A stretch of 64,000 nucleotides of DNA from Colwellia sp. 20A7 (GTDB taxonomy: Bacteria > Pseudomonadota > Gammaproteobacteria > Enterobacterales > Alteromonadaceae). Positions 1 to 64,000 of the stretch are shown here, piece by piece. Location of the stretch: the NCBI RefSeq assembly GCF_009832865.1, contig NZ_CP047130.1:4154001-4218000 (forward strand). Direction: 5' to 3'. The translations under genes were made by a program, and so were the position numbers. The notes below the pieces were generated by a model, which saw only the letters and a list, made by a program, of their open reading frames with translations, was not told where the DNA came from and made no database searches. Positions within the stretch are counted from its first letter, which is position 1, and the number at the start of each line of letters is the position of its first letter.

Positions 1-1
1 T

Positions 2-325
2 ACCGATAAAAATGGTTTTTTCAGTCTTCCCCCTGTAAATATTCGATCACGATCACCAGGCTCTTTATTTAGAGAGTTACTCACAAAGCAAAAAATCTAT
101 ATAAATAGTAAAGGTGATTTTTTTACCCTTTGGTCTAGTACATTATGGGGAGTGGTTCCTATTGCTGCCTATGATAGAAAGTTGTCTCAATTAAATGCAG
201 ATTTAAATAACCCTCTAGTATTCTTTCAATTTGCTAATGACGACAGCCCTCATGTAAAACATGGAGCGCGCAGTATTTGTCGTTGGGACACTGATTTTGA
301 AATACATCACATCATTGAAGATTAA
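2..325 (+). CDS. 3' end of an unrecognised gene (cut by window edge)
   Basis: An open frame runs in from the left edge for about 107 codons and stops at 323-325. The protein end is rich in aromatic and charged residues and finishes HHIIED. I do not recognise a family. It lies 28 bp upstream of the lipase gene on the same strand, so the two may be co-transcribed and may share one cassette. In antibacterial effector loci the gene before a lipase is often an adaptor or immunity gene, but nothing in the visible part shows that. The start and N-terminus are outside the window. Confidence 0.6.
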   Translation, partial: TDKNGFFSLPPVNIRSRSPGSLFRELLTKQKIYINSKGDFFTLWSSTLWGVVPIAAYDRKLSQLNADLNNPLVFFQFANDDSPHVKHGARSICRWDTDFEIHHIIED

Positions 326-352
326 CAGAAAAATAAAAGGAATTTATAAAAC

Positions 353-1504
353 ATGCGTGATTTAACTCCACAAATAGCCGTAAAGCTTGCTGAGGCGGCA
401 TATGAAATAAAAGATAAGGTGGGAGGGGTCTATGAATCAGATGCTTTAGACTTACTATCAAGAGACTTTGACTTCAACCTCTCGAATAATGTTGTGCAAG
501 GCACAAGTGGCTCCTTAATGGAGCATATTTTTAAACATAAAACAGGTTTTGCTGTAATAGGGACAGGCAAAAAAAGTGGTGATTATAACGGCCATACTGT
601 TATCGCGCTTCGCGGTACAGCGAATAAGCGTGATGTCGTTACAGACATGCATTGTGGCTTAAGTACCAGTGCAAATAACTTACCTGCCCATGCAGGCTTT
701 AACAAAACCTTTAATTCTATTAAGCCAGCACTTGAAGGGTACTTTACAAAAAACAGTTCAGGTCCCGTGCATTGTGTTGGACATAGCTTAGGAGGTGCAT
801 TAGCCCACTTAACCGCTAATTGGTTGCACAGCAAACAAAATGGTCGACCAATTAGTTTGTATACTTTTGGCGCACCTCGTGTTGGTTATGCCGGCTTTGC
901 CGACAAAACGAGTAATAGCTTACATCGCGTTTTTCGCTGTACACATTCAGCAGACCCTATTCCTTTAGTTCCTTTTTGGCCTTTTGTTCATACCGAAGGA
1001 GAATATACATTAAATGCAGCACCTAACATCAATGCACAAGCGCATAGAATGGCAGGTAATAGTCCCGGATATATCAACACCGCCAGTAGTTTTAAAAGCT
1101 TTGCAGCTGTAAATAAACGAAGCGAACATTGGCATAAAGAGCAAGTACGCTTAGATTATGAAAAACGCCACCAAGCGAGTTTTACCTCAAAATGGGCACA
1201 TCGATTAGGCGCAGCATTAATTACTTTATTAAAAGATACGGGTTTATTGTATGAAGTCCAACACATGATAACGGGTAGTTTAACCTTTTACGATAAAGTG
1301 GCTTTGTTGTTAACTAAGATAGCTCACATGCCAGGTAACTTTGCGGAGCAACAAAAAGGGATGTTAGGGCATATGTTAGTGTTTGCAGGTAAGCCAGGGA
1401 TTGTTATCACAGATTTGTCATATAAATTCATTCGTTGGGTTTTATCAGTCACTCTTGATAAAGTTGCTCAAGTTGCTGGTAGTGCAATTAGTCTGCTTAA
1501 ATAA
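353..1504 (+). CDS. class 3 lipase (alpha/beta hydrolase), possible antibacterial effector
   Basis: A 383-residue protein with the class 3 lipase core. Visible are the oxyanion-region RGT (87-89), the nucleophile elbow GHSLGG (143-148, Ser145), the strand TFGAPRVG (171-178), and the likely catalytic Asp201 (DPIP) and His213. It should hydrolyse an acyl ester of a lipid. There is no signal peptide, so if it acts outside the cytoplasm it needs a dedicated secretion route. Phospholipase effectors of type VI secretion (Tle families) have this make-up, but no secretion gene is visible here. The C-terminal 130 residues contain hydrophobic stretches of unknown role. The ATG follows an AAAGGA ribosome site. 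It is followed by an attC-like site, which makes it a cassette gene. Confidence 0.85.
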   Translation: MRDLTPQIAVKLAEAAYEIKDKVGGVYESDALDLLSRDFDFNLSNNVVQGTSGSLMEHIFKHKTGFAVIGTGKKSGDYNGHTVIALRGTANKRDVVTDMHCGLSTSANNLPAHAGFNKTFNSIKPALEGYFTKNSSGPVHCVGHSLGGALAHLTANWLHSKQNGRPISLYTFGAPRVGYAGFADKTSNSLHRVFRCTHSADPIPLVPFWPFVHTEGEYTLNAAPNINAQAHRMAGNSPGYINTASSFKSFAAVNKRSEHWHKEQVRLDYEKRHQASFTSKWAHRLGAALITLLKDTGLLYEVQHMITGSLTFYDKVALLLTKIAHMPGNFAEQQKGMLGHMLVFAGKPGIVITDLSYKFIRWVLSVTLDKVAQVAGSAISLLK

Positions 1505-1530
1505 AGACACGCAAGGTATCTAAAATAATC

Positions 1531-1639
1531 AAAAGGCAACTAACAAGCAAATCAATAGGAATTTTACAGCTGGCTGTTTCGTTCCTCAACATTTTTATCC
1601 AGCTAGAAAATCCCATTATTTGGGCGTTAGTTGCCTTTT
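1531..1639 (+). repeat. attC-like recombination site 1
   Basis: Imperfect inverted repeat. The outer arms GGCAACTAAC (1535-1544) and GTTAGTTGCC (1626-1635) are perfectly complementary and extend into flanking A and T runs. Inner arms contain CAGCTGG and CCAGCTAG. The 3' arm holds a GTTRRRY-type core (GTTAGTT). The central part differs from the other sites in this array. The A/T-flanked outer arms could also stop transcription. Confidence 0.75.
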
Positions 1640-1917
1640 TAATCTTGCGGAAATTTCTGCTTCTGGTGTAAAACTCTCATAATACGAATGGTTTCACCAT
1701 CAACCCAATAAGAAACGATCATTGATACTTCGGGAATAATTAATATTCGTCCACGAAAAATATCTCTTTGAACACCCATTAATGGATGCTCAAGTAAATT
1801 TTCAACTTTAGACTCAATTATTTGGTCGGTTTTTTCTGCTGCTTCTGGGTTAAAATCAAATAAGAATTCAAATATCTTTTCACGGTCATTTAGTGACTCT
1901 TCTTCCCAAAAAATCAT
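1639..1917 (-). CDS. RelE/ParE-type toxin of a toxin-antitoxin pair
   Basis: A 92-residue protein with the fold pattern of the RelE/ParE superfamily: an N-terminal helical pair, then strands containing GVQRDIFRGRILI and a C-terminal IRIMRVLHQKQKF in which R and H/K residues occupy positions typical of these toxins. Family members cleave mRNA at the ribosome or poison gyrase; which applies cannot be told here. The start overlaps the antitoxin stop (ATGA). The stop codon sits directly against attC-like site 1, so the pair fills its cassette and reads opposite to the array. That is common for toxin-antitoxin cassettes, which carry their own promoter. Confidence 0.8.
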   Translation of the reverse strand: MIFWEEESLNDREKIFEFLFDFNPEAAEKTDQIIESKVENLLEHPLMGVQRDIFRGRILIIPEVSMIVSYWVDGETIRIMRVLHQKQKFPQD

Positions 1918-2198
1918 ACTTTATCTCTATTACGGATCTTATTCTTTCTAGCTTCCATCTGGGTTTTAGCTTCATTGTGCTCAATAAAACTAGCTTTACC
2001 GTTATCAAATTTATCAAATGCAGCATTAATTTGCTCTGTTAGCCAAAGATCATGCGTCATGGATTTTCGTTGTTCTTCAGCTAAGCCTACGGTAAGCTCT
2101 CTGCACGCGTCACTTAATGTTCGGCCTTGGCGTTCAGCCATTAACTGCGCTAAGCGTTTAGTTTCTTCATCAACTCTAAATTGAATGCGAGTGTCCAT
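1914..2198 (-). CDS. antitoxin, ribbon-helix-helix type (RelB/DinJ-like)
   Basis: A 94-residue protein starting MDTRIQFRVDEETKRLAQLMAE, the usual ribbon-helix-helix opening (one strand, two helices) that binds DNA as a dimer and represses its own operon. The C-terminal half is charged and probably neutralises the downstream toxin. It is the first gene of a two-gene operon overlapping by ATGA. The ATG is preceded by AAAGG. Upstream palindromes (CACTAGTG, TGTACA) may be its operator. Confidence 0.8.
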   Translation of the reverse strand: MDTRIQFRVDEETKRLAQLMAERQGRTLSDACRELTVGLAEEQRKSMTHDLWLTEQINAAFDKFDNGKASFIEHNEAKTQMEARKNKIRNRDKV

Positions 2199-2211
2199 AA
2201 TATGTTACCTT

Positions 2212-2256
2212 TAAGTTATGCTGTACACACAAATGTTAGCACTAGTGTTGTGCTCA
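2212..2256 (-). promoter_or_regulatory. possible operator/promoter of the toxin-antitoxin operon
   Basis: Between the antitoxin start and the next attC-like site lie the short palindromes CACTAGTG and TGTACA and a partial inverted repeat around AGCAC/GTGCT. Ribbon-helix-helix antitoxins normally bind such sites. This is placed by position and symmetry only. Confidence 0.3.
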
Positions 2257-2359
2257 GGCAACTAACAAGTCGCTCAAAAGGACAAAAAACAGTTGGTTTT
2301 TGCTCCTTCGTCGCTAATTTTAACCAACTATTTTTTGCCTGTTAACAGGGCGTTAAACC
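2257..2359 (+). repeat. attC-like recombination site 2
   Basis: Inverted repeat with 5' arm AACTAACAAG, inner arms AACAGTTGGTT and AACCAACT around a short loop (TCCTTCGTCGC), and 3' arm GTTAACAGGGCGTTAAAC with core GTTAAAC at 2352-2358. The inner arms are shared with sites 3, 4 and 7, which defines the local attC family. Confidence 0.85.
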
Positions 2360-2412
2360 TCTAAATCAACGTTTAGAGTATAATTCAACCTTTAAAAGGA
2401 ACTTAAAAGAAA

Positions 2413-3387
2413 ATGAATGAAATAATTTTATGTAATCGCACTTATAGTGCAAGCGTATTTAAAAATGAATGCGGCATTGGTGTTGAACTAGCTTCATCTC
2501 TTACTTGTGCCAACCCAGATATGATTATCGCTAATACGCCTTATTTATTAAAAAATGGTAATTCAGCTGTTGGTAAAACATCATTAGCAAAACTATCTAA
2601 TCCTTCAATTACCAAAAAACTGACGAGCTTAGCTTTATCTTTTGGTGGTGACAATTTGATTTCTCTTTCGTCCATTAGCTCTCAACTGGAAGAGTATAAT
2701 GTAGGGTTAATGGGTGCAGCCACCAGTGTCTACGCAAATAGAATAGGAGGTTTCGTTGATTCAGTTAAAAACTACCAATCTGCTTTAATGGAATATAGCC
2801 AAGTAGCAAAAAGTAAATCACCTCTTAAAGTAGCCGCTAAACAAAAAGCCAAAATGGCTTTCGATAAAATGCAAAATAGCTTTAAACACGAAGTTGATGT
2901 TGTAACAAGCCAAGTTAAATCGAGTCGCGGTACACCACTGACTAATTTTGACCGAGGTGCAAATATCGCCAAAAGTAGTAGAAATATGGCTAAATTAGAC
3001 ATAATGACACCTGTTCAAGCTGACAATATTGTTAAATTTACTAAATACGCAAAAGTTTTAGGCAATGGTCTTACCATTATCGACTTTGGTAGTCGTGTTG
3101 GTAATATTCAGAATAGCTATAAAGCAGGTGGTAACTGGGAACGTGAAATGTTTATTGAGTCTAGTAGCTTTGCTGCTAGTGCGACGGTAGGTATTGGTGC
3201 CGTCAACGCAGGAGCCGCAGCGCTAACATTTTTAATGGTAGCTACACCTGTTGGTTGGGTTGGTTTAATCGTGGGTGGGTTGGTTGTAGCTGGAGTTGCA
3301 GCGTCTTCCTCTATTATGACAAATAATTATATGAAAAATAATAGTGGCGATGCTTACGATGTTATTATGAAAGAGTTAACTCGCTGA
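2413..3387 (+). CDS. candidate membrane-disrupting toxin (hydrophobic C-terminal hairpin)
   Basis: A 324-residue protein I do not recognise by family. Residues 1-250 are soluble-looking with Ser/Lys-rich helices and no signal peptide. Residues 252-300 form one long hydrophobic stretch rich in Gly, Ala and Val with a central TPVGW turn, which suggests a membrane hairpin near the C-terminus. The last 24 residues are polar. A soluble body with a late hydrophobic hairpin is the layout of pore-forming bacteriocins and of membrane-disrupting type VI effectors (Tme-type). The stop overlaps the start of a small two-helix membrane protein (TGATG), as expected of a toxin and immunity pair. Function is inferred from layout only. 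Confidence 0.6.
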   Translation: MNEIILCNRTYSASVFKNECGIGVELASSLTCANPDMIIANTPYLLKNGNSAVGKTSLAKLSNPSITKKLTSLALSFGGDNLISLSSISSQLEEYNVGLMGAATSVYANRIGGFVDSVKNYQSALMEYSQVAKSKSPLKVAAKQKAKMAFDKMQNSFKHEVDVVTSQVKSSRGTPLTNFDRGANIAKSSRNMAKLDIMTPVQADNIVKFTKYAKVLGNGLTIIDFGSRVGNIQNSYKAGGNWEREMFIESSSFAASATVGIGAVNAGAAALTFLMVATPVGWVGLIVGGLVVAGVAASSSIMTNNYMKNNSGDAYDVIMKELTR

Positions 3388-3764
3388 TGAGTACGACTAC
3401 AATAATCGTCCTTTTCATAATTACCAGCTCAATGGTGAGTGGAATCTTGTATGTTGCTTTTGGGCAGATAACTGTACGTAAATTAAGAAAGAACCCAAAA
3501 ACCCAAGCTCTGCTTGGTGTCGAGTATGCTAGTGGCTGGGATATTATTAATGTTGCTCAAGCATTTGCATTTCCAAGGGCTTGGGCTAAAAAGGTAGAAA
3601 ATAGTAAGTTTTCATTCGTGTATGCTAATGCAACTGCGTTATATGAAAATACAACTAAATTTGATCAGATATTAGGTTTTGTGTTTTATTGGGTGTTAAC
3701 AACTTCAGGGCTTGTAAGTGCTTTATTAATATTGCTTGATAGTCTTGGCATCTTTAGTAAATAG
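3387..3764 (+). CDS. small membrane protein, candidate immunity partner
   Basis: A 125-residue protein with a membrane segment at about 4-24, a cytoplasmic-looking basic region (RKLRKNPK), a polar middle, and a second membrane segment at about 97-118. No family recognised. Its start overlaps the stop of the preceding gene and both lie between attC-like sites 2 and 3, so they form one two-gene cassette. Two-helix inner-membrane proteins commonly protect producers from pore-forming toxins; that role is inferred. Alternatively both genes could form a membrane complex of another kind. Confidence 0.6.
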   Translation: MSTTTIIVLFIITSSMVSGILYVAFGQITVRKLRKNPKTQALLGVEYASGWDIINVAQAFAFPRAWAKKVENSKFSFVYANATALYENTTKFDQILGFVFYWVLTTSGLVSALLILLDSLGIFSK

Positions 3765-3765
3765 A

Positions 3766-3867
3766 GGCTTAACAAGCTGTTAAACAAGGACAAAAAACAG
3801 TTGGTTCTTGCTCCTGCGTCGCTTATTTTAACCAACTGTTTTATTGCCTGTTAACAGGGCATTAGCA
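3766..3867 (+). repeat. attC-like recombination site 3
   Basis: 5' arm GGCTTAACAAGC, inner arms AACAGTTGGTT and AACCAACTGTT, loop CTCCTGCGTCGC, 3' arm GTTAACAGGGCATTAGC. The core reads CATTAGC rather than GTTAGC, a substitution at the conserved G that might reduce recombination. Confidence 0.8.
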
Positions 3868-3881
3868 TTCAAGGAGCGGTC

Positions 3882-4223
3882 ATGGAGTTAGAATTTAAAA
3901 CTGTTTCGGTGACAATCAGTGGTGATTACTACCAAGTGTTGTTTCACGATGACTTAGACACCGAAGATGAACCATATTTCATGATTCAAAGACAATTTGA
4001 GTTCCCAGAGGGTGAGGTCTGCCATTTTGAAAGCCACCATGAAAAACTGTGTGAGCACTGCAAAGCTCAATCAGCGTTCCTTACAAAAAACAAATTGCAC
4101 CTTTCCTACGGGAAAAATCAGGTACGGAGCGTGGAAATAATTTTTGGCACTGATAGTGTTGACTATAAATATTTGGTTTCAACTTTAAAAGAGATGATTC
4201 CAGAGTTTTCAGCTGAGGTGTAG
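3882..4223 (+). CDS. hypothetical cassette protein, acidic, cysteine-containing
   Basis: A 113-residue soluble protein I do not recognise. It is acidic, with DDLDTEDEPYF near residue 26, and carries a His/Cys cluster CHFESHHEKLCEHC at about 47-60 that could bind a metal. No membrane segment or signal peptide. The ATG follows AAGGAG. It fills one cassette between attC-like sites 3 and 4. Confidence 0.75.
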   Translation: MELEFKTVSVTISGDYYQVLFHDDLDTEDEPYFMIQRQFEFPEGEVCHFESHHEKLCEHCKAQSAFLTKNKLHLSYGKNQVRSVEIIFGTDSVDYKYLVSTLKEMIPEFSAEV

Positions 4224-4228
4224 TTGAA

Positions 4229-4327
4229 ATGCTAACAAGCGCTTCAAACGGAAAATAACAGTTGGTTTTTGCTCCTGCGTCGCTTATTTTAACCAATTGT
4301 AATTTGCCCATTATTTGGGCGTTGGTT
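4229..4327 (+). repeat. attC-like recombination site 4
   Basis: 5' arm TGCTAACAAGCG, inner arms AACAGTTGGTT and AACCAATTGT, loop CTCCTGCGTCGC, 3' arm TGCCCATTATTTGGGCGTTGG with core GTTGGTT at 4321-4327. The 3' arm has its own small hairpin (GCCCA/TGGGC), as in site 1. Confidence 0.85.
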
Positions 4328-4332
4328 TAATT

Positions 4333-4677
4333 ATGACATTTGAGCAGATTCAGCAACAAACTCATCATATTGCAGATACTAAAGTATTAGTCTCGTATGA
4401 TCGTTTTACTACACGGTTTGAATTAAAAAAAGGTGAAGAGGTTATTTATTCCACGAGGCTTCTTTTTTTACCAATTAAGAATGTAAATATACTTATAAAT
4501 GAGCAAGAATTCACTTTAAAAATATTTTGGTTTATTTTGTGGAAATCAACTTTAGTAAATAATGATAATGTGGTTATAAAGGAGTTACTTGTTCACCGAC
4601 GTAAAAAGTCAATAGGACTACTTTCATACTGTGTGCTAGTTAGTTGCATTAAAGTTAGCTTAGATTTTATGGTGTAA
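4333..4677 (+). CDS. hypothetical cassette protein with membrane-associating segments
   Basis: A 114-residue protein of unknown function. A polar N-terminal half (QIQQQTHH, FELKKGEE) is followed by hydrophobic stretches at about 58-71 and 94-112 separated by a basic HRRKK. A longer frame begins at a TTG at 4315, but that codon lies inside the attC core region; the ATG at 4333 just after the core is the more sensible start. No clear ribosome site is visible. Confidence 0.6.
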   Translation: MTFEQIQQQTHHIADTKVLVSYDRFTTRFELKKGEEVIYSTRLLFLPIKNVNILINEQEFTLKIFWFILWKSTLVNNDNVVIKELLVHRRKKSIGLLSYCVLVSCIKVSLDFMV

Positions 4678-4689
4678 AAACCATACAAG

Positions 4690-4738
4690 AAATTAAACAA
4701 GGGCAAAAAACAGTGGGCTTTTATTTAGGCGTTAGATT
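4690..4738 (+). repeat. shortened attC-like site 5
   Basis: Only about 50 bp: AATTAAACAAGGGCAAAAAACAG joins directly to TTTATTTAGGCGTTAGAT. The left half and the terminal GGCGTTAG core match the family, but the central loop and the AACCAACTG arm are missing, as if deleted. Confidence 0.6.
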
Positions 4739-4752
4739 TATAGGTATAAACA

Positions 4753-5460
4753 ATGAGTAACTTAGTTGTATTAATAACTGGTGCTAATAGAGGCATCGGT
4801 TTCGAATTAACAAGACAATACCTTATAAATGGATGGACAGTAATTGCTACCTATAGAAATCTAGAAACGGCGGTTGATCTAATTTCATTGAAAGGTAAAT
4901 TTCCAAATAAATTGTCTATTGAATTAATGGATATCACTTGCTCTGAAAAAATTAAGACGTTGGCAAGTAAACTTAGCGAGGAAAATATCAAATTAGATTT
5001 AATAGTAAATAATGCGGGATATTTGGATCGAGAAAACACAAGTATCCATACTATTAATTATGCTAATGCTGAAATGTGTTTTAAAGTGAATTCACTTGGA
5101 CCACTATATTTAACTCATTGCTTTTTACCTTTAATGAATAAAAAACGCTTATGTAAGATAGCCGTTATTTCTTCTGCTATGGGGTCTTTGTCGCTAGAAC
5201 AAAGTGTGGATTGGTATGGTTATCGAATGTCTAAAGCAGCAGCCAATATGCTAGTAGTGAATTTATCAAAAGAGCTTGTTAATGATAATGTCGCTGTGGT
5301 CGCTGTTCATCCCGGTTGGGTTCAAACCGATATGGGTGGAGCTACAGCAAGAGAAAATGTTGTAGATTCGGCTCTTGGGATTATGAAAGTTATTCTGAAT
5401 TTATCTGTTGATAATACGGGAAACCTTTATAGTTTTAATGGTGAGGAGTTACCGTTCTAA
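4753..5460 (+). CDS. short-chain dehydrogenase/reductase, C-factor/sniffer-like
   Basis: A 235-residue Rossmann-fold oxidoreductase. Visible are the cofactor motif TGANRGIG near residue 10, NNAG (86-89), a serine strand AVISSAMG, and Tyr/Lys in a YRMSK motif, followed by VHPGWVQTDMGG. This C-terminal pattern is typical of the C-factor (CsgA)/carbonyl reductase branch of the SDR family. It should reduce or oxidise a small carbonyl substrate with NAD(P)H; the substrate is unknown. It occupies its own cassette between two shortened attC-like sites. No strong ribosome site is visible. Confidence 0.85.
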   Translation: MSNLVVLITGANRGIGFELTRQYLINGWTVIATYRNLETAVDLISLKGKFPNKLSIELMDITCSEKIKTLASKLSEENIKLDLIVNNAGYLDRENTSIHTINYANAEMCFKVNSLGPLYLTHCFLPLMNKKRLCKIAVISSAMGSLSLEQSVDWYGYRMSKAAANMLVVNLSKELVNDNVAVVAVHPGWVQTDMGGATARENVVDSALGIMKVILNLSVDNTGNLYSFNGEELPF

Positions 5461-5462
5461 TG

Positions 5463-5528
5463 AATCTACAAGGCATTCAAACGGACAAAAAAAGTTGGTT
5501 TTTGTCCTTATTTAACAGGGCGTTATAT
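5463..5528 (+). repeat. shortened attC-like site 6
   Basis: About 66 bp: AAGGCATTCAAACGGACAAAAA, GTTGGTTTTTGTCC, then TTATTTAACAGGGCGTTATAT. The core GTTATAT is at 5522-5528. The right-hand AACCAACTG arm found in sites 2-4 is absent, so this looks like another deletion derivative. Confidence 0.6.
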
Positions 5529-5570
5529 TTTTCTAATAAAGATCTTGGTTGTCCCATAATTCTCTAAGGT

Positions 5571-5599
5571 AAAAAACGCAGTTTTAAACTGCGTTTTTT
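5571..5599. terminator. bidirectional terminator after the decarboxylase gene
   Basis: A perfect 14-bp inverted repeat with a one-base loop: AAAAAACGCAGTTT, T, AAACTGCGTTTTTT. T runs on both sides let it work in both directions, ending the minus-strand decarboxylase transcript and any transcript leaving the cassette array. Confidence 0.85.
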
Positions 5600-5650
5600 G
5601 TATGGATACAAGCCTAATTCTTTACCGTATAAGACACTTCAGCTAGGCTT

Positions 5651-6880
5651 TTAGCCCGTTAATTCTTGCTTGTGCAGTTGTTCATTTAATACCACAACTT
5701 CTGCGCGTTTAAAAAAGTTAAAGTCGGTAGCGGTCGCTAGAGTATAAGCACCCATCATACGGCTAACAATTAAGTCGCCATTATTTAGTTTAGGTAACAT
5801 AATCGATTCGCTTACTACATCAATACTGTCGCATGTTGGGCCTGCAAGTACAGATTCAAAACGCGTGAAATCTTGTTTTACACTGTCGATTGGGTATGTC
5901 GCTTCATCAAACATTAAACCGCTGAATGATCCGTAAATACCGTCATCTAAGTAGTACCATGTTTTGCCTTCACGTACCGCTTGCCCCATTATAGATGCCA
6001 CACTGGTTACGCAACTTGCAACAATAAAGCGACCAGGTTCAGCAAGTATTTGCATGGTTTCTGGCAATTGAGCAAGGGCGACGTTAATTGGCGCGCAAAA
6101 CACATCAATTGGTAACACGTCAGCACTGTACGGCACCGGAAAGCCGCCGCCTATATCTAATGTGCTTAATGCAGGTAACCCAAGTTCATTTACCTGTAAA
6201 ACTATTTTCGCACAGGCGTTTATTGCGTCTACGTATTTAGTTGGGTTTGGCGATTGCGATCCAACATGAAACGATAGTCCTTTAATTCTAATACCTAACT
6301 GTTGTGCGTAGGTAATGATCTCAATGGCCATTTCAGGACTACAGCCAAACTTTTTAGATAAATCAGCAAATGCATCTTTATTTCGAAAACTTAAACGTAC
6401 TAAAATTTCGACTTGATCTTTGTAAGCAATAAATTTTTCTAGTTCGTTAATGTTATCCACTACAAACACAGTACAACCGTAAGCTAATGCATGGCGAATG
6501 TCGCTATCGCGTTTAATAGGGTGTGTGTGAATAGTGCGCTCACTTGGTACGCCCTCACCTGCAACTAAATCAATTTCGCCACTGGTAGCAAGATCAAAGC
6601 TTGCGCCTTCTGCTAATAATGTGCGCACCACTGCGGCTAATGGCAAAGGTTTTAATGCAAAGTGTAAGGTTACGCTCGGTAGTGCATTTTTAAGTGCATG
6701 GTATTGGCGACGAATAGCTTCGCAATCAAGCACCATTAAAGGCGCACCATATTGTGCTGCTAGTTGTTCAATTTCTTGATTGGTCGGTTGCGTATAAGCA
6801 AAGCATTCACTTTCGTTAGCCGCAGCCGTAACTGCAGGTACTTTGATTTGGAATCCTTCTAATTTTGTTGATAAAGCCAT
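5651..6880 (-). CDS. PLP-dependent ornithine/lysine-type decarboxylase (alanine racemase fold)
   Basis: A 409-residue fold-type III decarboxylase. Visible are the PLP lysine in FALKPLP (Lys77), HVGSQ (205-209), the phosphate-binding GGGFP (244-248), EPGR (281-284), the catalytic Cys350 in GPTCDSID, and DDGIYGSF (312-319). It should remove CO2 from ornithine or lysine to give putrescine or cadaverine; specificity cannot be told by eye. The ATG follows GGAGA. It carries its own terminator and reads against the cassette array, between attC-like sites 6 and 7, with no attC of its own orientation. It may be a large reversed cassette or an insertion into the array. Confidence 0.85.
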   Translation of the reverse strand: MALSTKLEGFQIKVPAVTAAANESECFAYTQPTNQEIEQLAAQYGAPLMVLDCEAIRRQYHALKNALPSVTLHFALKPLPLAAVVRTLLAEGASFDLATSGEIDLVAGEGVPSERTIHTHPIKRDSDIRHALAYGCTVFVVDNINELEKFIAYKDQVEILVRLSFRNKDAFADLSKKFGCSPEMAIEIITYAQQLGIRIKGLSFHVGSQSPNPTKYVDAINACAKIVLQVNELGLPALSTLDIGGGFPVPYSADVLPIDVFCAPINVALAQLPETMQILAEPGRFIVASCVTSVASIMGQAVREGKTWYYLDDGIYGSFSGLMFDEATYPIDSVKQDFTRFESVLAGPTCDSIDVVSESIMLPKLNNGDLIVSRMMGAYTLATATDFNFFKRAEVVVLNEQLHKQELTG

Positions 6881-7333
6881 GGTATTCTCCGAGTAAAAGA
6901 ACGCATTAATTACGTTCTAAGCAACCGCTCGGATAAGGTTTATCTACGAGTCAGTTAAGTGATATTAATAGTGCTTCGCACAGTCAAGTTCACTCTTGGA
7001 TAGTTACTCATTGCCTTGCTACAAACTAAATTTGTAATGTACTCGGATTGGCTATCATCAAGAAGCGGCGAGATAATAATGTTAGTTTTAAATTTGTGCA
7101 ACATTTATTTTAAAAAAATAAATTAGCGTAAGAATCGATCAATAACATTCATCAATGGCTTACTTAGCATATCTTTAACTCCTTGTATATCATACCTAAA
7201 AACTAAGGGTTTTAGTTGTATAATGTGGTGTTAGCTATAGAGTTTTTAAAAACATAGTAGGTTAAGATGATTAAATAACGTAATGTAATTTTGTCTTTTA
7301 ACGAGACCTTATACGTACAGGAGATTTAGGCAC
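6881..7333. other. 453-bp intergenic region
   Basis: Upstream of the minus-strand decarboxylase and of a plus-strand small membrane gene. A near-palindrome at about 6899-6919 (AGAACG, nine bases, CGTTCT) lies in the decarboxylase leader and might be an operator or leader hairpin. No open frame and no clear attC arm were found in the rest. Confidence 0.4.
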
Positions 7334-7639
7334 TTGAATATTTTTATCCCATTAAGCATCATTTTTTTACTTGTTATTATTCAAATCAAGTTATTCAAAG
7401 ATATGTGTAAATATTTATCTTCAACTTATCCAGAAGAGTGGGAAAAACTATCCGAAAACTCTATGGGAGAAGCGAAAGGCTCAGTGACAAACGCTAATTT
7501 ATCAGCGTCACTTAAGAGCGGTTTTTTCGCTACTATTTCTGATGATAAAGTTGTCAGGTTTTTGAAAGTTAGAAAATTGGTTATGTATCTCATGGGTAGC
7601 ATAGCTATTTTGCAATTAATAATGGCATATATACTGTAG
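7334..7639 (+). CDS. small two-helix membrane protein (UspB-like layout)
   Basis: A 101-residue protein with a membrane segment at 1-18, a polar middle, and a second membrane segment at about 81-101. It starts at TTG behind an AGGAGA ribosome site. Length and layout resemble universal stress protein B, including a conserved-looking SGFF and a basic VRFLKVRK before the last helix, but sequence similarity is not clear enough to name it. It precedes attC-like site 7, so it is probably a cassette gene. Confidence 0.65.
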   Translation: MNIFIPLSIIFLLVIIQIKLFKDMCKYLSSTYPEEWEKLSENSMGEAKGSVTNANLSASLKSGFFATISDDKVVRFLKVRKLVMYLMGSIAILQLIMAYIL

Positions 7640-7649
7640 TCTATAGTTC

Positions 7650-7747
7650 AAAAAATTAAACAGGGACAAAAAAACAGTTGGCTTTTGCTGCTGCGTCGCT
7701 TATTTTAACCACTATATAATCTGCCGCTTAATGAAGGGCTATTTGTT
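7650..7747 (+). repeat. degenerate attC-like site 7
   Basis: Shares AACAGTTGGCTTTTGC, the loop TGCTGCGTCGC and TTATTTTAACCA with sites 2-4. The 3' arm has decayed: the expected GGGCGTTAG reads GGGCTATTTG. The 5' arm reads AATTAAACAGG. It probably recombines poorly or not at all. Confidence 0.65.
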
Positions 7748-7790
7748 TAGGTTATCAATCAACTATTGTAATTTAATATAAGGAAGTAAA

Positions 7791-8252
7791 ATGAGAACAA
7801 TTGGCAATTTAATTTGGTTTATATTCGGTGGCGTAATTATGGGCTTAGCTTGGTGCTTTTTTGGGCTTATAGCCTTTCTTAGTATTGTAGGTATTCCTTG
7901 GGGACGCGCTTGTTTTGTTATGGCTGGCTTTTCTTTTTTTCCTTTTGGTAAAGAAGCCATCGCTCGTAATGAATTAACACAATCCGAAGACATTGGTACT
8001 GGTGGTTTGGGAATGTTAGGTAATATTATTTGGTTTATTTTTGCTGGCTTTTGGTTAGCTTTAGGGCATGTCTTTTCCGCTATAGCTTGTTTTATTACCA
8101 TTATAGGTATCCCATTTTCTTTACAACATTTGAAACTTGCGGGTATCTCACTTTCACCAATAGGTAAAACTGTTGTAACGAAAGAGGTTGCAACTGCGGC
8201 TCGTAATGCTAATGCAGAAGTTGAAGTTGCAAATTTAAGATCAAACAAATAG
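7791..8252 (+). CDS. yccF: YccF-family inner membrane protein
   Basis: A 153-residue protein made of two similar YccF domains (DUF307): MRTIGNLIWFIFGG at the start and GMLGNIIWFIFAGFW near residue 75, each followed by IVGIPWG or IIGIPFS and an FPFGKEAI or SPIGKTVV motif. Four membrane helices are likely. YccF proteins are widespread but have no settled function; overexpression studies in enterobacteria do not define one. The ATG follows AAGGAAG. It sits between attC-like sites 7 and 8. Confidence 0.9.
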   Translation: MRTIGNLIWFIFGGVIMGLAWCFFGLIAFLSIVGIPWGRACFVMAGFSFFPFGKEAIARNELTQSEDIGTGGLGMLGNIIWFIFAGFWLALGHVFSAIACFITIIGIPFSLQHLKLAGISLSPIGKTVVTKEVATAARNANAEVEVANLRSNK

Positions 8253-8260
8253 TCAAATTT

Positions 8261-8341
8261 ACTACAGAAAATATTGTTGGTTATTGCACTTTATTTACCA
8301 TGCTAACCAACAATTTTTGCCGTTAAACCTGCCGTTAATTG
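8261..8341 (+). repeat. degenerate attC-like site 8
   Basis: A perfect 10-bp inner inverted repeat (TTGTTGGTTA and TAACCAACAA) and a 3' end TGCCGTTAATTGG with core GTTAATT fit an attC. The 5' outer arm (TTTACTAC) lacks the expected AAC. Loop sequence differs from the main family. Confidence 0.55.
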
Positions 8342-8386
8342 GCCCCTTATTTCCCCAGTATTAGATTAGTTAAAGAGTAATAAGTT

Positions 8387-8905
8387 ATGGATAGTATTAA
8401 GTGGTATAAAAGCCCCGACATGATAGTTGCCTTATCGGCACTGCTAATTGGTTTAGTCACCGCTTTCACTTCGATATATTCAGCATATATCGATCGTGAA
8501 TATGCGAAATCATCCGTATGGCCTAGATTAGAAATATTCAGAAGCGTTAACCCTAATTCATCCTTTAGTTACGGCGTAAGTAATAATGGTACTGGCCCTG
8601 CTTTAATTAAATATGCAAAAATTAAATATGGTACTAAATATATAAAGACTTGGAGCGAAATAGAGGCTTTTCAGAATATTATACAGTCGCATATTAGCAA
8701 TCGGACCTTATCACCTCAAAAAGGTGTTACTCCAGTTTCATATAAAGGTGAGAAGGTAAAAGACCTTCTAAAAGCAGATACTCAAATAAAAATAGAACTT
8801 TGTTATTGTTCTATTTACGAAGAATGCTGGCTCATTGATAAAAGTAATAATCCCTCACCTGTAAAAGCTTGTTATATCGATGATGACGAAATATTTCTAC
8901 AATAA
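8387..8905 (+). CDS. hypothetical single-pass membrane protein
   Basis: A 172-residue protein with one membrane segment at about 13-32 and a larger polar domain after it containing SVWPRLEIF, a GVSNNGTGPALIKYAKI strand and a cysteine pair CYCS. Proteins with this WP...NNGxGPA pattern are common as uncharacterised membrane proteins in marine gammaproteobacteria. No function is known to me. It follows attC-like site 8 and precedes an attC remnant, so it is probably another cassette. Confidence 0.7.
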   Translation: MDSIKWYKSPDMIVALSALLIGLVTAFTSIYSAYIDREYAKSSVWPRLEIFRSVNPNSSFSYGVSNNGTGPALIKYAKIKYGTKYIKTWSEIEAFQNIIQSHISNRTLSPQKGVTPVSYKGEKVKDLLKADTQIKIELCYCSIYEECWLIDKSNNPSPVKACYIDDDEIFLQ

Positions 8906-9190
8906 ACAATCTGCTCATTAAGTATTAGCATCCAAGGCAGTGCTGAGTATATTTTTAATATGGTGGCCTTGTAGTAACTTCAACACTCAAAAGGAAATAT
9001 TCGTGGTCATAAGCGAAGCATGATCATACTGTATTGTGGTGGAATATTAGTGGCAGGTACTTTGCTTTAATGCCTGGTAGGCTATTAAATATTTGGCTTG
9101 TTACCTAATGGGTGTATTAACCATTAGATAAGTCATTTAAAAGAAACGTTATGGGCTCTTAATAAGTTATTAGGGATTAAAGGAAGTATT
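8906..9190 (+). other. attC remnant and decayed cassette sequence
   Basis: CTGCTCATTAAGTATTAGCATCCAAGG at 8911-8937 matches, in pieces, the end of attC-like site 3 (ATTAGCATTCAAGG), so a site remnant is likely; its left arm is missing. The following 250 bp have short interrupted frames only (for example MIILYCGGILVAGTLL then a stop) and look like a dead cassette. I take this as the right end of the recognisable array. Confidence 0.4.
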
Positions 9191-9643
9191 GTGTACACCG
9201 ATAAGAATAAATTTTTAATCATTGGCTCAATATGTAGCGCGCTTGCCGCTCTAGTTCATTTAGGCTGCATTATATTTGGTGGTAATTGGTATCGCTTTTT
9301 TGGTGCTGGAGAACAAATGGCAAAAATGGCTGAAAATGGTCATTGGTATCCAACTGTAGTCACGTTAGTCATTGTTCTTATACTGTCAGTTTGGTCTCTG
9401 TATGCCCTATCAGGTGCGCGAGTAATTTTTAAAATGCCATTTCTTCGTTTAGGCTTAGTTTTAATCTCTGCAATATACTTAATCCGTAGTCTGGCATTCG
9501 TCAGTATAATGCCAATGTTTCCAGAAAACAGTTTAACATTTTGGCTAGTTAGCTCAGGTATTACTTTCACTATTGGGCTATTGTATGCCATTGGTACTTT
9601 TCAAGTATGGTCACACTTTAGTAGCGAAAGTGCCCAGTTATAA
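9191..9643 (+). CDS. four-helix membrane protein of unknown function
   Basis: A 150-residue protein with hydrophobic segments near 8-28, 55-75, 83-105 and 113-135. The first loop contains GGNWYRFFGAGEQMAKMAE, a pattern seen in uncharacterised small membrane proteins. It starts at GTG behind a good AAGGAAG ribosome site. The next gene begins 17 bp later on the same strand, so the two are likely co-transcribed. Confidence 0.7.
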   Translation: MYTDKNKFLIIGSICSALAALVHLGCIIFGGNWYRFFGAGEQMAKMAENGHWYPTVVTLVIVLILSVWSLYALSGARVIFKMPFLRLGLVLISAIYLIRSLAFVSIMPMFPENSLTFWLVSSGITFTIGLLYAIGTFQVWSHFSSESAQL

Positions 9644-9660
9644 CTTTAAACGGAGCATTC

Positions 9661-10392
9661 ATGAAACCAATCGTTTTAGTTACAGGCGGTAGCAGAGGCA
9701 TTGGTGCCGCGACATCTAAACATTTAGCCATACAAGGTTATGCTGTTTGCGTAAATTATATTTCAAATGAAATTGAAGCGAATAAAGTTGTCGCTGAAAT
9801 AAATGACAATGGCGGTGTTGCTATTGCCGTACAAGCAGATGTATCTCAAGAAAAGGATGTTATTCGTCTTTTTAATACAATTGATCAATCATTGGGTAAA
9901 ATTACACACTTGGTTAATAACGCTGGGATTTTATTTCCACAAATGCCGATATCAGCAATGACAGCAGAAAGAATTAATAAAGTATTAACGACTAATGTCA
10001 CAAGTTACTTTTTATGCTGCAGAGAAGCGATAAATAGAATGGTTGAAGGTGGTGCAATAGTTAATGTATCGTCTGCGGCTTCAAGGCTAGGCTCTCCTGC
10101 GGAATATGTTGATTATGCAGCGTCAAAAGGCGCGATTGATACTTTAACCACGGGATTGTCTCTTGAAGTTGCAAATAAAAATATTCGTGTAAACTGTGTG
10201 AGGCCAGGGTTTATTTATACAGAAATGCATGCCGATGGCGGTGAAGTGAATAGAGTTGAACGTGTTAAATCATCAATACCATTACAACGAGGTGGTAAGC
10301 CTGAGGAAGTAGCGGCTGCTATCGCTTTTTTATTATCAAATGAGGCTTCATTTATTACCGGTTCATTTATTGATATAGCTGGTGGCAAATAG
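9661..10392 (+). CDS. ygfF: YgfF-type short-chain dehydrogenase
   Basis: A 243-residue SDR oxidoreductase that closely matches E. coli YgfF as I remember it. Visible are TGGSRGIG (8-15), NNAGILF (86-92), TNVTSYFLCCREA (111-123), VNVSSAASRLGS, catalytic Tyr152 and Lys156 in DYAASKGAID, and VRPGFIYTEMHA. It should be NAD(P)-dependent; the natural substrate of YgfF is not established, though sugar-type and 3-ketoacyl substrates have been suggested for relatives. The ATG follows CGGAGC and lies 17 bp after a membrane-protein gene. Confidence 0.9.
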   Translation: MKPIVLVTGGSRGIGAATSKHLAIQGYAVCVNYISNEIEANKVVAEINDNGGVAIAVQADVSQEKDVIRLFNTIDQSLGKITHLVNNAGILFPQMPISAMTAERINKVLTTNVTSYFLCCREAINRMVEGGAIVNVSSAASRLGSPAEYVDYAASKGAIDTLTTGLSLEVANKNIRVNCVRPGFIYTEMHADGGEVNRVERVKSSIPLQRGGKPEEVAAAIAFLLSNEASFITGSFIDIAGGK

Positions 10393-10606
10393 CTTTATAA
10401 CTAAGCATTACACAGTTCAAAGAATAGTCTATTACTTAATTATTCAACATTTAGCAAGTAAAGCCTCATTCAGCCAAAGCAGAAAGTATTTTTATACTCT
10501 TAAAGACATTATTTCGACTAAAGGTAATATATTAAGTACACCTATTTCACGGATAATTCACAATAAATGAGTTATTCTTCAACCTCATTATATTTAAGGA
10601 AATTAT

Positions 10607-10924
10607 ATGATTTATTCGACTACTGAGTTTATCCCAGGAAAAGAAATAGCAGAAATTGTTGGAGTCGTTACCGGCAATGTAGTCCAAGCAAAGCATATTG
10701 GCCGTGACATTATGGCTGGCTTAAAAAATATCGTTGGTGGTGAAATACGCGGTTACACGGAGATGTTAACTGACGCAAGAGATATAGCAATTCAACGTCT
10801 TATTGCAAGTGCTCAGGAAAAAGAAGCTGATGCCATTGTTGGCATTCGCTTTACTACAAGTGCGATAATGGATGGTTCATCTGAAATTATGGTCTTTGGA
10901 ACAGCAGTTAAATTAAAAAAATAA
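10607..10924 (+). CDS. ybjQ: YbjQ family protein (UPF0145)
   Basis: A 105-residue protein covering the whole YbjQ domain: GVVTGNVVQAKHIGRDI, GGEIRGYTEMLTDAR, EKEADAIVGIRF and a final GTAVKL. Family members form ring-shaped oligomers, probably pentamers, and have no settled biochemical role. The ATG follows TAAGGA. A decayed acetyltransferase gene follows. Confidence 0.92.
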   Translation: MIYSTTEFIPGKEIAEIVGVVTGNVVQAKHIGRDIMAGLKNIVGGEIRGYTEMLTDARDIAIQRLIASAQEKEADAIVGIRFTTSAIMDGSSEIMVFGTAVKLKK

Positions 10925-10932
10925 TATTATGA

Positions 10933-11211
10933 CTTTTTCATGCCTTAGTATCGCTCTTTAATGTAGGTGAAAAGCTCGCTTGGGGTAAATATATTTATAT
11001 TGATGATCTTGTCACAAGTGCTGCTCATCGTTCAACTGGCGCTGGAACCCTCTTAATTAACTGGTTTAAAAAATATGCACAAGAAATAGGTTGTCAGCAA
11101 CTGCATTTAGATTCAGATGTTCAACGATTCCCCGCGCATAGGTTTTATCTACGTGAAAGATTTACTATTGCTAGCCATCATTTTTCAATCACGGATATTG
11201 GCCTCGAGTAA
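10933..11211 (+). pseudogene. GNAT acetyltransferase remnant (C-terminal part)
   Basis: An open stretch of 92 codons without a start reads EKLAWGKYIYIDDLVT, then RSTGAGTLLINWF, the acetyl-CoA-binding motif A (R-x-x-G-x-G/A), and ends with HRFYLRERFTIASHHF. This is the second half of a GNAT domain. The N-terminal half is absent: the frame opens after a stop at 10930-10932 and joins directly to the ybjQ 3' region, so a deletion is likely. It is too short for this family (usually about 145 residues) and has no ribosome site. Confidence 0.75.
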
Positions 11212-11473
11212 ATAAGTATCAAATATGTTTACTACTTAATGTATATAAGCCTTAAATTAGTTGCCCTCTCTGAAAACAGGCCCCGAGGTTACTTTCATGT
11301 TATTTATAAAAAAGGAATATGATTTTTGATCAAAAATGAAGACATAGCGCTTTTAAAATAACGGCTGAACAACTCACTTTTATTATATTTTTTGCTGTAA
11401 AATATAGTGACTAATTTATTTGTTATATATCATCATTTACTATAATTCCCTCCCTTATAAAGGACTACTGTGC

Positions 11474-12370
11474 ATGAAAAAATTTATCTTTTTATTTATT
11501 CATTTTGTTTTGTGTTTTCAATCTATACAGGCAAAAGAAGCGCCAAAAGATTTTGTACTACCTGACTATGCAAACTTAACTGAAGCAAGCACTGAAAACT
11601 GGCTAGAGATTGCAGGGGTATTTGGAGGTATTACATACTTAGGCGCCAAAGAATGGGAATGGGGAAGTTCAAGCTTTAAGTTTAATGATGAAGGCTGGTT
11701 CGGAATGGATACCGGTAGTGGTGGCGCAGATAAATTAGGGCACTTATATTCATCTTACGTAATGACTGAGTTTCTTACCCATCGTATGAATAAAAAAGGC
11801 TATAGCATTGAGTCTTCGGCTAAATACAGTGCTTATGTTAGTTGGGGATTAATGTTATACGTTGAAATATTCGACGGCTATTCTTCAGATCATGGTTTTA
11901 GTTATGAAGATTTAATTGCTAATACAACAGGTATTGGCGTGTCATATTTAAAAGCTAAATACCCTGATATCTTGGGAGATACGCTAGATTTAAGAATAGA
12001 GTATTCTCCATCGAGAGGCATGAAAGGGTTTCATCCTGTAACGGATTATTCAGGTTTAAAATACTTAGCAGTGACAAAATTGAGTGGTATTGATATGTTT
12101 AAAAATACCCCACTTAAATACTTAGAGTTCCAAGTAGGTTACTACAGTCGTGGTTTTAAAAAGGATGACCGTCCATTCACTGATTATAAAACCTCAGAAA
12201 CATTTATTGGTATTAGTTTAAATTTATCTGAGCTTATTTTTAAACCGTACCGCAAAAAATTAGGCAAAGTAGGTAAATATGCCAATACTCTTACGCAATA
12301 TATTCAAGTGCCAGGAATTTCAATTCGCGAAAATATAAAAAGCCGCTCGATGCTTGCCGAACCACAGTAA
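11474..12370 (+). CDS. exported DUF2279/YfiM-like protein
   Basis: A 298-residue secreted protein. The signal peptide MKKFIFLFIHFVLCFQSIQA ends near residue 20. The mature part has GGADKLGHLYSSYVMTEF, the DK...H motif of the DUF2279 (YfiM) family, then predicted membrane or periplasmic helices and a YEDLIANTTGIGVSYL motif. The C-terminal half has beta-rich stretches (LEFQVGYYSRGF) and may associate with the outer membrane. A frame 18 codons longer exists from 11420, but the signal peptide and the AAAGGA site favour 11474. The function of the family is unknown. Confidence 0.8.
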   Translation: MKKFIFLFIHFVLCFQSIQAKEAPKDFVLPDYANLTEASTENWLEIAGVFGGITYLGAKEWEWGSSSFKFNDEGWFGMDTGSGGADKLGHLYSSYVMTEFLTHRMNKKGYSIESSAKYSAYVSWGLMLYVEIFDGYSSDHGFSYEDLIANTTGIGVSYLKAKYPDILGDTLDLRIEYSPSRGMKGFHPVTDYSGLKYLAVTKLSGIDMFKNTPLKYLEFQVGYYSRGFKKDDRPFTDYKTSETFIGISLNLSELIFKPYRKKLGKVGKYANTLTQYIQVPGISIRENIKSRSMLAEPQ

Positions 12371-12388
12371 TCTTTACGGAGATAATAA

Positions 12389-12634
12389 ATGATGAACATT
12401 AGTGAAATAACTACTTTTTTCGGATGGTGCACTTTAATTAATATGAGTGTTTACACATTTTCAGCATTATTCATTATGGTGTTTAAAAGCTTTACTACGA
12501 ATCTTCATAGTAAACTAATGGGCATGAATCCAGCAGAGCTACCTTCGCTATATTTTAAATATTTAGGTAATTATAAAATAGCAATTCTACTTCTGAATTT
12601 TTCGCCATATATCGCATTAAAAATAATGGTTTAA
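12389..12634 (+). CDS. DUF6868-family small membrane protein
   Basis: An 81-residue protein with membrane segments at about 9-31 and 60-81. It carries FFGWCTLINMSV at the N-terminus, MGMNPAELPSLYFKYLGNYKIA in the middle and LNFSPYIALKIM at the end, the pattern of the DUF6868 family of marine gammaproteobacteria. Function unknown. It follows the DUF2279 gene by 18 bp with a CGGAG ribosome site and is probably in the same operon. Confidence 0.8.
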   Translation: MMNISEITTFFGWCTLINMSVYTFSALFIMVFKSFTTNLHSKLMGMNPAELPSLYFKYLGNYKIAILLLNFSPYIALKIMV

Positions 12635-12667
12635 TACCAACTCCCACATAAAAATTATTAGTTCATT

Positions 12668-13045
12668 ATGGCATTTGATCGCGGTTTAGAAGAAAGACTT
12701 TTGGAGCACTTACAAGATCGTCAAGATCTAGTGGTAAAAAGAATGTTTGGCGGTTTATGTTTCTTACTTTCTAAACACATGTGCTGTGGAATAATTGGTG
12801 ATAAGCTTATGGCTCGTATAGGGCCAGAAAATTACGAAAAGTGCTTATCTGAACCTTATGCAAAGGAAATGGACTTTACTGGAAAACCGATAAAAAGCAT
12901 GGTTTATGTTCTTTCAGATGGCTTTGAATCTGATGATGATTTAGCATCTTGGGTAAACATCTGCATTACATACGTTGACTCTTTACCACCTAAGCAACCT
13001 AAACTGCCTAAAAAAAGTAAATATATCAATAAAATGCACAAATAA
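12668..13045 (+). CDS. TfoX N-terminal domain protein
   Basis: A 125-residue protein with the TfoX/Sxy N-terminal domain: VVKRMFGGLCFLLSKHMCCGI near residue 22, KLMARIGPENYEKCL, and DFTGKPIKSMVYVLSDGF. It lacks the C-terminal domain of full-length TfoX, the competence regulator. Single-domain members are common and not shown to regulate competence. The tail PPKQPKLPKKSK is basic and may bind nucleic acid or be unstructured. It lies 33 bp after the DUF6868 gene. Confidence 0.88.
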   Translation: MAFDRGLEERLLEHLQDRQDLVVKRMFGGLCFLLSKHMCCGIIGDKLMARIGPENYEKCLSEPYAKEMDFTGKPIKSMVYVLSDGFESDDDLASWVNICITYVDSLPPKQPKLPKKSKYINKMHK

Positions 13046-13114
13046 AAATAAAAAAAACCTGACGAGAAAAACGACATAATGAGATATTTAATTTTACTGT
13101 CTATGCTAATAATG

Positions 13115-13276
13115 ATACCAATCTCACTAACTATGTGATCATTTCTACTGGTTAAAACAACCAACTACTGCGTTATTTATTTAATAATTAGAACAACTAG
13201 TTATTAAAATAAATTCCTTGTATTTGGCCATTTTTCCTGCGTATAAAGTAGACCACTTAATTAATGAAACTGGTAT
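13115..13276 (+). mobile_element. MITE-like element, copy A (162 bp)
   Basis: A 162-bp sequence with terminal inverted repeats ATACCAATCTCACTAA and, read inward from the other end, ATACCAGTTTCATTAA. A second full-length copy in the opposite orientation lies at 59170-59331, about 87 percent identical by eye with no gaps. It is non-coding and too small to carry a transposase, as for a non-autonomous element. Target duplication is unclear. Its right end runs into the next open reading frame. Confidence 0.75.
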
Positions 13277-13685
13277 GAGTGGATGTAGTTCAACATCAAC
13301 ATTCAACTCAAATACCGATATTACAAGTATTATGAACTTAATCGCATTAAGTGAAGCAAATGCCCCAAGAGGTGTGAAAGGTACTTTTCAATTCCCAATC
13401 AAAGCTGCGGGTAGTCAAAATAATGTTATCTTTTTGAATACAGAAACTAATTATAGGGATAGAAGGAATATTACTGTCGCTATACACCCAAAATTAATTG
13501 ATGCATTAACGATAAAGTATGGCGTTTCTCCTGAGATATTCTTTATTAATAAAACAGTTGAAGTCACTGGCGAAGCTAAGCGTGTAAAAATTCATTTAGC
13601 TGTGGATGGTAGAAAAACAACAAAGTATTACTTTCAAACTCATGTAAGGGTTACTTCTTTAAATCAGATTAAAGTATTACCTTGA
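13218..13685 (+). CDS. lipoprotein-type gene with its 5' end replaced by a MITE
   Basis: The frame reads from a TTG at 13218 (155 codons) or an ATG at 13275 (136 codons). The first about 20 codons of the longer form lie inside the MITE. Right after the MITE end the protein reads MSGCSSTSTFNSN, a lipobox-like LSGC/C-S-S pattern without the hydrophobic segment that should precede it. The simplest reading is that the element inserted inside the signal peptide of a lipoprotein gene. The rest (GVKGTFQFPIKAAG, RRNITVAIHP, YYFQTHVRV) looks like an intact small beta-rich domain of unknown family. It is probably not exported in this form. A terminator candidate follows. Confidence 0.55.
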   Translation: MYLAIFPAYKVDHLINETGMSGCSSTSTFNSNTDITSIMNLIALSEANAPRGVKGTFQFPIKAAGSQNNVIFLNTETNYRDRRNITVAIHPKLIDALTIKYGVSPEIFFINKTVEVTGEAKRVKIHLAVDGRKTTKYYFQTHVRVTSLNQIKVLP

Positions 13686-13712
13686 AACTACTAGAAAAAA
13701 CTTAATTTGAAA

Positions 13713-13745
13713 TGAAACTAGGATCGATTACGAGTCCTAGTTTCA
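13713..13745. terminator. hairpin after the MITE-interrupted gene
   Basis: A perfect 11-bp stem (TGAAACTAGGA, 11-base loop, TCCTAGTTTCA). The downstream sequence CTAAATAATTTT has only a weak T run. It is a likely terminator for the plus-strand gene. Confidence 0.5.
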
Positions 13746-13877
13746 CTAAATAATTTTCGTATCGAACATGCTTAACTATCACGAATTAGAGCTATCGCAG
13801 AGTAAAGCTATCACTGATTAGAAATTAACAGCGATAATTTAATACAAATATTTTACTACCGACCTTTGAGGGCTGAT

Positions 13878-14330
13878 TTAGCTTCCTACTGTAAACTTAG
13901 TATCAGCGTCTCTTAGTAAATAAAGAGCAGCACAAGCAGCAAGCATAGGCCATGCAGCAAAGAATAATAAGTGTTTGAACGCATCAAGGTATTGTTCGTA
14001 AGCAGAAAACGTTGAACCAGCATGCATAAGGAAAATAATACCGTAAGTGATACGTTTTTTAATACCAAAAAGAAAAGCGAAAACCAAAATAAGCTGTAAA
14101 CCACCTAAAATATAGGCTATCGTTTCACTTAAACCACCAATATTATAAAAACCTTCAAAAATACGAATGCTATGACCTGGATTAACAAATTTATCAATCG
14201 TCCAGATAAACATCACAATAAATACGCCTAAACGTAACAAAAATAAAGACCATTGAAGTTTATTCTCTAAATCAGTATTTGCTAATTGTAAAGATCCTGA
14301 CTTTTGGGTTGATTGGGCGGTGTTCGACAT
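13878..14330 (-). CDS. DoxX-like four-helix membrane protein
   Basis: A 150-residue protein with a polar N-terminus of about 27 residues and four membrane helices near 28-47, 66-88, 92-112 and 118-138. FLLRLGVFIVMFIWTIDKFVNP in the first helix and GGLQLILVFAFLFG in the second fit DoxX-like proteins. DoxX relatives act with quinones or thiol redox partners in some bacteria; nothing here shows the partner. The ATG follows AAGGAATT. It lies 90 bp after the fatty acid hydroxylase gene and may be separate from that operon. Confidence 0.75.
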   Translation of the reverse strand: MSNTAQSTQKSGSLQLANTDLENKLQWSLFLLRLGVFIVMFIWTIDKFVNPGHSIRIFEGFYNIGGLSETIAYILGGLQLILVFAFLFGIKKRITYGIIFLMHAGSTFSAYEQYLDAFKHLLFFAAWPMLAACAALYLLRDADTKFTVGS

Positions 14331-14420
14331 ATAAATTCCTTAATTAAATAAAAGTTTTGTTCACTGCCAAATAGACCGAGTAACGCTTGATAACTTTCAA
14401 AAAAATTATATTTAATTTAT

Positions 14421-15242
14421 TTATTTTGTCTTTTTACTTACCTCTTTAAATGGCATGGAAAGCAACGTTAGCATAGTGGTGCTTTTTTCATCTGCTGGAT
14501 ATTCTTTAAGACCAATATCTAACTGTTGATCTGTTTTAATTGCACTTTCTTTATAGCTACCAAATAACCTATCCCACCAAATCACGCTAAAGCCATAATT
14601 ACTGTTTGTTTCTGATACTACTTGGCTATGATGAATGCGATGTAAAATTTGCGTCATCAATAATAAACGTAAAGGTTTCTCGATAGCTTTAGGTAGACGT
14701 ATGTTTGCATGATTAAACAAGGCCAAACCGTTTAAAGCGATCTCAAAAATTAATATCGCTATAGCAGGAGCACCTAAAGCCGTTACCACAATTAATTTAA
14801 TAAGAATGCTTAATACAATTTCAATCGGATGAAAACGTAACCCTGTACTTGTGTCTACATGCGCATCAGCATGATGTACGCGATGTAAACGCCATAACAG
14901 TGGAACTACATGGAACATTCTATGTTGCCAATAAATCACTACGTCTAATATCAATAAACTTAATACAATTTTTAACCAATCAGGTAAATTTAGATTGGTA
15001 TAGAAAACTTGGTTAAACAAGCCAATACCGTTGTCCATGTTAAAAAGCGCAACAACGGTTAAACCAATAGGAATCGTTAAACGCGCAAGTATTGACGAAG
15101 CAAATACTAACCCGAAGTTAGCCCTCCAACGTTTAGCATTGCTAATAGGAGATTGTCGTGCCGGTTTTTGCCATTCAAGTAGCATCATAATAATGAGTAC
15201 ACTAAAAAAACAACCAAGACGCCACCAAACTTCGTTAGTCAT
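14421..15242 (-). CDS. fatty acid hydroxylase / sterol desaturase superfamily protein
   Basis: A 273-residue integral membrane di-iron enzyme. Histidine clusters HRMFH, HRVHHAD, LRFHPIE and HRIHHSQ supply the metal ligands of the fatty acid hydroxylase superfamily. Several membrane helices precede and separate them. It should oxidise a lipid C-H bond with O2. A start seven codons upstream exists, but the ATG at 15242 follows CGAGG and overlaps the upstream stop by only a few bases. It is the last gene of the long minus-strand operon, next to a CDP-alcohol phosphotransferase, which suggests a joint role in modifying membrane lipid. Confidence 0.85.
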   Translation of the reverse strand: MTNEVWWRLGCFFSVLIIMMLLEWQKPARQSPISNAKRWRANFGLVFASSILARLTIPIGLTVVALFNMDNGIGLFNQVFYTNLNLPDWLKIVLSLLILDVVIYWQHRMFHVVPLLWRLHRVHHADAHVDTSTGLRFHPIEIVLSILIKLIVVTALGAPAIAILIFEIALNGLALFNHANIRLPKAIEKPLRLLLMTQILHRIHHSQVVSETNSNYGFSVIWWDRLFGSYKESAIKTDQQLDIGLKEYPADEKSTTMLTLLSMPFKEVSKKTK

Positions 15243-15933
15243 TTTTAACCTCGGTCTCTTCAACGGTATTCGTGTTTACATTGCTTTCAAATTCAGCCGT
15301 GCGTTCTTTCAATAAGGCTTCTTGCGCTTTAAGTGTATTATAGCCACCATGTATACGGGTAAAAATAGTAATCATACACGCAAATGAAAACAACAGCGCT
15401 AACCATGGAAATGATTGTGGCCAAAGACAAAAGGCAACAAACAAAGCAATAGTTTCAGTGCCTTCAGTTAAACCATTGAGGTAATAAAAGCTTTTATATT
15501 TGAATTGTGGTTTATCAATTTTGAATTTTTCAGCAGCAATAGCAAAAGCGAGAAAGCTTGAGCCTGTCCCAATAAATGTCGCGAGTAAGACAGCCCCTGC
15601 GATACCATTCAATTCAGGATCGGCAAAGATGAAACCTAATGGAATAGCCGCATAAAATAAAAAGTCTAAGGTGATATCTAAAAAACCACCAGCACTCGAA
15701 CTTTGATTAGCATAACGTGCGAGTGCGCCGTCTAAACCATCTAAAATACGATTTACGACAATAGCAGCAAGTGCCCAATACCATAACTGAAACGCTAATA
15801 AGGGCACTGCCAGCATTCCCACTAAAAAACCATAAAAAGTTAATTGATCGGCAGTGATGTTACGTTTGTGCAATAAGCTAACAACAGGTGTTAACAATGA
15901 TTTTATAACGGGCGTGATATATTTGTCTAACAT
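15235..15933 (-). CDS. ynjF: CDP-alcohol phosphatidyltransferase (YnjF-like)
   Basis: A 232-residue membrane protein with the family signature D-G-x2-A-R-x8-G-x3-D-x3-D, seen as DGALARYANQ followed by GGFLDITLDF near residues 68-95. About six membrane helices. It should transfer a phosphatidyl or similar group from CDP-diacylglycerol to an alcohol; the acceptor is unknown. E. coli ynjF sits beside ynjBCD just as this gene sits beside the ABC importer here. The last 30 residues are acidic and polar. Confidence 0.85.
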   Translation of the reverse strand: MLDKYITPVIKSLLTPVVSLLHKRNITADQLTFYGFLVGMLAVPLLAFQLWYWALAAIVVNRILDGLDGALARYANQSSSAGGFLDITLDFLFYAAIPLGFIFADPELNGIAGAVLLATFIGTGSSFLAFAIAAEKFKIDKPQFKYKSFYYLNGLTEGTETIALFVAFCLWPQSFPWLALLFSFACMITIFTRIHGGYNTLKAQEALLKERTAEFESNVNTNTVEETEVKND

Positions 15934-15970
15934 ACAACTTACTCTGTTTTAGCTAAACTAAGGTTAATCT

Positions 15971-16609
15971 TTAGTTCAGCTTGCTTAAGGTAATGATTTT
16001 TCCATCTGCGGCTTCTGCATCACTATGGTCATGGGTAACCATAATCGCAGGCAGTTGATGATATCGAATTTGTTCAAACACTAATTCACGGGTATCTTCA
16101 CGCAATTGTGAATCTAGCTTACTGAAAGGTTCATCCAGTAAAATGGCTTTGGGTTCACTTAGTAATACTCGAAGCAATGCAACACGTGCTTGCTGTCCGC
16201 CAGAAAGGTTATCAGGGTGACGATCAGCCAAACCTTTCAAGCCAACTTGCGCTAATGAAGCTTCTATTTTATCAAGACGTTGTTTTTTATTACCCGGCGG
16301 CATAGCAAAAGCGATATTACCTGCCACTGATAAATGAGAAAACAACAAAGCGTCTTGATATAAAACGCCAACATGACGTTGGTGTGCAGGTGTAAAGGTA
16401 ATATTAGTGTCGTTCAACCACACTTCTCCATCGGCATGAAAGCCAGATGGAAGAGCGCCGGTTAGCCAGTTAAGTAAACTTGATTTACCACTGCCCGACG
16501 GCCCCATAAGTGTGAGAATTTCGCCACCATTAACTTGTTCGTTTAAACTCAGTAATAACTCGTTTTGACGAAACAATTGTAAATTCTTTATATGTAAAGA
16601 TGATTGCAT
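15971..16609 (-). CDS. ynjD: ABC transporter ATPase (YnjD-like)
   Basis: A 212-residue ATPase with Walker A GPSGSGKSS (36-44), Q-loop YQDALLF, signature LSGGQQ (135-140), Walker B AILLDEP (155-161) and switch histidine in MVTHDHSDA. It is short, like E. coli YnjD and ThiQ. It powers import together with the permease immediately upstream (9-bp gap). The substrate of the Ynj system is not established; thiamine-like and metal or lipid-linked compounds have been considered because of relatives. Confidence 0.9.
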   Translation of the reverse strand: MQSSLHIKNLQLFRQNELLLSLNEQVNGGEILTLMGPSGSGKSSLLNWLTGALPSGFHADGEVWLNDTNITFTPAHQRHVGVLYQDALLFSHLSVAGNIAFAMPPGNKKQRLDKIEASLAQVGLKGLADRHPDNLSGGQQARVALLRVLLSEPKAILLDEPFSKLDSQLREDTRELVFEQIRYHQLPAIMVTHDHSDAEAADGKIITLSKLN

Positions 16610-16618
16610 TTAATAACC

Positions 16619-18409
16619 TTAACGATGTGCAACTTTGTAAATAAACTTAGGTAAAACCCACGCCAATATAAAACCAATAAGCGGTAATAACATTTGCATA
16701 AGTGCGTACACAGCGCTGGTACGTCGACTTGCGCCATTAGCTAGGGTGATAGCTTCTGTGGTAATGGTAGTTATACGTCCCCCGCCAGCTAATAATGTTG
16801 GTAAGTACTGACCAAAACTTATTGCTAAACCTAATGCAGCCGCAATTAAAATCGGTGCAATTAACTGCGGAAGTTTTACTTTTAAGAACACTTTACAAGG
16901 TTTAGTGCCTAAACTGGCAGCAACAATAGCAAAACGTGAATCTAATTGTCTGTAACTACTCGCCAAAGACAAAAACACATAGGGTAAAACAAACAACAAA
17001 TGCGCTATCACCACATTAATATAGCTAATAAAACTGACTTGTACTGCTATTAATTGTTGTATCCAAACAAGTCCGAATAAAAACGCAATACTAGGCACAA
17101 GCAAAGGAATATAAATAATTAAACTGGTAAAGCGTGACAGTAACTTTCCTTTTATTTGCTCTGATTCTAAGCAAAGTAGCGTTAATGAAATCGCAATTAA
17201 TGTCGTTATGATACCGATAACAAGGGTGTTAACTAAAGGCTCGCCCATTTGCATTACAGCACTTTTCCAGTGTAATAAAGTAAATGAATCAGGTAGTGCC
17301 GACGGGAAACGCCAAAAACCTGCAATTGACCAAAGCACTAAACCAAGTAAAGCTAGGCCAATAAAACTAATAACTAATATCGTTATCGCACCTGTCACTT
17401 TTTGCCAGTAAGAGCCACCGTATTCGCGCCTGCCATTTGTGAGTGATTCACAAAATAAGCATTTAACAAGTTTTTCACCTGCAAGCCATAATGCTAACAA
17501 ACCACCTGTTAGTGCTAGTTGTATTAAAGCCCCTGCTGAGGCCTTAATACGTAAATTTAAATCAACATCGTTAAACCAATGCATAATAGCAACAGCAAGT
17601 GTTGGTGGCGTATTAGGTCCTAATATAAGCGGCATTTCGACGCTTGAGCTAGCGTAAGCTAATACGGCTAGAAGTGGTAAACGTAATAAAGGATATAAGC
17701 TAGGTAGTATGACTTTAAAAAAGGCAGTCATTGGACAGTAGCCTAAGTTAAGCGCTACTTTATGTTGTTGGCGAAGTTTTTTACCTAGTTCAGGTTGTGC
17801 TAATGCACCTAAAGCCATTAACAATAAGAATGGTAGCTCTTTTAAGGTTAAACCTAAGATGATACTAATACCGTAAGGATCGTGCGGAAAAATACCATTA
17901 GGCGCTAATTCCCAACCACTTAACCAAGGTGAAAATATACGAGAAATCATACCCGATGGTGCAATTAAAAATCCAACCGCAATTGCCGCCGCCGCATGAG
18001 GAATAACAAGAATAGGACTTAAAACTTGTTGAATACGATCTAACCACACACTATTAAAGAACGCTGCCAGGATCATTAAGGTAACAACAAAAGCGAGTAA
18101 CGTACTCACTAAACCTGTCGCAAGACTTAAGCCGATCATCTGGCCAAAACCTGATGTTTGCCAAAGAGCGTTAAAACCCTGCAGGCCAAATTCATATTGA
18201 CTCAGCGCGGGTGCCCAACCAAAAGCAGGAAGTAAAACGCCAATTAAGCCGCCAAATACAGGCACAATTAATAAAAGCAGTAAAAACTTAGGGCTGAATT
18301 TAACCATACGTGTAAACCAATCGGTTGAATGATTTAACTGACTGCCGCTTTGGCTATTTTTTTGCTTACTTTTTTGAATAGTACTTTTACTGCGGTTTAT
18401 TTCAGTCAC
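16619..18409 (-). CDS. ynjC: ABC transporter permease, two fused domains (YnjC-like)
   Basis: A 596-residue inner membrane permease formed from two binding-protein-dependent transport domains in tandem, as in ThiP, FbpB and YnjC. Each half has about six helices; EAA-like loops are seen near LNLGYCPMTAFFKVILP and AASLGTKPCKVFLKVKLPQL. A basic cytoplasmic N-terminus of about 35 residues precedes the first helix. Start overlaps the binding-protein stop by ATGA; the ATPase follows after 9 bp. Confidence 0.9.
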   Translation of the reverse strand: MTEINRSKSTIQKSKQKNSQSGSQLNHSTDWFTRMVKFSPKFLLLLLIVPVFGGLIGVLLPAFGWAPALSQYEFGLQGFNALWQTSGFGQMIGLSLATGLVSTLLAFVVTLMILAAFFNSVWLDRIQQVLSPILVIPHAAAAIAVGFLIAPSGMISRIFSPWLSGWELAPNGIFPHDPYGISIILGLTLKELPFLLLMALGALAQPELGKKLRQQHKVALNLGYCPMTAFFKVILPSLYPLLRLPLLAVLAYASSSVEMPLILGPNTPPTLAVAIMHWFNDVDLNLRIKASAGALIQLALTGGLLALWLAGEKLVKCLFCESLTNGRREYGGSYWQKVTGAITILVISFIGLALLGLVLWSIAGFWRFPSALPDSFTLLHWKSAVMQMGEPLVNTLVIGIITTLIAISLTLLCLESEQIKGKLLSRFTSLIIYIPLLVPSIAFLFGLVWIQQLIAVQVSFISYINVVIAHLLFVLPYVFLSLASSYRQLDSRFAIVAASLGTKPCKVFLKVKLPQLIAPILIAAALGLAISFGQYLPTLLAGGGRITTITTEAITLANGASRRTSAVYALMQMLLPLIGFILAWVLPKFIYKVAHR

Positions 18410-19821
18410 GGAGTAACACCATAACGTTTTTTCCAGCCTTGCGTTATGGCTTCAACCCAACTTGGGTGAGGCTCACTTAAGGTACGTGTAATACTATTAA
18501 AAGCTAAAGCACTTGGATGTGGTGTTTGTGTTTTAAATAAGTTTTGTTGTAATGCTGTTAACGTAGAAGCAATAAGCACTGTTTTATCACCCCATACTTC
18601 TGCTTGTTGCTTATAAGCTTGTGCTTGTGGGCTCAATAAAAAGTTTGCGACAAGTTGTGCGCCTGCGCCATGGCTAGCATTGTAAGGAATGCCAACAAAG
18701 TGTGTATTACTTAAACTGCCATCTGACATAGCATAGCTACGAATGCTTTGTGGTAAATCGTAACGTTTAACCGCTGCCGGAATTTCAGGGCCTGAAAAAG
18801 TAAATGCTAAACTTAATTCTGTGTCATCCACTAAACGACGCATTTCAACGCCAGTTTGCATAAAATGTTTACCTTTGCGCCATAAGTTAGGATGTAATTC
18901 GTCTAAAAAAGCCCATAAAGGCTGTAAAACTTCTTCGATATTTTCTGATGTTGCAGGTGCATACAGCGGGTTTTTATAGCTAGCGCCACTTTTTTTATGT
19001 AAGTTTTTATCTTTTAAAGTAGCAAGGCCATCTTGATGCAAAACCACCAAAGCATATTTTAAAAAACTCAAACCTAAAAAAGCAGGCGGCTTTGGATAAC
19101 TAAACCGTCCAGGGTGCTGTTTCGTCCACGTTAATAGTTCGGCTAAGTTTTGCGGAGGTGTTGCCGTAGCAAGTTGATCGTAATAAAAAGTCAGTGATGC
19201 TTGGCCCCATGGTGATTCCATACCTAAAGTTGGCACACCAAAATCTAGGGTAACAGCAGGGTTGTTCTTAGGATCGGTTAGCTGAAAGTTAGGGAGTTCG
19301 TCCGCCCACCCCTTTAATAAGAGAGAATGCTGAGCCATGGTCGAAAAGTTAGCACCGTTGATCCAAACTAAATCAACATTCCCTTGAGCGTTATTGTTCG
19401 CTGATTTTTCAGCCAATACACGGCTCACCGCTTCACTGGTGTCGCTAAGTTTTACATGTTGTAAATTAATGTGGTATTGCTCTTTAACTTGCTGTGCAAC
19501 CCATTGAATATAAGCATTGATTTGAGCGTCTCCGCCCCAGGCATGAAAATATACAGGCTGACTTTTACCTTTTTCTTCAATATCTTGCCAATGTAAATTT
19601 GAAGCTATGCTAGTTACTTTTTTACTTGGTGTAACTTCATTAAATACAGTTTCATTAAGTACACTTTCGCTAGGTATAGTTTCATCAGGTACGGTTGCAT
19701 TTACATTCGTTACACTAGCTAAAGCCCATAAAAGGCTTGCCCACAAAGCAACAATCAATAATTGCTTTGTGGTAGTAATAAAATAGCTAAACGAAGATAA
19801 CAAGTGTTTAACGCGCGGCAT
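18406..19821 (-). CDS. ynjB: ABC transporter substrate-binding protein (YnjB-like)
   Basis: A 471-residue protein with an N-terminal signal segment (LLIVALWASLLWALASVTNVNA, ending near 43) and the type 2 periplasmic binding fold. Visible are QPVYFHAWGGDAQINAYIQW, VDLVWINGANF and FGVPTLGMESPWGQ, all close to YnjB. It is longer than E. coli YnjB (388 residues), partly from an extra Thr/Glu/Val-rich spacer after the signal. It captures the unknown ligand in the periplasm. It overlaps the DUF547 gene by 14 bp, so translation is probably coupled. Confidence 0.9.
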   Translation of the reverse strand: MPRVKHLLSSFSYFITTTKQLLIVALWASLLWALASVTNVNATVPDETIPSESVLNETVFNEVTPSKKVTSIASNLHWQDIEEKGKSQPVYFHAWGGDAQINAYIQWVAQQVKEQYHINLQHVKLSDTSEAVSRVLAEKSANNNAQGNVDLVWINGANFSTMAQHSLLLKGWADELPNFQLTDPKNNPAVTLDFGVPTLGMESPWGQASLTFYYDQLATATPPQNLAELLTWTKQHPGRFSYPKPPAFLGLSFLKYALVVLHQDGLATLKDKNLHKKSGASYKNPLYAPATSENIEEVLQPLWAFLDELHPNLWRKGKHFMQTGVEMRRLVDDTELSLAFTFSGPEIPAAVKRYDLPQSIRSYAMSDGSLSNTHFVGIPYNASHGAGAQLVANFLLSPQAQAYKQQAEVWGDKTVLIASTLTALQQNLFKTQTPHPSALAFNSITRTLSEPHPSWVEAITQGWKKRYGVTP

Positions 19822-20653
19822 TCAAGTCCCAGTTATAGTCTAAAAAGTCAATATCTACTTGGTTCATCTTTAGTAACTTTTGTTGTGTTTCTGTTAAGTT
19901 CAACGCGCCACTATATAACAGTATAAAGCTTGTTAATGAATTAGTGCCTCTAAAACCTTTTTCAAAATCACCACCATACCACTTAAAAATTGATGAAATT
20001 TGTAATTCTTTGGTCGTTAATTTGTTACGACTTTCATCACTTAAAAAACGTATTGTTTGTTGTTGTAACTGCTGTTCTAGCTTACTTTCAGTATACGCTT
20101 CACCGCGTAAAGCTGGACAACCAATACTGGCACAATTAACGGCAAAATGAATACGTGGATCAGGGTAATTACCGCTACCACGAATTAATTCATGTTCAAC
20201 TTCATCTAAACTACGCTTTTTACCTAATAAAGAAACAAACTCTTTGCTCCAAGGAGAGCTAAATAAGCTCCCTAGATCTTTAATTGATTCCAGTTCAGGG
20301 TATTCAGTTAAGATAAATGACACTGTCCATGCATTGTATGCATTAATTAAAAAAGCTAACTGTTTGGCATTTGACCATTGATCGAAAGTAGCTTGGTTAA
20401 TATTGCTTAATGACGTTAAATAATGGTTTAACGTCACTTCTTCTTTTTTAAATCCCGCATAGTCAACGGCTGTACTATGATCATTATTAATGCTTTTAAC
20501 ATGTTTGCTTAACAATGCTTGCCAAGGTTCATGTATGTCCTGCGCAAAACTAACAGAACTACAGAATACACTTAACGCAATTAATAGAGTGCTTAGTGGC
20601 TGTTTAAACGGCTTAAGCATAGTTTGCCTAACTATTTGTAATACAGATAACAT
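19808..20653 (-). CDS. exported DUF547 protein
   Basis: A 281-residue protein with a signal peptide (LLIALSVFCSSVSFAQ) and the DUF547 core: AFLINAYNAWTVSFIL, then HFAVNCASIGCPALRGEAY and a final FLDYNWDLN. Asn/Tyr and Cys residues in these motifs are strictly conserved in the family, which hints at an enzyme, but no activity is established. The start ATG overlaps the upstream stop by one base (TAATG). DUF547 genes often neighbour FAD-dependent disulfide reductases and lipid genes in proteobacteria, as here. Confidence 0.88.
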   Translation of the reverse strand: MLSVLQIVRQTMLKPFKQPLSTLLIALSVFCSSVSFAQDIHEPWQALLSKHVKSINNDHSTAVDYAGFKKEEVTLNHYLTSLSNINQATFDQWSNAKQLAFLINAYNAWTVSFILTEYPELESIKDLGSLFSSPWSKEFVSLLGKKRSLDEVEHELIRGSGNYPDPRIHFAVNCASIGCPALRGEAYTESKLEQQLQQQTIRFLSDESRNKLTTKELQISSIFKWYGGDFEKGFRGTNSLTSFILLYSGALNLTETQQKLLKMNQVDIDFLDYNWDLNAAR

Positions 20654-22806
20654 TAGCCTCTTCTCCAGGTGTGATATTTCTCAAGCCAATTTAAAACAGT
20701 TTCTGGCGCATGTGCTCTTTTCCATTCGCCTGCTGCATACTTGTTACCTTCAGCCCATGTTGGATAACTGTGGATAGTACCTAAAATTTTGTTAAGGCCT
20801 AAACCATGTTTCATTGCTAAAACAAACTCAGCGATTAAGTCACCCGCATGTTCAGACACTACCGTTACACCTAAAATTTTGTCTTTGCCTTTTGGCGTAA
20901 TAACTTTAATAAAGCCCTTAGTAGCACTGTCTGTTATTGCACGATCCAGCTCTTCAAATTCAAAACGTGTAATTTCGTAATCTATACCTTTATCAATAGC
21001 ATCTTGTTCATTTAAACCAACACGTGCTACTTCAGGATCAATAAACGTGGTCCATGGAATAACGCGGTAATCGACTTTGAACTTCTTAAGATGACCAAAT
21101 AAACCGTTAACTGCTGCGTACCAACCTTGATGTGCTGCAACATGAGTAAACTGGTAAGGACCAACAATGTCACCTGCTGCAAAAATATTTGGGTATAAGG
21201 TTTCTAAATATTCATTGGTCACAACTGTACGGTTAGTTTCAATACCTAATTCTTCAAGTCCGTAACCTTTAAGACGTGCACTACGCCCTACTGCACATAA
21301 TAACTCATCGTATTCAATTTCTAATTCTTTATCATTATGCTTAACAATAATGAACTTCTTACCGTCACGAGCTTCACAGCGTAATGCTTGATGCGATGTT
21401 AAAATATTAACGCCACTTTCTGTTAACGCTTCGTGTGCGAAGGTAGACACTTCAAGATCTTCTTTGATCATGATGCGTTCTGCCATCTCAACTTGTGTAA
21501 CGTTCGAACCTAAGCGAGCAAAACTTTGTGCTAACTCACTACCAATTGGACCGCCACCAAGAACAACAAGTTTTTTAGGTGCTTCGTCTAATTCTGCAAA
21601 CTTACTCCATAATGTATCACTAGTAACATAACCGGTTTCTTCAATACCTGGTAAAGGTGGAACAAATGGGCGTGCGCCAGTAGCAATAACAATAGTACGA
21701 GCAGTTAATGTTTGTGTACCACCATCGTTAAGTTTAATTTCAACAGTCCATGGGTCGATTAACTTACCGTAACCTTTAACAACTTCTACGCCTAAGTCGG
21801 TGTAACGTTCAACACTATCGTGTGGTGCAACGTCTGCGATAACTTTATGAACACGTGCCATTACTTTTTTGAATGAAAACTGTGGCGTTGCGTTTTCAAG
21901 GCCATAATGTTCACCGTGACGAATTTGTTCCGCTATTTTTGCACTTTTAATAATGGCTTTACTTGGCACACAACCATAGTTTAAACAGTCACCGCCCATT
22001 TCACCCGCTTCAATCAGCGTTACTTTAGCTTTTACCGCAGCGGCGATATAACTAGTCACTAAACCACCAGCACCCGCACCGATAACAATCATGTTACGGT
22101 CAAATTGTTTAGGTTTTGAATAGTTTTTGTATACTCGACGTTTTTTAAACACGTTGATGATTCCTTTTGCAATAAATGGGAATATTCCTAATAAAGCGAA
22201 TGATAAAATTAAGTTAAAAGATAAAATGCCCGATAAACTATCTATTTTTGCAAGCTCAGTTCCGGCGTTAACAAAAACAAAAGTACCTGCAATCATACCG
22301 ACTTGGCTTACCCAATAGAAAGTCCAAGATTTAATTGCGGTAACGCCCATTAATAAATTAATTAAAAAGAATGGGAAAACGGGTACTAAACGTAAAGTGA
22401 ATAAGTAAAAACCACCCTCTTTTTCTACACCCGCGTCAATAGCAGCTAATCGCTCTGGGAACTTCTGCTTGATAGAATCGCGCAGTAAATAACGTGAGAC
22501 TAAAAACGCCAAAGTAGCACCAATAGTCGAAGCAAAAGAAGCAACCAATAAGCCTTCTACTAAACCAAATAAAGCGCCCGCAGCAAGTGTTAAAATAGCA
22601 GCACCCGGTAATGAAAGTGCAGTTACGACAACGTATAAAACAAAAAATCCGCCAATCACTAACCAAGGCGATTGCTCTCGCCACTCGTTAAATTGTGTCA
22701 TTGACCCTTTTAGCCCATCTAACGTTAATAGTTGGTTTAGATCAAAATGAAAGAATAGTGCTACCAAAGTAACCGCGATGATCAATAAGAGTAATTTTTT
22801 TAACAT
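20653..22806 (-). CDS. TVP38 membrane domain fused to a FAD-dependent disulfide reductase
   Basis: A 717-residue fusion. Residues 1-220 are a TVP38/TMEM64 (DedA-type) membrane domain with GAAILTLAAGALFG and FTLRLVPVFPFFLIN. Residues about 237-700 are a class I pyridine nucleotide-disulfide oxidoreductase with FAD site GAGAGG (243-248), the redox pair C274/C279 in GGDCLNYGCVPSK, an NAD(P) site GGGPIGSE and the ...AAGD motif. It resembles mercuric reductase but lacks the N-terminal HMA domain and the C-terminal CC pair, so mercury reduction is not implied. It probably moves electrons at the membrane. The fusion is known in gammaproteobacteria. Confidence 0.92.
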   Translation of the reverse strand: MLKKLLLLIIAVTLVALFFHFDLNQLLTLDGLKGSMTQFNEWREQSPWLVIGGFFVLYVVVTALSLPGAAILTLAAGALFGLVEGLLVASFASTIGATLAFLVSRYLLRDSIKQKFPERLAAIDAGVEKEGGFYLFTLRLVPVFPFFLINLLMGVTAIKSWTFYWVSQVGMIAGTFVFVNAGTELAKIDSLSGILSFNLILSFALLGIFPFIAKGIINVFKKRRVYKNYSKPKQFDRNMIVIGAGAGGLVTSYIAAAVKAKVTLIEAGEMGGDCLNYGCVPSKAIIKSAKIAEQIRHGEHYGLENATPQFSFKKVMARVHKVIADVAPHDSVERYTDLGVEVVKGYGKLIDPWTVEIKLNDGGTQTLTARTIVIATGARPFVPPLPGIEETGYVTSDTLWSKFAELDEAPKKLVVLGGGPIGSELAQSFARLGSNVTQVEMAERIMIKEDLEVSTFAHEALTESGVNILTSHQALRCEARDGKKFIIVKHNDKELEIEYDELLCAVGRSARLKGYGLEELGIETNRTVVTNEYLETLYPNIFAAGDIVGPYQFTHVAAHQGWYAAVNGLFGHLKKFKVDYRVIPWTTFIDPEVARVGLNEQDAIDKGIDYEITRFEFEELDRAITDSATKGFIKVITPKGKDKILGVTVVSEHAGDLIAEFVLAMKHGLGLNKILGTIHSYPTWAEGNKYAAGEWKRAHAPETVLNWLEKYHTWRRG

Positions 22807-22817
22807 GAATTATTGCC

Positions 22818-25172
22818 TTAAAATGTATATTGTAGAGTGACTTTGGCGTGAATAGGTAATTCAGGAAACACCAAAGTTGAACCAAAATAACCACCCTCAA
22901 ATACAGGCCTCCAGTTTTTTTGATTGGTAATATTGTTAATATCAACACGTAGTTTTGCTTGTTTGTTAATAGTATAGCTAGAATTAACATTTAACGTGTA
23001 TTGATCGCGAATTTGTACTGTCGCTAAATAATCAAGTGGGTAACTTGATGTATAAAGGGCAGCAAAACCTGCTTGCCATTTATCGGTAATATAACGACCA
23101 CCATTTAGTGTTAATGATTGTTCAGGAATGCCTTGTAATCGACGATTTGAACGTTCAAATGACGCGAAATTTGGCGCGCCTATACCAGTACCTTCAATGA
23201 TATCTGGACGAGAATTATCAAAAGCGTCTGCTACTTGTGTTGAGCTTTGGCTACTAGTTGAATTGTCATAACGCGCATCAATATAGCTGTAACCAAGATT
23301 AAACCAATAAGGTGCAGCATCATAAAATACTTGTAACTCGACACCTTTCGTTTCTATGCCAGTGTTACTACCATCTCGGTTACGTAAACTTCGACGTTGA
23401 TTAAATATTGCCGTGTCAACATACCAAGAACTATCGCTAGGAATATATTTTAAGCCTACTTCATGCAGGGTGTTATCAGTTGCAAAGTTTTGTGCACTAA
23501 TTAAATTATCTACACCTAATGAAATACCACCAGCCATACTATTTGATGTTGCTTGATTATAACTAGTCGCTGCATATACGGTAATATCAGAATATAGCTT
23601 ATAGTTAATGCTCGCTTGACCAGAATGTAGCGTTTCATTAATCGTATCTTTTGCGGCTTCTTGCCCTGTAGGAGCGATAGGATCTCGAGCTTTCACATCG
23701 TAAAAATCAATACGATACCCTAGGTTTGTACGTAAACGATCACTCCATTGACTATCTTGCTGAATGGCAAAGCCTGTTTGCCAGGTCGTTGAGTCTGTTG
23801 TATCTGATAATGAGAAGTCACCAACATTGTCGCCATTAATGTCGTACTGGCCACCAGGTGAAACAAATAAACCAGAACGTAGTTCAACTAATTTAGCTTG
23901 CTGCTCTGCTGTTAGCGGAATACGGCGGTTTTCAAGAGAGCCGGTTAAATCAATAGGTAAATCCGCTTCTGTGGTAAATTGGCTGTAACCCAATACTTTG
24001 TTATAACGCACATCAACAGCGAAGATAGTTTGTTGCTCATTATTCCAATCATGACTTAATTCTAGTCTATTTTGCGCAGTATGAGCGCCGTCTATTATTT
24101 CAACAAAACTATTTTGTGCAATTTCATCACGAGTTAAGTGCTGGTAATACGAGATATTTTTTAATCGTGTTTGGCCACTTAACTCTCGGGTGTAAGTGCT
24201 ATGTAATAAAAAGGTAGTTGCATCATTTTCGTTATCTGGGTCAGTTAATACATTACTTCTGCTTATTTGTACTTGCCCTGTAGGAGAAACAATAGCGCCC
24301 GCACCAGGTACAGTGCTGCCATTACTTTGTACACCTTGCCCTGTAATATATAAACCATCATCAATTAACGCTTGTGTAGGACGGTTAATCCCTGCGTTGT
24401 CTGTGAACTCAACTTGATAATATTCGAAATTGATATCCCAAGTACTTTGACTGTCTGGTAAAAAACGAAATGCAGTGAAAAGACTGTCGCTTTTAAAACT
24501 ACTGTAATCATAGAAACTGCCATTATCGATATGCTCCGCGCTAACACGAATACCGCTTTCACCTTCAACAATCGGGGCGCCAACATCAATTTGAGCACTA
24601 TATTGATCCCAGCGACCAGCGGTTAAATTAATTTTTGCCGTACGTTCATCAATAGATGCTTTTTTTGACTGTAAATTAACAAAACCACCATTACGTTGGC
24701 TACTACCGAACAACACTGTTGGCGCGCCTTTAACAACATCTATTTGATCAACCGAATTAAATGATAAAGGTACACCAAAGCCATTATTACCGGCTTGTCG
24801 ACGCATACCATCTTGAAATAACTCACCTAATTGGCCGCGTAGTGTCGGTAAACTTGGTGCACCAAAACCACTTGCCGAATAACTATTAGGGCTAACCGCT
24901 AAAATATCTTGCAGACTGGTAATATTAAGCTGCTCCATCATTTCTTTAGTGATAGGCGTAATTGAACGAGCAATATCAGCTAACCCTAAGTCATCTCCAA
25001 AAGGGCCACTAACCATGGCATTTTTAGGAGAAATATTGTGGTTTTTAATCGCTTGTCCTGATATTTCAATCACTTCTGTTACTTCAGTGCTAGATTCACT
25101 TTTTTCTTCAGCATTCGCGATTGGAATTTGAAGAATAAAAAGAATGCTAAGAGTTATTAAGCTGTACTTCAT
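22818..25172 (-). CDS. TonB-dependent outer membrane receptor
   Basis: A 784-residue receptor. Signal peptide MKYSLITLSILFILQIPIANA; plug domain with MEQLNITSLQDILAVSP and IDVVKGAPTVLFGSSQ; then a long beta-barrel of the siderophore type ending in aromatic YTF, the outer-membrane sorting signal. It imports a scarce ligand using TonB energy. A frame 22 codons longer exists, but the signal peptide fixes the start at 25172. It heads the operon containing an ABC importer, so receptor, binding protein, permease and ATPase could form one complete two-membrane uptake route. I see no convincing Fur box upstream. Confidence 0.9.
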   Translation of the reverse strand: MKYSLITLSILFILQIPIANAEEKSESSTEVTEVIEISGQAIKNHNISPKNAMVSGPFGDDLGLADIARSITPITKEMMEQLNITSLQDILAVSPNSYSASGFGAPSLPTLRGQLGELFQDGMRRQAGNNGFGVPLSFNSVDQIDVVKGAPTVLFGSSQRNGGFVNLQSKKASIDERTAKINLTAGRWDQYSAQIDVGAPIVEGESGIRVSAEHIDNGSFYDYSSFKSDSLFTAFRFLPDSQSTWDINFEYYQVEFTDNAGINRPTQALIDDGLYITGQGVQSNGSTVPGAGAIVSPTGQVQISRSNVLTDPDNENDATTFLLHSTYTRELSGQTRLKNISYYQHLTRDEIAQNSFVEIIDGAHTAQNRLELSHDWNNEQQTIFAVDVRYNKVLGYSQFTTEADLPIDLTGSLENRRIPLTAEQQAKLVELRSGLFVSPGGQYDINGDNVGDFSLSDTTDSTTWQTGFAIQQDSQWSDRLRTNLGYRIDFYDVKARDPIAPTGQEAAKDTINETLHSGQASINYKLYSDITVYAATSYNQATSNSMAGGISLGVDNLISAQNFATDNTLHEVGLKYIPSDSSWYVDTAIFNQRRSLRNRDGSNTGIETKGVELQVFYDAAPYWFNLGYSYIDARYDNSTSSQSSTQVADAFDNSRPDIIEGTGIGAPNFASFERSNRRLQGIPEQSLTLNGGRYITDKWQAGFAALYTSSYPLDYLATVQIRDQYTLNVNSSYTINKQAKLRVDINNITNQKNWRPVFEGGYFGSTLVFPELPIHAKVTLQYTF

Positions 25173-25284
25173 GTTTCTATTTTTAATTATCGTTATATGA
25201 TGACAAAATAGACCTAGGTTACTAAAAATAAATTTCAATTTTTATTATTGTTGGCTAACTTTATGCACAATCTGTAATTGATTA

Positions 25285-25521
25285 ATGGTATTAATAAAGC
25301 ATAAACCTCTTATATGTAATAACTGCAGCAAAGCGCTTAGGCCCAATAACAATATAACGCTAGTTCACTCTTTTATTATTGGTTTTGTTATTTCTTGGGT
25401 GCTTAAAAATTACACAGAACTCAGTTTTATGTGGGTAATGAGCGTAGGCCTTTTTTTTATTATATTTTTTCAGCCGATAATTGATTTGTTATTCTCTCTT
25501 GAAGAAGACGATACTCTCTGA
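25285..25521 (+). CDS. small protein with CxxC knuckle and membrane helices
   Basis: A 78-residue frame: an N-terminal CNNC (11-14), then hydrophobic segments at about 28-40 and 47-70, then acidic EEDD at the end. This resembles small zinc-ribbon membrane proteins of marine bacteria. The ribosome site is weak. It is divergent from the TonB receptor gene. Could be a chance frame, but composition and the CxxC argue for a real gene. Confidence 0.5.
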   Translation: MVLIKHKPLICNNCSKALRPNNNITLVHSFIIGFVISWVLKNYTELSFMWVMSVGLFFIIFFQPIIDLLFSLEEDDTL

Positions 25522-25677
25522 TAATTTCCTAATACCAACGTATACTAATTTCAGTGAATACTTGTTACTGACAAAAAATACAAAGACTCGTTACCGTTTA
25601 TTCGAGTTAACTTTATTTTATATTTACCAAACAATGACACATCACTAAACTAATGTGTTAATTACAAAGGATATCCA

Positions 25678-26046
25678 ATGATAGATTTCGATAATAAAGG
25701 TTTTTTCAAACTTAAGCAGAATGCTGAATACGCAGAAAAAGTAAATGATTTACTGTTAGATGATGAACGAATAGTTGATTCATTTAAATCAATGCGAGAT
25801 GGCGTTATTTTTACCAGCAAAAGAATTATCGCCGTTAATGTGCAAGGGATTACTGGCAGCAAAAAGGATTTCACTTCATTACCTTACAAAAATATTGTTG
25901 CGTATTCTATTGAAACATCAGGCACGTTCGATCTTGATTCTGAATTAGAAATTTACTTTTCAGCGATTGGTAAAGTTAAATTTGAATTTACAGGCAAGTC
26001 TTCAATGGTTGAAATATCAAAAATAATTTCAAGCTACTTACTGTAA
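25678..26046 (+). CDS. bacterial PH-domain protein (YvbH/DUF1696-like)
   Basis: A 122-residue soluble protein. LLLDDERIVDSFKSMRDGVIFTSKRIIAVN and the later LPYKNIVAYSIETSGTFDLDSELEI are characteristic of the bacterial PH domain with YvbH-like features. These form small rings and have no defined reaction. The ATG follows AAAGGATAT. A hairpin (ATAATGCT, GCGCT, AGCATTAT) lies just downstream. Confidence 0.88.
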   Translation: MIDFDNKGFFKLKQNAEYAEKVNDLLLDDERIVDSFKSMRDGVIFTSKRIIAVNVQGITGSKKDFTSLPYKNIVAYSIETSGTFDLDSELEIYFSAIGKVKFEFTGKSSMVEISKIISSYLL

Positions 26047-26222
26047 GTTTGAATAATAATGCTGCGCTAGCATTATAAAAAAGAGCATTAAAAGGAAATA
26101 CTTACGGCTAGATAGTATAAATTTCTTTTAGCCCTCTAAGTAATCCTTTCTTTTTTGGTAAAAATTCGAATTGAATGCACATCCTGTGCAACCAACAAGC
26201 GTTATTTTTAATACCAAACCTA

Positions 26223-26426
26223 TTAAGGTTTAAATACACCAATCACTTGCTCATGTTGACGTACTACTTCTTCAACTTGTGGCTCGCTTTGTGTCATTTG
26301 ATCACCACAACTAACGCAAGTCACTTTTTCTACACCGTCTTCTTTTGTCAATGCTAACGTATCTTGCGCTTTACATTTAGGGCAAATAGCCCCTGCAATA
26401 AATCTTTTTCTCTGCTGCTTTTTCAT
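26223..26426 (-). CDS. yheV: YheV-family zinc-ribbon protein
   Basis: A 67-residue protein matching YheV (DUF2387): KRFIAGAICPKCKAQDTL at the start, a second CVSCGDQM, and the conserved tail EQVIGVFKP. The two CxxC pairs probably bind one zinc. Function unknown. In enterobacteria it lies near kefB and yheS; here the yheS homologue lies just beyond on the other strand. Confidence 0.93.
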   Translation of the reverse strand: MKKQQRKRFIAGAICPKCKAQDTLALTKEDGVEKVTCVSCGDQMTQSEPQVEEVVRQHEQVIGVFKP

Positions 26427-26595
26427 GTGTAATCGCCCTGCTTAATAAGTTATTTAAATGACTTAACTAATAAATAATCTGGATAATCGTTATTTTACCT
26501 TGAATAGTGGCAACAGGAAAAGCGACAATGCACAGGTATTTTATAATCAGCGCTTTTAGCTATTTTTCACTCATGATTTATATAAGGAAAAAACA

Positions 26596-28518
26596 TTGAT
26601 CACCGCCAGCGATTTAAGCTTAGACAGAGGTGCAAAAAACCTAATAACAGCCTCTAGTTTCACTATACATCCTAACCATAAAGTGGGCTTAGTTGGCAGT
26701 AACGGCTGTGGTAAATCGTCTCTTTTTGCCGCTTTACTCGGAGAGTTATCGCCTGATGCAGGAGATTTATCTTTACCGAGCAGTTGGTCTATAGCAACAG
26801 TGAAGCAAGAAACACCGTCTCTTGAGCAATCTGCCCTTGATTATGTAATGGATGGCGACAAAGAATATCGCCAACTAGAGCAGCAATTAGACCAAGCGCG
26901 CCTCGATGACGATGGTAACCTAGAAGCGATATTAATCAATAAAATAGATACCATTCATGGTTATAGCTTACCTGCGCGTGCGGGAGAGTTATTACACGGT
27001 TTAGGCTTTTTACAAAATCAGCTAACAAACCCTGTTAAAGATTTCTCGGGTGGTTGGCGAATGCGTTTAAACTTAGCCCAAGCATTAATAAGCCGTGCTG
27101 ATTTATTACTGCTAGATGAACCAACCAACCATTTGGATTTAGACGCCGTTATTTGGCTACAACGCTGGTTGAAACGTTTTACTGGCACCTTAGTACTTAT
27201 TTCGCATGATCGTGATTTTCTTGATACGGTGATCAATCAAATATTACATATTGAACATCAACGCGCCAAGCTTTATAGCGGTAATTACAGCTCTTTTGAA
27301 AGACAACGTGCTGAACATTTAGCCCAACAAGACGTACAGTTTCAAAAACAACAAAAAGAAGCAGCCAACTTAACTGCCTTTGTTGATAGATTTAGAGCCA
27401 AAGCGAGTAAAGCTAAACAAGCACAAAGTCGTTTAAAACGTTTAGAAAAGCTACCAAATTTAGCGCCTGCGCATGTTGATAGCCAATTCACTTTTAATTT
27501 TGAACAACCAGATAACTTACCTTACCCGTTATTATCTCTCACTGAGAGTCAGTGTGGCTATAGCACTGAAACCATCATCCTTAACGATGTAGGTTTAACG
27601 TTAGTACCTGGCAGTCGCATTGGTTTATTAGGCAGAAATGGTGCTGGTAAATCAACACTAATTAAATCGCTTGCCGGTGAAATAGCCCTACTTAATGGTG
27701 AGCGTTATTGTGCTCAAGAGTTAAAAATAGGTTATTTCTCTCAACATCAATTAGAACAATTACACGGTAGTTCAAGCCCTGTTGATCATATTCTTCGTGC
27801 AAAGCCGGCACTAGGTGAACCACAAGCGAGAAGCTTTTTAGGTAAGTTTGGCTTTAGTGGCGATCAAGCCCTTGAAGCTGTTATTAATATGTCTGGCGGT
27901 GAAAAAGCACGTTTAGTATTAGCACTTATTGTTTTAGAAAAGCCACAATTACTATTACTCGATGAGCCTACTAACCATTTAGATTTAGAAATGCGACAAG
28001 CTTTAGTGATGGCATTGCAAGATTTTGGCGGCGCTATAATCTTAATAGCGCATGATCGTTTTTTACTCGAATCTTGTGTTGATGAATTCTATTTAGTGGC
28101 TAATGGTAGTGTCATTGATTTCAATGGAGATATTGATGATTATCAACAATGGCTCAACGACGACAAAAAACAAACCTTTACTAATAATAAAATAGAAAAC
28201 ACGTCTAATGACAGTGATAATGAAGATAAAGGCTTAGACAAAAAACAGTTGCGCCAACAACAAGCGGAATTACGAAAGAAGTCTGGTCCATTACGTAAAG
28301 AGTCAGATAAATTAGAGAAGCAAATCGCGCAATGGCAAAAAGAGTTAGAGCAAGTTGAGGCTTTACTTAGTGACAGTGATATATATCAAACTGAGCGCAA
28401 AAAAGAATTAACAACACAACTCAAGCTACAAGCTAATTTAAAAGACAATATAGAAGAGCATGAAATGCTTTGGCTAGAAATAGCAGAAAAAATTGAAGAA
28501 ATCATGTCTTCAAATTAA
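26596..28518 (+). CDS. yheS: ABC-F ATPase YheS
   Basis: A 640-residue soluble protein with two ATPase cassettes: Walker A GSNGCGKSS and GRNGAGKST, signatures DFSGGWRMRL and NMSGGEKARL, Walker B LLLDEPTNHLDLD twice, an interdomain linker with basic helices (KASKAKQAQSRLKRL), and a C-terminal coiled coil rich in Lys, Glu and Gln (about 540-640). No membrane domain. ABC-F proteins bind the ribosome and relieve stalled states. The start is TTG behind AAGGA, which aligns with the usual YheS N-terminus. Confidence 0.93.
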   Translation: MITASDLSLDRGAKNLITASSFTIHPNHKVGLVGSNGCGKSSLFAALLGELSPDAGDLSLPSSWSIATVKQETPSLEQSALDYVMDGDKEYRQLEQQLDQARLDDDGNLEAILINKIDTIHGYSLPARAGELLHGLGFLQNQLTNPVKDFSGGWRMRLNLAQALISRADLLLLDEPTNHLDLDAVIWLQRWLKRFTGTLVLISHDRDFLDTVINQILHIEHQRAKLYSGNYSSFERQRAEHLAQQDVQFQKQQKEAANLTAFVDRFRAKASKAKQAQSRLKRLEKLPNLAPAHVDSQFTFNFEQPDNLPYPLLSLTESQCGYSTETIILNDVGLTLVPGSRIGLLGRNGAGKSTLIKSLAGEIALLNGERYCAQELKIGYFSQHQLEQLHGSSSPVDHILRAKPALGEPQARSFLGKFGFSGDQALEAVINMSGGEKARLVLALIVLEKPQLLLLDEPTNHLDLEMRQALVMALQDFGGAIILIAHDRFLLESCVDEFYLVANGSVIDFNGDIDDYQQWLNDDKKQTFTNNKIENTSNDSDNEDKGLDKKQLRQQQAELRKKSGPLRKESDKLEKQIAQWQKELEQVEALLSDSDIYQTERKKELTTQLKLQANLKDNIEEHEMLWLEIAEKIEEIMSSN

Positions 28519-28606
28519 AAATTTGAGCTACACTTAGTTAGGCCAAACTCAGGTTTATTCTGTGTAATAACACTTATATTAATGAAAAATATTAAAGAGA
28601 AAAATT

Positions 28607-29347
28607 ATGCGAAATTTTACAGGCACATTAATTTTTTTACTGGCAAGTAGCTTTTCTACGCTAAGCCAGGCTAATGATATTGAACAAGGGATCTACGAAT
28701 TGAACCGTGGTGAATTTCATGCTGCTATTGAGCAATTTCGTCCCTTGGTAGCAGAGGGTTATGCTCCTGCGCAGTACCAAATGGCACTTGTTTATCAAAA
28801 TGGTTATGGCGTTCCTAAAGATGGTATGAAAGCTTTAGCGTTATTTGAATTAGCCGCAGAACAAAATGATTCTGACGCTCAATTCGAACTTGCCTTAATT
28901 TACAGCGAAGGTAAGTTAGTTAAACAGGACTTAAAGAAGTCATATGAATTAACCTACAAAGCAGCCAAAAAAGGTTTATCAAGCGCACAATTTAATTTAG
29001 CTGTTATGTATGCGAATGGTACGGGTGTCGATCAAGATGACTTTAAAGCATCTCGTTGGTATAAAAATGCCGCTAATCAAAATCACGCGTTGGCACAATT
29101 TAACCTTGCCTTACTTTATAGTGAAGGAAAAGGGGTAGAAAAAAGCACCGAAATGTCTCTTGTATGGAATACCGTCGCTTCTTGGAATAGTTACCCTAAT
29201 GCTAATACCAGCCGCATACTTGATGAACGAGAATTATCTAGAGTAAAAATAGACGCAGCAGTAGAAAAAGCGAATAAAATTTACAGTAAGATTATTGAGC
29301 AACAAACCCTAAAAGCAGAAATGGCTAAAAAGAACGATTTATATTGA
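28607..29347 (+). CDS. periplasmic Sel1-repeat protein
   Basis: A 246-residue protein with a signal peptide ending near SQA (23) and about four to five Sel1-type helix-turn-helix repeats, for example APAQYQMALVYQNGYGVPKD, SDAQFELALIYSEGKLVKQD and SAQFNLAVMYANGTGVDQDD. Such solenoids bind other proteins. Partner unknown. The C-terminal 55 residues are helical and charged. The ATG follows AAAGAGA. Confidence 0.9.
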   Translation: MRNFTGTLIFLLASSFSTLSQANDIEQGIYELNRGEFHAAIEQFRPLVAEGYAPAQYQMALVYQNGYGVPKDGMKALALFELAAEQNDSDAQFELALIYSEGKLVKQDLKKSYELTYKAAKKGLSSAQFNLAVMYANGTGVDQDDFKASRWYKNAANQNHALAQFNLALLYSEGKGVEKSTEMSLVWNTVASWNSYPNANTSRILDERELSRVKIDAAVEKANKIYSKIIEQQTLKAEMAKKNDLY

Positions 29348-29415
29348 TCTACATCACCTTATAATTATTCTGGGTTTACTATACTAAACCCAATGATAAA
29401 TATAAGGAGTTAATT

Positions 29416-29544
29416 ATGAATTTTATTACCATGCTTAAGAATGATCCTGTTGTGATGTTTTCTATTGGCGGCTTAGCTATTGTGTTAGGGATTTGTGCAT
29501 TTTACGTTTATTACTTTATTAAACATATTAAGGACGACTCTTAA
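29416..29544 (+). CDS. DUF3149-like 42-residue membrane protein
   Basis: A short gene of 42 codons plus stop: NDPVVMFSIGGLAIVLGICA followed by FYVYYFIKHI and a charged end. The DPV before a single helix and the YFxK end fit the small DUF3149 membrane proteins. It has a good AAGGAG ribosome site seven bases before the ATG. Function unknown. Confidence 0.75.
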   Translation: MNFITMLKNDPVVMFSIGGLAIVLGICAFYVYYFIKHIKDDS

Positions 29545-29649
29545 TCGTTAACTTTCAGGATAGTAATCTGTTTTTTAATCGATAGAGTAATTGAGATCAA
29601 TGTCGTACAATAGCTTTTCTCACTGTACGACCTTCCTCAAAAGTAACAA

Positions 29650-29877
29650 ATGATTATTCCATTAGAGCAAATCCAAGTAGACACTTTAGACGCAATTATT
29701 GAAGAATTTATTTTACGCGAAGGCACCGACTACGGTGCTATCGATACCAGTAAAGAAGATAAAATAGCACAAGTGAAATTACAGTTAAAACAAGGTAGTG
29801 CAGTATTGGTTTACTCTGAACTACATGAAAGCGTTAACATTCTTCCAAGTGATCAATTTAAACAAGAAGAAAGTTAA
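29650..29877 (+). CDS. yheU: YheU family protein (UPF0270)
   Basis: A 75-residue acidic soluble protein matching YheU along its length: [48 protein letters not shown] and N-I-L-P-x-D-Q-F. Function unknown. It lies close to yheS and yheV homologues, as in enterobacteria. Confidence 0.93.
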
Positions 29878-30007
29878 TCTTCAACGATCATTGTAGCAAT
29901 TGAGATCCTAAATCAAGTTTAGGCCACGTTCAGGTGCAGGATAACGGCAAGAAATCGCTAACGTAAATAATCACTACTGTTAATTATGCAGAGCCTTATC
30001 GCCAGTA

Positions 30008-30850
30008 TTAATCACTATAAACTTTTCTATGGGCTTTAATGACTTTTTTCCAAGGAATGTTTTGATTTCCTAAGCTAAGAAAGTCGGGGTTAAGTAAGCT
30101 ATCTCTTTTATTGTAAGTAAGGGGGTTAAACTCACTATCAATAATAGTGCCACCTGCTTGCTCTAAAATACATTGGCTAGCCCCTGTATCCCACTCACCG
30201 GTAACACCTATACGCAAGTAACAGTCAGCACCACCTTCAGCAATTAAACAGTTTTTTAATGAACAACTGCCTAATGCAATATGATCAAAATCAAACTCTT
30301 TACTCAAGTATTGTCCCATTAATTCTATACGTTGACGTTTACTAATTGCCACTTTAATACGACGAGACTCTTGATACTCTGCAACATGAATTTGATGACT
30401 ACTATTATTATTTTTAAGGTTACATTCCTTAAAAGCGCCTAGATTATTTTGGCCGTAGTAAGTTAAGCAATGATCAGGCGCATGAATAACACCAATACTT
30501 GGCCAACCATTTTCAATTAATGCAATATTTACCGCAAAATCACCGCTACCAATAATAAACTCACCCGTGCCATCAATAGGGTCAAGTAACCAATATCGTT
30601 GCCAGTTTTTTCGCTGTGCTAATGGAACAGTCCCAACTTCTTCAGAAATAATAGGAATATCTGGCGTTAACGTTTGTAATTGATCCATCAAAATATCATT
30701 AGAAGCGATGTCAGCACTCGTCACTGGACTATTATCTGACTTCATGTTCGCGGTGAAGCTTTGATCTCGATAATACTTCATTACCTCAACACCCGCTTTT
30801 TTAGCGCTTTCTAAGGCAATACTTAATAGCTTTTCGTTACTCATGCTCAT
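30008..30850 (-). CDS. cysQ: 3'(2'),5'-bisphosphate nucleotidase CysQ
   Basis: A 280-residue inositol-monophosphatase-fold enzyme: SDNSPVTSADIASN, ISEEVG, LLDPIDGTGEFI (metal-binding D-x-I/L-D-G-T) and GEWDTGASQCILEQAGG. It degrades 3'-phosphoadenosine 5'-phosphate to AMP, removing a by-product of sulfate assimilation. A longer frame begins at 30895 inside nudE; the ATG at 30850 follows AGGA by eight bases and starts four bases after the nudE stop, so it is preferred. Operon with nudE. Confidence 0.93.
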   Translation of the reverse strand: MSMSNEKLLSIALESAKKAGVEVMKYYRDQSFTANMKSDNSPVTSADIASNDILMDQLQTLTPDIPIISEEVGTVPLAQRKNWQRYWLLDPIDGTGEFIIGSGDFAVNIALIENGWPSIGVIHAPDHCLTYYGQNNLGAFKECNLKNNNSSHQIHVAEYQESRRIKVAISKRQRIELMGQYLSKEFDFDHIALGSCSLKNCLIAEGGADCYLRIGVTGEWDTGASQCILEQAGGTIIDSEFNPLTYNKRDSLLNPDFLSLGNQNIPWKKVIKAHRKVYSD

Positions 30851-30854
30851 ATAT

Positions 30855-31427
30855 CTAATCCTGATTGGATAACTTGCTTGGGGAAAGGTAATCAACTGAT
30901 AACATTAACGCAGCGATACTACGAGCTTCTTGAAAATCAGGTTGGCGTAATAACGCTTTATAGTCTTTAATTGGCCAAGGAACAACATCTAATGGCTCAG
31001 GTTCATCACCTTCAAGCATTGAAGGGTATAAATCACTAGCAACGAAGATATCCATTTTTGCGTTAAAGAAAGCGGGAGCCATCATCACTTGGGAAAGGAA
31101 TTTCAGTTGCTTGCTGCCATAAAAGATTTCTTCTTGTAACTCACGATTAGCTGCCTGTTCAGGTGATTCACCAGGATCAATTAATCCTTTAGGAAAACCT
31201 AATTCATAGCTATGAGTTCCTGCACAGTATTCTCTCACTAATAATATAGTATCAGCGTCAAGCATAGGCACTATCATAACCGCACCATTTCCAGAGCCAA
31301 CCATGCGCTCATACTGACGCTCTTCGCCATTACTAAAGGTTAGTTCAAGCTGTTCAATAGTAAACAAACGACTTTTCGCCACTTGATTTCGACTATTGAT
31401 TTTTGGTAATTTATTTTTCCCTATCAT
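30855..31427 (-). CDS. nudE: ADP compounds hydrolase NudE
   Basis: A 190-residue Nudix hydrolase. The Nudix box reads GLIDPGESPEQAANRELQEE, fitting G-x5-E-x7-R-E-x2-E-E. N-terminal SRLFTIEQLELTFSNGEERQ and GAVMIVPML are typical of NudE, which hydrolyses ADP-ribose, Ap3A and NADH-type compounds. First gene of a nudE-cysQ operon; divergent from yrfG across a 67-bp gap that must hold both promoters. Confidence 0.92.
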   Translation of the reverse strand: MIGKNKLPKINSRNQVAKSRLFTIEQLELTFSNGEERQYERMVGSGNGAVMIVPMLDADTILLVREYCAGTHSYELGFPKGLIDPGESPEQAANRELQEEIFYGSKQLKFLSQVMMAPAFFNAKMDIFVASDLYPSMLEGDEPEPLDVVPWPIKDYKALLRQPDFQEARSIAALMLSVDYLSPSKLSNQD

Positions 31428-31494
31428 AAGCTTGCGTATTTCGTTCTACATAACGCTATAATGACACGATAAACATCAATTATGGAACCTCTAA

Positions 31495-32163
31495 ATGCTC
31501 AATTGGGAAAAAATTAACTTTGTTCTACTCGATATGGACGGTACTTTATTAGACTTACATTTCGATAATTTTTTTTGGCATAGCCATATTCCATCAAAAT
31601 ACGCTCAAGCACACAATGTTTCCTTAGTTGAAGCTCAAAAATATTTACATGTTGAAACCAGTAAAGTATCGGGAGAAATTGAGTGGTATTGTTTAGATTA
31701 TTGGACTGATAAACTTGATTTACCTATTGTTGAATTAAAGAAAGAAATACAACATAAAATTGCGCTACGTCCAGATACATTACCCTTTTTAGCAGCGCTT
31801 AAAGCAGCAAAGAAACAAGTGGTGTTATTAACGAATGCTCACCCTGACAGTTTGTCGCTAAAGGTTGAAAGAACAGCATTAGATCAGCATATTGATGTAT
31901 TAATCTCAACTCATCGCTATGGTGCAACTAAAGAATCACAAGTTTTATGGCAAAAATTACAAGCCGACTTGAAGTTTGATAATGATTCAACATTATTTGT
32001 AGATGATAGTTTAACAATTCTAAATAGCGCTAAGAAATTTGGTATACAGCACTTACTGGCTGTCGCAAATCCAGACTCTACTTTACCCAGCTTTAATGAA
32101 ACTCACCTAAAGGGCTATTCTTACATTACAGATTATAGAAATATTATTGCTGATATTATTTAG
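31495..32163 (+). CDS. yrfG: GMP/IMP nucleotidase YrfG
   Basis: A 222-residue HAD phosphatase: DMDGTLLDLHFDNFFW (nucleophile and acid Asp), PFLAALKAAKKQVVLLTNAH (motif II) and FVDDSLTILNSAKKFG (motif IV). The DLHFDNFFW sequence after the nucleophile is characteristic of YrfG, which dephosphorylates purine monophosphates. Divergent from nudE, the same neighbour as in enterobacteria. Confidence 0.93.
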   Translation: MLNWEKINFVLLDMDGTLLDLHFDNFFWHSHIPSKYAQAHNVSLVEAQKYLHVETSKVSGEIEWYCLDYWTDKLDLPIVELKKEIQHKIALRPDTLPFLAALKAAKKQVVLLTNAHPDSLSLKVERTALDQHIDVLISTHRYGATKESQVLWQKLQADLKFDNDSTLFVDDSLTILNSAKKFGIQHLLAVANPDSTLPSFNETHLKGYSYITDYRNIIADII

Positions 32164-32179
32164 TCATCAATGAAAGCTG

Positions 32180-33274
32180 TCATACAACTTGACTAAATGA
32201 TTGTGCATTTCGGTTGAATAAATGTGCATGACACTCAGCTAATATCGACAATGCAATGCTTTCAGGCAATGTTCCACCAATATCAAGACCCGATGGACCT
32301 GCGAATACAAAAGGCAATATAGCTTCTTTGATATTCGCTTGCATAATCACTTGCTGCTTTCTATTTTTTGGACCAAGTAAAGCCATATATTGCAAGTTTG
32401 AGTGTGCTAAAGCATGTAATGCATGTAATGCATGTGCATCTATACTTATATTATGGCTCATTAAGATCGCAGCATTCACGTTTTTTTCAGCAACAAAAGT
32501 CGCTAAAACGTTAGCCTCACCTTTAATCAGGTAATCAACATTCGCAAAGTATTCTTTTCGTGCATTCGCTGGGCGAGGATCCCATAAGGAAACTTGCCAG
32601 CCCAACTGCTTTGCCATATTAACTAAAGGTCTAGCATCAATTCCACCGCCAACAATAAGTAAGTGCGGCTCAGGAATAATAGGTGTCGCTAACCAATTAG
32701 CCTTATCTTTAATAAGTATATTATTGGTCGTGCTTGAGTTATGAGACGTGCTTTCATTTTTTGATACGGCAAAGCTTGATGCTGAAATGAGTGCAGCTGT
32801 TTCAGCTATATCAGTAACGCTTTTAGCTTCAAAATACGCTTTAGAGTCAATATTATCATCAACAATACGCTGATATAGATACCCAGAGATACGATTATTA
32901 AGTGTTTCATAGACATCAATTAACGACAAATAGTTATTATCAGCATGAATTGGCTCCAACATAATATAAATGGTACCACCACAACCAATACCTAAGTGGA
33001 ATGACATATCATCTTCATCTGAACCGTCATAACAAAGTAACTTTGTTACACCCGTTTGCATGACTTTGCGTGCAGTAACAGCGATGTCAGACTCTAAACA
33101 GCCACCACTTAACATCCCTAATTGATGACCTTGACTGCTAAATAACATCATAGCACCCGCTTTTCGATAACAAGGACCTTCAGTTTTATAAATAGTCGCT
33201 AAAACCCAATCGCAATTATCCTTATTGGGATACCACTGAGTTAACAAATGTGACAAATGGTTACTAATGTTCAT
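32180..33274 (-). CDS. xdhC: XdhC/CoxI-family molybdoenzyme maturation protein
   Basis: A 364-residue protein. The N-terminal XdhC/CoxI domain shows TEGPCYRKAGAMMLF and GMLSGGCLESDI with its conserved Cys; the C-terminal Rossmann domain shows LLIVGGGIDARPLVNMA and GLDIGGTLPESIALSI. XdhC binds sulfurated molybdenum cofactor and loads it into xanthine-dehydrogenase-type enzymes. No such enzyme is in this window, so it is an orphan here. A Ser/Asn/Thr-rich stretch (170-190) separates the domains. Confidence 0.88.
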   Translation of the reverse strand: MNISNHLSHLLTQWYPNKDNCDWVLATIYKTEGPCYRKAGAMMLFSSQGHQLGMLSGGCLESDIAVTARKVMQTGVTKLLCYDGSDEDDMSFHLGIGCGGTIYIMLEPIHADNNYLSLIDVYETLNNRISGYLYQRIVDDNIDSKAYFEAKSVTDIAETAALISASSFAVSKNESTSHNSSTTNNILIKDKANWLATPIIPEPHLLIVGGGIDARPLVNMAKQLGWQVSLWDPRPANARKEYFANVDYLIKGEANVLATFVAEKNVNAAILMSHNISIDAHALHALHALAHSNLQYMALLGPKNRKQQVIMQANIKEAILPFVFAGPSGLDIGGTLPESIALSILAECHAHLFNRNAQSFSQVV

Positions 33275-33742
33275 TCCAACCTATAAACTTAAACTGACAT
33301 TGATTTAAAAGATAATAATGGCATATTCCTTTCTACTGCAATGTCATATTTTTGCGCATTAATAATCATTGATTGTTGCAGAATCAATTGCCTGATATTT
33401 TTGAGCGCTTAGAATAACTGCTTATGCCAAATTACACAAAGGTAAACGACCAAGCGCTATATAATTACGATTAACCGCCATAAGATCTAAGCTCAAGTAA
33501 CTAAAATAAAATTAATTATTAAAACGGTTATCTGCAAAGGACTTTATCTAGATTACACAACGCTGAAACTGCTTTTACACCCTTGATTTTATTATTTAAT
33601 AGACTCAAACATTGTTAGTAGTAGCGAGTAAAAAACACATGTTAAGTCACTTAATTTGGTAACACCACAAAATAATACTAGCACAAAAGCGCATATGTGA
33701 ATATTGTATCCATCAGTTTAAACAATTACTTGAGATAATATT
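33275..33742. other. 468-bp intergenic region upstream of the permease
   Basis: Divergent promoter region between xdhC and the ArsP-like permease. I see AT-rich sequence with scattered short symmetric pieces (GCGCATATGTG near 33691) but no open frame, no clear attC, tRNA or repeat. An ArsR-type operator would be expected near 33680-33740, but none is convincing by eye. Confidence 0.4.
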
Positions 33743-34774
33743 TTGAATACTGAAAAATTAATGATCGCGCTAAATGAGTTTACTCATGTCGGGGGCGCTT
33801 TAGTCCTTATTATTGCTGTTGTTTCTATTCTTACGGGATTCATGCGTGAATACATTCCACAAGATAAGTTGCAAAAAAAATTAACTAAGCATGAAAAATG
33901 GGGATCATTACTTGGCGCAAGCTTTGGCATGTTAACCCCTTTCTGCAGCGCTGCTGTGGTGCCCGTTACAATGGGCATGGCATCAATGGGTGCATCACTG
34001 GGTACAGTATTAAGCTTTTTAATTTCGGCCCCTTTATGTAACTTCATTGTATTAGCAATGATCTATGCAACCTTTGGACTAAAAATAACGGTTATTTATT
34101 TAGTCATCACATTTACTGCGGCTGTTTTAGGTGGATGGTTGATTTCTAAATCGCCTTGGCGAAATGAGATCAAACGCGGTGAAGAACTAGAAGGACCTAC
34201 ATCACAGCCTAGTTGTGGTGGAGCAGTTCAAACATCAAGTGCATGTGCTGCAGCTAGCCCTACTTCTACTAGTTGTGCTACTCAGTCAAAAACACAGCCA
34301 TCGATTAATTCAATAAGTATGAATTGTGACTCATCTGCAACCATGTTTATGGAATCAGTTGAACCATCAAAAATCCACAAAGCATTACGATTCGCATTAG
34401 CCTTATTCAAAAAGATCGTGCCTTATGTATTATTAGGCGCACTAATTAGTGGCTTGTCTGCTGCGTATTTACCGGCAGAATTAGTGGAAAAGTATGTTGG
34501 CGGAGGTGATTTACAATCAATTATAATCGCCGCGGTTATTGGTGTGCCACTTTACTTACGTATTGAGATGGCAATCCCATTATTAAGTGTTCTTATTCTT
34601 AAAGGAATGGCCTTAGGCCCAGCTTTAGCATTAATTATTGGTGGTACAGGTGCAAGTTTACCTGAAATAGCGCTTGTGTCGGCTGTTCTGAAACGAAAAG
34701 CCGTTGTAGCATTTGTTTTTATTGTACTTACTACTGCTATTCTGGGTGGCGTAATTTTTCAATACCTAGTCTAG
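33743..34774 (+). CDS. ArsP-like permease (DUF318 family) with Cys-rich loop
   Basis: A 343-residue inner membrane permease with two related halves: FGMLTPFCSAAVVPVTMGM and SFLISAPLCNF in the first, GVPLYLRIEMAIPLLSVLIL and GGTGASLPEIALV in the second. Family members export organoarsenicals or other small solutes. Between the halves (about 155-205) is a Ser/Thr/Ala loop with five Cys residues (PSCGG, SSACAAA, TSCATQ, MNCDSS), possibly a metal or metalloid sensor. The start is TTG. An ArsR-type gene follows 100 bp later. Confidence 0.85.
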   Translation: MNTEKLMIALNEFTHVGGALVLIIAVVSILTGFMREYIPQDKLQKKLTKHEKWGSLLGASFGMLTPFCSAAVVPVTMGMASMGASLGTVLSFLISAPLCNFIVLAMIYATFGLKITVIYLVITFTAAVLGGWLISKSPWRNEIKRGEELEGPTSQPSCGGAVQTSSACAAASPTSTSCATQSKTQPSINSISMNCDSSATMFMESVEPSKIHKALRFALALFKKIVPYVLLGALISGLSAAYLPAELVEKYVGGGDLQSIIIAAVIGVPLYLRIEMAIPLLSVLILKGMALGPALALIIGGTGASLPEIALVSAVLKRKAVVAFVFIVLTTAILGGVIFQYLV

Positions 34775-34874
34775 TGTCAAAAAAGTAAGTAAGTAAATTT
34801 AGATATAGCCTTTCTGTGAGAGTTGGTATAATGGCTTTATATTATTTTAACGCAATCAGAAAGGTTATTAACTG

Positions 34875-35264
34875 ATGGATGAGAAGTATATTGATGCACT
34901 AAAAGCTTTATCAGACCCTACTCGACTACGTTTATTTTGGCTTTTAGTCCATATAGATCAGAGAATTAATGTTGCTGAAGCTATGGATGTTATTGGTGAT
35001 ACGCAATATAACGTCTCTCGCAATCTTAAAATGCTGCACAAAGCCGGTTTAATTACACCGACCAAACAAGGTAAATGGGTTTACTATACGTTAAACGAGC
35101 AAACCGCTTTACATTGTAAAGCCTTAGTAGATTCAGTGAAATTTTTGCCAGAAGAAAATTTTTCTGATGTCACTAAACGTTGTATGTTGCGTTTATCCAT
35201 GCGAGATAACGGTGAATGTGTTGTTGGTGCAAACAGTGATGAATGGATATCGGCAAATAACTAA
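34875..35264 (+). CDS. ArsR-family transcriptional regulator
   Basis: A 129-residue winged-helix protein: YIDALKALSDPTRLRLFWLL, then recognition helix QYNVSRNLKMLHKAGLI and wing KQGKWVYYTLNE. It lacks the ELCVCDL metal site of ArsR. Cysteines occur at HCKAL, RCMLR and ECVVG in the C-terminal part, so a different thiol site is possible. It probably represses the adjacent permease; the 100-bp gap contains a TATAAT-like box near 34831 that could drive it separately. Confidence 0.88.
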   Translation: MDEKYIDALKALSDPTRLRLFWLLVHIDQRINVAEAMDVIGDTQYNVSRNLKMLHKAGLITPTKQGKWVYYTLNEQTALHCKALVDSVKFLPEENFSDVTKRCMLRLSMRDNGECVVGANSDEWISANN

Positions 35265-35296
35265 GCTGAAATCCGTTATGCCGATATTTAAATAGT

Positions 35297-36475
35297 TTAA
35301 TGATCCAACATGATATGTGTTTTCACACGAGGCAACTTCCAGATAATGTACACAGGAATAATGGTAAGCATCAACAACGCTAATTGTTCCGCCTCGTTTA
35401 ACGGTAATAACTGTAATAAATACACAATCACCGCTGAACCACTCATTTGCACAAAACCTAACAATGCTGAGGCTGAACCTGCTTTTTCACCAAAAGGTGC
35501 AAGCGCCTGACCTGCACAAGCCCCCATTAATAATGAAAAACCAAGTGAGCTAACCATTATTGGTAACATAAAGGCAATAGGTGTTTGAAAGTCTAATAAA
35601 GTTAGCATTAACAAACCAGCAATAGCCAGTAAAACCATTCCTAAACCTATAGTTATTCTTGCGCCAAATTTAATTAAAACTCTAGGTGCCAGAAAACAAG
35701 CAACAATATTAATCACGGCATTTAAACTGAACCAAAATACAAAACTTTGCTGATCTAAACCTAATCTAACAATTAACCACGCCGGCGAACTACTAACATA
35801 AGCAATAATAATTGCCATTGATAACATAACCACCAAGGCATTAAACAGAAATACGGGATGTTTCAACACTGGCATAAAATGGGACATGGAGATAAGTTTT
35901 TTATGTTGTGCTGTATGTACTGGCCTGGTTTCTTTAAGCGTAAAAAACAAAATAATACCGGCAAATACAGCGTAGCCTGTCATAAATTCAAAGTTACTAC
36001 GCCAGCCAAAAGACTCAGTTAGTACATTACCTAACAATGGCGCTAGTGCAGGAATACAGCATATGGCACTATTTAAATAAGAATACATAACGCCGCTTTC
36101 AATCGCGTTATATTTATCACGCACACTGGCAAAAGCTGAAACAACTATTGCGCATGCACCAATCCCTTGCAATAAACGACCAATAAGAAAAAAGGTTAAG
36201 CTATCTGCATAAGCAGAAACAAGTGAAGCCAAGCCATAAATAAGTATACCAACCATAGCAACTGGACGACGACCATAGCGATCAGCTAATGGTCCACTTA
36301 TTAGCTGGCCAAACCCCAGACTTAAAATGAATATTGTTACGCTCCACTGAATTTGTGTCATTGGCACAACAAATTCTTCAGCCATAATAGGTAAAGCAGG
36401 TAAAAATATATCTATGGCTAATGGGCTAAAAATAACCATTAGAATTAATAGCGGTAAAAGTTGTTTATTTGTCAT
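35297..36475 (-). CDS. MFS multidrug efflux protein, Bcr/CflA type
   Basis: A 392-residue transporter with 12 predicted helices. MFS motif A is seen as GPLADRYGRRPVA after helix 2, and the opening PLAIDIFLPALPIMAEEF is typical of the Bcr/CflA drug-resistance branch. It should export small toxic compounds by proton antiport. Convergent with the ArsR gene. Confidence 0.9.
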   Translation of the reverse strand: MTNKQLLPLLILMVIFSPLAIDIFLPALPIMAEEFVVPMTQIQWSVTIFILSLGFGQLISGPLADRYGRRPVAMVGILIYGLASLVSAYADSLTFFLIGRLLQGIGACAIVVSAFASVRDKYNAIESGVMYSYLNSAICCIPALAPLLGNVLTESFGWRSNFEFMTGYAVFAGIILFFTLKETRPVHTAQHKKLISMSHFMPVLKHPVFLFNALVVMLSMAIIIAYVSSSPAWLIVRLGLDQQSFVFWFSLNAVINIVACFLAPRVLIKFGARITIGLGMVLLAIAGLLMLTLLDFQTPIAFMLPIMVSSLGFSLLMGACAGQALAPFGEKAGSASALLGFVQMSGSAVIVYLLQLLPLNEAEQLALLMLTIIPVYIIWKLPRVKTHIMLDH

Positions 36476-36792
36476 ATAAGTCTCAGTAATGATGACTGCG
36501 TAGTATAAGATATTGACGTTCCGAGCAGAAGGTAATTATGATAAATTTAATTAACAAAGATTGTATCCTGTGCATAACTTATCTTACTACTGAGTCAACA
36601 TAAGCTTGTGTAAAATAGATGAAGTCCAAAGACTTACCTTGTTAGTTTTTTACTTCCGATTAGCTTATTAATAGTTGTATTTATTTATGGTTGCTGTAGC
36701 TTATTCATTTATCTCGATTATACTGTTGAGACGTTCTTAGGTATTAAAAACTCAGTTTAATATACTTAAAAAATTCTATTTTAGGAAAATAT
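36476..36792. other. 317-bp intergenic region
   Basis: Divergent leader between the MFS exporter and a chemoreceptor. AT-rich; no open frame or repeat seen. A ribosome site TTAGGAAA precedes the chemoreceptor ATG. Confidence 0.4.
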
Positions 36793-38436
36793 ATGGCTGA
36801 TTTTTACTCTCGCACTACCGTACAATCTCGTCTTATGATGGGCTTTGGCATCGTACTTTTCATGATGATAATTATTACCATCGTAGGGATTAATAGTGTT
36901 AATACTATTGATGAATCGATGACATTAATAACTGATAAAAATTCAATGAAACAACGTTACGCTATAAACTTCCGCGGGAGTGTTCATGATAGATCTATTG
37001 CTATTCGTGATGTCGTTTTAATTAAAAATGACAATGAACTGCAAAGTACCCTACGTAATATAAAACGTTTAGAAGTTTTCTATAATGATTCCAAAGTGCC
37101 ACTTGATAATATGATGATAAATAACTCAATGCCTGAGGAACAAATCATCCTGGATAATATTAAAAATATAGAAAAGAACACTATGCCGTTGGTACGTAAT
37201 GTTATTGCTGCGATAGAAGCGGGTAAACAAAAAGAAGCTGAATTAATCTTACTTGGGTCAGTAAAACCTGCTTTTACCCAATGGTTAGATGCTATTAATC
37301 AGTTTATCGATTACCAAGAAGTAGAAAATCAAGAAGCAACAACCCTTGTTAAAGAAACCGCTGAAAACTTTGCAGGGCTTATGCTAGCGCTAACAGGAGT
37401 AGCCTTCATTATTAGCGGAATAATTGTCTATCGTATAACAACAGCTTTAAAAGTTTCACTCGATGGTGAACCTAGAGATGTTGCAAAATTACTGTATAAA
37501 GTTGCCGAAGGTGACTTAACTCAAGAAATCAGAGCAAAGTATGAAAATAGTGTTTTATATTCTTTGCAAAAAACACAAAATCAATTAAGAAAAATAATTT
37601 GCAATATTGCTAATGCTGCTACCGATATGAATGTACAAACTGATATTGTTTCATTAGGCTCTTCTGAAATATTGTCTTTAGTACAACAACAACGAGAATA
37701 TACGACAGCAGCCACCGATAATTTAAACGATATGAGAGAGAAAACATATGCTGTCTCTGAGTTACTTGTGCAAACAGAAAAAAACTCTACAGAAACCTTA
37801 GATTCATGTACTGCTGGCAGTGAATCAGTTAATGCAACGGCAACAGAAATTAAAATGGTGTTAGAAACCGTTAGTATTGCCCTTGATAAATTACAAAAAT
37901 TAGAACAACGAACTAAAGATATCAGCGGTATTATTACGGTTATTAGCGGTATTTCTGATCAAACGAACTTATTAGCATTGAATGCCGCTATTGAAGCAGC
38001 AAGAGCTGGAGAATCAGGCAGAGGGTTTGCCGTAGTTGCCGATGAAGTAAGAACACTAGCGCAAAGTACAGGCTCTGCCACCGCAGAAATTGAATCAATG
38101 TTAACTGAAATAACGCAAGAAACTGCAGACTCTGTTGTTGCTATGCAATCAACGTTACCTAAAATTGAAAGAGGTCTTGCCCTAGGTGTTAGCTCTGTTG
38201 AATTATTGAAAGAAATAGAGAATAAAGCTAATGATTCATTATTGAATGTAAAGAAAGTTGTCAGTGGTTCAAACGAGCAAATTATTGTTATAGACGATTT
38301 ATATGAAGGCATGAAAAGTGTCGCTGATATGGGCGATGCATCGAGTAGTTCATTAGAGAAAAACAACAATGTTGCTCACTCTTTAAATGATTTAGCATGC
38401 CAATTAAAAACTCAAATTTCCTATTTTAAAGTTTAG
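36793..38436 (+). CDS. methyl-accepting chemotaxis protein, four-helix-bundle sensor
   Basis: A 547-residue chemoreceptor. Membrane helix at about 13-33, periplasmic helical sensor about 34-190 (4HB_MCP type, with RDVVLIKN), second helix about 195-215, a HAMP-like linker, and a signalling domain whose hairpin tip reads [20 protein letters not shown]. It should form trimers of dimers with CheA and CheW and report ligand binding to the flagellar motor. The ligand is unknown. No C-terminal CheR tether pentapeptide is present. Confidence 0.92.
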
Positions 38437-38520
38437 AAGAAAATAAGTATCCACCTCATCAATAAGGCATCGTATTTATACTTTGTCTTCACTTGAATTG
38501 CTAATAAATTGATCTATATG

Positions 38521-38554
38521 AAGGCTAAAAACATACCACTATGTTTTCAGCCTT
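38521..38554 (+). terminator. hairpin downstream of the chemoreceptor gene
   Basis: Stem of 14 paired bases with one mismatch: AAGGCTAAAAACATA, loop CCAC, TATGTTTTCAGCCTT. No strong T run follows, so termination is likely but not certain. Confidence 0.45.
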
Positions 38555-38704
38555 ATACAGTTGAAATTATTATATTTTTTATAATATAATCCAAATACAA
38601 CAACTATATTGTGATGTTTAATAAAATAAAAAATAGGTACATAACGCGTCTATTTATATTAGACCTTTACTAACTGACCTTAATATTCAACTGACTTATT
38701 TTTT

Positions 38705-39487
38705 ATGAAATTATTTATTTTTCTATTCTTTTTCCCCTTTCTTAGTTTTGCTGAAACCTTATCAGTTGCTTTATATGTAAATCATGACGATCATTTAAAA
38801 TTATCACGATCATACAAGCTTAATTGGCAACTTCTAAAATTAGCGGCTGAAAGTGAAGGCATTACGTTAGATGCAAAAGAAGATTTATGGTTAAGAGGTT
38901 TGAACTTTATTAAAGAAAAAAAACTGGATGCATTAATAGGTGTATATTATTCCGAAGAACGTGAAAATTTTAGTTATTATAGTCAGCCTTTAACTATCGA
39001 TAACCTTTATTTATATTCTCAAAAGCCACATAGCCTGACGCTTAAAGATATTAATAAACACCAAGACATCGTGGGGGTCACCACGAAATCATTCGCCGAG
39101 CAAATAGCTCAAGAAATTGGTTTTACGAATATTTATCATAAGAGTAGCTCTGAGAAAGTATTTGATTTATTAATTAAAGGTAGATTGCAATACGCAATAT
39201 TTACAGAATCACTTGCTAATAAACACTGCAACTTGCCCCCCCCAAAAAAACTTAAACAAAACTGTATTTACCCGATGAAACCCCCTTTAATGACAAAAAC
39301 AATTCATACTATTTACAATAAAACCCCGCGAGTAATCAATATTGCTAAACGCCTTGATTCAGCCATAGATAAATTTATTGATGAAGGTAAAGTTAAAATA
39401 TTATTTTTATCATGCGGTTATAGTGAAAAAGAATATAAGTCATGGCTTAAAGTTAGGGGTAATTGGATCAATAAAGATAATGGATAA
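38705..39487 (+). CDS. periplasmic solute-binding-type protein
   Basis: A 260-residue exported protein with signal peptide MKLFIFLFFFPFLSFA and a family 3 solute-binding-like fold: ITLDAKEDLWLRGLNFIKEKK, KLDALIGVYYSEERENF and DLLIKGRLQYAIFTES. No transporter genes are adjacent, so like many such proteins in marine bacteria it may be a sensor partner or a stand-alone binder. It lies between two chemoreceptor genes, which makes a link with chemotaxis worth considering but unproven. Confidence 0.8.
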   Translation: MKLFIFLFFFPFLSFAETLSVALYVNHDDHLKLSRSYKLNWQLLKLAAESEGITLDAKEDLWLRGLNFIKEKKLDALIGVYYSEERENFSYYSQPLTIDNLYLYSQKPHSLTLKDINKHQDIVGVTTKSFAEQIAQEIGFTNIYHKSSSEKVFDLLIKGRLQYAIFTESLANKHCNLPPPKKLKQNCIYPMKPPLMTKTIHTIYNKTPRVINIAKRLDSAIDKFIDEGKVKILFLSCGYSEKEYKSWLKVRGNWINKDNG

Positions 39488-39522
39488 TTGAACGTTCCTT
39501 ATGCATAAGTATTGATTGTAAT

Positions 39523-39555
39523 ATTGAGGTAGTGCAATTAATTTACTGCCTCAAT
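39523..39555. terminator. hairpin downstream of the binding-protein gene
   Basis: Stem ATTGAGGTAGT with ACTGCCTCAAT, one G-U pair, 11-base loop, followed by TAAAACATAA. Likely terminator. Confidence 0.5.
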
Positions 39556-39783
39556 TAAAACATAATAAGCTTACCTGGAAGACAAAATAACAAAACGTAA
39601 ACCAATGAGTTTAGTCATTCAACGCAGCAAGATATGTTTGGTTTAGTCAAATATTTCGCTAAATTGCGTAACCATACCTATGTCGCTAGACGCATTTAGA
39701 CTATACAACGTTCCTTTTAAGCATTGGTTAACGTCAATAATTGAAAGCAGGATAACATAGTGTGTTAGTGCTGTGATTAAGTA

Positions 39784-41748
39784 CTAGTTAAACACAGAAG
39801 CAGTTTCCTTTAATGCCTGAGACTGCACTGTTATATCTTCTGCAGAAGCTAATACTTCGCCTGATATCTCAGTCGCTAACTCAACAGAGCTATTTAAAAC
39901 ACATTGCATTTCAGCTATTTCATTTGTAACCATACTCTGCTGCGTTGCTGAAGCGGCAATGGATGATAGCTGAATATTAACACTAGCTATATCGTTGTTC
40001 ACAAGTTCAAATTGAGCAACAGTTTTTGTTGTTGCCGATTCAACATCGATAATAGCGGTTGAAACATTACTAATATTTTCCACCATGGTTAAGGTATTAT
40101 TTGCTAATCCATCCAGCACACCTTTTATATCAACAACATTTGATTGAGTTCGCTGTGCTAGCTGTCTAACCTCATCAGCAACAACACTAAATCCTCGACC
40201 AGAATCTCCTGCTCTTGCGGCTTCAATAGCGGCATTCAATGCTAATAAATTAGTTTGCTCTGCAATGCTATTAATTTGATCGACTACGGTTTTAATTCTA
40301 GCAGCACTTTCTGATAACTCATCCATAGAGATAACAGAAGCTTCAACACTCACTTTTGTTTTACTAATGTTACTCGATAAGCTCTTCATTGTTTCAACAA
40401 CTGACGTTGATAAGTTTGTTGCTGCTGAACTGGCTGTAGCGGCTTCTTCTGTTCGAGCCGACACATCAGCAATTGACGCTGTAAGCTCTTCAACTGCTGC
40501 TGCTATAGAAATAACTCGTTCCAGTACATCTTTATTCGCATCTTGATGATTGGTCGAGCGTTTGAGTATATGGCTCGCTGTGTCGTAAGTTAAGGATGCA
40601 TTTTCTTTAACTTTACAAATAAGCTGATCTATTTTGTTAGCCATATCATCAACTGAACACAATAGTATGTCGGTTTCTTTTTGCGAGTCTTTATTATATT
40701 TCAGATTCAAATTACTGACTTGACCAGCACCAAGCCTATCCAAGGCATGAAAGGTTTGCTTGAAATCTTTAAATATTATTTTAGTGACTATTTTAAGTGA
40801 GAAGGCGATAAGCACCATGGCAATTAAAGCAACAAAACCTGTTTCTTTACCTAACGAGGTTGCCATTATTGTCATTTGTTTTTCTGGCACAATAATCAAC
40901 AAAGCCCAGTTATAACCATTGATATGCTGGTAATAAATATTGTTCCCATTGATGTTGAAATCACTTGATTTCCCCATACTAATTTCTTTTTTTATCTGAG
41001 TAAAATCGCTAGGCGCTGGCTGAGAGCTAATCAAGATTTTTTTGGAATCGATAAGGTGCATATCTCCAATACTATTGACTGAGTATGCAGTAATCGCTTT
41101 ATTAATAGACTCTAATGTTTTCGTTACTTTGAGTCCTGCAAAGACAATAACATTCACATCACTTGAGTCTATCTTTAAAGGAATATAAGCGGTGACATAA
41201 TTTGAGCCAAATAAACTGGCCATGCCATAATAATCATTCCCAGAAATTAATTGGTTATAGCCAGGGTGTTTATTTTTCCCCAACTTTGTACCAAAGGCTC
41301 TTTCGCCATCAGCTTTCAATAAAGATGTAGAAATTCGAATGAAATCACCATCTTTAGTTTTCTGGAAAATGGTAATTGGCATTTCATATTTTTTTGTTAA
41401 TTGATCAATCAGTTCAAATTTACCGGCTAATAGTTCTCCGTTTAAATATAAACTTGGTAACTCTTCACCCTTAACTGAAATGACTTCTGCAGACACCGCT
41501 AGATCAGGCTTTATTTCTACAGTTAATTGTTCCGCTAGCTGTTGAGTTGCTTTTAGATTTAACTCAAAGGCAGGTACGAGAAGATTTGCGCTACTGAGTA
41601 ATTGTGCCTTAATACTCGATTCGGTGCTCTGTTTTACTTCTCTTTCTGCTACATAATAATTAACGACTGCAACAACAACAAAAGCAATAAACGTAAGTGA
41701 TAGTACTACGCCATTTAATTGATTTTCAATTTTCCATTTACTAATCAT
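39784..41748 (-). CDS. methyl-accepting chemotaxis protein with Cache sensor
   Basis: A 654-residue chemoreceptor. Membrane helix about 12-34, a long periplasmic Cache region (about 35-285, with [22 protein letters not shown] and [20 protein letters not shown], as in Cache_3-Cache_2 sensors), second helix about 305-325, HAMP region, and signalling domain with tip [20 protein letters not shown]. Ligand unknown. The ATG at 41748 follows GGAAG by six bases and is chosen over an upstream frame of 12 codons. Confidence 0.92.
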
Positions 41749-41922
41749 ATAACACTTCCAACCTTCGAGATAAGTTAAACACACTGTCTTATAAATATAC
41801 TAATAAAAGACATAACACAATGTTTAATAAACAAAGATCTAATTATTTTTTATTGTAATCAGCTCAATATAGATTGATTAAAATAAAAATAGCAGTGAAA
41901 TATTCATAATTTTTACTAAGCA

Positions 41923-43149
41923 CTATTTTCTTGCAACTAAATGAACAGTACTGGTAGAGCGCTCTAAAAAAGCCCCTTCACAGTAAGCAAAATAATATAA
42001 CCACAGGCGCTTAAACGTTTCATCATAACCGTGTGGTTTTAAATCTGACCACGATGCAATAAAGTTTTTTCGCCAATCGTTTAATGTTTTAGCATAATCA
42101 AGTCCAATATCGTTTAGGCTTTCCATGACTAACTCGCTATGGTCGGTTATGTGCTGACTTAATATATTGATTGATGGTAGGAAACCGCCAGGGAAGATAT
42201 ATTTTTGTATAAAGTCGACATTACTTTTGTATGACTCAAAGCGTTGGTCGGCAATAGTTATCGCTTGAATAAGCAATTTTCCACCAGGTTTTAGTCGATC
42301 ATTACACTGCTTGAAAAAGCTAGGTAAAAACTCATACCCAACCGCTTCGATCATCTCGATAGAAACAACTTTATCAAATGCTCCAGTTAAATCACGATAG
42401 TCTTTTTTTAGTAACGTAATTTGTTCTGTTAATCCTAGCTCTTTAATACGCGTTTCAGCATAAGCATATTGTGCATCAGATATCGTTGTTGTGGTTACCT
42501 TACAGCCATAATGCTGTGCTGCATAAATAGCTAGACCGCCCCAACCTGTACCTATCTCTAATAAATGGTCAGTTTTTTCTAGCGAAAGACGATCACAAAT
42601 AGTTTGTAATTTATAAGACTGTGCTTCTTCTAAGGAGCTGTCTTCTGTTGGATAGATCGCTGAAGAATACATCATTTTAGGATCTAAAAATCGCGTATAT
42701 AGTTCATTACCTAAGTCATAATGCGCCAAGATATTACGTTTAGAGCCTGATTGTGTATTTCGGTTTTGCCAATGAAAAAAAGCATTTTTTAGTTTATTAG
42801 ACCAAGAGCTTTTTGCTTCTAATGAATCTGTTAATTGCTGTGCTTTAGCAAAAATACGAATAACATTGGTTAAGTTAGGACTGCTCCATTTACCATCGAT
42901 AAACGACTCCGCAACCCCGATACTACCGCCTTTAACAAAATCTTGATAAACACTCATATCATGAATATGTATTTTGCCTTGTATGTCTGGGTTATTTGTC
43001 GTTGCAGGGAAAAGGTGATGCTTTGAACCCTCAACTACTTCTAATTGTCCGTAGGTAAGTTTATCAAGAATAGAATAAACAATTGAGCGACAGCGCTGAT
43101 CTAACCAAGTAGCTTCTTTCAATACGCTAACACCTTCAACTTGTTCCAT
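41923..43149 (-). CDS. cfa: cyclopropane-fatty-acid-synthase-type lipid methyltransferase
   Basis: A 408-residue SAM-dependent enzyme. The SAM site reads LLEIGTGWGGLAIYAA; also visible are MMYSSAIY, VSIEMIEAVGYEF and FIQKYIFPGGFLPS, typical of Cfa. It adds a methylene or methyl group to unsaturated acyl chains of membrane phospholipid. It is last in a five-gene set (NTF2-like, SDR, flavin oxidoreductase, DUF1365, Cfa) inside the sigma-E/ChrR region. In Rhodobacter, cfa-like genes of this regulon take part in making furan or methylated fatty acids; transfer of that role here is inference. Confidence 0.9.
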   Translation of the reverse strand: MEQVEGVSVLKEATWLDQRCRSIVYSILDKLTYGQLEVVEGSKHHLFPATTNNPDIQGKIHIHDMSVYQDFVKGGSIGVAESFIDGKWSSPNLTNVIRIFAKAQQLTDSLEAKSSWSNKLKNAFFHWQNRNTQSGSKRNILAHYDLGNELYTRFLDPKMMYSSAIYPTEDSSLEEAQSYKLQTICDRLSLEKTDHLLEIGTGWGGLAIYAAQHYGCKVTTTTISDAQYAYAETRIKELGLTEQITLLKKDYRDLTGAFDKVVSIEMIEAVGYEFLPSFFKQCNDRLKPGGKLLIQAITIADQRFESYKSNVDFIQKYIFPGGFLPSINILSQHITDHSELVMESLNDIGLDYAKTLNDWRKNFIASWSDLKPHGYDETFKRLWLYYFAYCEGAFLERSTSTVHLVARK

Positions 43150-43180
43150 TTCATACTCCTAATATTTTACAGTTTTATAA

Positions 43181-43951
43181 CTATTTTTTTTGATAACCAA
43201 TAAACGGTATACGTTTAACAAATAACTTTAGTGCTTGCCAATAAATGCCTGAGACAACCTTGATAGTCATCATTGGTAGCTGACACCACACACGTAATAA
43301 GTTACGTTGACTAAGTGATTGTTTTTCCATATTTAAATTTACATCAAACAACTTATCTACTTTGCCATTAAGTTTATTTGTACGTTTATTCTCAATGTTT
43401 ATTACGAGTTTATTACTCTCTTTATTAGGCGCTCTAACCTGCCAATAATAAGACATATCTAAACCCATAAACGGTGATACTTGAAAAACCTTCTCATTCA
43501 CCTGTTTAGCTTTATCAAGCAAATCCACTAAATAATAATGCCTTTCATTCCAAGGTGTATTACTCACTTCAGCAAGCATTTGTGTACACCTATCATCTTT
43601 GTCATAACAAAAATAAAAATTGGCCGGACTAAAATAGAGTCCAAAGCAACGTACTTGCACCAACATAACGATTCGGTTGATATCTGAATAGCCATTTAAC
43701 TGCATGACTTTATTGGTTATACGTTGCTTTAATCCATACGGTTCACTTCTGAGATAATCTTTTTCAACAAATCGTAGTGGATGGAACCATGAAAAACCAA
43801 ATAAACCCACCCCTTCTTTAGCATTTTCAACTTCTGAAACGTCCAGTGCTAACATATACAAAGTATAGTTAAAACTGTGCTTTTTGGGGCTTAATCGTCG
43901 ATGAACAATATTGCCTAAATAAATTTTGCTTTCGCTGAATTTTATGGTCAT
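43181..43951 (-). CDS. DUF1365 protein
   Basis: A 256-residue protein with the DUF1365 pattern: IYLGNIVHRRLSPKKHSFNYTL near the start, GLFGFSWFHPLRF, VRCFGLYFSPANFYFCYD, NTPWNERHYYLV and VSPFMGLDMSYYWQVR. No activity is established, but the gene is almost always between a flavin oxidoreductase and a Cfa-type gene, as here, which ties it to fatty acid modification. Confidence 0.92.
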   Translation of the reverse strand: MTIKFSESKIYLGNIVHRRLSPKKHSFNYTLYMLALDVSEVENAKEGVGLFGFSWFHPLRFVEKDYLRSEPYGLKQRITNKVMQLNGYSDINRIVMLVQVRCFGLYFSPANFYFCYDKDDRCTQMLAEVSNTPWNERHYYLVDLLDKAKQVNEKVFQVSPFMGLDMSYYWQVRAPNKESNKLVINIENKRTNKLNGKVDKLFDVNLNMEKQSLSQRNLLRVWCQLPMMTIKVVSGIYWQALKLFVKRIPFIGYQKK

Positions 43952-43988
43952 TTTTTCTCTTTAAAAACTGAAACTTTAACCTTAATCA

Positions 43989-45248
43989 CTATTGTTCTAA
44001 TGAACAGCCAAATCGTTTGGCGACTTCAACAGCACTTCTTACACCATCTTCATGAAAGCCGCTATGCCAATATGCGCCAGCAAAATGCGTCTGATTAATA
44101 CCGCATATTTTATCTCTTTGCTGTTGAGCTTGAATAGATTCGCTTGAGAAAATAGGATGATGATAAGTAAATTCTCTCAAAATTAAGTTAGGGTCGATAT
44201 CTTCTTTTTGATTAAGCGTGACACAGAAAGTATTCTCACTTTCAATACCTTGTAGGATGTTCATATTATAAGTAACACTTGCGGCTTTACTGCGATCTTG
44301 ACTTAATTGGTAATTCCAACTGGCCCAAGCTTTTTCACGTTTGGGTAATAACGTTTTATCTGTATGAAGAATAACGGAGTTTTCACTGTAAGGCATTGCC
44401 GATAAAATCGCTGCTTCGTCTTCTGTGGCATCATTTAATAATGCTAAGGCTTCGTCTGAATGACAAGCGATAACAACATCATCAAAACTTTCGCTCGGGT
44501 CTTGGTTAAAATGCAAATGTACTTTGTTATCACTGCGGGTAATACCACTTATATCAGCATTTAACTTAATGTTATTTTCAAATGGCTGACATAACGGTTT
44601 TAAATAACTACGAGAGCCTTTTGGGATAACATACCATTGCGGTCTATCAGCAATATTTAATAAACCATGATTATGGAAAAATTGTACAAAGAACCTGAAT
44701 TCAAAATCTTCCATTTGTGATAAAGAGCTAGACCAAATAGCAGCGCCCATCGGCAAAATATAATGTTCAGCAAAAAAGTTACTAAAATTGTTCTCTGTTA
44801 AAAATTGACCTAACGTCAAACCATCTTGGTAATTTTGCGAGTCAAATATTGCTTTGCATTGTTTATTAAAACGCAGTATTTCTTTTACTAAGCCCCAGAA
44901 TTTAGGTCTAAATAAATTGCGTCGTTGCGCAAACAAGGTATTTAAATTGTGCCCATTATATTCCATGCCTGTCTGGCAGTTATGCACTGAGAAGCTCATT
45001 TCTGTTGCTTGTTTTCCGATACCTATTTCTGATAATAAGGCTAAAAAATTAGGATACGTTTTATCATTGAAGACAATAAAACCTGTATCTATTGCCAACG
45101 TTTGCCCATTTTTTTCTATATCAACAGTAGCAGTATGTCCGCCCACACTGTCATTTTTTTCAAATACGGTAACATGATTTTTTTTCGACAAAAGATAAGC
45201 AGCCGTTAAGCCTGAAATACCTGAACCTATGATTGCAATATGCTTCAT
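43989..45248 (-). CDS. FAD-dependent amine-oxidase-fold oxidoreductase
   Basis: A 419-residue flavoprotein. The N-terminal FAD site reads IAIIGSGISGLTAAYLLSKK; later TGFIVFNDKTYPNF, GMEYNGHNLNTLF and HFAGAYWHSGFHEDGVRSAV are typical of the branch found beside DUF1365 and Cfa genes. It probably acts on an acyl chain (dehydrogenation or desaturation). The start overlaps the SDR stop by ATGA. Confidence 0.92.
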   Translation of the reverse strand: MKHIAIIGSGISGLTAAYLLSKKNHVTVFEKNDSVGGHTATVDIEKNGQTLAIDTGFIVFNDKTYPNFLALLSEIGIGKQATEMSFSVHNCQTGMEYNGHNLNTLFAQRRNLFRPKFWGLVKEILRFNKQCKAIFDSQNYQDGLTLGQFLTENNFSNFFAEHYILPMGAAIWSSSLSQMEDFEFRFFVQFFHNHGLLNIADRPQWYVIPKGSRSYLKPLCQPFENNIKLNADISGITRSDNKVHLHFNQDPSESFDDVVIACHSDEALALLNDATEDEAAILSAMPYSENSVILHTDKTLLPKREKAWASWNYQLSQDRSKAASVTYNMNILQGIESENTFCVTLNQKEDIDPNLILREFTYHHPIFSSESIQAQQQRDKICGINQTHFAGAYWHSGFHEDGVRSAVEVAKRFGCSLEQ

Positions 45249-45970
45249 GCGTTATGCTTCCTTGAAATAATTTTTTGCCATACAGATGACGGGAGAAAAG
45301 ATAATAGTTTTAATAACAATGTTAATCGTTTTGGAAAATGCAGATAATTTTTGCGCTTATCAACACCAACAATAATCCTTGAAGCAGCCTCGTCACTCGT
45401 AATAAGAAACGGCATTTCAAAATCATTTTTGTCAGTTAACGCTGTTTTTACAAAACCAGGATGTACTAGGGTGACACTAATATTCTGCTCAGCTAGGTCT
45501 AACCGCAAACTATCAGCTAAATAATCCATACCTGCTTTTGATGCGCCATAAGCTTCACTTCTTGGAAAAGGTAATATCGTTGCACTCGAGCTAATAAAAA
45601 CAACCTGCCCGCCATCATTAATTTTGGGTAAGGTAAATTGCAGTAGCCAACCAAGTGATGATAGGTTTGTTGAAATAATGTCCGCAAAAAGTTGGCCATC
45701 AAAATGCTTGGCATCATCAATATAACGGCAATCACCCGCATTTAAAATCACCCGATCTAATTGGGGAACATCATCAAGTTGCTGTGTAATGCTTTGAGCA
45801 TCATTAAGATCAAACAAATAAGTTTTATAGGCTTTAGCCGATAAAAGAAATAATTTTTTTTCATCTCGACCACAGGCAATTACTTGATGCCCAAGCGCTA
45901 CATATTTCTCAAATAAGGCTAAGCCAATGCCCGACGTTGCACCCGTGATTAAAATAGTTTTAATAGACAT
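45245..45970 (-). CDS. short-chain dehydrogenase/reductase
   Basis: A 241-residue SDR: TGATSGIGLALFEKY, LNAGDC, VVFISSSATILPFPRSEAYGASK (catalytic Ser, Tyr and Lys) and LVHPGFVKTALTDK. NAD(P)-dependent, substrate unknown. Start and stop overlap its neighbours by one to four bases, so it belongs to the lipid-modification operon. Confidence 0.9.
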   Translation of the reverse strand: MSIKTILITGATSGIGLALFEKYVALGHQVIACGRDEKKLFLLSAKAYKTYLFDLNDAQSITQQLDDVPQLDRVILNAGDCRYIDDAKHFDGQLFADIISTNLSSLGWLLQFTLPKINDGGQVVFISSSATILPFPRSEAYGASKAGMDYLADSLRLDLAEQNISVTLVHPGFVKTALTDKNDFEMPFLITSDEAASRIIVGVDKRKNYLHFPKRLTLLLKLLSFLPSSVWQKIISRKHNA

Positions 45971-46431
45971 TAGTTAGCTGCCTTAGTTTTAATCCACTTA
46001 GTTAATTTACCGAAAAAAGGTAGCTGTTCGTACAACATAGCACCTAAATCAAGGTAATCTCTATGATAAAAAACTTTATCGTCTTTGCCCTTAATATGCG
46101 ATGTACCAAAGACGGTAACAACCTGACCTTTGTTCAATTTATGATGCTGATATGACATTTTCCAATAAATAGCTGCCTCATCACCTTCAGCAATAACATT
46201 GTCTATAACAAAAACACACGATGATAAGTTTTGGTAAAGACTGTCAAAATACTTATAAAGCTCATCAAAGCCCTCAACTTGATGCATTGGATCAATGAAG
46301 GTGACATGTTGATGATAGATAGTCGCTAACAAATCGAGGTTATCTGTTGAGAGCAGTTGGTAAGTACTAACAAAGTTACTTAACCATAAAGGCCTTGCTG
46401 CAGTTAAATTGTTGGACACATTATTTTGCAT
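45970..46431 (-). CDS. NTF2-like (SnoaL-type) small protein
   Basis: A 153-residue protein with the cone-shaped NTF2-like pattern: LLATIYHQHVTFIDPMHQVEG, a middle strand DEAAIYWKMSYQHHKL and VFYHRDYLDLGAMLYEQLP. It could be an isomerase or binding protein. First gene of the minus-strand set with SDR, flavin oxidoreductase, DUF1365 and Cfa. A 131-bp gap separates it from phrB; I see no strong sigma-E-type promoter there, so it may depend on read-through or another promoter. Confidence 0.85.
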   Translation of the reverse strand: MQNNVSNNLTAARPLWLSNFVSTYQLLSTDNLDLLATIYHQHVTFIDPMHQVEGFDELYKYFDSLYQNLSSCVFVIDNVIAEGDEAAIYWKMSYQHHKLNKGQVVTVFGTSHIKGKDDKVFYHRDYLDLGAMLYEQLPFFGKLTKWIKTKAAN

Positions 46432-46562
46432 TTTTATACCATCATGTTTTATTTAAGTAACTTTTATTGCATTAATTTTTAATTAATAAACAATGAATAA
46501 AAAACAATAACCAATATCCCCTATTCAATCAGAATAGCCCTATAGTTTGGCAAACCAATATA

Positions 46563-47945
46563 TTAGACTTTATAAAAAGCTAACGCCTTCAGTCTTGCTT
46601 CTTTATGTTCCACTATAGGCTTTACATAGATAGCCAATTTATTGTTTTCAATATACTGTTCTGGAAAATGAATATGTTTATCTGGAATACTTTTTAGCTC
46701 TGGTAAATACTTACGTATAAAGTTGCCGTTAGGATCAAAACGTTCACTCTGTCTTATCGGATTAAAAATTCTAAAATAAGGTTGTGAGTCACACCCGGTA
46801 CTTGCAGCCCATTGCCAACCACCATTGTTTGACGCTAAATCGCCATCAATTAAGTGCTGCATAAAATATTTTTCGCCTAGACGCCAATCAATCAATAAAT
46901 GTTTTGTTAAAAAACTCGCAACAACCATTCTTAAGCGGTTATGCATCCATCCCGTTTGATTAAGCTGACGCATTGCTGCATCAACCAATGGGTAACCAGT
47001 TTCGCCTTCACACCAAGCCTTAAATAATTCGTCATTATTGTGCCATCGAACTTCTTGATACTTTTCTTTGAAACAGAGGTGTTTACATAATTTTTGTTCA
47101 TGAAACATAAGATGGCGATAAAATTCACGCCAAATAATTTCATTTAACCAAGAAAATTCTTCGCTGTCTGATGCCATTAATAAATCTGGAAAGTTATTTA
47201 ATAATGAAATCAAAACGTACCGAGGACTAATAACACCTGCAGCCAGATAGGGTGAAATACCTGAAGTACCTTTAATTGAAGGAATATCTCTTTGTTGCGC
47301 GTAGCTTTTAACTTTATGTTGAAAAAAGGTCGGCAATGCAGTGCGTTCATATTCTTTAGCTAGCGGCCAAGCACTCGACGAACTATCTTCCAGATTAACT
47401 TTTACAGTACTTTCATCCGACAGTGATGTGCTTGTTACTTTGCCTAGGTATTCAAAGCCCGCTTGCTGAACGTATTTCAGCCAAGCTTTTTTGAACGGTG
47501 TAAACACCTTAAACATTTCACCTGATTGATTTAGGACTTTGCCCTTAGGCACAATCACATCAGCTTCATAAAGTGTTAACGGGATACCTTGTGTTATACA
47601 GGTAAGATCACGCTGCCGCTCATTAAACTCAAGTTCACTGTTCGCGAATACATTATCTGTATGATGACTAACACAGTAGTCTTTTAAATAAGTAATTTGC
47701 GCTGAAAAATCAGGAACAGACACTAATTCAAGTTCAATACCTAAATCAGCAAGCTCTTCAACAAGTGCCTGAGCATGCCGTTTTATAAAATCAATTTTGA
47801 TGGGTGACCAGTCGTGAGCTAACCATTGTTTTTCAGATATAAAAAAAATCGCCTTACGTGGCATTTCTGACTGAGATTGAGTCAAAAAGTAATGTAAGGC
47901 GGGATTGTCATGTGTTCTTAAATCATTACGAAACCAAAGTATCAA
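46563..47945 (-). CDS. phrB: deoxyribodipyrimidine photolyase
   Basis: A 460-residue class I CPD photolyase. N-terminal antenna domain opens LWFRNDLRTHDNPALHYFL; FAD domain shows TSGISPYLAAGVISPR, WNEIIWREFYRHL-like sequence near 268-280, GYPLVDAAMRQLNQTGWMHN and RLRMVVASFLTKHLLIDW, with NNGGWQWAASTGCD. It repairs UV-made pyrimidine dimers using light. It follows DUF523/1722 by 24 bp in the rpoE-chrR operon, the classic setting of the photooxidative stress response. Confidence 0.93.
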   Translation of the reverse strand: MILWFRNDLRTHDNPALHYFLTQSQSEMPRKAIFFISEKQWLAHDWSPIKIDFIKRHAQALVEELADLGIELELVSVPDFSAQITYLKDYCVSHHTDNVFANSELEFNERQRDLTCITQGIPLTLYEADVIVPKGKVLNQSGEMFKVFTPFKKAWLKYVQQAGFEYLGKVTSTSLSDESTVKVNLEDSSSSAWPLAKEYERTALPTFFQHKVKSYAQQRDIPSIKGTSGISPYLAAGVISPRYVLISLLNNFPDLLMASDSEEFSWLNEIIWREFYRHLMFHEQKLCKHLCFKEKYQEVRWHNNDELFKAWCEGETGYPLVDAAMRQLNQTGWMHNRLRMVVASFLTKHLLIDWRLGEKYFMQHLIDGDLASNNGGWQWAASTGCDSQPYFRIFNPIRQSERFDPNGNFIRKYLPELKSIPDKHIHFPEQYIENNKLAIYVKPIVEHKEARLKALAFYKV

Positions 47946-47968
47946 AGGAATTCCTTTATATGATAATT

Positions 47969-48928
47969 TTAGTAGGCATATCTCAGTCTTAACTCATCTG
48001 GATACGGTGATAAATAGGCTTGTTTAGCTAAGTAATCTTTAGGATGTTGCAACAAGTAGTGATTAATCAGCGTTAACGGTGCAACCAATGGCACTAACCC
48101 ATTACGATAAGCATCAATTTGTGCACATAATTCTTGTCTTTCATTACTTTGTAAGTGCTTAGAAAAGTACCCTTGAATATGTGCCAAGGTGTTCGCATGC
48201 TTTTTACGTGTTGCTTTTATGCTTAAGGCAGCCATTAATTGAGATATGTATTCTTTAGCCATTTCTTCTAAAGGCATGTCTGCTCTCGCTAATAATTGAC
48301 CTAAGCTCTTATAAGCAACAAGATCATGACTCATTACCGTATATTTATACTGGCTATGGAAAGTAGTCAGCTTATGCTTAGTTAAACCTGATGCTTCAAG
48401 ATTTTGCCAATGCTTATAAGCGTATACGCGTGCGACAAAGTTTTCTCGAATCAGTGGGTCGTTCAACCGACCATTCTCTTCACAAGGTAATAATGGGTTA
48501 GCTGCCATAATTTCTCGAGAAAAAGCACCAACACCATCAGAAACTAACGCATTGCCTTCAGGGCTATACACTTTTACGCGTTCCATGCCGCAGCTTGGGC
48601 TTTTCGCACAAAAAATGTAACCGCTTAAATAGCTTGTCATGCCAGCTACTTTCTTTCCGTAAGCCTGAAGTGCCTCAGTTACATCACCTGTACCATCAGG
48701 TCTAGACACACTTATTACATCATCTTTTTTTATTTGACGTATCGTTGGTCTAGGTATGGGTAGGCCGATGGCCACTTCTGGACAATATGCTTTGTAAGTA
48801 ACATGTTGAGAGAATTCTTTTATACAAAAATTAGATGGTTTATTACTCGCATCAAAACGAACTTTTTCACCTATTAAACAAGCACTTACGCCGATATGTA
48901 AATCTTCTTTTGCAACTGTGTGAATCAT
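47969..48928 (-). CDS. DUF523 plus DUF1722 protein (YbgA-like C-terminus)
   Basis: A 319-residue two-domain protein. DUF523 (about 8-150) shows GVSACLIGEKVRFDASNKPS, CPEVAIGLPIPRPTIR and FCAKSPSCGMERVKVY with conserved cysteines. DUF1722 (about 190-310) shows YKYTVMSHDLVAYKSLGQLL and HPKDYL, as in YbgA. Function is not established; the gene regularly neighbours photolyase genes. It lies 12 bp after chrR. Confidence 0.92.
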   Translation of the reverse strand: MIHTVAKEDLHIGVSACLIGEKVRFDASNKPSNFCIKEFSQHVTYKAYCPEVAIGLPIPRPTIRQIKKDDVISVSRPDGTGDVTEALQAYGKKVAGMTSYLSGYIFCAKSPSCGMERVKVYSPEGNALVSDGVGAFSREIMAANPLLPCEENGRLNDPLIRENFVARVYAYKHWQNLEASGLTKHKLTTFHSQYKYTVMSHDLVAYKSLGQLLARADMPLEEMAKEYISQLMAALSIKATRKKHANTLAHIQGYFSKHLQSNERQELCAQIDAYRNGLVPLVAPLTLINHYLLQHPKDYLAKQAYLSPYPDELRLRYAY

Positions 48929-48940
48929 GATGCTTTCCTT

Positions 48941-49600
48941 TTAATAAATAAATGCGCCGATCGGGTTAAGCAACTTATTGATGCCCTGTGTAAAGTGTAG
49001 TGCATCATTCGCTACTGTGTAGCATAAACATCCTTCTATTGAGACTGGATGATGCTGATGTGATGCATCAAGCATAATAAAATCACCTTTAACATACTCA
49101 CCATTATCATCTTGAAAAGAACCTTCTAATAATAATGTTAGTTCAAATCCTTTATGTGTATGTTCAGGCACACCGCCGCCTGGCTGCATTTGTAATAAAC
49201 TGGTATGAATTTCATTTTCATTCAACTGTATACGTGAACGAGATAATTTACCAATATTAGCCGCTTTACCTACTGCCATGTTATTTAACGCTTTGGGTAG
49301 CACATAAGTTTTGTTATTAAAAACAACTGATTTTTCATCATTTTCTGGTGGTAAAAATATATCATCGGATTCTGTAATTGCTGCAATCATCTGATCCATA
49401 TTTAAATCTTCAACAGATAGATTATCTTGATAATCGTCTTCAAAATTAACTTCTGCGACTTGATCTGTTAACTGTGCTATTTGATGCTGACATTTCGGAC
49501 ACATCTCCGCATGAATAGCAATTCCAGCAGATAATGAAGCGGGTAATTCTCCATTAACAAAAGATTGAATTAACTCAAATTTAGGGTGATGTTTAATCAT
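48941..49600 (-). CDS. chrR: ChrR-type zinc anti-sigma factor
   Basis: A 219-residue protein. The N-terminal anti-sigma domain has His4/His5, His30, Cys34 and Cys37, matching the zinc ligands (H, H, C, C) of Rhodobacter ChrR. The C-terminal cupin domain shows QMQPGGGVPEHTHKGFELT and FIMLDASHQHHPVS with metal-binding His and Glu. It holds the sigma factor inactive until singlet oxygen or related stress releases it. The start overlaps the sigma gene by eight bases, so the two are coupled in translation. Confidence 0.93.
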   Translation of the reverse strand: MIKHHPKFELIQSFVNGELPASLSAGIAIHAEMCPKCQHQIAQLTDQVAEVNFEDDYQDNLSVEDLNMDQMIAAITESDDIFLPPENDEKSVVFNNKTYVLPKALNNMAVGKAANIGKLSRSRIQLNENEIHTSLLQMQPGGGVPEHTHKGFELTLLLEGSFQDDNGEYVKGDFIMLDASHQHHPVSIEGCLCYTVANDALHFTQGINKLLNPIGAFIY

Positions 49601-50225
49601 GATTTTCTCCTAACTGTACTTTGAGTTTTGCTAATGCTAAACGCAAACGAGATTTTATCGTACCAAGAGGTAGGTTTAGATGAACTGCCAACTGTTCTTG
49701 CGACATTTCCATAAAATAAAAACCTTTTACCACCTGTTGCTGTGCTTCTGGCAACTCATCAATAACGGTTAATAACTGCTTATTTTCAAGATGGTCATCA
49801 AAGGTTTCTTCTTCAGTTGCGATGCTTTCGGCTATCGGCCAAATATCATCACTTAATGTATCTTCTTTATTCCCCTTAATTTTACGTAAAATATCAAAAG
49901 TTACATTACGCATAACGGTATAAACCCAGGTAGTGGCAGCCCCTTTATTTTTATCAAATAAGTGTGCCTTTCGCCAAACATTGCTCATAGTTTCTTGAAC
50001 TACTTCACTTGCTTGGGTTTCGTTGGGAAATTTACTACGCGCAATGCGCTTTATTTTTGGTGCAAAAAATTCAAACAAATGCGTAAAAGCAATTTTGTCT
50101 CGCGAAGTTGCAACGGCATCAAGCCACTGACAAAGTTTAGGATGATCTATTTTTTCTGACATCTGAGTAGATTTATCAGATGTCACTTTACTTAGCAAGA
50201 GAGTTTGCATTGCTTTTATCACCAA
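49593..50225 (-). CDS. rpoE: ECF sigma factor, RpoE/ChrR-partner type (ECF11)
   Basis: A 210-residue ECF sigma factor. Region 2 shows EVVQETMSNVWRKAHLFD and TWVYTVMRNVTFDILRK; region 4 shows LPEAQQQVVKGFYFMEMSQE and LPLGTIKSRLRLAL. It directs RNA polymerase to the promoters of the photooxidative response. The longest frame begins at TTG 50225; ATG 50210 or ATG 50162 are possible alternatives with no decisive ribosome site. A promoter of its own type lies about 25 bp upstream, so it should activate itself. Confidence 0.92.
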   Translation of the reverse strand: MVIKAMQTLLLSKVTSDKSTQMSEKIDHPKLCQWLDAVATSRDKIAFTHLFEFFAPKIKRIARSKFPNETQASEVVQETMSNVWRKAHLFDKNKGAATTWVYTVMRNVTFDILRKIKGNKEDTLSDDIWPIAESIATEEETFDDHLENKQLLTVIDELPEAQQQVVKGFYFMEMSQEQLAVHLNLPLGTIKSRLRLALAKLKVQLGENHD

Positions 50226-50250
50226 GAGCTGCTTTATAACTTATATACCT

Positions 50251-50277
50251 ATACGGCTCTTAATTAATAAAGATCAC
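50251..50277 (-). promoter_or_regulatory. sigma-E (ECF11)-type promoter of rpoE-chrR
   Basis: Read on the minus strand: AAGTGATC, 18 bp ending in CG, then TATAGG. The same pattern occurs upstream of three neighbouring units. The predicted start falls about 20 bp before the first rpoE start codon. Confidence 0.65.
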
Positions 50278-50335
50278 TTAATAACTAAGTTTTTACTTAT
50301 TTTTTGCTATTTTCTAAAAAAATTCACATTACTTT

Positions 50336-50968
50336 CTATTCGTTGAAGATAATAGACTGTACAAAGTGCTTCGCTTCTTCATAGTTATGACTATGTACAA
50401 AAGAAGTTTTGATATCTAAATCGACCGGAATAAGTTCTAACCACCTTGCTACCACCCAATTAGCATTATTCGTTGCTTTATCAACGTAGAGCTTATTTAG
50501 AATAGAATTATTATCAAAGACTTCATCCAATGATTGTGACAGGATATCGGTTGTGTCTTGACCTGTTTCTTGAGACCAATGTGAAATGTCAGACACTTCA
50601 CCAAAGTGCAAATCATCCTCATCTTTATCGCTAGATAGAATTTCAACTAAAGATTTACATTGAACATCTATTTCTAAAATACCGTCGTCACCCTGGTCAA
50701 AATTAATAATTTCAACCCAACTACCCCAAAGAGTATCAGGCTCTTCCGATTCAATAGTTTTTAAGTCAGGGTTTTCTGCCTTAGTATTAATTGAATCAGA
50801 GTCCTCTGATTTAATACTATTTAACCAGATAACAAAGCCTTGTTCTTGCGTTGCTATTTTTACCATTTTTAAATAACGTGGTTCAAAAATACGCAAACGA
50901 GTAATGCCACCTGGTAATATAAATACAGGTAATGGAAAAATAGGTAATCTTGTATTTACATTTTTCAT
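50336..50968 (-). CDS. Lon N-terminal (substrate-binding) domain protein
   Basis: A 210-residue protein beginning RLPIFPLPVFILPGGITRLRIFEPRY, the opening of the Lon substrate-binding domain; no ATPase or protease domain follows. An acidic insert (about 52-75, rich in Ser, Asp and Glu) is unusual. Such stand-alone proteins have no settled role; some may deliver substrates or bind peptides. Own sigma-E-type promoter upstream; ATG follows AAAGGAG. Confidence 0.85.
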   Translation of the reverse strand: MKNVNTRLPIFPLPVFILPGGITRLRIFEPRYLKMVKIATQEQGFVIWLNSIKSEDSDSINTKAENPDLKTIESEEPDTLWGSWVEIINFDQGDDGILEIDVQCKSLVEILSSDKDEDDLHFGEVSDISHWSQETGQDTTDILSQSLDEVFDNNSILNKLYVDKATNNANWVVARWLELIPVDLDIKTSFVHSHNYEEAKHFVQSIIFNE

Positions 50969-50999
50969 AAGTAGTTCGCTCCTTTTGTTAAGCTATTAG

Positions 51000-51027
51000 A
51001 TACGAATCAACACGAATAAATGATCAC
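51000..51027 (-). promoter_or_regulatory. sigma-E-type promoter of the Lon-domain gene
   Basis: Minus strand: AAGTGATC, 19 bp ending in CG, then TATCTA. Matches the rpoE promoter pattern closely. Confidence 0.65.
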
Positions 51028-51060
51028 TTATCAATACATTTATACGAAATAAAACTTACT

Positions 51061-51612
51061 TTATTGACATGTTTTTTGCGGGAACTCTTTATCAAAAAAT
51101 AAAGTGATTTCTGCGACATCAATACCAAATTTTGACATGGATGTTTTATTCATTACTCGATTTTCATCAAGTTGGTACATCCAATCATCCATACTGACTT
51201 GATAAGTTTCATCATCAAGCTTTAGCAGAAAATCATATTGAAATTGAAAAGCAAAACCCTGATGTTTTCCTATAGCAATACCAGCGACATCTTCAGCAGT
51301 GCCGCGATAGCTACCATCGTTTTGTTTAGTTAACTGCCAGTTACGAAAAGAAATCTCACCATCATTGAAATAAAACTTTTCAGCTAATGTGCCTTTATTG
51401 CCTTCCCACGTTCCGACAATTTCAACACAAAAACGTCTCGTCACTTCTTGAGAATAATCTTGTACTACACCCCAAGCAATTACGTTACCGTTGAAGTACT
51501 GCTTAATATCAAAAGGTGCCTCTGTCTCTTTATAATCCTGTAGTGCCGTTGAACAGCTAGCGAGAGTAAAAGCGATAATAGAAATTAATACGTCCTGAAT
51601 AAATTTACTCAT
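51061..51612 (-). CDS. DUF3833 lipoprotein
   Basis: A 183-residue protein with a lipoprotein signal (IIAFTLASC, Cys20) and the DUF3833 pattern: FDIKQYFNGNVIAWGVVQDYS, F-C-V-E-I-x-G-T-W, FYFNDGEISFRNWQL and YQVSMDDWMYQLDENRVMNK. Lipocalin-like beta strands are likely, so it may bind a lipid at a membrane surface. Last gene of a three-gene set; it overlaps the chalcone isomerase-like gene by eight bases. Usual neighbour of Cfa/DUF1365 loci. Confidence 0.9.
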   Translation of the reverse strand: MSKFIQDVLISIIAFTLASCSTALQDYKETEAPFDIKQYFNGNVIAWGVVQDYSQEVTRRFCVEIVGTWEGNKGTLAEKFYFNDGEISFRNWQLTKQNDGSYRGTAEDVAGIAIGKHQGFAFQFQYDFLLKLDDETYQVSMDDWMYQLDENRVMNKTSMSKFGIDVAEITLFFDKEFPQKTCQ

Positions 51613-52162
51613 GAATATTTTCTCCTAATAATTCAGCCCTCAATTCAGGCTCACTGGTCTTTTTTGAAAGCCATATGGCTAAGAATAGCTGACTAAACTC
51701 TGCTTGTTCAATAACGCCTACTTGCACATCATTAAAATAGAACATAGATTTATTATTTTGTACCGACAACGCTAACTTATCACCTGAATAAATATCAGGC
51801 CATATTGCTTTTAGTTTAGGAATAAACTGATTGTATTGAGCTTTTGAAAAACCTAAGTGTTGCCACTGTTCTATTGTGCGCTCAAGTAGGTCTGCTGCAG
51901 TAATATCTTTTAAATACTCTATTTCAAAAATCAGTTCTGCGGGTGGGTTTTCAGGTATATAGGAGCCTGACTTTGTATAAAGGGTACTATGATAAATATC
52001 CCAAAATAGAAATGTAAACTTAGCATTACCCACTTCTGTAAAGCCGAGTTCTTTAAAGCTTTCAGCTTGTTTTTCTTCCTTAACATTTTGATTATTGTCA
52101 GCCTGAACTTCGAACAGTATAGAGATAAATACCAACAATATTATTAGACCCGGTTTATACAT
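51605..52162 (-). CDS. exported chalcone isomerase-like protein
   Basis: A 185-residue protein with signal peptide (LIILLVFISILFEVQA) and a chalcone isomerase-like fold: ELGFTEVGNAKFTFLFWDIY, FEIEYLKDITAADLLERT and VGVIEQAEFSQLFLAIWLSK. Bacterial members do not make flavonoids; the fold binds fatty acids in related proteins, which suits the lipid context. Overlaps both neighbours by eight bases. Confidence 0.88.
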   Translation of the reverse strand: MYKPGLIILLVFISILFEVQADNNQNVKEEKQAESFKELGFTEVGNAKFTFLFWDIYHSTLYTKSGSYIPENPPAELIFEIEYLKDITAADLLERTIEQWQHLGFSKAQYNQFIPKLKAIWPDIYSGDKLALSVQNNKSMFYFNDVQVGVIEQAEFSQLFLAIWLSKKTSEPELRAELLGENIHE

Positions 52163-52649
52163 TATTTTTCTCCTGAAAATAGAACATTTTCTTTAAATGA
52201 AAAAACAACACCATTAATATTGACCAGATAACAGCTAAGATAAAGTAAGTAGTCAAAACCTCGAATCCAAAAGTCATTGATGTTAACGATTCACCGACGA
52301 TATAACTTAGCGGTGGGAAGATAAAACCAACGATTAACTGGAATACTTTAGCTCGCGATAAAAACTGTAAGCTATGAGCAACAGTTGCGGCAAAGGCGAT
52401 CCATAACATTATTAACCATAATGGAATAACTAACTGGTCTTTAAATTGAAAAACATCAAAAAATAATAAGGCTGAATCAATAACAATACCTATTGTCGCT
52501 ACAGATACAATTAATTTAGCTTCTGCAACTCGCTGTTTACAAAAATAAAAATGCAACCCTATCCATAAGAGAACCACAGGAATAAAGCGATTTTCTAAAA
52601 GAATCAGACCAAACCATGCAATGTTGAAACCGATAATATTAAGTAGCAT
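52155..52649 (-). CDS. DUF2878 membrane protein
   Basis: A 164-residue inner membrane protein with about five helices. Features: NIIGFNIAWFGLILLENRFI at the start, FIFPPLSYIVGESL in the middle. Matches DUF2878, a regular member of the Cfa/DUF1365/DUF3833 gene set. First gene of a three-gene operon behind a sigma-E-type promoter. Confidence 0.88.
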   Translation of the reverse strand: MLLNIIGFNIAWFGLILLENRFIPVVLLWIGLHFYFCKQRVAEAKLIVSVATIGIVIDSALLFFDVFQFKDQLVIPLWLIMLWIAFAATVAHSLQFLSRAKVFQLIVGFIFPPLSYIVGESLTSMTFGFEVLTTYFILAVIWSILMVLFFHLKKMFYFQEKNNV

Positions 52650-52678
52650 ATTAGTAATACTTGTTAGCTTTGTAGGTA

Positions 52679-52706
52679 ATACGGTTGAAACTTGAATTTG
52701 GATTAC
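52679..52706 (-). promoter_or_regulatory. sigma-E-type promoter of the DUF2878 operon
   Basis: Minus strand: AAGTAATCC, then a spacer ending in CG (19 bp after the ATC), then TATTAC. One mismatch to the GTGATC element of rpoE; spacing and CGTAT are the same. Confidence 0.6.
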
Positions 52707-52769
52707 TTATAGCCGACTTATTAACACCAGAAGGTAAAGTACGGCTAAAATCGGCAATTCAAAAAGTGA

Positions 52770-53513
52770 TTAAAATTTTCGACTGTATAAGAGCCTGATA
52801 CTTAAATTAGAATGCTTTTCAACTAATGGACTGTCCGTGATTTCAGAAGCAAACCAGGTATGCTGAAGGCTAAATTGGGTAAAGCCACCTAAAAGAATAG
52901 GTGTAGAGATAGATAAACCAAGACCCGAGTTCATGCCACTTTGGCCAATGTACTCAACTCTATTAGCATTAACTTCACCCTGACCTACGCCATAATAATA
53001 ATCGACATGTTTACTATCTAAATAACTAAATACCACGCTAGGTTCAACAAAAACCGGACCAAATCTAAACGTATGCGCAATAGTAGAAGTAAGTTCAACA
53101 CCATTTGAACGATTCAATACATCAAACATTGATGATAAGCCGATCTTCCAATTATTTTTTTGATACTTTAAGCCAATACCTGCATCCATAGATATTTTTC
53201 TATCAGCCATGCCAGCAAAAATATAACTATCATCTTCGTCAAATCCTTGAAACCTTGGTGCAACCTGTACTAAAACGTCTAGATCAGCAACCTTTGCCAC
53301 ATTGTAACTAACAAAAGGACCGTAAACATTTAGCTTTTCACCTCGATAACCAATGATGGGTAATATTATATTTCGTCTGTTGTAGCCTTTATATATCTCT
53401 TTACTTGTACTTAAACCAAGACCATATATAAAACCTGTCCGGTCTGCAGGCTTTTGCGCGACAGATGATAAAGAGACCAAAAGTGTTAGGCATACAATAA
53501 TTTTTTTAATCAT
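52770..53513 (-). CDS. MipA/OmpV-family outer membrane protein
   Basis: A 247-residue protein with signal peptide (IIVCLTLLVSLSSVAQ) and a beta-barrel ending in Phe. FIYGLGLSTSKEIYKGYNRR, PIIGYRGEKLNVYGPFVSYN and KISMDAGIGLKYQ fit MipA/OmpV. These act as scaffold or porin-like proteins. A weaker sigma-E-like sequence (TAAATC, 19 bp, TATATT after CG) lies upstream at about 53557-53584, so regulon membership is possible. Confidence 0.88.
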   Translation of the reverse strand: MIKKIIVCLTLLVSLSSVAQKPADRTGFIYGLGLSTSKEIYKGYNRRNIILPIIGYRGEKLNVYGPFVSYNVAKVADLDVLVQVAPRFQGFDEDDSYIFAGMADRKISMDAGIGLKYQKNNWKIGLSSMFDVLNRSNGVELTSTIAHTFRFGPVFVEPSVVFSYLDSKHVDYYYGVGQGEVNANRVEYIGQSGMNSGLGLSISTPILLGGFTQFSLQHTWFASEITDSPLVEKHSNLSIRLLYSRKF

Positions 53514-53650
53514 GGTTTAGCTATTCCTTGTAATAAATTAACCCTATTATTTCAATATACGTTGTTTAGCGGATTTTAGATTTATTATCTGGGTAATTTT
53601 TGCGTTTAAGTTTGCCTATTCGCTTAGCGCCGCTTTATTTTTGAATATTT

Positions 53651-53678
53651 GTGAACTAATTTAAGTAGGGATACGTAT
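53651..53678 (+). promoter_or_regulatory. sigma-E-type promoter of the thioredoxin-fold lipoprotein gene
   Basis: Plus strand: GTGAAC, 19 bp ending in CG, then TATCAT. One mismatch from GTGATC, same spacing and CGTAT as the other sites. It faces the gene at 53753. Confidence 0.55.
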
Positions 53679-53752
53679 CATTAATATAACGTTTTTTATA
53701 ATAAATAAATTTTATGACAAACAACCGGATAATAATCCCTAAGGACTTTTAC

Positions 53753-54277
53753 ATGCGTATCTTTTTTATCTGCTTATTCGCCCTATTAACTGCAAGTTGT
53801 AGTAGTAATTATACTAACCAATCGCAGGTTGGACAGAAATTCCCCTCGATTACAGGAGAAAGTCTTGAAGAGGAGCAAGTTAACATTCCAAGCGACTTTC
53901 AAGGAGAAAAAACACTATTACTTATTGGCTACAAACAAAATTCACAATTTGATATTGATAGATGGTTAATCGGCTTAGACATGACGTCGAGTAACGTTAA
54001 TGCTTATGAAATTCCGACCATAGCAGGCATGTTCCCAAGAATGTTTAGCACCATGATTGATAACGGTATGCGTGCCGGTATTCCAAAAGATTTATGGAAG
54101 GGTGTTATTACTGTTTATAAAGATGGTGAAAAAGTACAAGCCTTTACTGGTAACGAAAACCCCAATAGTGCCAGAGTCATTTTACTCGATGAAAACGGCA
54201 CCATTTTGTACATGTACGATGCTGGTTTTTCTGTTAGCGCGCTCAATCAAGTAAGAAGTTTTTTAACCAGTCCATAA
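53753..54277 (+). CDS. thioredoxin-like-fold lipoprotein without active-site cysteines
   Basis: A 174-residue lipoprotein: signal MRIFFICLFALLTASC with lipobox Cys16, then GQKFPSITGESLEEEQVNIP, KTLLLIGYKQNSQFDIDRWL and VILLDENGTILYMYDAGFS. The layout is that of an AhpC/TSA or Atp10-type thioredoxin fold but there are no cysteines beyond the lipid-anchored one, so no thiol chemistry is expected. A frame 13 codons longer exists; the lipobox and AAGGA site fix the start at 53753. Likely part of the sigma-E regulon. Confidence 0.8.
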   Translation: MRIFFICLFALLTASCSSNYTNQSQVGQKFPSITGESLEEEQVNIPSDFQGEKTLLLIGYKQNSQFDIDRWLIGLDMTSSNVNAYEIPTIAGMFPRMFSTMIDNGMRAGIPKDLWKGVITVYKDGEKVQAFTGNENPNSARVILLDENGTILYMYDAGFSVSALNQVRSFLTSP

Positions 54278-54301
54278 TTAAACTTACGTAATAACATTTG
54301 T

Positions 54302-54341
54302 CGAATAACGCTTACCGAATAACGCTTATCGAATAAAAAGC
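54302..54341 (+). repeat. short tandem repeat, 14-bp unit
   Basis: CGAATAACGCTTAC and CGAATAACGCTTAT follow directly on each other, with a partial third unit CGAATAAAAAGC. It lies between the lipoprotein and epimerase genes. No function can be assigned. Confidence 0.7.
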
Positions 54342-54450
54342 ATTCAATGAAGCTTGTAATATAAATGTAGCTGCAACACTTAACCAGTAGCATCGCTAAA
54401 GCCTGTAGCCAAGCCAGTACAGGTTAAAAATAATCTAATAAGGTAATCTT

Positions 54451-55356
54451 ATGAATGTTCTTATCACCGGTGGAACAGGGCTTATTGGTAAGGCCTTAAT
54501 TAAAACTTTGCGCCAAAACCACGCCAATATCACGGTTCTCACTAGAAGCAGCACTAAAGCCGTAAAAACATTAGGCACTGATATTAATGTTGTTGATGAG
54601 CTAAAACTTTCTACTATTGAGAACATAGATACCGTTATTAATTTAGCCGGCGAGCCTATTGCAAATAAACGATGGTCTACTGCTCAAAAAAAACAGATAT
54701 GCCAAAGCCGTTGGGATATTACAGAAAAATTAACCTCACTGATAAAAGCAGCAAACAATCCACCAAGCCTTTTCATTTCAGGTAGTGCTATTGGCATATA
54801 TGGCAGACAAGGTAGCCTTTCTATTGATGAGGAATTTACAGATTACCATCGAGAATTTACTTATGAGGTTTGCTCAAAGTGGGAAAATTTAGCGCTAGCA
54901 GCCAAATCAGAAAACACCCGTATTGCAATTCTAAGAACAGGAATTGTCTTAGATGAAAACGAAGGGGCTATTGCTAAAATGCTATTACCTTTTAAATTGT
55001 GCTTAGGCGGAAAAATAAGTCATGGGCAACAAATGATGTCATGGATACATATTGACGATATGGTAGCGGCTATCTTACATATTCAAAACACACCTAGCCT
55101 AAAAGGCTTTATCAATATAACAGCTGAGCAGCCAGTAACTAATGATGTATTCTCTCGTACTTTAGCAACAGCATTAAATAGACCTTGCATACTTACAACG
55201 CCAGCGTTTATGTTAAAGTTAATTTTTGGTGAAATGGCAGACCTATTACTCTTTGGCCAAGATGTAAAACCGACTAAATTAAAAAACAGTGGGTTCCACT
55301 TTACCTACCCAACCATTGATATCGCATTAAACAACCTACTAACTAAAAAGTTATAG
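54451..55356 (+). CDS. yfcH: TIGR01777-family NAD-dependent epimerase-like protein (YfcH)
   Basis: A 301-residue extended SDR: NVLITGGTGLIGKALIKTL, NLAGEPIANKRWSTAQKKQI, FISGSAIGIYGRQG, RTGIVLDENEGAIAKML and the conserved MSWIHIDDMVAAI. It matches YfcH/SulA-type proteins. The enzymatic role is not established; some homologues influence cell division. The ATG follows TAAGGTAATCTT. Confidence 0.92.
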   Translation: MNVLITGGTGLIGKALIKTLRQNHANITVLTRSSTKAVKTLGTDINVVDELKLSTIENIDTVINLAGEPIANKRWSTAQKKQICQSRWDITEKLTSLIKAANNPPSLFISGSAIGIYGRQGSLSIDEEFTDYHREFTYEVCSKWENLALAAKSENTRIAILRTGIVLDENEGAIAKMLLPFKLCLGGKISHGQQMMSWIHIDDMVAAILHIQNTPSLKGFINITAEQPVTNDVFSRTLATALNRPCILTTPAFMLKLIFGEMADLLLFGQDVKPTKLKNSGFHFTYPTIDIALNNLLTKKL

Positions 55357-55422
55357 CAATTGAGTAGCTTTAACGCTAATAGCTGTAATTTTTCCTTAAC
55401 TATCTAATCGAGTATTTCTTTG

Positions 55423-55451
55423 TTCATAGCTATCCTATTGATAGCTATGAA
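55423..55451. terminator. hairpin after the epimerase gene
   Basis: A perfect 12-bp stem: TTCATAGCTATC, loop CTATT, GATAGCTATGAA. No T run on the plus-strand side. Probably ends the yfcH transcript. Confidence 0.5.
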
Positions 55452-55500
55452 GCAGCCATTCCCTTTAATCAATAACAAAGCCATCGATTTGACCTCCATT

Positions 55501-55551
55501 CTGACATAAAAATGAAATATCACTGTAAAATAACTGTCATATAAACATCAT
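55501..55551 (+). promoter_or_regulatory. Pho-box-like array before the alkaline phosphatases
   Basis: Five consecutive 11-bp units: CTGACAT AAAA, ATGAAAT ATCA, CTGTAAA ATAA, CTGTCAT ATAA, ACATCAT. PhoB binds direct 7-bp repeats (CTGTCAT type) separated by 4 AT-rich bases, in phase with the helix. The fourth unit is a perfect match. A TATATT -10-like box follows at 55553-55558. This predicts induction by phosphate starvation through PhoB. Confidence 0.75.
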
Positions 55552-55611
55552 CTTATATTCATCATTACTACCTATGCTGTGTTATTTTTAAATAACTTAC
55601 ATAAGGTCACT

Positions 55612-57198
55612 ATGAAAATGATCAAACAAAGCTTATCAGTAATTATTGCGGGTATATTGTCTTCGACAACATACGCAGCAACAATTGATACACAGCTGAA
55701 TAATACTTGGTATAAAGAGGCTCAAACTAAACTTACCGAGAAGTTACAGCAAGCAAGATCAACAAAAGCAAAAAATGTAATTCTATTTGTTGGTGATGGT
55801 ATGGGCATTTCAACGCTAACCGCAGCGCGTATTTTAAAAGGGCAATTAGCTGGAAATTCAGGTGAAGAAGGTTATTTAAGTTTTGAAACCTTTCCTTATT
55901 CGGCATTAGTTAAAACTTATAATGTAGATGCGCAAACACCAGACTCTGCAGGCACTATGACGGCAATGATGAGCGGCTTAAAAACCGATGCCGGTGTTTT
56001 AGGAGTCAATGAAGACATTCTTCGTGGCAACTGTGCATCAGTAAAAGGCAACGAAGTTGTTACTGCATTAGAGTTAGCTGAAATAAAGGGTTTATCTACA
56101 GGCGTTATTTCAACAGCTCGTATAACCCATGCAACGCCAGCAGCAACCTACGCAAAGTCAGCAGATCGTAACTGGGAAGACATCTCAGATATGGACATTG
56201 AAAATAATGCTGAACGTGCAAATTGTGAAGACATTGCCTCACAACTCGTTAACTTTGAAAGCAACTTAGAAGCTCGATATACAGGTATTGATGTTGACGG
56301 TATTGATGTTGTTTTGGGTGGTGGTCGTCGTCATTTCTTACCAAAAGAGGCAACTTATAATAGTGTTGATGCTACTAGCGATATAGAAGGCGATCGCACT
56401 GATGGTCGTGATTTAACAGCAGAATGGCGCACCATGTACCCAAATGGTAAATATATTATCGATCAAACAGGTTTCGATAGTATTGACCCTGAAACTACTG
56501 CACGTATTTTCGGTTTATTTAATGAATCTCACATGCAATACGAAGCAGATCGCAGCAATGATATTGCTGGCGAACCAAGCCTTTCTCAAATGACTGAAAA
56601 AGCGATCAATATTCTTGATAATAACGATAAAGGCTATTTCTTAATGGTTGAATCAGGACGAATTGATCATGGTCATCATGCCGGTAGTGCAAGCACGGCG
56701 TTAACTGATGCTATTGAATTTTCAAATGCTGTTCAAGCCGCAATTGACGCCACCAATGATGAAGAAACATTAATCATTGTTACTGCAGATCACAGCCATG
56801 TATTTACGATTGCTGGCTATCCAAAGCGTGGCAACCCTATTTTAGGCAAAGTTATTGGTGTTGGTGAAACAAGCCCTACCGAGGCTTCCGATGGTCTACC
56901 ATACACCACATTAGGCTATAGCAATGGCTTAGGTTTCAGAGATTTAGGTGCAGAAACAGATGGAGACGCATCTTATGCATCAGGCCCTGTTGCCGGTAGA
57001 CAAGATATCACAGCAATTGATACGACAACGCCAGGCTATCACCAAGAAGTTATCGTGCCATTAGGCAGTGAAACACATGCTGGGGAAGATGTTGCTATTC
57101 ATACATCAGGTCCAGGTGCACACCTTGTTCAGGGTTCAATTGAACAAAGCGTTGTTTTTCATTTAATCAATCGTGCGCTTGGTTTACTTGGCCAATAG
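55612..57198 (+). CDS. phoA: alkaline phosphatase, periplasmic (PhoA-type) 1
   Basis: A 528-residue phosphomonoesterase with signal peptide (LSVIIAGILSSTTYAA). Metal site VGDGMGIST, nucleophile Ser in TPDSAGTMTAMMSG, later SGRIDHGHHAG and TADHSHVF with the other zinc and magnesium ligands. It releases phosphate from organic esters outside the cytoplasm. A frame 11 codons longer from GTG exists, but ATG 55612 with AAGG upstream fits the signal. It is followed after 15 bp by a second phosphatase of closely similar sequence: a tandem duplication. Confidence 0.93.
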   Translation: MKMIKQSLSVIIAGILSSTTYAATIDTQLNNTWYKEAQTKLTEKLQQARSTKAKNVILFVGDGMGISTLTAARILKGQLAGNSGEEGYLSFETFPYSALVKTYNVDAQTPDSAGTMTAMMSGLKTDAGVLGVNEDILRGNCASVKGNEVVTALELAEIKGLSTGVISTARITHATPAATYAKSADRNWEDISDMDIENNAERANCEDIASQLVNFESNLEARYTGIDVDGIDVVLGGGRRHFLPKEATYNSVDATSDIEGDRTDGRDLTAEWRTMYPNGKYIIDQTGFDSIDPETTARIFGLFNESHMQYEADRSNDIAGEPSLSQMTEKAINILDNNDKGYFLMVESGRIDHGHHAGSASTALTDAIEFSNAVQAAIDATNDEETLIIVTADHSHVFTIAGYPKRGNPILGKVIGVGETSPTEASDGLPYTTLGYSNGLGFRDLGAETDGDASYASGPVAGRQDITAIDTTTPGYHQEVIVPLGSETHAGEDVAIHTSGPGAHLVQGSIEQSVVFHLINRALGLLGQ

Positions 57199-57213
57199 GC
57201 CCTTAAGGATTTT

Positions 57214-59097
57214 ATGATGAACAAATATACATTATCAACAATAGCAACGTCTTTAGTACTTATCTTATCCGCTTGTGCTGATGGCGATAATGGCTCTGAT
57301 GGAGCCAACGGAACAAATGGCTATAGTGCTTTAATTGCACAAACAAAGTTACCAATCGGTAATGAGAATTGTAAAAGCAGTGGTGTACAAATTGACTCTG
57401 GTTTAGATGTTAACGGTAATAACATTTTAGATAACACAGAAATAACAGCAACTGAATATATCTGTGCGCCGAATACGACTGAAGTAAACAGCAACGAGCT
57501 ACTGACTAGTTTAAATAATCCTTGGTTTACGCAAGGTGCTGCCGAAATTGATGAAGCGACAAATATTTGGAACAAAATAGATACGCAATTAGCCAGCAAC
57601 GCTAAGGTATCTATTGCAAGCGCCTCTACAGCTGCTGAAATAACAGCGCTTAAAGGCTCAGCTAAAAATGTGATCTTATTTGTTGGTGATGGCATGGGGA
57701 TTTCAACTATCACCGCTGCCCGTATCTTAGATGGTCAGAACAAAGGCATGACAGGCGAAGAAAATCAGCTAAGCTTTGATAAATTCCCCTTTTCAGGGCT
57801 AGCAAAAACCTACAATGTTGATGCACAAACCCCTGATTCGGCTGGCACAATGACAGCTATGATGTCTGGCATAAAAACGGATGCCGGTGTGCTAGGTGTG
57901 AATGAAGATGTTGTGCGTGGTAATTGCACTAGCACTAAAAATACTGAAATGATCACTGCCTTAGAGTTAGCCGAAATTGCCGGGAAATCGACAGGTATTA
58001 TCTCTACTGCACGTATTACTCATGCAACGCCAGCGGCTACCTATGCAAAATCAGCAGAGCGTAACTGGGAAGATATATCCGATATGGATATAGATAACAA
58101 TGCAGAGCGCGCCGGCTGCGAAGATATTGCATTACAATTAGTTAACTTTGAAGCCAACTTAGAAGCACGATATGCAGGTGTAGATGTTGATGGTATTGAA
58201 GTAGTTATGGGTGGCGGTCGTCGTCATTTTTTACCTAAAGATGCTAGCTTCAATAGCATTGATGCTGTTAGCGCTATTGAGGGTGACCGTACTGATGGCC
58301 GTGACTTAACCGCTGAATGGCGATCTCACTACACTAATGGCGCTTATATAGTTGATCAAGCATCATTCGATGCAATTAACCCTGACACAACAACACGCGT
58401 ATTTGGTTTATTTAACGAATCACATATGCAATATGAAGCTGACCGCAACAACGATATTGCAGGTGAACCAAGCTTGTCAGAGATGACAGCAAAGGCAATT
58501 GGTATTCTTGATAACAATAAAGAAGGTTTCTTCCTTACCGTTGAATCAGGCCGTATTGACCACGCTCATCACGCAGGTAATGCTTACAACGCATTGAATG
58601 ATACCATTGAGTTTGCTAAAGCAGTACAAGCGGCAGTAGATGCAACTAGCCAAGAGGACACCTTAATTATTGTTACAGCAGACCACAGTCATGTCTTTAC
58701 CATTGCAGGTTACCCAAAACGTGGCAATCCTATTTTAGGTAAAGTTGTCGGTATTGGTGAAACAGAAGCAAGCCTAGCGTCTGACGATATGCCTTACACA
58801 ACCGTCGGTTACACTAATGGCCTTGGTTATAGAAACCTAGGTGCGGAAACAGATGCTGATGCGAGCTACCTTGCAGCGCCAGTAACGAGTCGAGTTGACT
58901 TAACAAGCGTTGATACAACCACTGCTGGCTTCCACCAAGAATCACTCGTACCACTAGGTAGTGAAACCCATGCTGGTGAAGATGTTGGAATTTTTGCAAT
59001 AGGACCTGGCGCTAATTTAATTACTGGTACTAATGAGCAAAACTTCATATTTCATGTGATGGACTATGCCGCCAATCTTTCAAACACATCAAAGTAG
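57214..59097 (+). CDS. alkaline phosphatase 2, lipoprotein with extra N-terminal domain
   Basis: A 627-residue phosphatase closely similar to the preceding one across its catalytic domain (VGDGMGIST, TPDSAGTMTAMMSG, SGRIDHAHHAG, TADHSHVF). It differs at the N-terminus: a lipoprotein signal (SLVLILSACADG), a Gly/Asn/Asp-rich stretch (GDNGSDGANGTNG) and a small domain with NENCKSSGVQIDSGLDVNGN and EITATEYICAP, the calcium-loop-like segment found in many marine lipoproteins. So copy 2 is likely membrane-anchored or surface-exposed while copy 1 is soluble. The His in HAHHAG replaces HGHHAG of copy 1 by one residue. Confidence 0.92.
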   Translation: MMNKYTLSTIATSLVLILSACADGDNGSDGANGTNGYSALIAQTKLPIGNENCKSSGVQIDSGLDVNGNNILDNTEITATEYICAPNTTEVNSNELLTSLNNPWFTQGAAEIDEATNIWNKIDTQLASNAKVSIASASTAAEITALKGSAKNVILFVGDGMGISTITAARILDGQNKGMTGEENQLSFDKFPFSGLAKTYNVDAQTPDSAGTMTAMMSGIKTDAGVLGVNEDVVRGNCTSTKNTEMITALELAEIAGKSTGIISTARITHATPAATYAKSAERNWEDISDMDIDNNAERAGCEDIALQLVNFEANLEARYAGVDVDGIEVVMGGGRRHFLPKDASFNSIDAVSAIEGDRTDGRDLTAEWRSHYTNGAYIVDQASFDAINPDTTTRVFGLFNESHMQYEADRNNDIAGEPSLSEMTAKAIGILDNNKEGFFLTVESGRIDHAHHAGNAYNALNDTIEFAKAVQAAVDATSQEDTLIIVTADHSHVFTIAGYPKRGNPILGKVVGIGETEASLASDDMPYTTVGYTNGLGYRNLGAETDADASYLAAPVTSRVDLTSVDTTTAGFHQESLVPLGSETHAGEDVGIFAIGPGANLITGTNEQNFIFHVMDYAANLSNTSK

Positions 59098-59131
59098 CGT
59101 TAGCTGAGTTAAGCAAAGTAAGTTAGATATC

Positions 59132-59165
59132 AATAAAGAGTGGGGCTAATGCTCTATTCTTTATT
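59132..59165 (+). terminator. terminator hairpin after the phosphatase operon
   Basis: Stem AATAAAGAGTGGGGC, loop TAAT, GCTCTATTCTTTATT: 15 pairs, three of them G-U. It ends the phosphatase transcript just before MITE copy B. Confidence 0.6.
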
Positions 59166-59169
59166 AGTT

Positions 59170-59331
59170 ATACCAGTTTCATTAATTAGGTGAACAATTT
59201 TATACGTAGAAAAAATTGACAAATACAAAGAATTTATTTCAATAACTCGTTGTGCTAATTATTAAATAAATAACGATGTAGTTGGTGATTTTAGCAAGTA
59301 AAAATGATCACATAGCTAGTGAGATTGGTAT
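59170..59331 (-). mobile_element. MITE-like element, copy B (162 bp)
   Basis: Reverse-oriented second copy of the element at 13115-13276, same length, ends ATACCAGTTTCATTAA and (inward) ATACCAATCTCACTAG. About 21 differences by eye. Sits in an intergenic gap and disrupts nothing visible. Confidence 0.75.
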
Positions 59332-59408
59332 TAATAAGCTAGCACTTCGCTGTCCAAGATTATGCTCACTATCACTTCGACCTATCCTTACATTAACAAA
59401 CTAATAAG

Positions 59409-60131
59409 ATGAATCAGATGAGAACACTAATACTTATTGCCGTAATGGCCCTTCCGGCTTTTGTGTCAGCTAATGACGACTGCCAACCTAGAAAAATCAT
59501 GGCGACATATAGCATTGAAGAAATAACCAAAGATCAGACATCACATAATAGAAATGACCTAATACTATTACGAACTCAAAATTCTGCTTTCCACATTAGT
59601 AACAAGACAGTCGCAACACAATGGACAAAGTTACCCAAGAATAATATGAAAAAAACATCCTACTTTATTGATGACAAGCGTGCGATTGAATACGAAGCAA
59701 CAAAGACAAACACTAATCAAACCTGGGATCATCATGCGCAGCTATTGCATCCAAAATTTACAGAGCAAGCAACGCTTATCGAAAAAACAGGTGAAGGTTG
59801 TGAAAAATTAGAACATTATCAACAAAAAGAAAAAACAAAAACTGTTGATATATGGTGGTTTCCTGAAGAGAAGATAATGAAACGTATGACAAGTGTATCC
59901 GCAGATAAAACGATAAACTGGCAATTAACTGAAGCTACGCATAACCAAAAAGTGATTCAACAACAATTGGATATACTATCATCTTATCAATCAACAGATT
60001 TTGCTGATATTGGTGATAATGAATCCGACCCATTTTTTAGAAAAATGATCAATCTAGGTTTTATTGAACATAGTGCTTCTGGATTTTATGACAGTAAAGG
60101 AAATTCATTACCTTCATCTCACCAACATTAG
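59409..60131 (+). CDS. exported protein of unknown function
   Basis: A 240-residue protein with a signal peptide (RTLILIAVMALPAFVSA) and a polar mature region: SIEEITKDQTSHNRNDLILL, FIDDKRAIEYEA, then QKEKTKTVDIWWFPEEKIMK and a C-terminal Ser/His-rich SSHQH. Lys/Thr/Glu composition and lone Trp pairs suggest a beta-rich domain. I do not recognise it. ATG 59409 or ATG 59418 could be the start. Confidence 0.75.
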   Translation: MNQMRTLILIAVMALPAFVSANDDCQPRKIMATYSIEEITKDQTSHNRNDLILLRTQNSAFHISNKTVATQWTKLPKNNMKKTSYFIDDKRAIEYEATKTNTNQTWDHHAQLLHPKFTEQATLIEKTGEGCEKLEHYQQKEKTKTVDIWWFPEEKIMKRMTSVSADKTINWQLTEATHNQKVIQQQLDILSSYQSTDFADIGDNESDPFFRKMINLGFIEHSASGFYDSKGNSLPSSHQH

Positions 60132-60155
60132 TATTAGATCAATGTTGTTAAGTTT

Positions 60156-60189
60156 TAACTAGCCTACATTGGTTTTTGCAGGCTAGTTA
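60156..60189. terminator. bidirectional terminator between convergent genes
   Basis: Perfect 10-bp stem TAACTAGCCT, 14-base loop, AGGCTAGTTA between a plus-strand and a minus-strand stop. Confidence 0.65.
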
Positions 60190-60196
60190 ACATACA

Positions 60197-60835
60197 TTAC
60201 TTAACGTAGGTGATAAAACTATCTGTTGAACGTCGAACTTTTTCTAAGTTAACTAGCCAATCGCCCTCTTCTTCACGATAGCCCAAAGGAAGTAATAATA
60301 CTGATTTTAAGTTACGCTCTTTAAGACCGAGTATTTCATCCACTTTTTCAGGTAAAAAACCTTCCATTGGCGTGCTGTCTACTTTCATTTCAGCCGCTGC
60401 AATTAACGCTGAGCCTAAACCGATATAAGCCTGACGTGCTGCATGTTCAAAGTTTGTTTGTGCATCACGTGCCGGATAAGTATTTAGTAACATTTGGCGG
60501 TAATCTTCCCAGCCTTGATTTTTGAATCCACGCTTTTCATTCACTAGATCAAACATAGTATTAATACGTTCCGCGGTGTAATTGTCCCATGCGGCAAATA
60601 CTAATAAGTGAGAGCAGTCTGTTACTTGTTGTTGACTCCATGCATGAGGCAAAATTTGTGCGCGTACTTCAGGGTTAGTTACCACAATAACGTCATAAGG
60701 CTGTAAACCACTAGAGCTAGCACTCAAACGAATAGACTCTAAAATAAAATCAACTTTTTCTTCGCTGACAGCTTTGCTCGGATTCATTTTTTTTGTGGCA
60801 TAACGCCACTGCAGATTTTTTAATAACTCAGACAT
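60197..60835 (-). CDS. NAD(P)H-dependent nitroreductase-family flavoprotein
   Basis: A 212-residue FMN oxidoreductase: LQWRYATKKMNPSKAVSEEK, RLSASSSGLQPYDVIVVTNP, HAARQAYIGLGSALIAAAEM and LLPLGYREEEGDW. This fits the NfsB-type branch of nitroreductases. It can reduce nitroaromatics or quinones; the native substrate is unknown. Monocistronic; convergent with the preceding gene. Confidence 0.92.
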   Translation of the reverse strand: MSELLKNLQWRYATKKMNPSKAVSEEKVDFILESIRLSASSSGLQPYDVIVVTNPEVRAQILPHAWSQQQVTDCSHLLVFAAWDNYTAERINTMFDLVNEKRGFKNQGWEDYRQMLLNTYPARDAQTNFEHAARQAYIGLGSALIAAAEMKVDSTPMEGFLPEKVDEILGLKERNLKSVLLLPLGYREEEGDWLVNLEKVRRSTDSFITYVK

Positions 60836-61164
60836 ATATTTACTCTGTTAATAGTGATGGGTTTGAAATTGAGCTGATTAAGTATAATTTCAAGTGCTAA
60901 GTATGATTTTGTGAATAACGGGTAACAATATTCAGCAAAAAATCTCACAAACATAGCTTACATTCAATTTTACCAAGTTGTTTAAGCAGATAGAATACGA
61001 CTCAAGGCATTACTTATTAAGTTGTAAATCTTGCATAAGCTAATGATATAATTAATAAAGTTGATTATTCTTGAACACAGAAAATACCAAGCGATAATTT
61101 TTGGTGTAAATAGATTTGTTTATGTTTATTCTGAAGATTGAGAAAGAGAGAGAGAAATTAAAAG
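60836..61164. other. 329-bp region between nitroreductase and tRNA-derived repeats
   Basis: Holds the nitroreductase promoter region and the end of the transcript from the tRNA operon. No open frame. A short GA tract (GAGAAAGAGAGAGAG) lies just beside the last repeat. I see no convincing terminator for the minus-strand tRNA transcript here. Confidence 0.4.
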
Positions 61165-61688
61165 TGGTCGGTGATGCAAGATTCGAACTTGCGACTGAAC
61201 TTGATAGCACCCAAACCAAAATTTTGCTAATGAGAAGTTAATGTCAATAACGCTGTAGAATTAGTGTATATAGAGTTTGGCATAAAGTTAAAAAGTGGTC
61301 GGTGATGCAAGATTCGAACTTACGACTGAACTTGGTAGTACCCAAACCAAAATTTGGCTAATGAGGAGTTAATGTCAATAACGCTGTAGAATTAGTGTAT
61401 ATATAGTTTGGCATAAAGTTAAAAAGTGGTCGGTGATGCAAGATTCGAACTTGCGACTGAACTTGGTAGTACCCAAACCAAAATTTGGCTAATGAGAAGT
61501 TAATGTCAATAACGCTGTAGAATTAGTGTATATAGAGTTTGGCATAAAGTTAAAAAGTGGTCGGTGATGCAAGATTCAAACTTGCGACTGAACTTGCTAG
61601 CACCCAAACCAAAATTTGGCTAATGAGAAGTCAATGTCAATAATGCTGTAGAATTAGTGTATATAGAGTTTGGCGTAAAGTTAAAAAG
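61165..61688 (-). repeat. four tandem 131-bp units carrying the 3' end of tRNA-Pro
   Basis: Units begin (plus-strand coordinates) at 61165, 61296, 61427 and 61558; each is exactly 131 bp and the last abuts the true tRNA-Pro gene at 61689. The first 31 bases of each unit equal the T arm, acceptor 3' strand and CCA of tRNA-Pro, with at most one change (units 2 and 4). A further 10 bases (ACCCAAACCA, anticodon loop) and GCTAAT near the tRNA 5' end are also kept, but the D arm, anticodon stem and acceptor 5' strand are lost, so no unit can fold as a tRNA. The units lie downstream of tRNA-Pro on its own strand. The other 90-100 bases per unit are conserved between units and match nothing else I see. 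Confidence 0.9.
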
Positions 61689-61765
61689 TGGTCGGTGATG
61701 CAAGATTCGAACTTGCGACCCCTTGGACCCAAACCAAGTGCGCTACCAAGCTGCGCTAATCACCG
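61689..61765 (-). tRNA. proM: tRNA-Pro (anticodon UGG)
   Basis: 77 bases with CCA encoded. Starts CGGTGATTAGCGCAGC, anticodon loop TTTGGGT (TGG), T arm GCAAGTTCGAATCTTGC, acceptor end ATCACCGACCA. Close to E. coli tRNA-Pro. Second gene of a tRNA-His, tRNA-Pro operon (44 bp apart); a tandem array derived from it follows. Confidence 0.95.
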
Positions 61766-61809
61766 ACATTTATAACTTTTTATCTATTACTTCAGGAAGA
61801 AGCAAAAGA

Positions 61810-61886
61810 TGGGGTGGCTAAAGGGACTTGAACCCTCGACAACCGGAATCACAATCCGGGGCTCTACCAACTGAGCTATAGCCACC
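61810..61886 (-). tRNA. hisR: tRNA-His (anticodon GUG)
   Basis: 77 bases with the extra G at -1 and CCA encoded: GGTGGCTATAGCTCAGTTGG at the start, anticodon GTG in ATTGTGATT, end AGCCACCCCA. Nearly identical to E. coli tRNA-His. First gene of the operon. Confidence 0.95.
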
Positions 61887-61931
61887 ACTGATTTTTACTA
61901 GTATTGTTTCTAGGTTTGAAACAATGCGCGG

Positions 61932-61960
61932 ATTTTAATGAGTTATCGCGCTTTGTGCAA
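61932..61960 (-). promoter_or_regulatory. promoter of the tRNA-His/tRNA-Pro operon
   Basis: Minus strand: TTGCAC, exactly 17 bp, TAAAAT, followed by a GC-rich discriminator CCGCGC. The GC discriminator is typical of growth-rate and ppGpp-controlled stable RNA promoters. Confidence 0.8.
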
Positions 61961-61971
61961 GTAAAATAGTA

Positions 61972-62011
61972 ATTAATCGAAGAGATTTGCTATTATTTTT
62001 CTTCGATTAAT
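61972..62011 (-). terminator. terminator hairpin of the serC gene
   Basis: Perfect 12-bp stem ATTAATCGAAGA and TCTTCGATTAAT with a 16-base loop; the minus-strand run after it (TACTATTTTAC) is moderately T-rich. It separates serC from the tRNA promoter immediately downstream. Confidence 0.6.
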
Positions 62012-62071
62012 CTTACTTGTTAAAAATAAGCGCCTATTCACGCTTTTATTACGATAAATACTAGCATCATA

Positions 62072-63199
62072 TTACGCTGTCGCTTGTTGATAGGCCCACG
62101 TTAACCAAGGTAGTAAGGCAACTAAATCAGATTTTTCAACGGTTGCGCCAGCCCAAATACGTAAACCTGCTGGAGCATCACGGTAAGCTCCTATATCAAA
62201 AGCAACACCTTCATGATCGAGTAAGTTAATAATTGTTTTCACTTGCTCAGCATCCGCTTTTAATTCAAAGCATACGCTGGTATTTGAACAAATTTCAGGT
62301 CTTTTGGCTAAGAAATTGATCCAGTCATTCTGCGCAACGAACTCCGATAGTACTTCTAGGTTAGCTTCACTTTTTGCAACTGCCGCAGACAAGCCGCCAA
62401 TTTCATCAACCCAATTCAATGCATCAAGGTAATCTTCAACGCATAACATGGACGGTGTATTAATGGTGGCGCCTTTAAAAATGCCATCAATTAATTTATT
62501 ATTTTTGGTTAAAGCAAAGATCTTAGGGATTGGCCAAGCTGGTGTATACGACTCTAATCTTGCTACCGCTCGAGGGCTTAAAATTAACATACCATGAGCA
62601 CCCTCACCACCGAGCACTTTTTGCCAGCTAAAGGTTGCCACATCTATTTTGTTCCAATCAAGATCCATAGCAAATACAGCACTAGTGGCATCGCAAATGG
62701 TTAATCCCGTGCGTTGATCACTGATCCAATCGGCATTTTCAACTTTCACGCCTGACGTTGTTCCATTCCAAGTAAAAATAATATCGTGGTCAGGATTAGC
62801 TTGAGAAAAGTCAGGTAAATCGCCATATTCACCAGTAAAGATACGAGCATCGTCTAATTTTAGTTGTTTAGCGATATCTGTGCCCCAACCCGAGCCAAAT
62901 GACTCCCATGCAAAAACATCAACTGGACGCTGTCCTAGCAATGACCACATGGCCATTTCCATTGCCCCGGTATCTGAGCCTGGGACAATACCCACTTTAT
63001 AGCCTTCAGGTAAGTTTAATAAGCGTGAGGTTTCAGTAATCGCTTTTTGTAAACGTGCTTTACCGATAGCACTACGATGTGAACGACCTAAACTATCAGT
63101 ATTAAGTGCAGCAAGATCATAACCGGGACGTTTTGCACATGGGCCTGAAGAAAAGTTAGGGTTGGCCGGTTTAATATTCGGTTTAGTGTTCGTTTTCAT
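62072..63199 (-). CDS. serC: phosphoserine aminotransferase (SerC-type, TIGR01365 branch)
   Basis: A 375-residue PLP aminotransferase. Features: [50 protein letters not shown] and the PLP lysine in [14 protein letters not shown], then [10 protein letters not shown]. This is the branch common in alphaproteobacteria and some marine gammaproteobacteria, not the E. coli SerC form. It converts 3-phosphohydroxypyruvate to phosphoserine. The ATG follows AAGGAAC. A terminator hairpin follows. Confidence 0.88.
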
Positions 63200-63422
63200 T
63201 AATGTTCCTTGATCAATCGATCATTGTCGCTACTTACCTTATATCAGTAAATAACCTGCACAACAGCTAATTCTGTAAAATTGGGTAAATAGTGCCTCAA
63301 TTCTAATAAGCATTCAATAGGGTTACTGTAGTTTTACACAAGATATAAATCAGGTTTTCATCTTTATCAATTTACATAAATTACTGCTAAGATTAATATC
63401 AGGCTAACCGCAGGAAAACCTT

Positions 63423-63953
63423 ATGTCATTAGATAAAATTACCGCACAAATAAAAGCGCAGAGAGATAAAATTCCACCTGTTGAATTATGGAACCCTGAT
63501 TATTGTGGTGAAATCGATCTACAAATAAAAGCCAATGGTGATTGGTTTTATGCAGGTACAATTTTCAAACGTCCTGCCTTGGTAAAATTATTAGCCTCGG
63601 TGCTAAAAAAAGAACAGGACGAGTATTATCTTGTTACGCCCGTTGAAAAAATAAAAATTACTGTTGAAGATGCCCCTTTTGTTTTAACACAATGGCGTTG
63701 GCAAGGTGAAAGTCAGCCAACCATGGTAGTCACTAATAATGTCGGTAATGAATTTACGCTAGATAATAACCATCCAATAACAATCAATGATAATGGTGAA
63801 CTCTATGTTACTGTTCGACGTGAATTGTTGGCCAAGGTACACAGAAATGTTTATTACCAATGGGTAGACTTGGCCAAAGAAGTTAACACAGGCAAAGACA
63901 CTGAATTAACCTTTAACAGTGCTGGGTATCAATTTAGTTTGGGAAAAATTTAA
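63423..63953 (+). CDS. DUF1285 protein
   Basis: A 176-residue soluble protein: PVELWNPDYCGEIDLQIKAN, DWFYAGTIFKRPALVKLLAS, YYLVTPVEKIKITVEDAPF and VTVRRELLAKVHRNVYYQWV. It matches the DUF1285 family, a two-domain beta-rich fold of unknown role. The ATG follows CAGGAAAAC. Confidence 0.92.
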   Translation: MSLDKITAQIKAQRDKIPPVELWNPDYCGEIDLQIKANGDWFYAGTIFKRPALVKLLASVLKKEQDEYYLVTPVEKIKITVEDAPFVLTQWRWQGESQPTMVVTNNVGNEFTLDNNHPITINDNGELYVTVRRELLAKVHRNVYYQWVDLAKEVNTGKDTELTFNSAGYQFSLGKI

Positions 63954-63968
63954 AATTGCGACTTAAGT

Positions 63969-63986
63969 TAAGCTGACGTCAGCTTA
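63969..63986. promoter_or_regulatory. 18-bp perfect palindrome
   Basis: TAAGCTGACGTCAGCTTA, fully symmetric with no loop, 16 bp after the DUF1285 stop near the window edge. Without a loop it is a poor terminator stem; it could be an operator for a gene beyond the edge. Confidence 0.45.
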
Positions 63987-64000
63987 GGATACCGTTAATG

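Follow-up and report, generated by a model that had tools for sequence, protein, structure and literature searches.

A tandem array of tRNA-Pro 3′ ends in Colwellia sp. 20A7 and its relation to rtT-type tRNA trailers

The array behind tRNA-Pro(TGG)

The window analysed here is a stretch of 64,000 nucleotides from Colwellia sp. 20A7, whose genome is a single contig of 4.58 Mb. On the minus strand it carries, in order, serC (phosphoserine transaminase; 62072..63199; NCBIfam NF002841, 642.5 bits), a candidate sigma-70 promoter (61932..61959), tRNA-His(GTG) (61810..61885; ARAGORN; Rfam 67.9 bits), which is the first gene in a two-tRNA cluster, tRNA-Pro(TGG) (61689..61765; ARAGORN; Rfam 63.9 bits), four repeat units and, after 329 bases, a gene for a nitroreductase-family protein (60197..60835; Pfam PF00881, E 7e-23; NCBIfam matches under cut-offs). 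The candidate promoter, TGCACA-16-TAAAAT followed by a GC-rich stretch, is a consensus match only, from a scan whose 12 sites are about the chance level (shuffle mean 9.8, sd 3.5). A consensus scan for terminator-like sites found one in the whole stretch, in the serC/tRNA-His interval, and none between tRNA-Pro and the repeat units, which probably belong to the same transcript as the tRNA. By eye, none of the seven ORFs listed at 58000-64000 looks like an integrase (family search identified two of them), and no mobile element was recognised at the array site. Phage records matching the stretch number 246; the 20 of these that were listed match within the tRNA part, and the array is matched by none of those listed.

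tRNA-Pro(TGG), the origin of the repeated 3′ end, is directly followed on the same strand by four units of 131 bp. Numbered from the tRNA outwards, and all on the minus strand, these are unit 1 (61558..61688), unit 2 (61427..61557), unit 3 (61296..61426) and the most distal, unit 4 (61165..61295). Each consists of a 76-base AU-rich spacer, then a piece of the anticodon loop with a non-tRNA insert, and then a 31-base tRNA-Pro end including CCA. The 31-base tails lie at 61558-61588 (one mismatch to the tRNA-Pro 3′ end), 61427-61457 (exact), 61296-61326 (one mismatch) and 61165-61195 (exact). The anticodon-loop and insert part, located by pattern search and alignment at 61589..61612, 61458-61481, 61327-61350 and 61196-61219 in units 1–4, reads TTGGTTTGGGT followed by G/A-CTA-N, CAAG and TTCA.

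A first-pass annotation of this DNA had described four exact periods of 131 bp, starting at 61165, 61296, 61427 and 61558. The spacing and starts hold, while the sequences are not exact copies, being 93.1–97.7% identical in pairs; the 31-base tRNA-Pro end recurs in every unit, as it had noted. It had also read in each unit decayed pieces of the anticodon loop and of the 5′ end, and had taken each unit to derive from a once-complete tRNA. The anticodon-loop piece (TTGGTTTGGGT....CCAAG) is borne out, its alignment score against tRNA bases 1–46 being equalled in 0, 0, 1 and 1 of 1000 shuffles for units 1–4. The 5′ half is undetectable: the score for tRNA bases 1–29 is equalled in 345–428 of 1000 shuffles, and in the unit displayed the six bases ATTAGC make up the whole alignment. 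Descent from a complete tRNA is not visible in the 5′ half of the 20A7 units, though 5′ halves are apparent by eye in Leu and Val units elsewhere.

Tandem Repeats Finder (TRF) gives a single report for the array (61160-61719; period 131, 4.3 copies, 96% matches, score 1036). When a motif taken from inside the unit is sought with up to two mismatches, the window has four occurrences, all perfect, and 100 dinucleotide shuffles have none. Neither ARAGORN nor the Rfam tRNA model calls a tRNA within the units, whose cloverleaf thus goes unrecognised, and no ORF of at least 25 aa with an ATG start was reported in the array. The four units differ at 10 columns in total: two of 31 in the tail, six of 76 in the spacer and two of 24 in the anticodon and insert part. 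The tail shows no clear deficit of substitutions, as is expected of a recently homogenised array.

Tail units in Colwellia and beyond

The closest named relative of 20A7 by serC is Colwellia sp. C2M11 (taken as G028; 97% aa identity). Its site is empty: the flanks, 96.1% and 94.2% identical to those of 20A7, are joined at a single tail, leaving no units. At such a site a loss through tail-to-tail exchange cannot be distinguished from a gain through insertion, so the change between the two genomes can have gone either way. C2M11 carries three Val-type units and no Pro-type unit. Around serC in 80 named loci there were no further arrays; ARAGORN called a tRNA in seven of the 80, none of these with orphan tails. 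A limited sample of the open-access literature, which is weak evidence of absence, gave no report of such arrays in Colwellia.

Recurrence was followed by a genus-level locus comparison (20 stretches, three from 20A7 itself) and a tail search (49 sequences). The Pro motif, with up to three mismatches, occurs in 11 of 39 genomes of the genus including 20A7, and the reversed control gives none. The first-pass annotation had named as grounds for doubt the array's absence from all close relatives combined with read evidence of an assembly artefact, and had proposed comparing units and searching for their non-tRNA part. The closest named relative is without the array, but Pro-type units recur in the genus, with differing periods. 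Among 394 sampled genomes of the order the motif occurs in two, both from the genus of 20A7; the sample contains one more genome of that genus, which is without it. Pro-, Val- or Lys-type units taken together occur in 18 of the 39 genus genomes.

Unit number and spacer change freely among the tRNA-Pro, tRNA-Lys and tRNA-His loci. Behind tRNA-Pro, L044 has a period of 128 bp, L045 one of 112 bp and L046 periods of 115 and 130 bp, and in L047, L048 and L054 the period is 89-90 bp; across other genus genomes and the second Pro cluster of 20A7 the periods are 128, 112, 115/130 and 89-91 bp. A period of 99 bp is found behind tRNA-Lys and one of 96 bp behind tRNA-His. The tRNA-Pro loci L041, L049 and L053 have one extra tail only, and many tRNA-Pro loci of the genus have none; tRNA-His tails occur in L037, L052, L053 and L056, and tRNA-Lys tails in L043. 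Several units are visibly decaying, and units differ between genomes. Genome G007 has practically one 90-bp unit at both its loci A and B, with a single difference across the 60-nt spacer, an apparent case of spread between loci.

To count displaced ends genome-wide, the last and first 30 bases of all ARAGORN tRNAs in the loci fetched were sought outside tRNA genes with up to seven mismatches. Five genomes were scanned: 20A7 (G000), G010, G014, G044 (another genus of the same family) and G068 (another family). In 20A7, with 69 tRNAs and 69 Rfam matches, there are 24 orphan tails in nine groups against three orphan heads, and the tails belong to seven tRNA species (Pro, Lys, Val, Leu, Ser, Thr and Gln). 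In the other four genomes part of the tRNA loci was scanned, and the Rfam search covered 150 candidates per genome. Their counts are at least 4 tails and 2 heads in G010 (78 tRNAs scanned; at least 88 Rfam matches), at least 12 and 5 in G014 (61; at least 67), at least 5 and 4 in G044 (63; at least 79), where one of the five tails, L239, is a tRNA-Val cut by the contig end, and at least 10 and 0 in G068 (114; at least 141). The sum is at least 55 orphan tails in 24 groups against at least 14 orphan heads in 11 groups, and reversed-pattern controls gave none in any of the five genomes. Counted by groups, 24 to 11, the imbalance is modest. Some groups have both ends: three of the four Leu units of G014 retain a recognisable head, and 5′ pieces are visible by eye in Leu and Val units.

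Other loci show further arrangements. In L109 (10796-11792, 20A7 C1:3273795-3274791, and the stretch behind), five tandem tRNA-Lys genes are followed by several tail units at a spacing of about 97-99 bp and in graded states of decay. In L092 (762-1672, minus strand), also from 20A7, two genes lie between two copies of a tRNA-Thr tail; from their sequence we take them to encode a Fur-like regulator and a MerC-like protein.

Relation to E. coli rtT

The rtT element is known mainly as a feature of enterobacterial tRNA operons. Likeness to it had been suggested for the 20A7 array by the first-pass annotation, and the likeness holds for architecture and not for family. Searching E. coli MG1655 with the 3′-terminal 19 bases of tRNA-Tyr gives exact tails at +178, +356 and +534 and a further one at -119, before tyrV; the repeats of the tyrT operon (Rfam RF00391) are annotated rttR/tpr. 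Under the criterion of 30 bases and seven mismatches, which misses RtT-type tails, the same genome yields the gene itself only. As in E. coli, the 20A7 units lie in tandem directly behind a tRNA gene, on the same strand, each ending in the 3′ end of that tRNA including CCA. The E. coli units, however, have a 19-nt tail and a 67-nt core between the halves of the T-loop, whereas those of 20A7 have a 31-nt tail, an uninterrupted T-arm and a piece of the anticodon loop, and lack the RtT core. The Rfam RtT model gives no match at E <= 10 in 60900-62100, against four matches of 132.9-137.5 bits in the E. coli control (L311). The RtT core (CGRCCYGAAGGGYGA... in the T-loop before the tail) has no match on either strand of the 20A7 genome, searched with a Colwellia-type pattern (up to three mismatches) and a general one (exact). 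The 20A7 array is thus rtT-type by architecture and outside the RtT family by Rfam model and core. The analogy is right, and the functions proposed with it, as substrate, decoy or sponge, are unproven.

An RtT-like core does occur behind tRNA-Pro in two of the 39 Colwellia genomes, G016 (three sites) and G026 (one site). In G016 it is 70 nt long and occupies the same T-loop position as in E. coli, and one copy lies within a Pro-type unit that has an insert of the kind seen in the window. Core-to-core alignments of two of the four E. coli cores with three Colwellia cores score 29-35, above all 1000 shuffles in six of six comparisons (best shuffle 26), the printed alignment of the first pair spanning just 17 bases. 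The Rfam RtT model gives no match at E <= 1 in Colwellia L025, L052 and L053. The 70-nt cores were seen in L039/L053 (G016, tRNA-Pro locus B) and L037 (G026), the three G016 units being about 160 bp apart; CGACCYGAAGGGCGAAG is common to them and E. coli rtT, at a nearly equal offset.

Across the order sample, the core pattern has 14 sites (L316-L329) in 9 of 394 genomes and 5 of 114 genera. The pattern itself demands GTAATC, and the test lies in the bases after it: from AATC onwards, 19 bases match the terminus of the closest tRNA upstream exactly at 13 of the 14 sites and with a one-base difference at the other (Tyr, Arg and Pro exact, Lys with the single difference). Many of the sites also have stretches complementary to the tail further upstream. 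Read from these sequences, the RtT core is a T-loop insert that at 14 of 14 sites precedes the tail of the upstream tRNA, be it Tyr, Arg, Lys or Pro. In view of the T-loop link between E. coli and Colwellia, RtT looks like an insert borne by the tails of various tRNAs. The spread of rtT over tRNA species is already partly known (PMC4986893).

The literature offers further parallels. Similarity of rtT to candidate attenuators of the BIME type has been noted (PMC2965389), and a table for Salmonella Paratyphi A and Typhi lists an rtT RNA with a 175-bp VNTR difference (PMC2658671). The leuZ 3′ETS of E. coli is described as a sponge RNA and is itself a 53-nt spacer (PMC8166272). It resembles the present units in place, being a functional RNA cut from the trailer of a tRNA operon; it differs in that the excerpt of PMC8166272 has no description of it as tandem copies of a tRNA end. 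The 20A7 array stands behind the second gene of a tRNA-His–tRNA-Pro cluster. A highly repetitive tRNA-Pro/tRNA-His cluster was reportedly described in Photobacterium phosphoreum by Giroux et al. in 1988; going by its title, this too is a repeated tRNA-Pro/His region in a marine gammaproteobacterium.

Conserved blocks and the origin of the units

The Val units of 20A7 and G014 have in common CACCTTCTRCTCTTTACANCCCGCACC, in which CACC and the anticodon-loop letters are kept and the rest is unlike tRNA-Val. This 27-nt block, with the start of the T-arm that follows it, occurs in six of the 39 genus genomes. Its identity is 0.84-0.97 (mean 0.906) over the 15 genome pairs, against a mean of 0.433 for the last spacer of the same operons, a figure lowered by unequal lengths and including the Asp-Val spacer for G030; the block is higher in all 15 pairs. 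For G000, G016 and G028 among themselves (three pairs), the spacer itself reaches 0.80-0.85. The set is biased in that a pattern built from the tail-scan genomes G000 and G014 brought in the other four of the six; between G000 and G014 themselves, the block is 0.91 and the spacer 0.34 identical. The 49 columns left of the block have an identity of 0.325 without gaps (23 units). Conversion from the gene cannot maintain the block, because the functional tRNA-Val is without it. Seven units with the rewritten block stand in the tRNA-Val operon of 20A7 (L101) and six in L222 of G014.

Of the 39 genomes, 8 have the Lys pattern, AAAGCCWAGGCTTTTAACC plus TTCAAA, without a mismatch; this pattern misses 20A7, though 20A7 has Lys units of its own. 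The 15-nt Pro insert is 0.73-0.87 identical against 0.62-0.84 for the His-Pro spacer, higher in four of six genome pairs and lower in two, and its conservation is not clearly above that of the spacer. Conservation of such non-tRNA blocks suggests selection on some units as well, presumably at the RNA level given their trailer position; the hint of such a role is strong for Val and weak for Pro.

Folding was compared for Val and Pro. The Val units give no consensus fold (RNAalifold energy 0; 21 distinct rows of 23). Their 5-bp T-stem is intact in 6 of the 21 distinct units, and the remaining 15 have at least one mismatched pair, which argues against a general role as T-arm substrates. A common Pro fold has a z-score of -3.12, with none of 200 column shuffles as low, and was set aside as evidence of covariation, since its pairs hardly vary and include the tRNA T-arm. 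That set comprised 18 of the 22 rows collected and is without further near-identical or edge units; dropped from it were three rows whose ends had decayed and G016B2, which has the T-loop insert. By eye, hairpins that would mask part of the anticodon loop are seen in Lys (AAGCC/GGCTT), Pro (ACCAA/TTGGT) and His (ATCAC/GTGAT) units.

On balance we consider it probable, with modest confidence, that the 20A7 array is an rtT-type tRNA-trailer array in which degenerate tRNA-Pro copies, transcribed with the operon, are amplified and lost by exchange between their tails. A degenerate copy behind the gene, its anticodon arm disrupted by an insert and its 3′ end intact, would have been amplified in tandem. 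Unequal homologous exchange between the identical or near-identical tails of about 30 bases would then add or remove whole units, and its products would retain an intact tRNA. The His-Pro transcript likely includes the array, and cleavage in the AU-rich spacers followed by trimming may give rtT-like, CCA-ended fragments; copy number itself would have little or no function. With every unit ending as the gene itself does, arrays would come and go cleanly, and tails would exceed heads because tail exchange leaves an intact tRNA while head exchange need not. Homologous exchange seems in this way to account for changes in copy number, the seamless absence in C2M11, the homogenised units and the tail excess. 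What stands against purely neutral exchange is the rewritten 27-nt block shared by Val units of six genomes, which exchange does not explain; two forces, homologous exchange and selection of some units, seem to be at work.

The main rival gives the units themselves a purpose, as a selected class of small RNAs cut from tRNA precursors and serving as decoys for tRNA enzymes or as sponges like the leuZ 3′ETS, with tandem copies raising the dose. For the 20A7 array we regard it as possible and rather unlikely, behind tail exchange. Its case is the blocks common to different genomes (the Val identities in six of 39, the Lys pattern in eight and the Pro insert in 11) and the precedents of rtT and of the leuZ sponge (PMC8166272). 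It draws too on a stretch in RtT-type units complementary to the tail, which tracks the cognate tail with a mean of 7.5 nt against 5.19 nt for other tails; the 18 distinct units behind this comparison are not independent (several are tRNA-Tyr), near-variants are among the other tails, and the complement is just 4-6 nt in the four copies from Colwellia. The Pro insert, the kind present in the window, is not clearly above its spacer, however, the Val units have no consensus fold and mostly mismatched T-stems, sets found by pattern are biased to conservation, and C2M11 lives without the array.

Attachment is another way in which a tRNA 3′ end can be repeated. The units would then be attR-like scars of small elements that had integrated in the 3′ half of the tRNA, each scar covering the anticodon loop and all that follows it up to the 3′ end. 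The part from anticodon loop to CCA is the usual identity block of tRNA-targeting integrases, and Pro, Lys and His units keep it. Two loci elsewhere have this look: in G010 L056 a 281-bp direct repeat (1610-1890 and 3078-3355), which starts in the tRNA-His anticodon arm and spans tRNA-Pro, flanks a gene for an OMP beta-barrel protein, and in G044 L241 (1-126, minus strand) an exact tRNA-Val 3′ half from the anticodon loop follows unrelated sequence. Yet the units measure merely 89-131 bp, inspection by eye of the ORFs listed for two stretches revealed no integrase, and the Pro, Lys and His units have, by eye, an insert between anticodon and T-arm that is unexpected in a freshly displaced 3′ half. 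The 5′ pieces seen by eye in Val and Leu units point instead to duplication of whole tRNAs, and we judge such scars highly improbable here. That the units are dead tRNA duplicates without special dynamics, or an assembly artefact, would fit their variation between genomes and the visible decay of several; it is scarcely credible for a single-contig genome in which the units have private differences (the 10 variable columns), with similar units in many genomes and seamless loss or gain in C2M11. For Val, the conserved block also speaks against plain decay.

Whatever their origin, the units matter more across the genus than at the single 20A7 locus: rtT-type architecture lies behind seven tRNA species in one genome, and three unit types occur in 18 of 39 genus genomes. 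Units with conserved non-tRNA blocks offer comparative material on tRNA trailers as selected RNAs or as by-products of recombination. It is possible, though rather unlikely, that many tRNA operons of marine gammaproteobacteria are followed by trailer RNAs of one class, selected and tandem-dosed pseudo-tRNAs of which E. coli RtT with its mobile T-loop core would be a special case. If so, a conserved insert would rewire the anticodon arm while the 3′ end is kept.

Some details lie beside these questions. At a tRNA-Ser locus of 20A7 (L104) with two tail units, three terminator-like hairpins of differing sequence follow the tRNA and each tail, as judged by eye. In G068 (L259), a tRNA-Phe-like gene with an enlarged anticodon arm, called as tRNA-Val by ARAGORN, is followed by tail units each with an apparent terminator hairpin, again by eye. 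Within the window, TRF also reports a short 14-bp tandem repeat, AATAACGCTTATCG, at 54283-54336.
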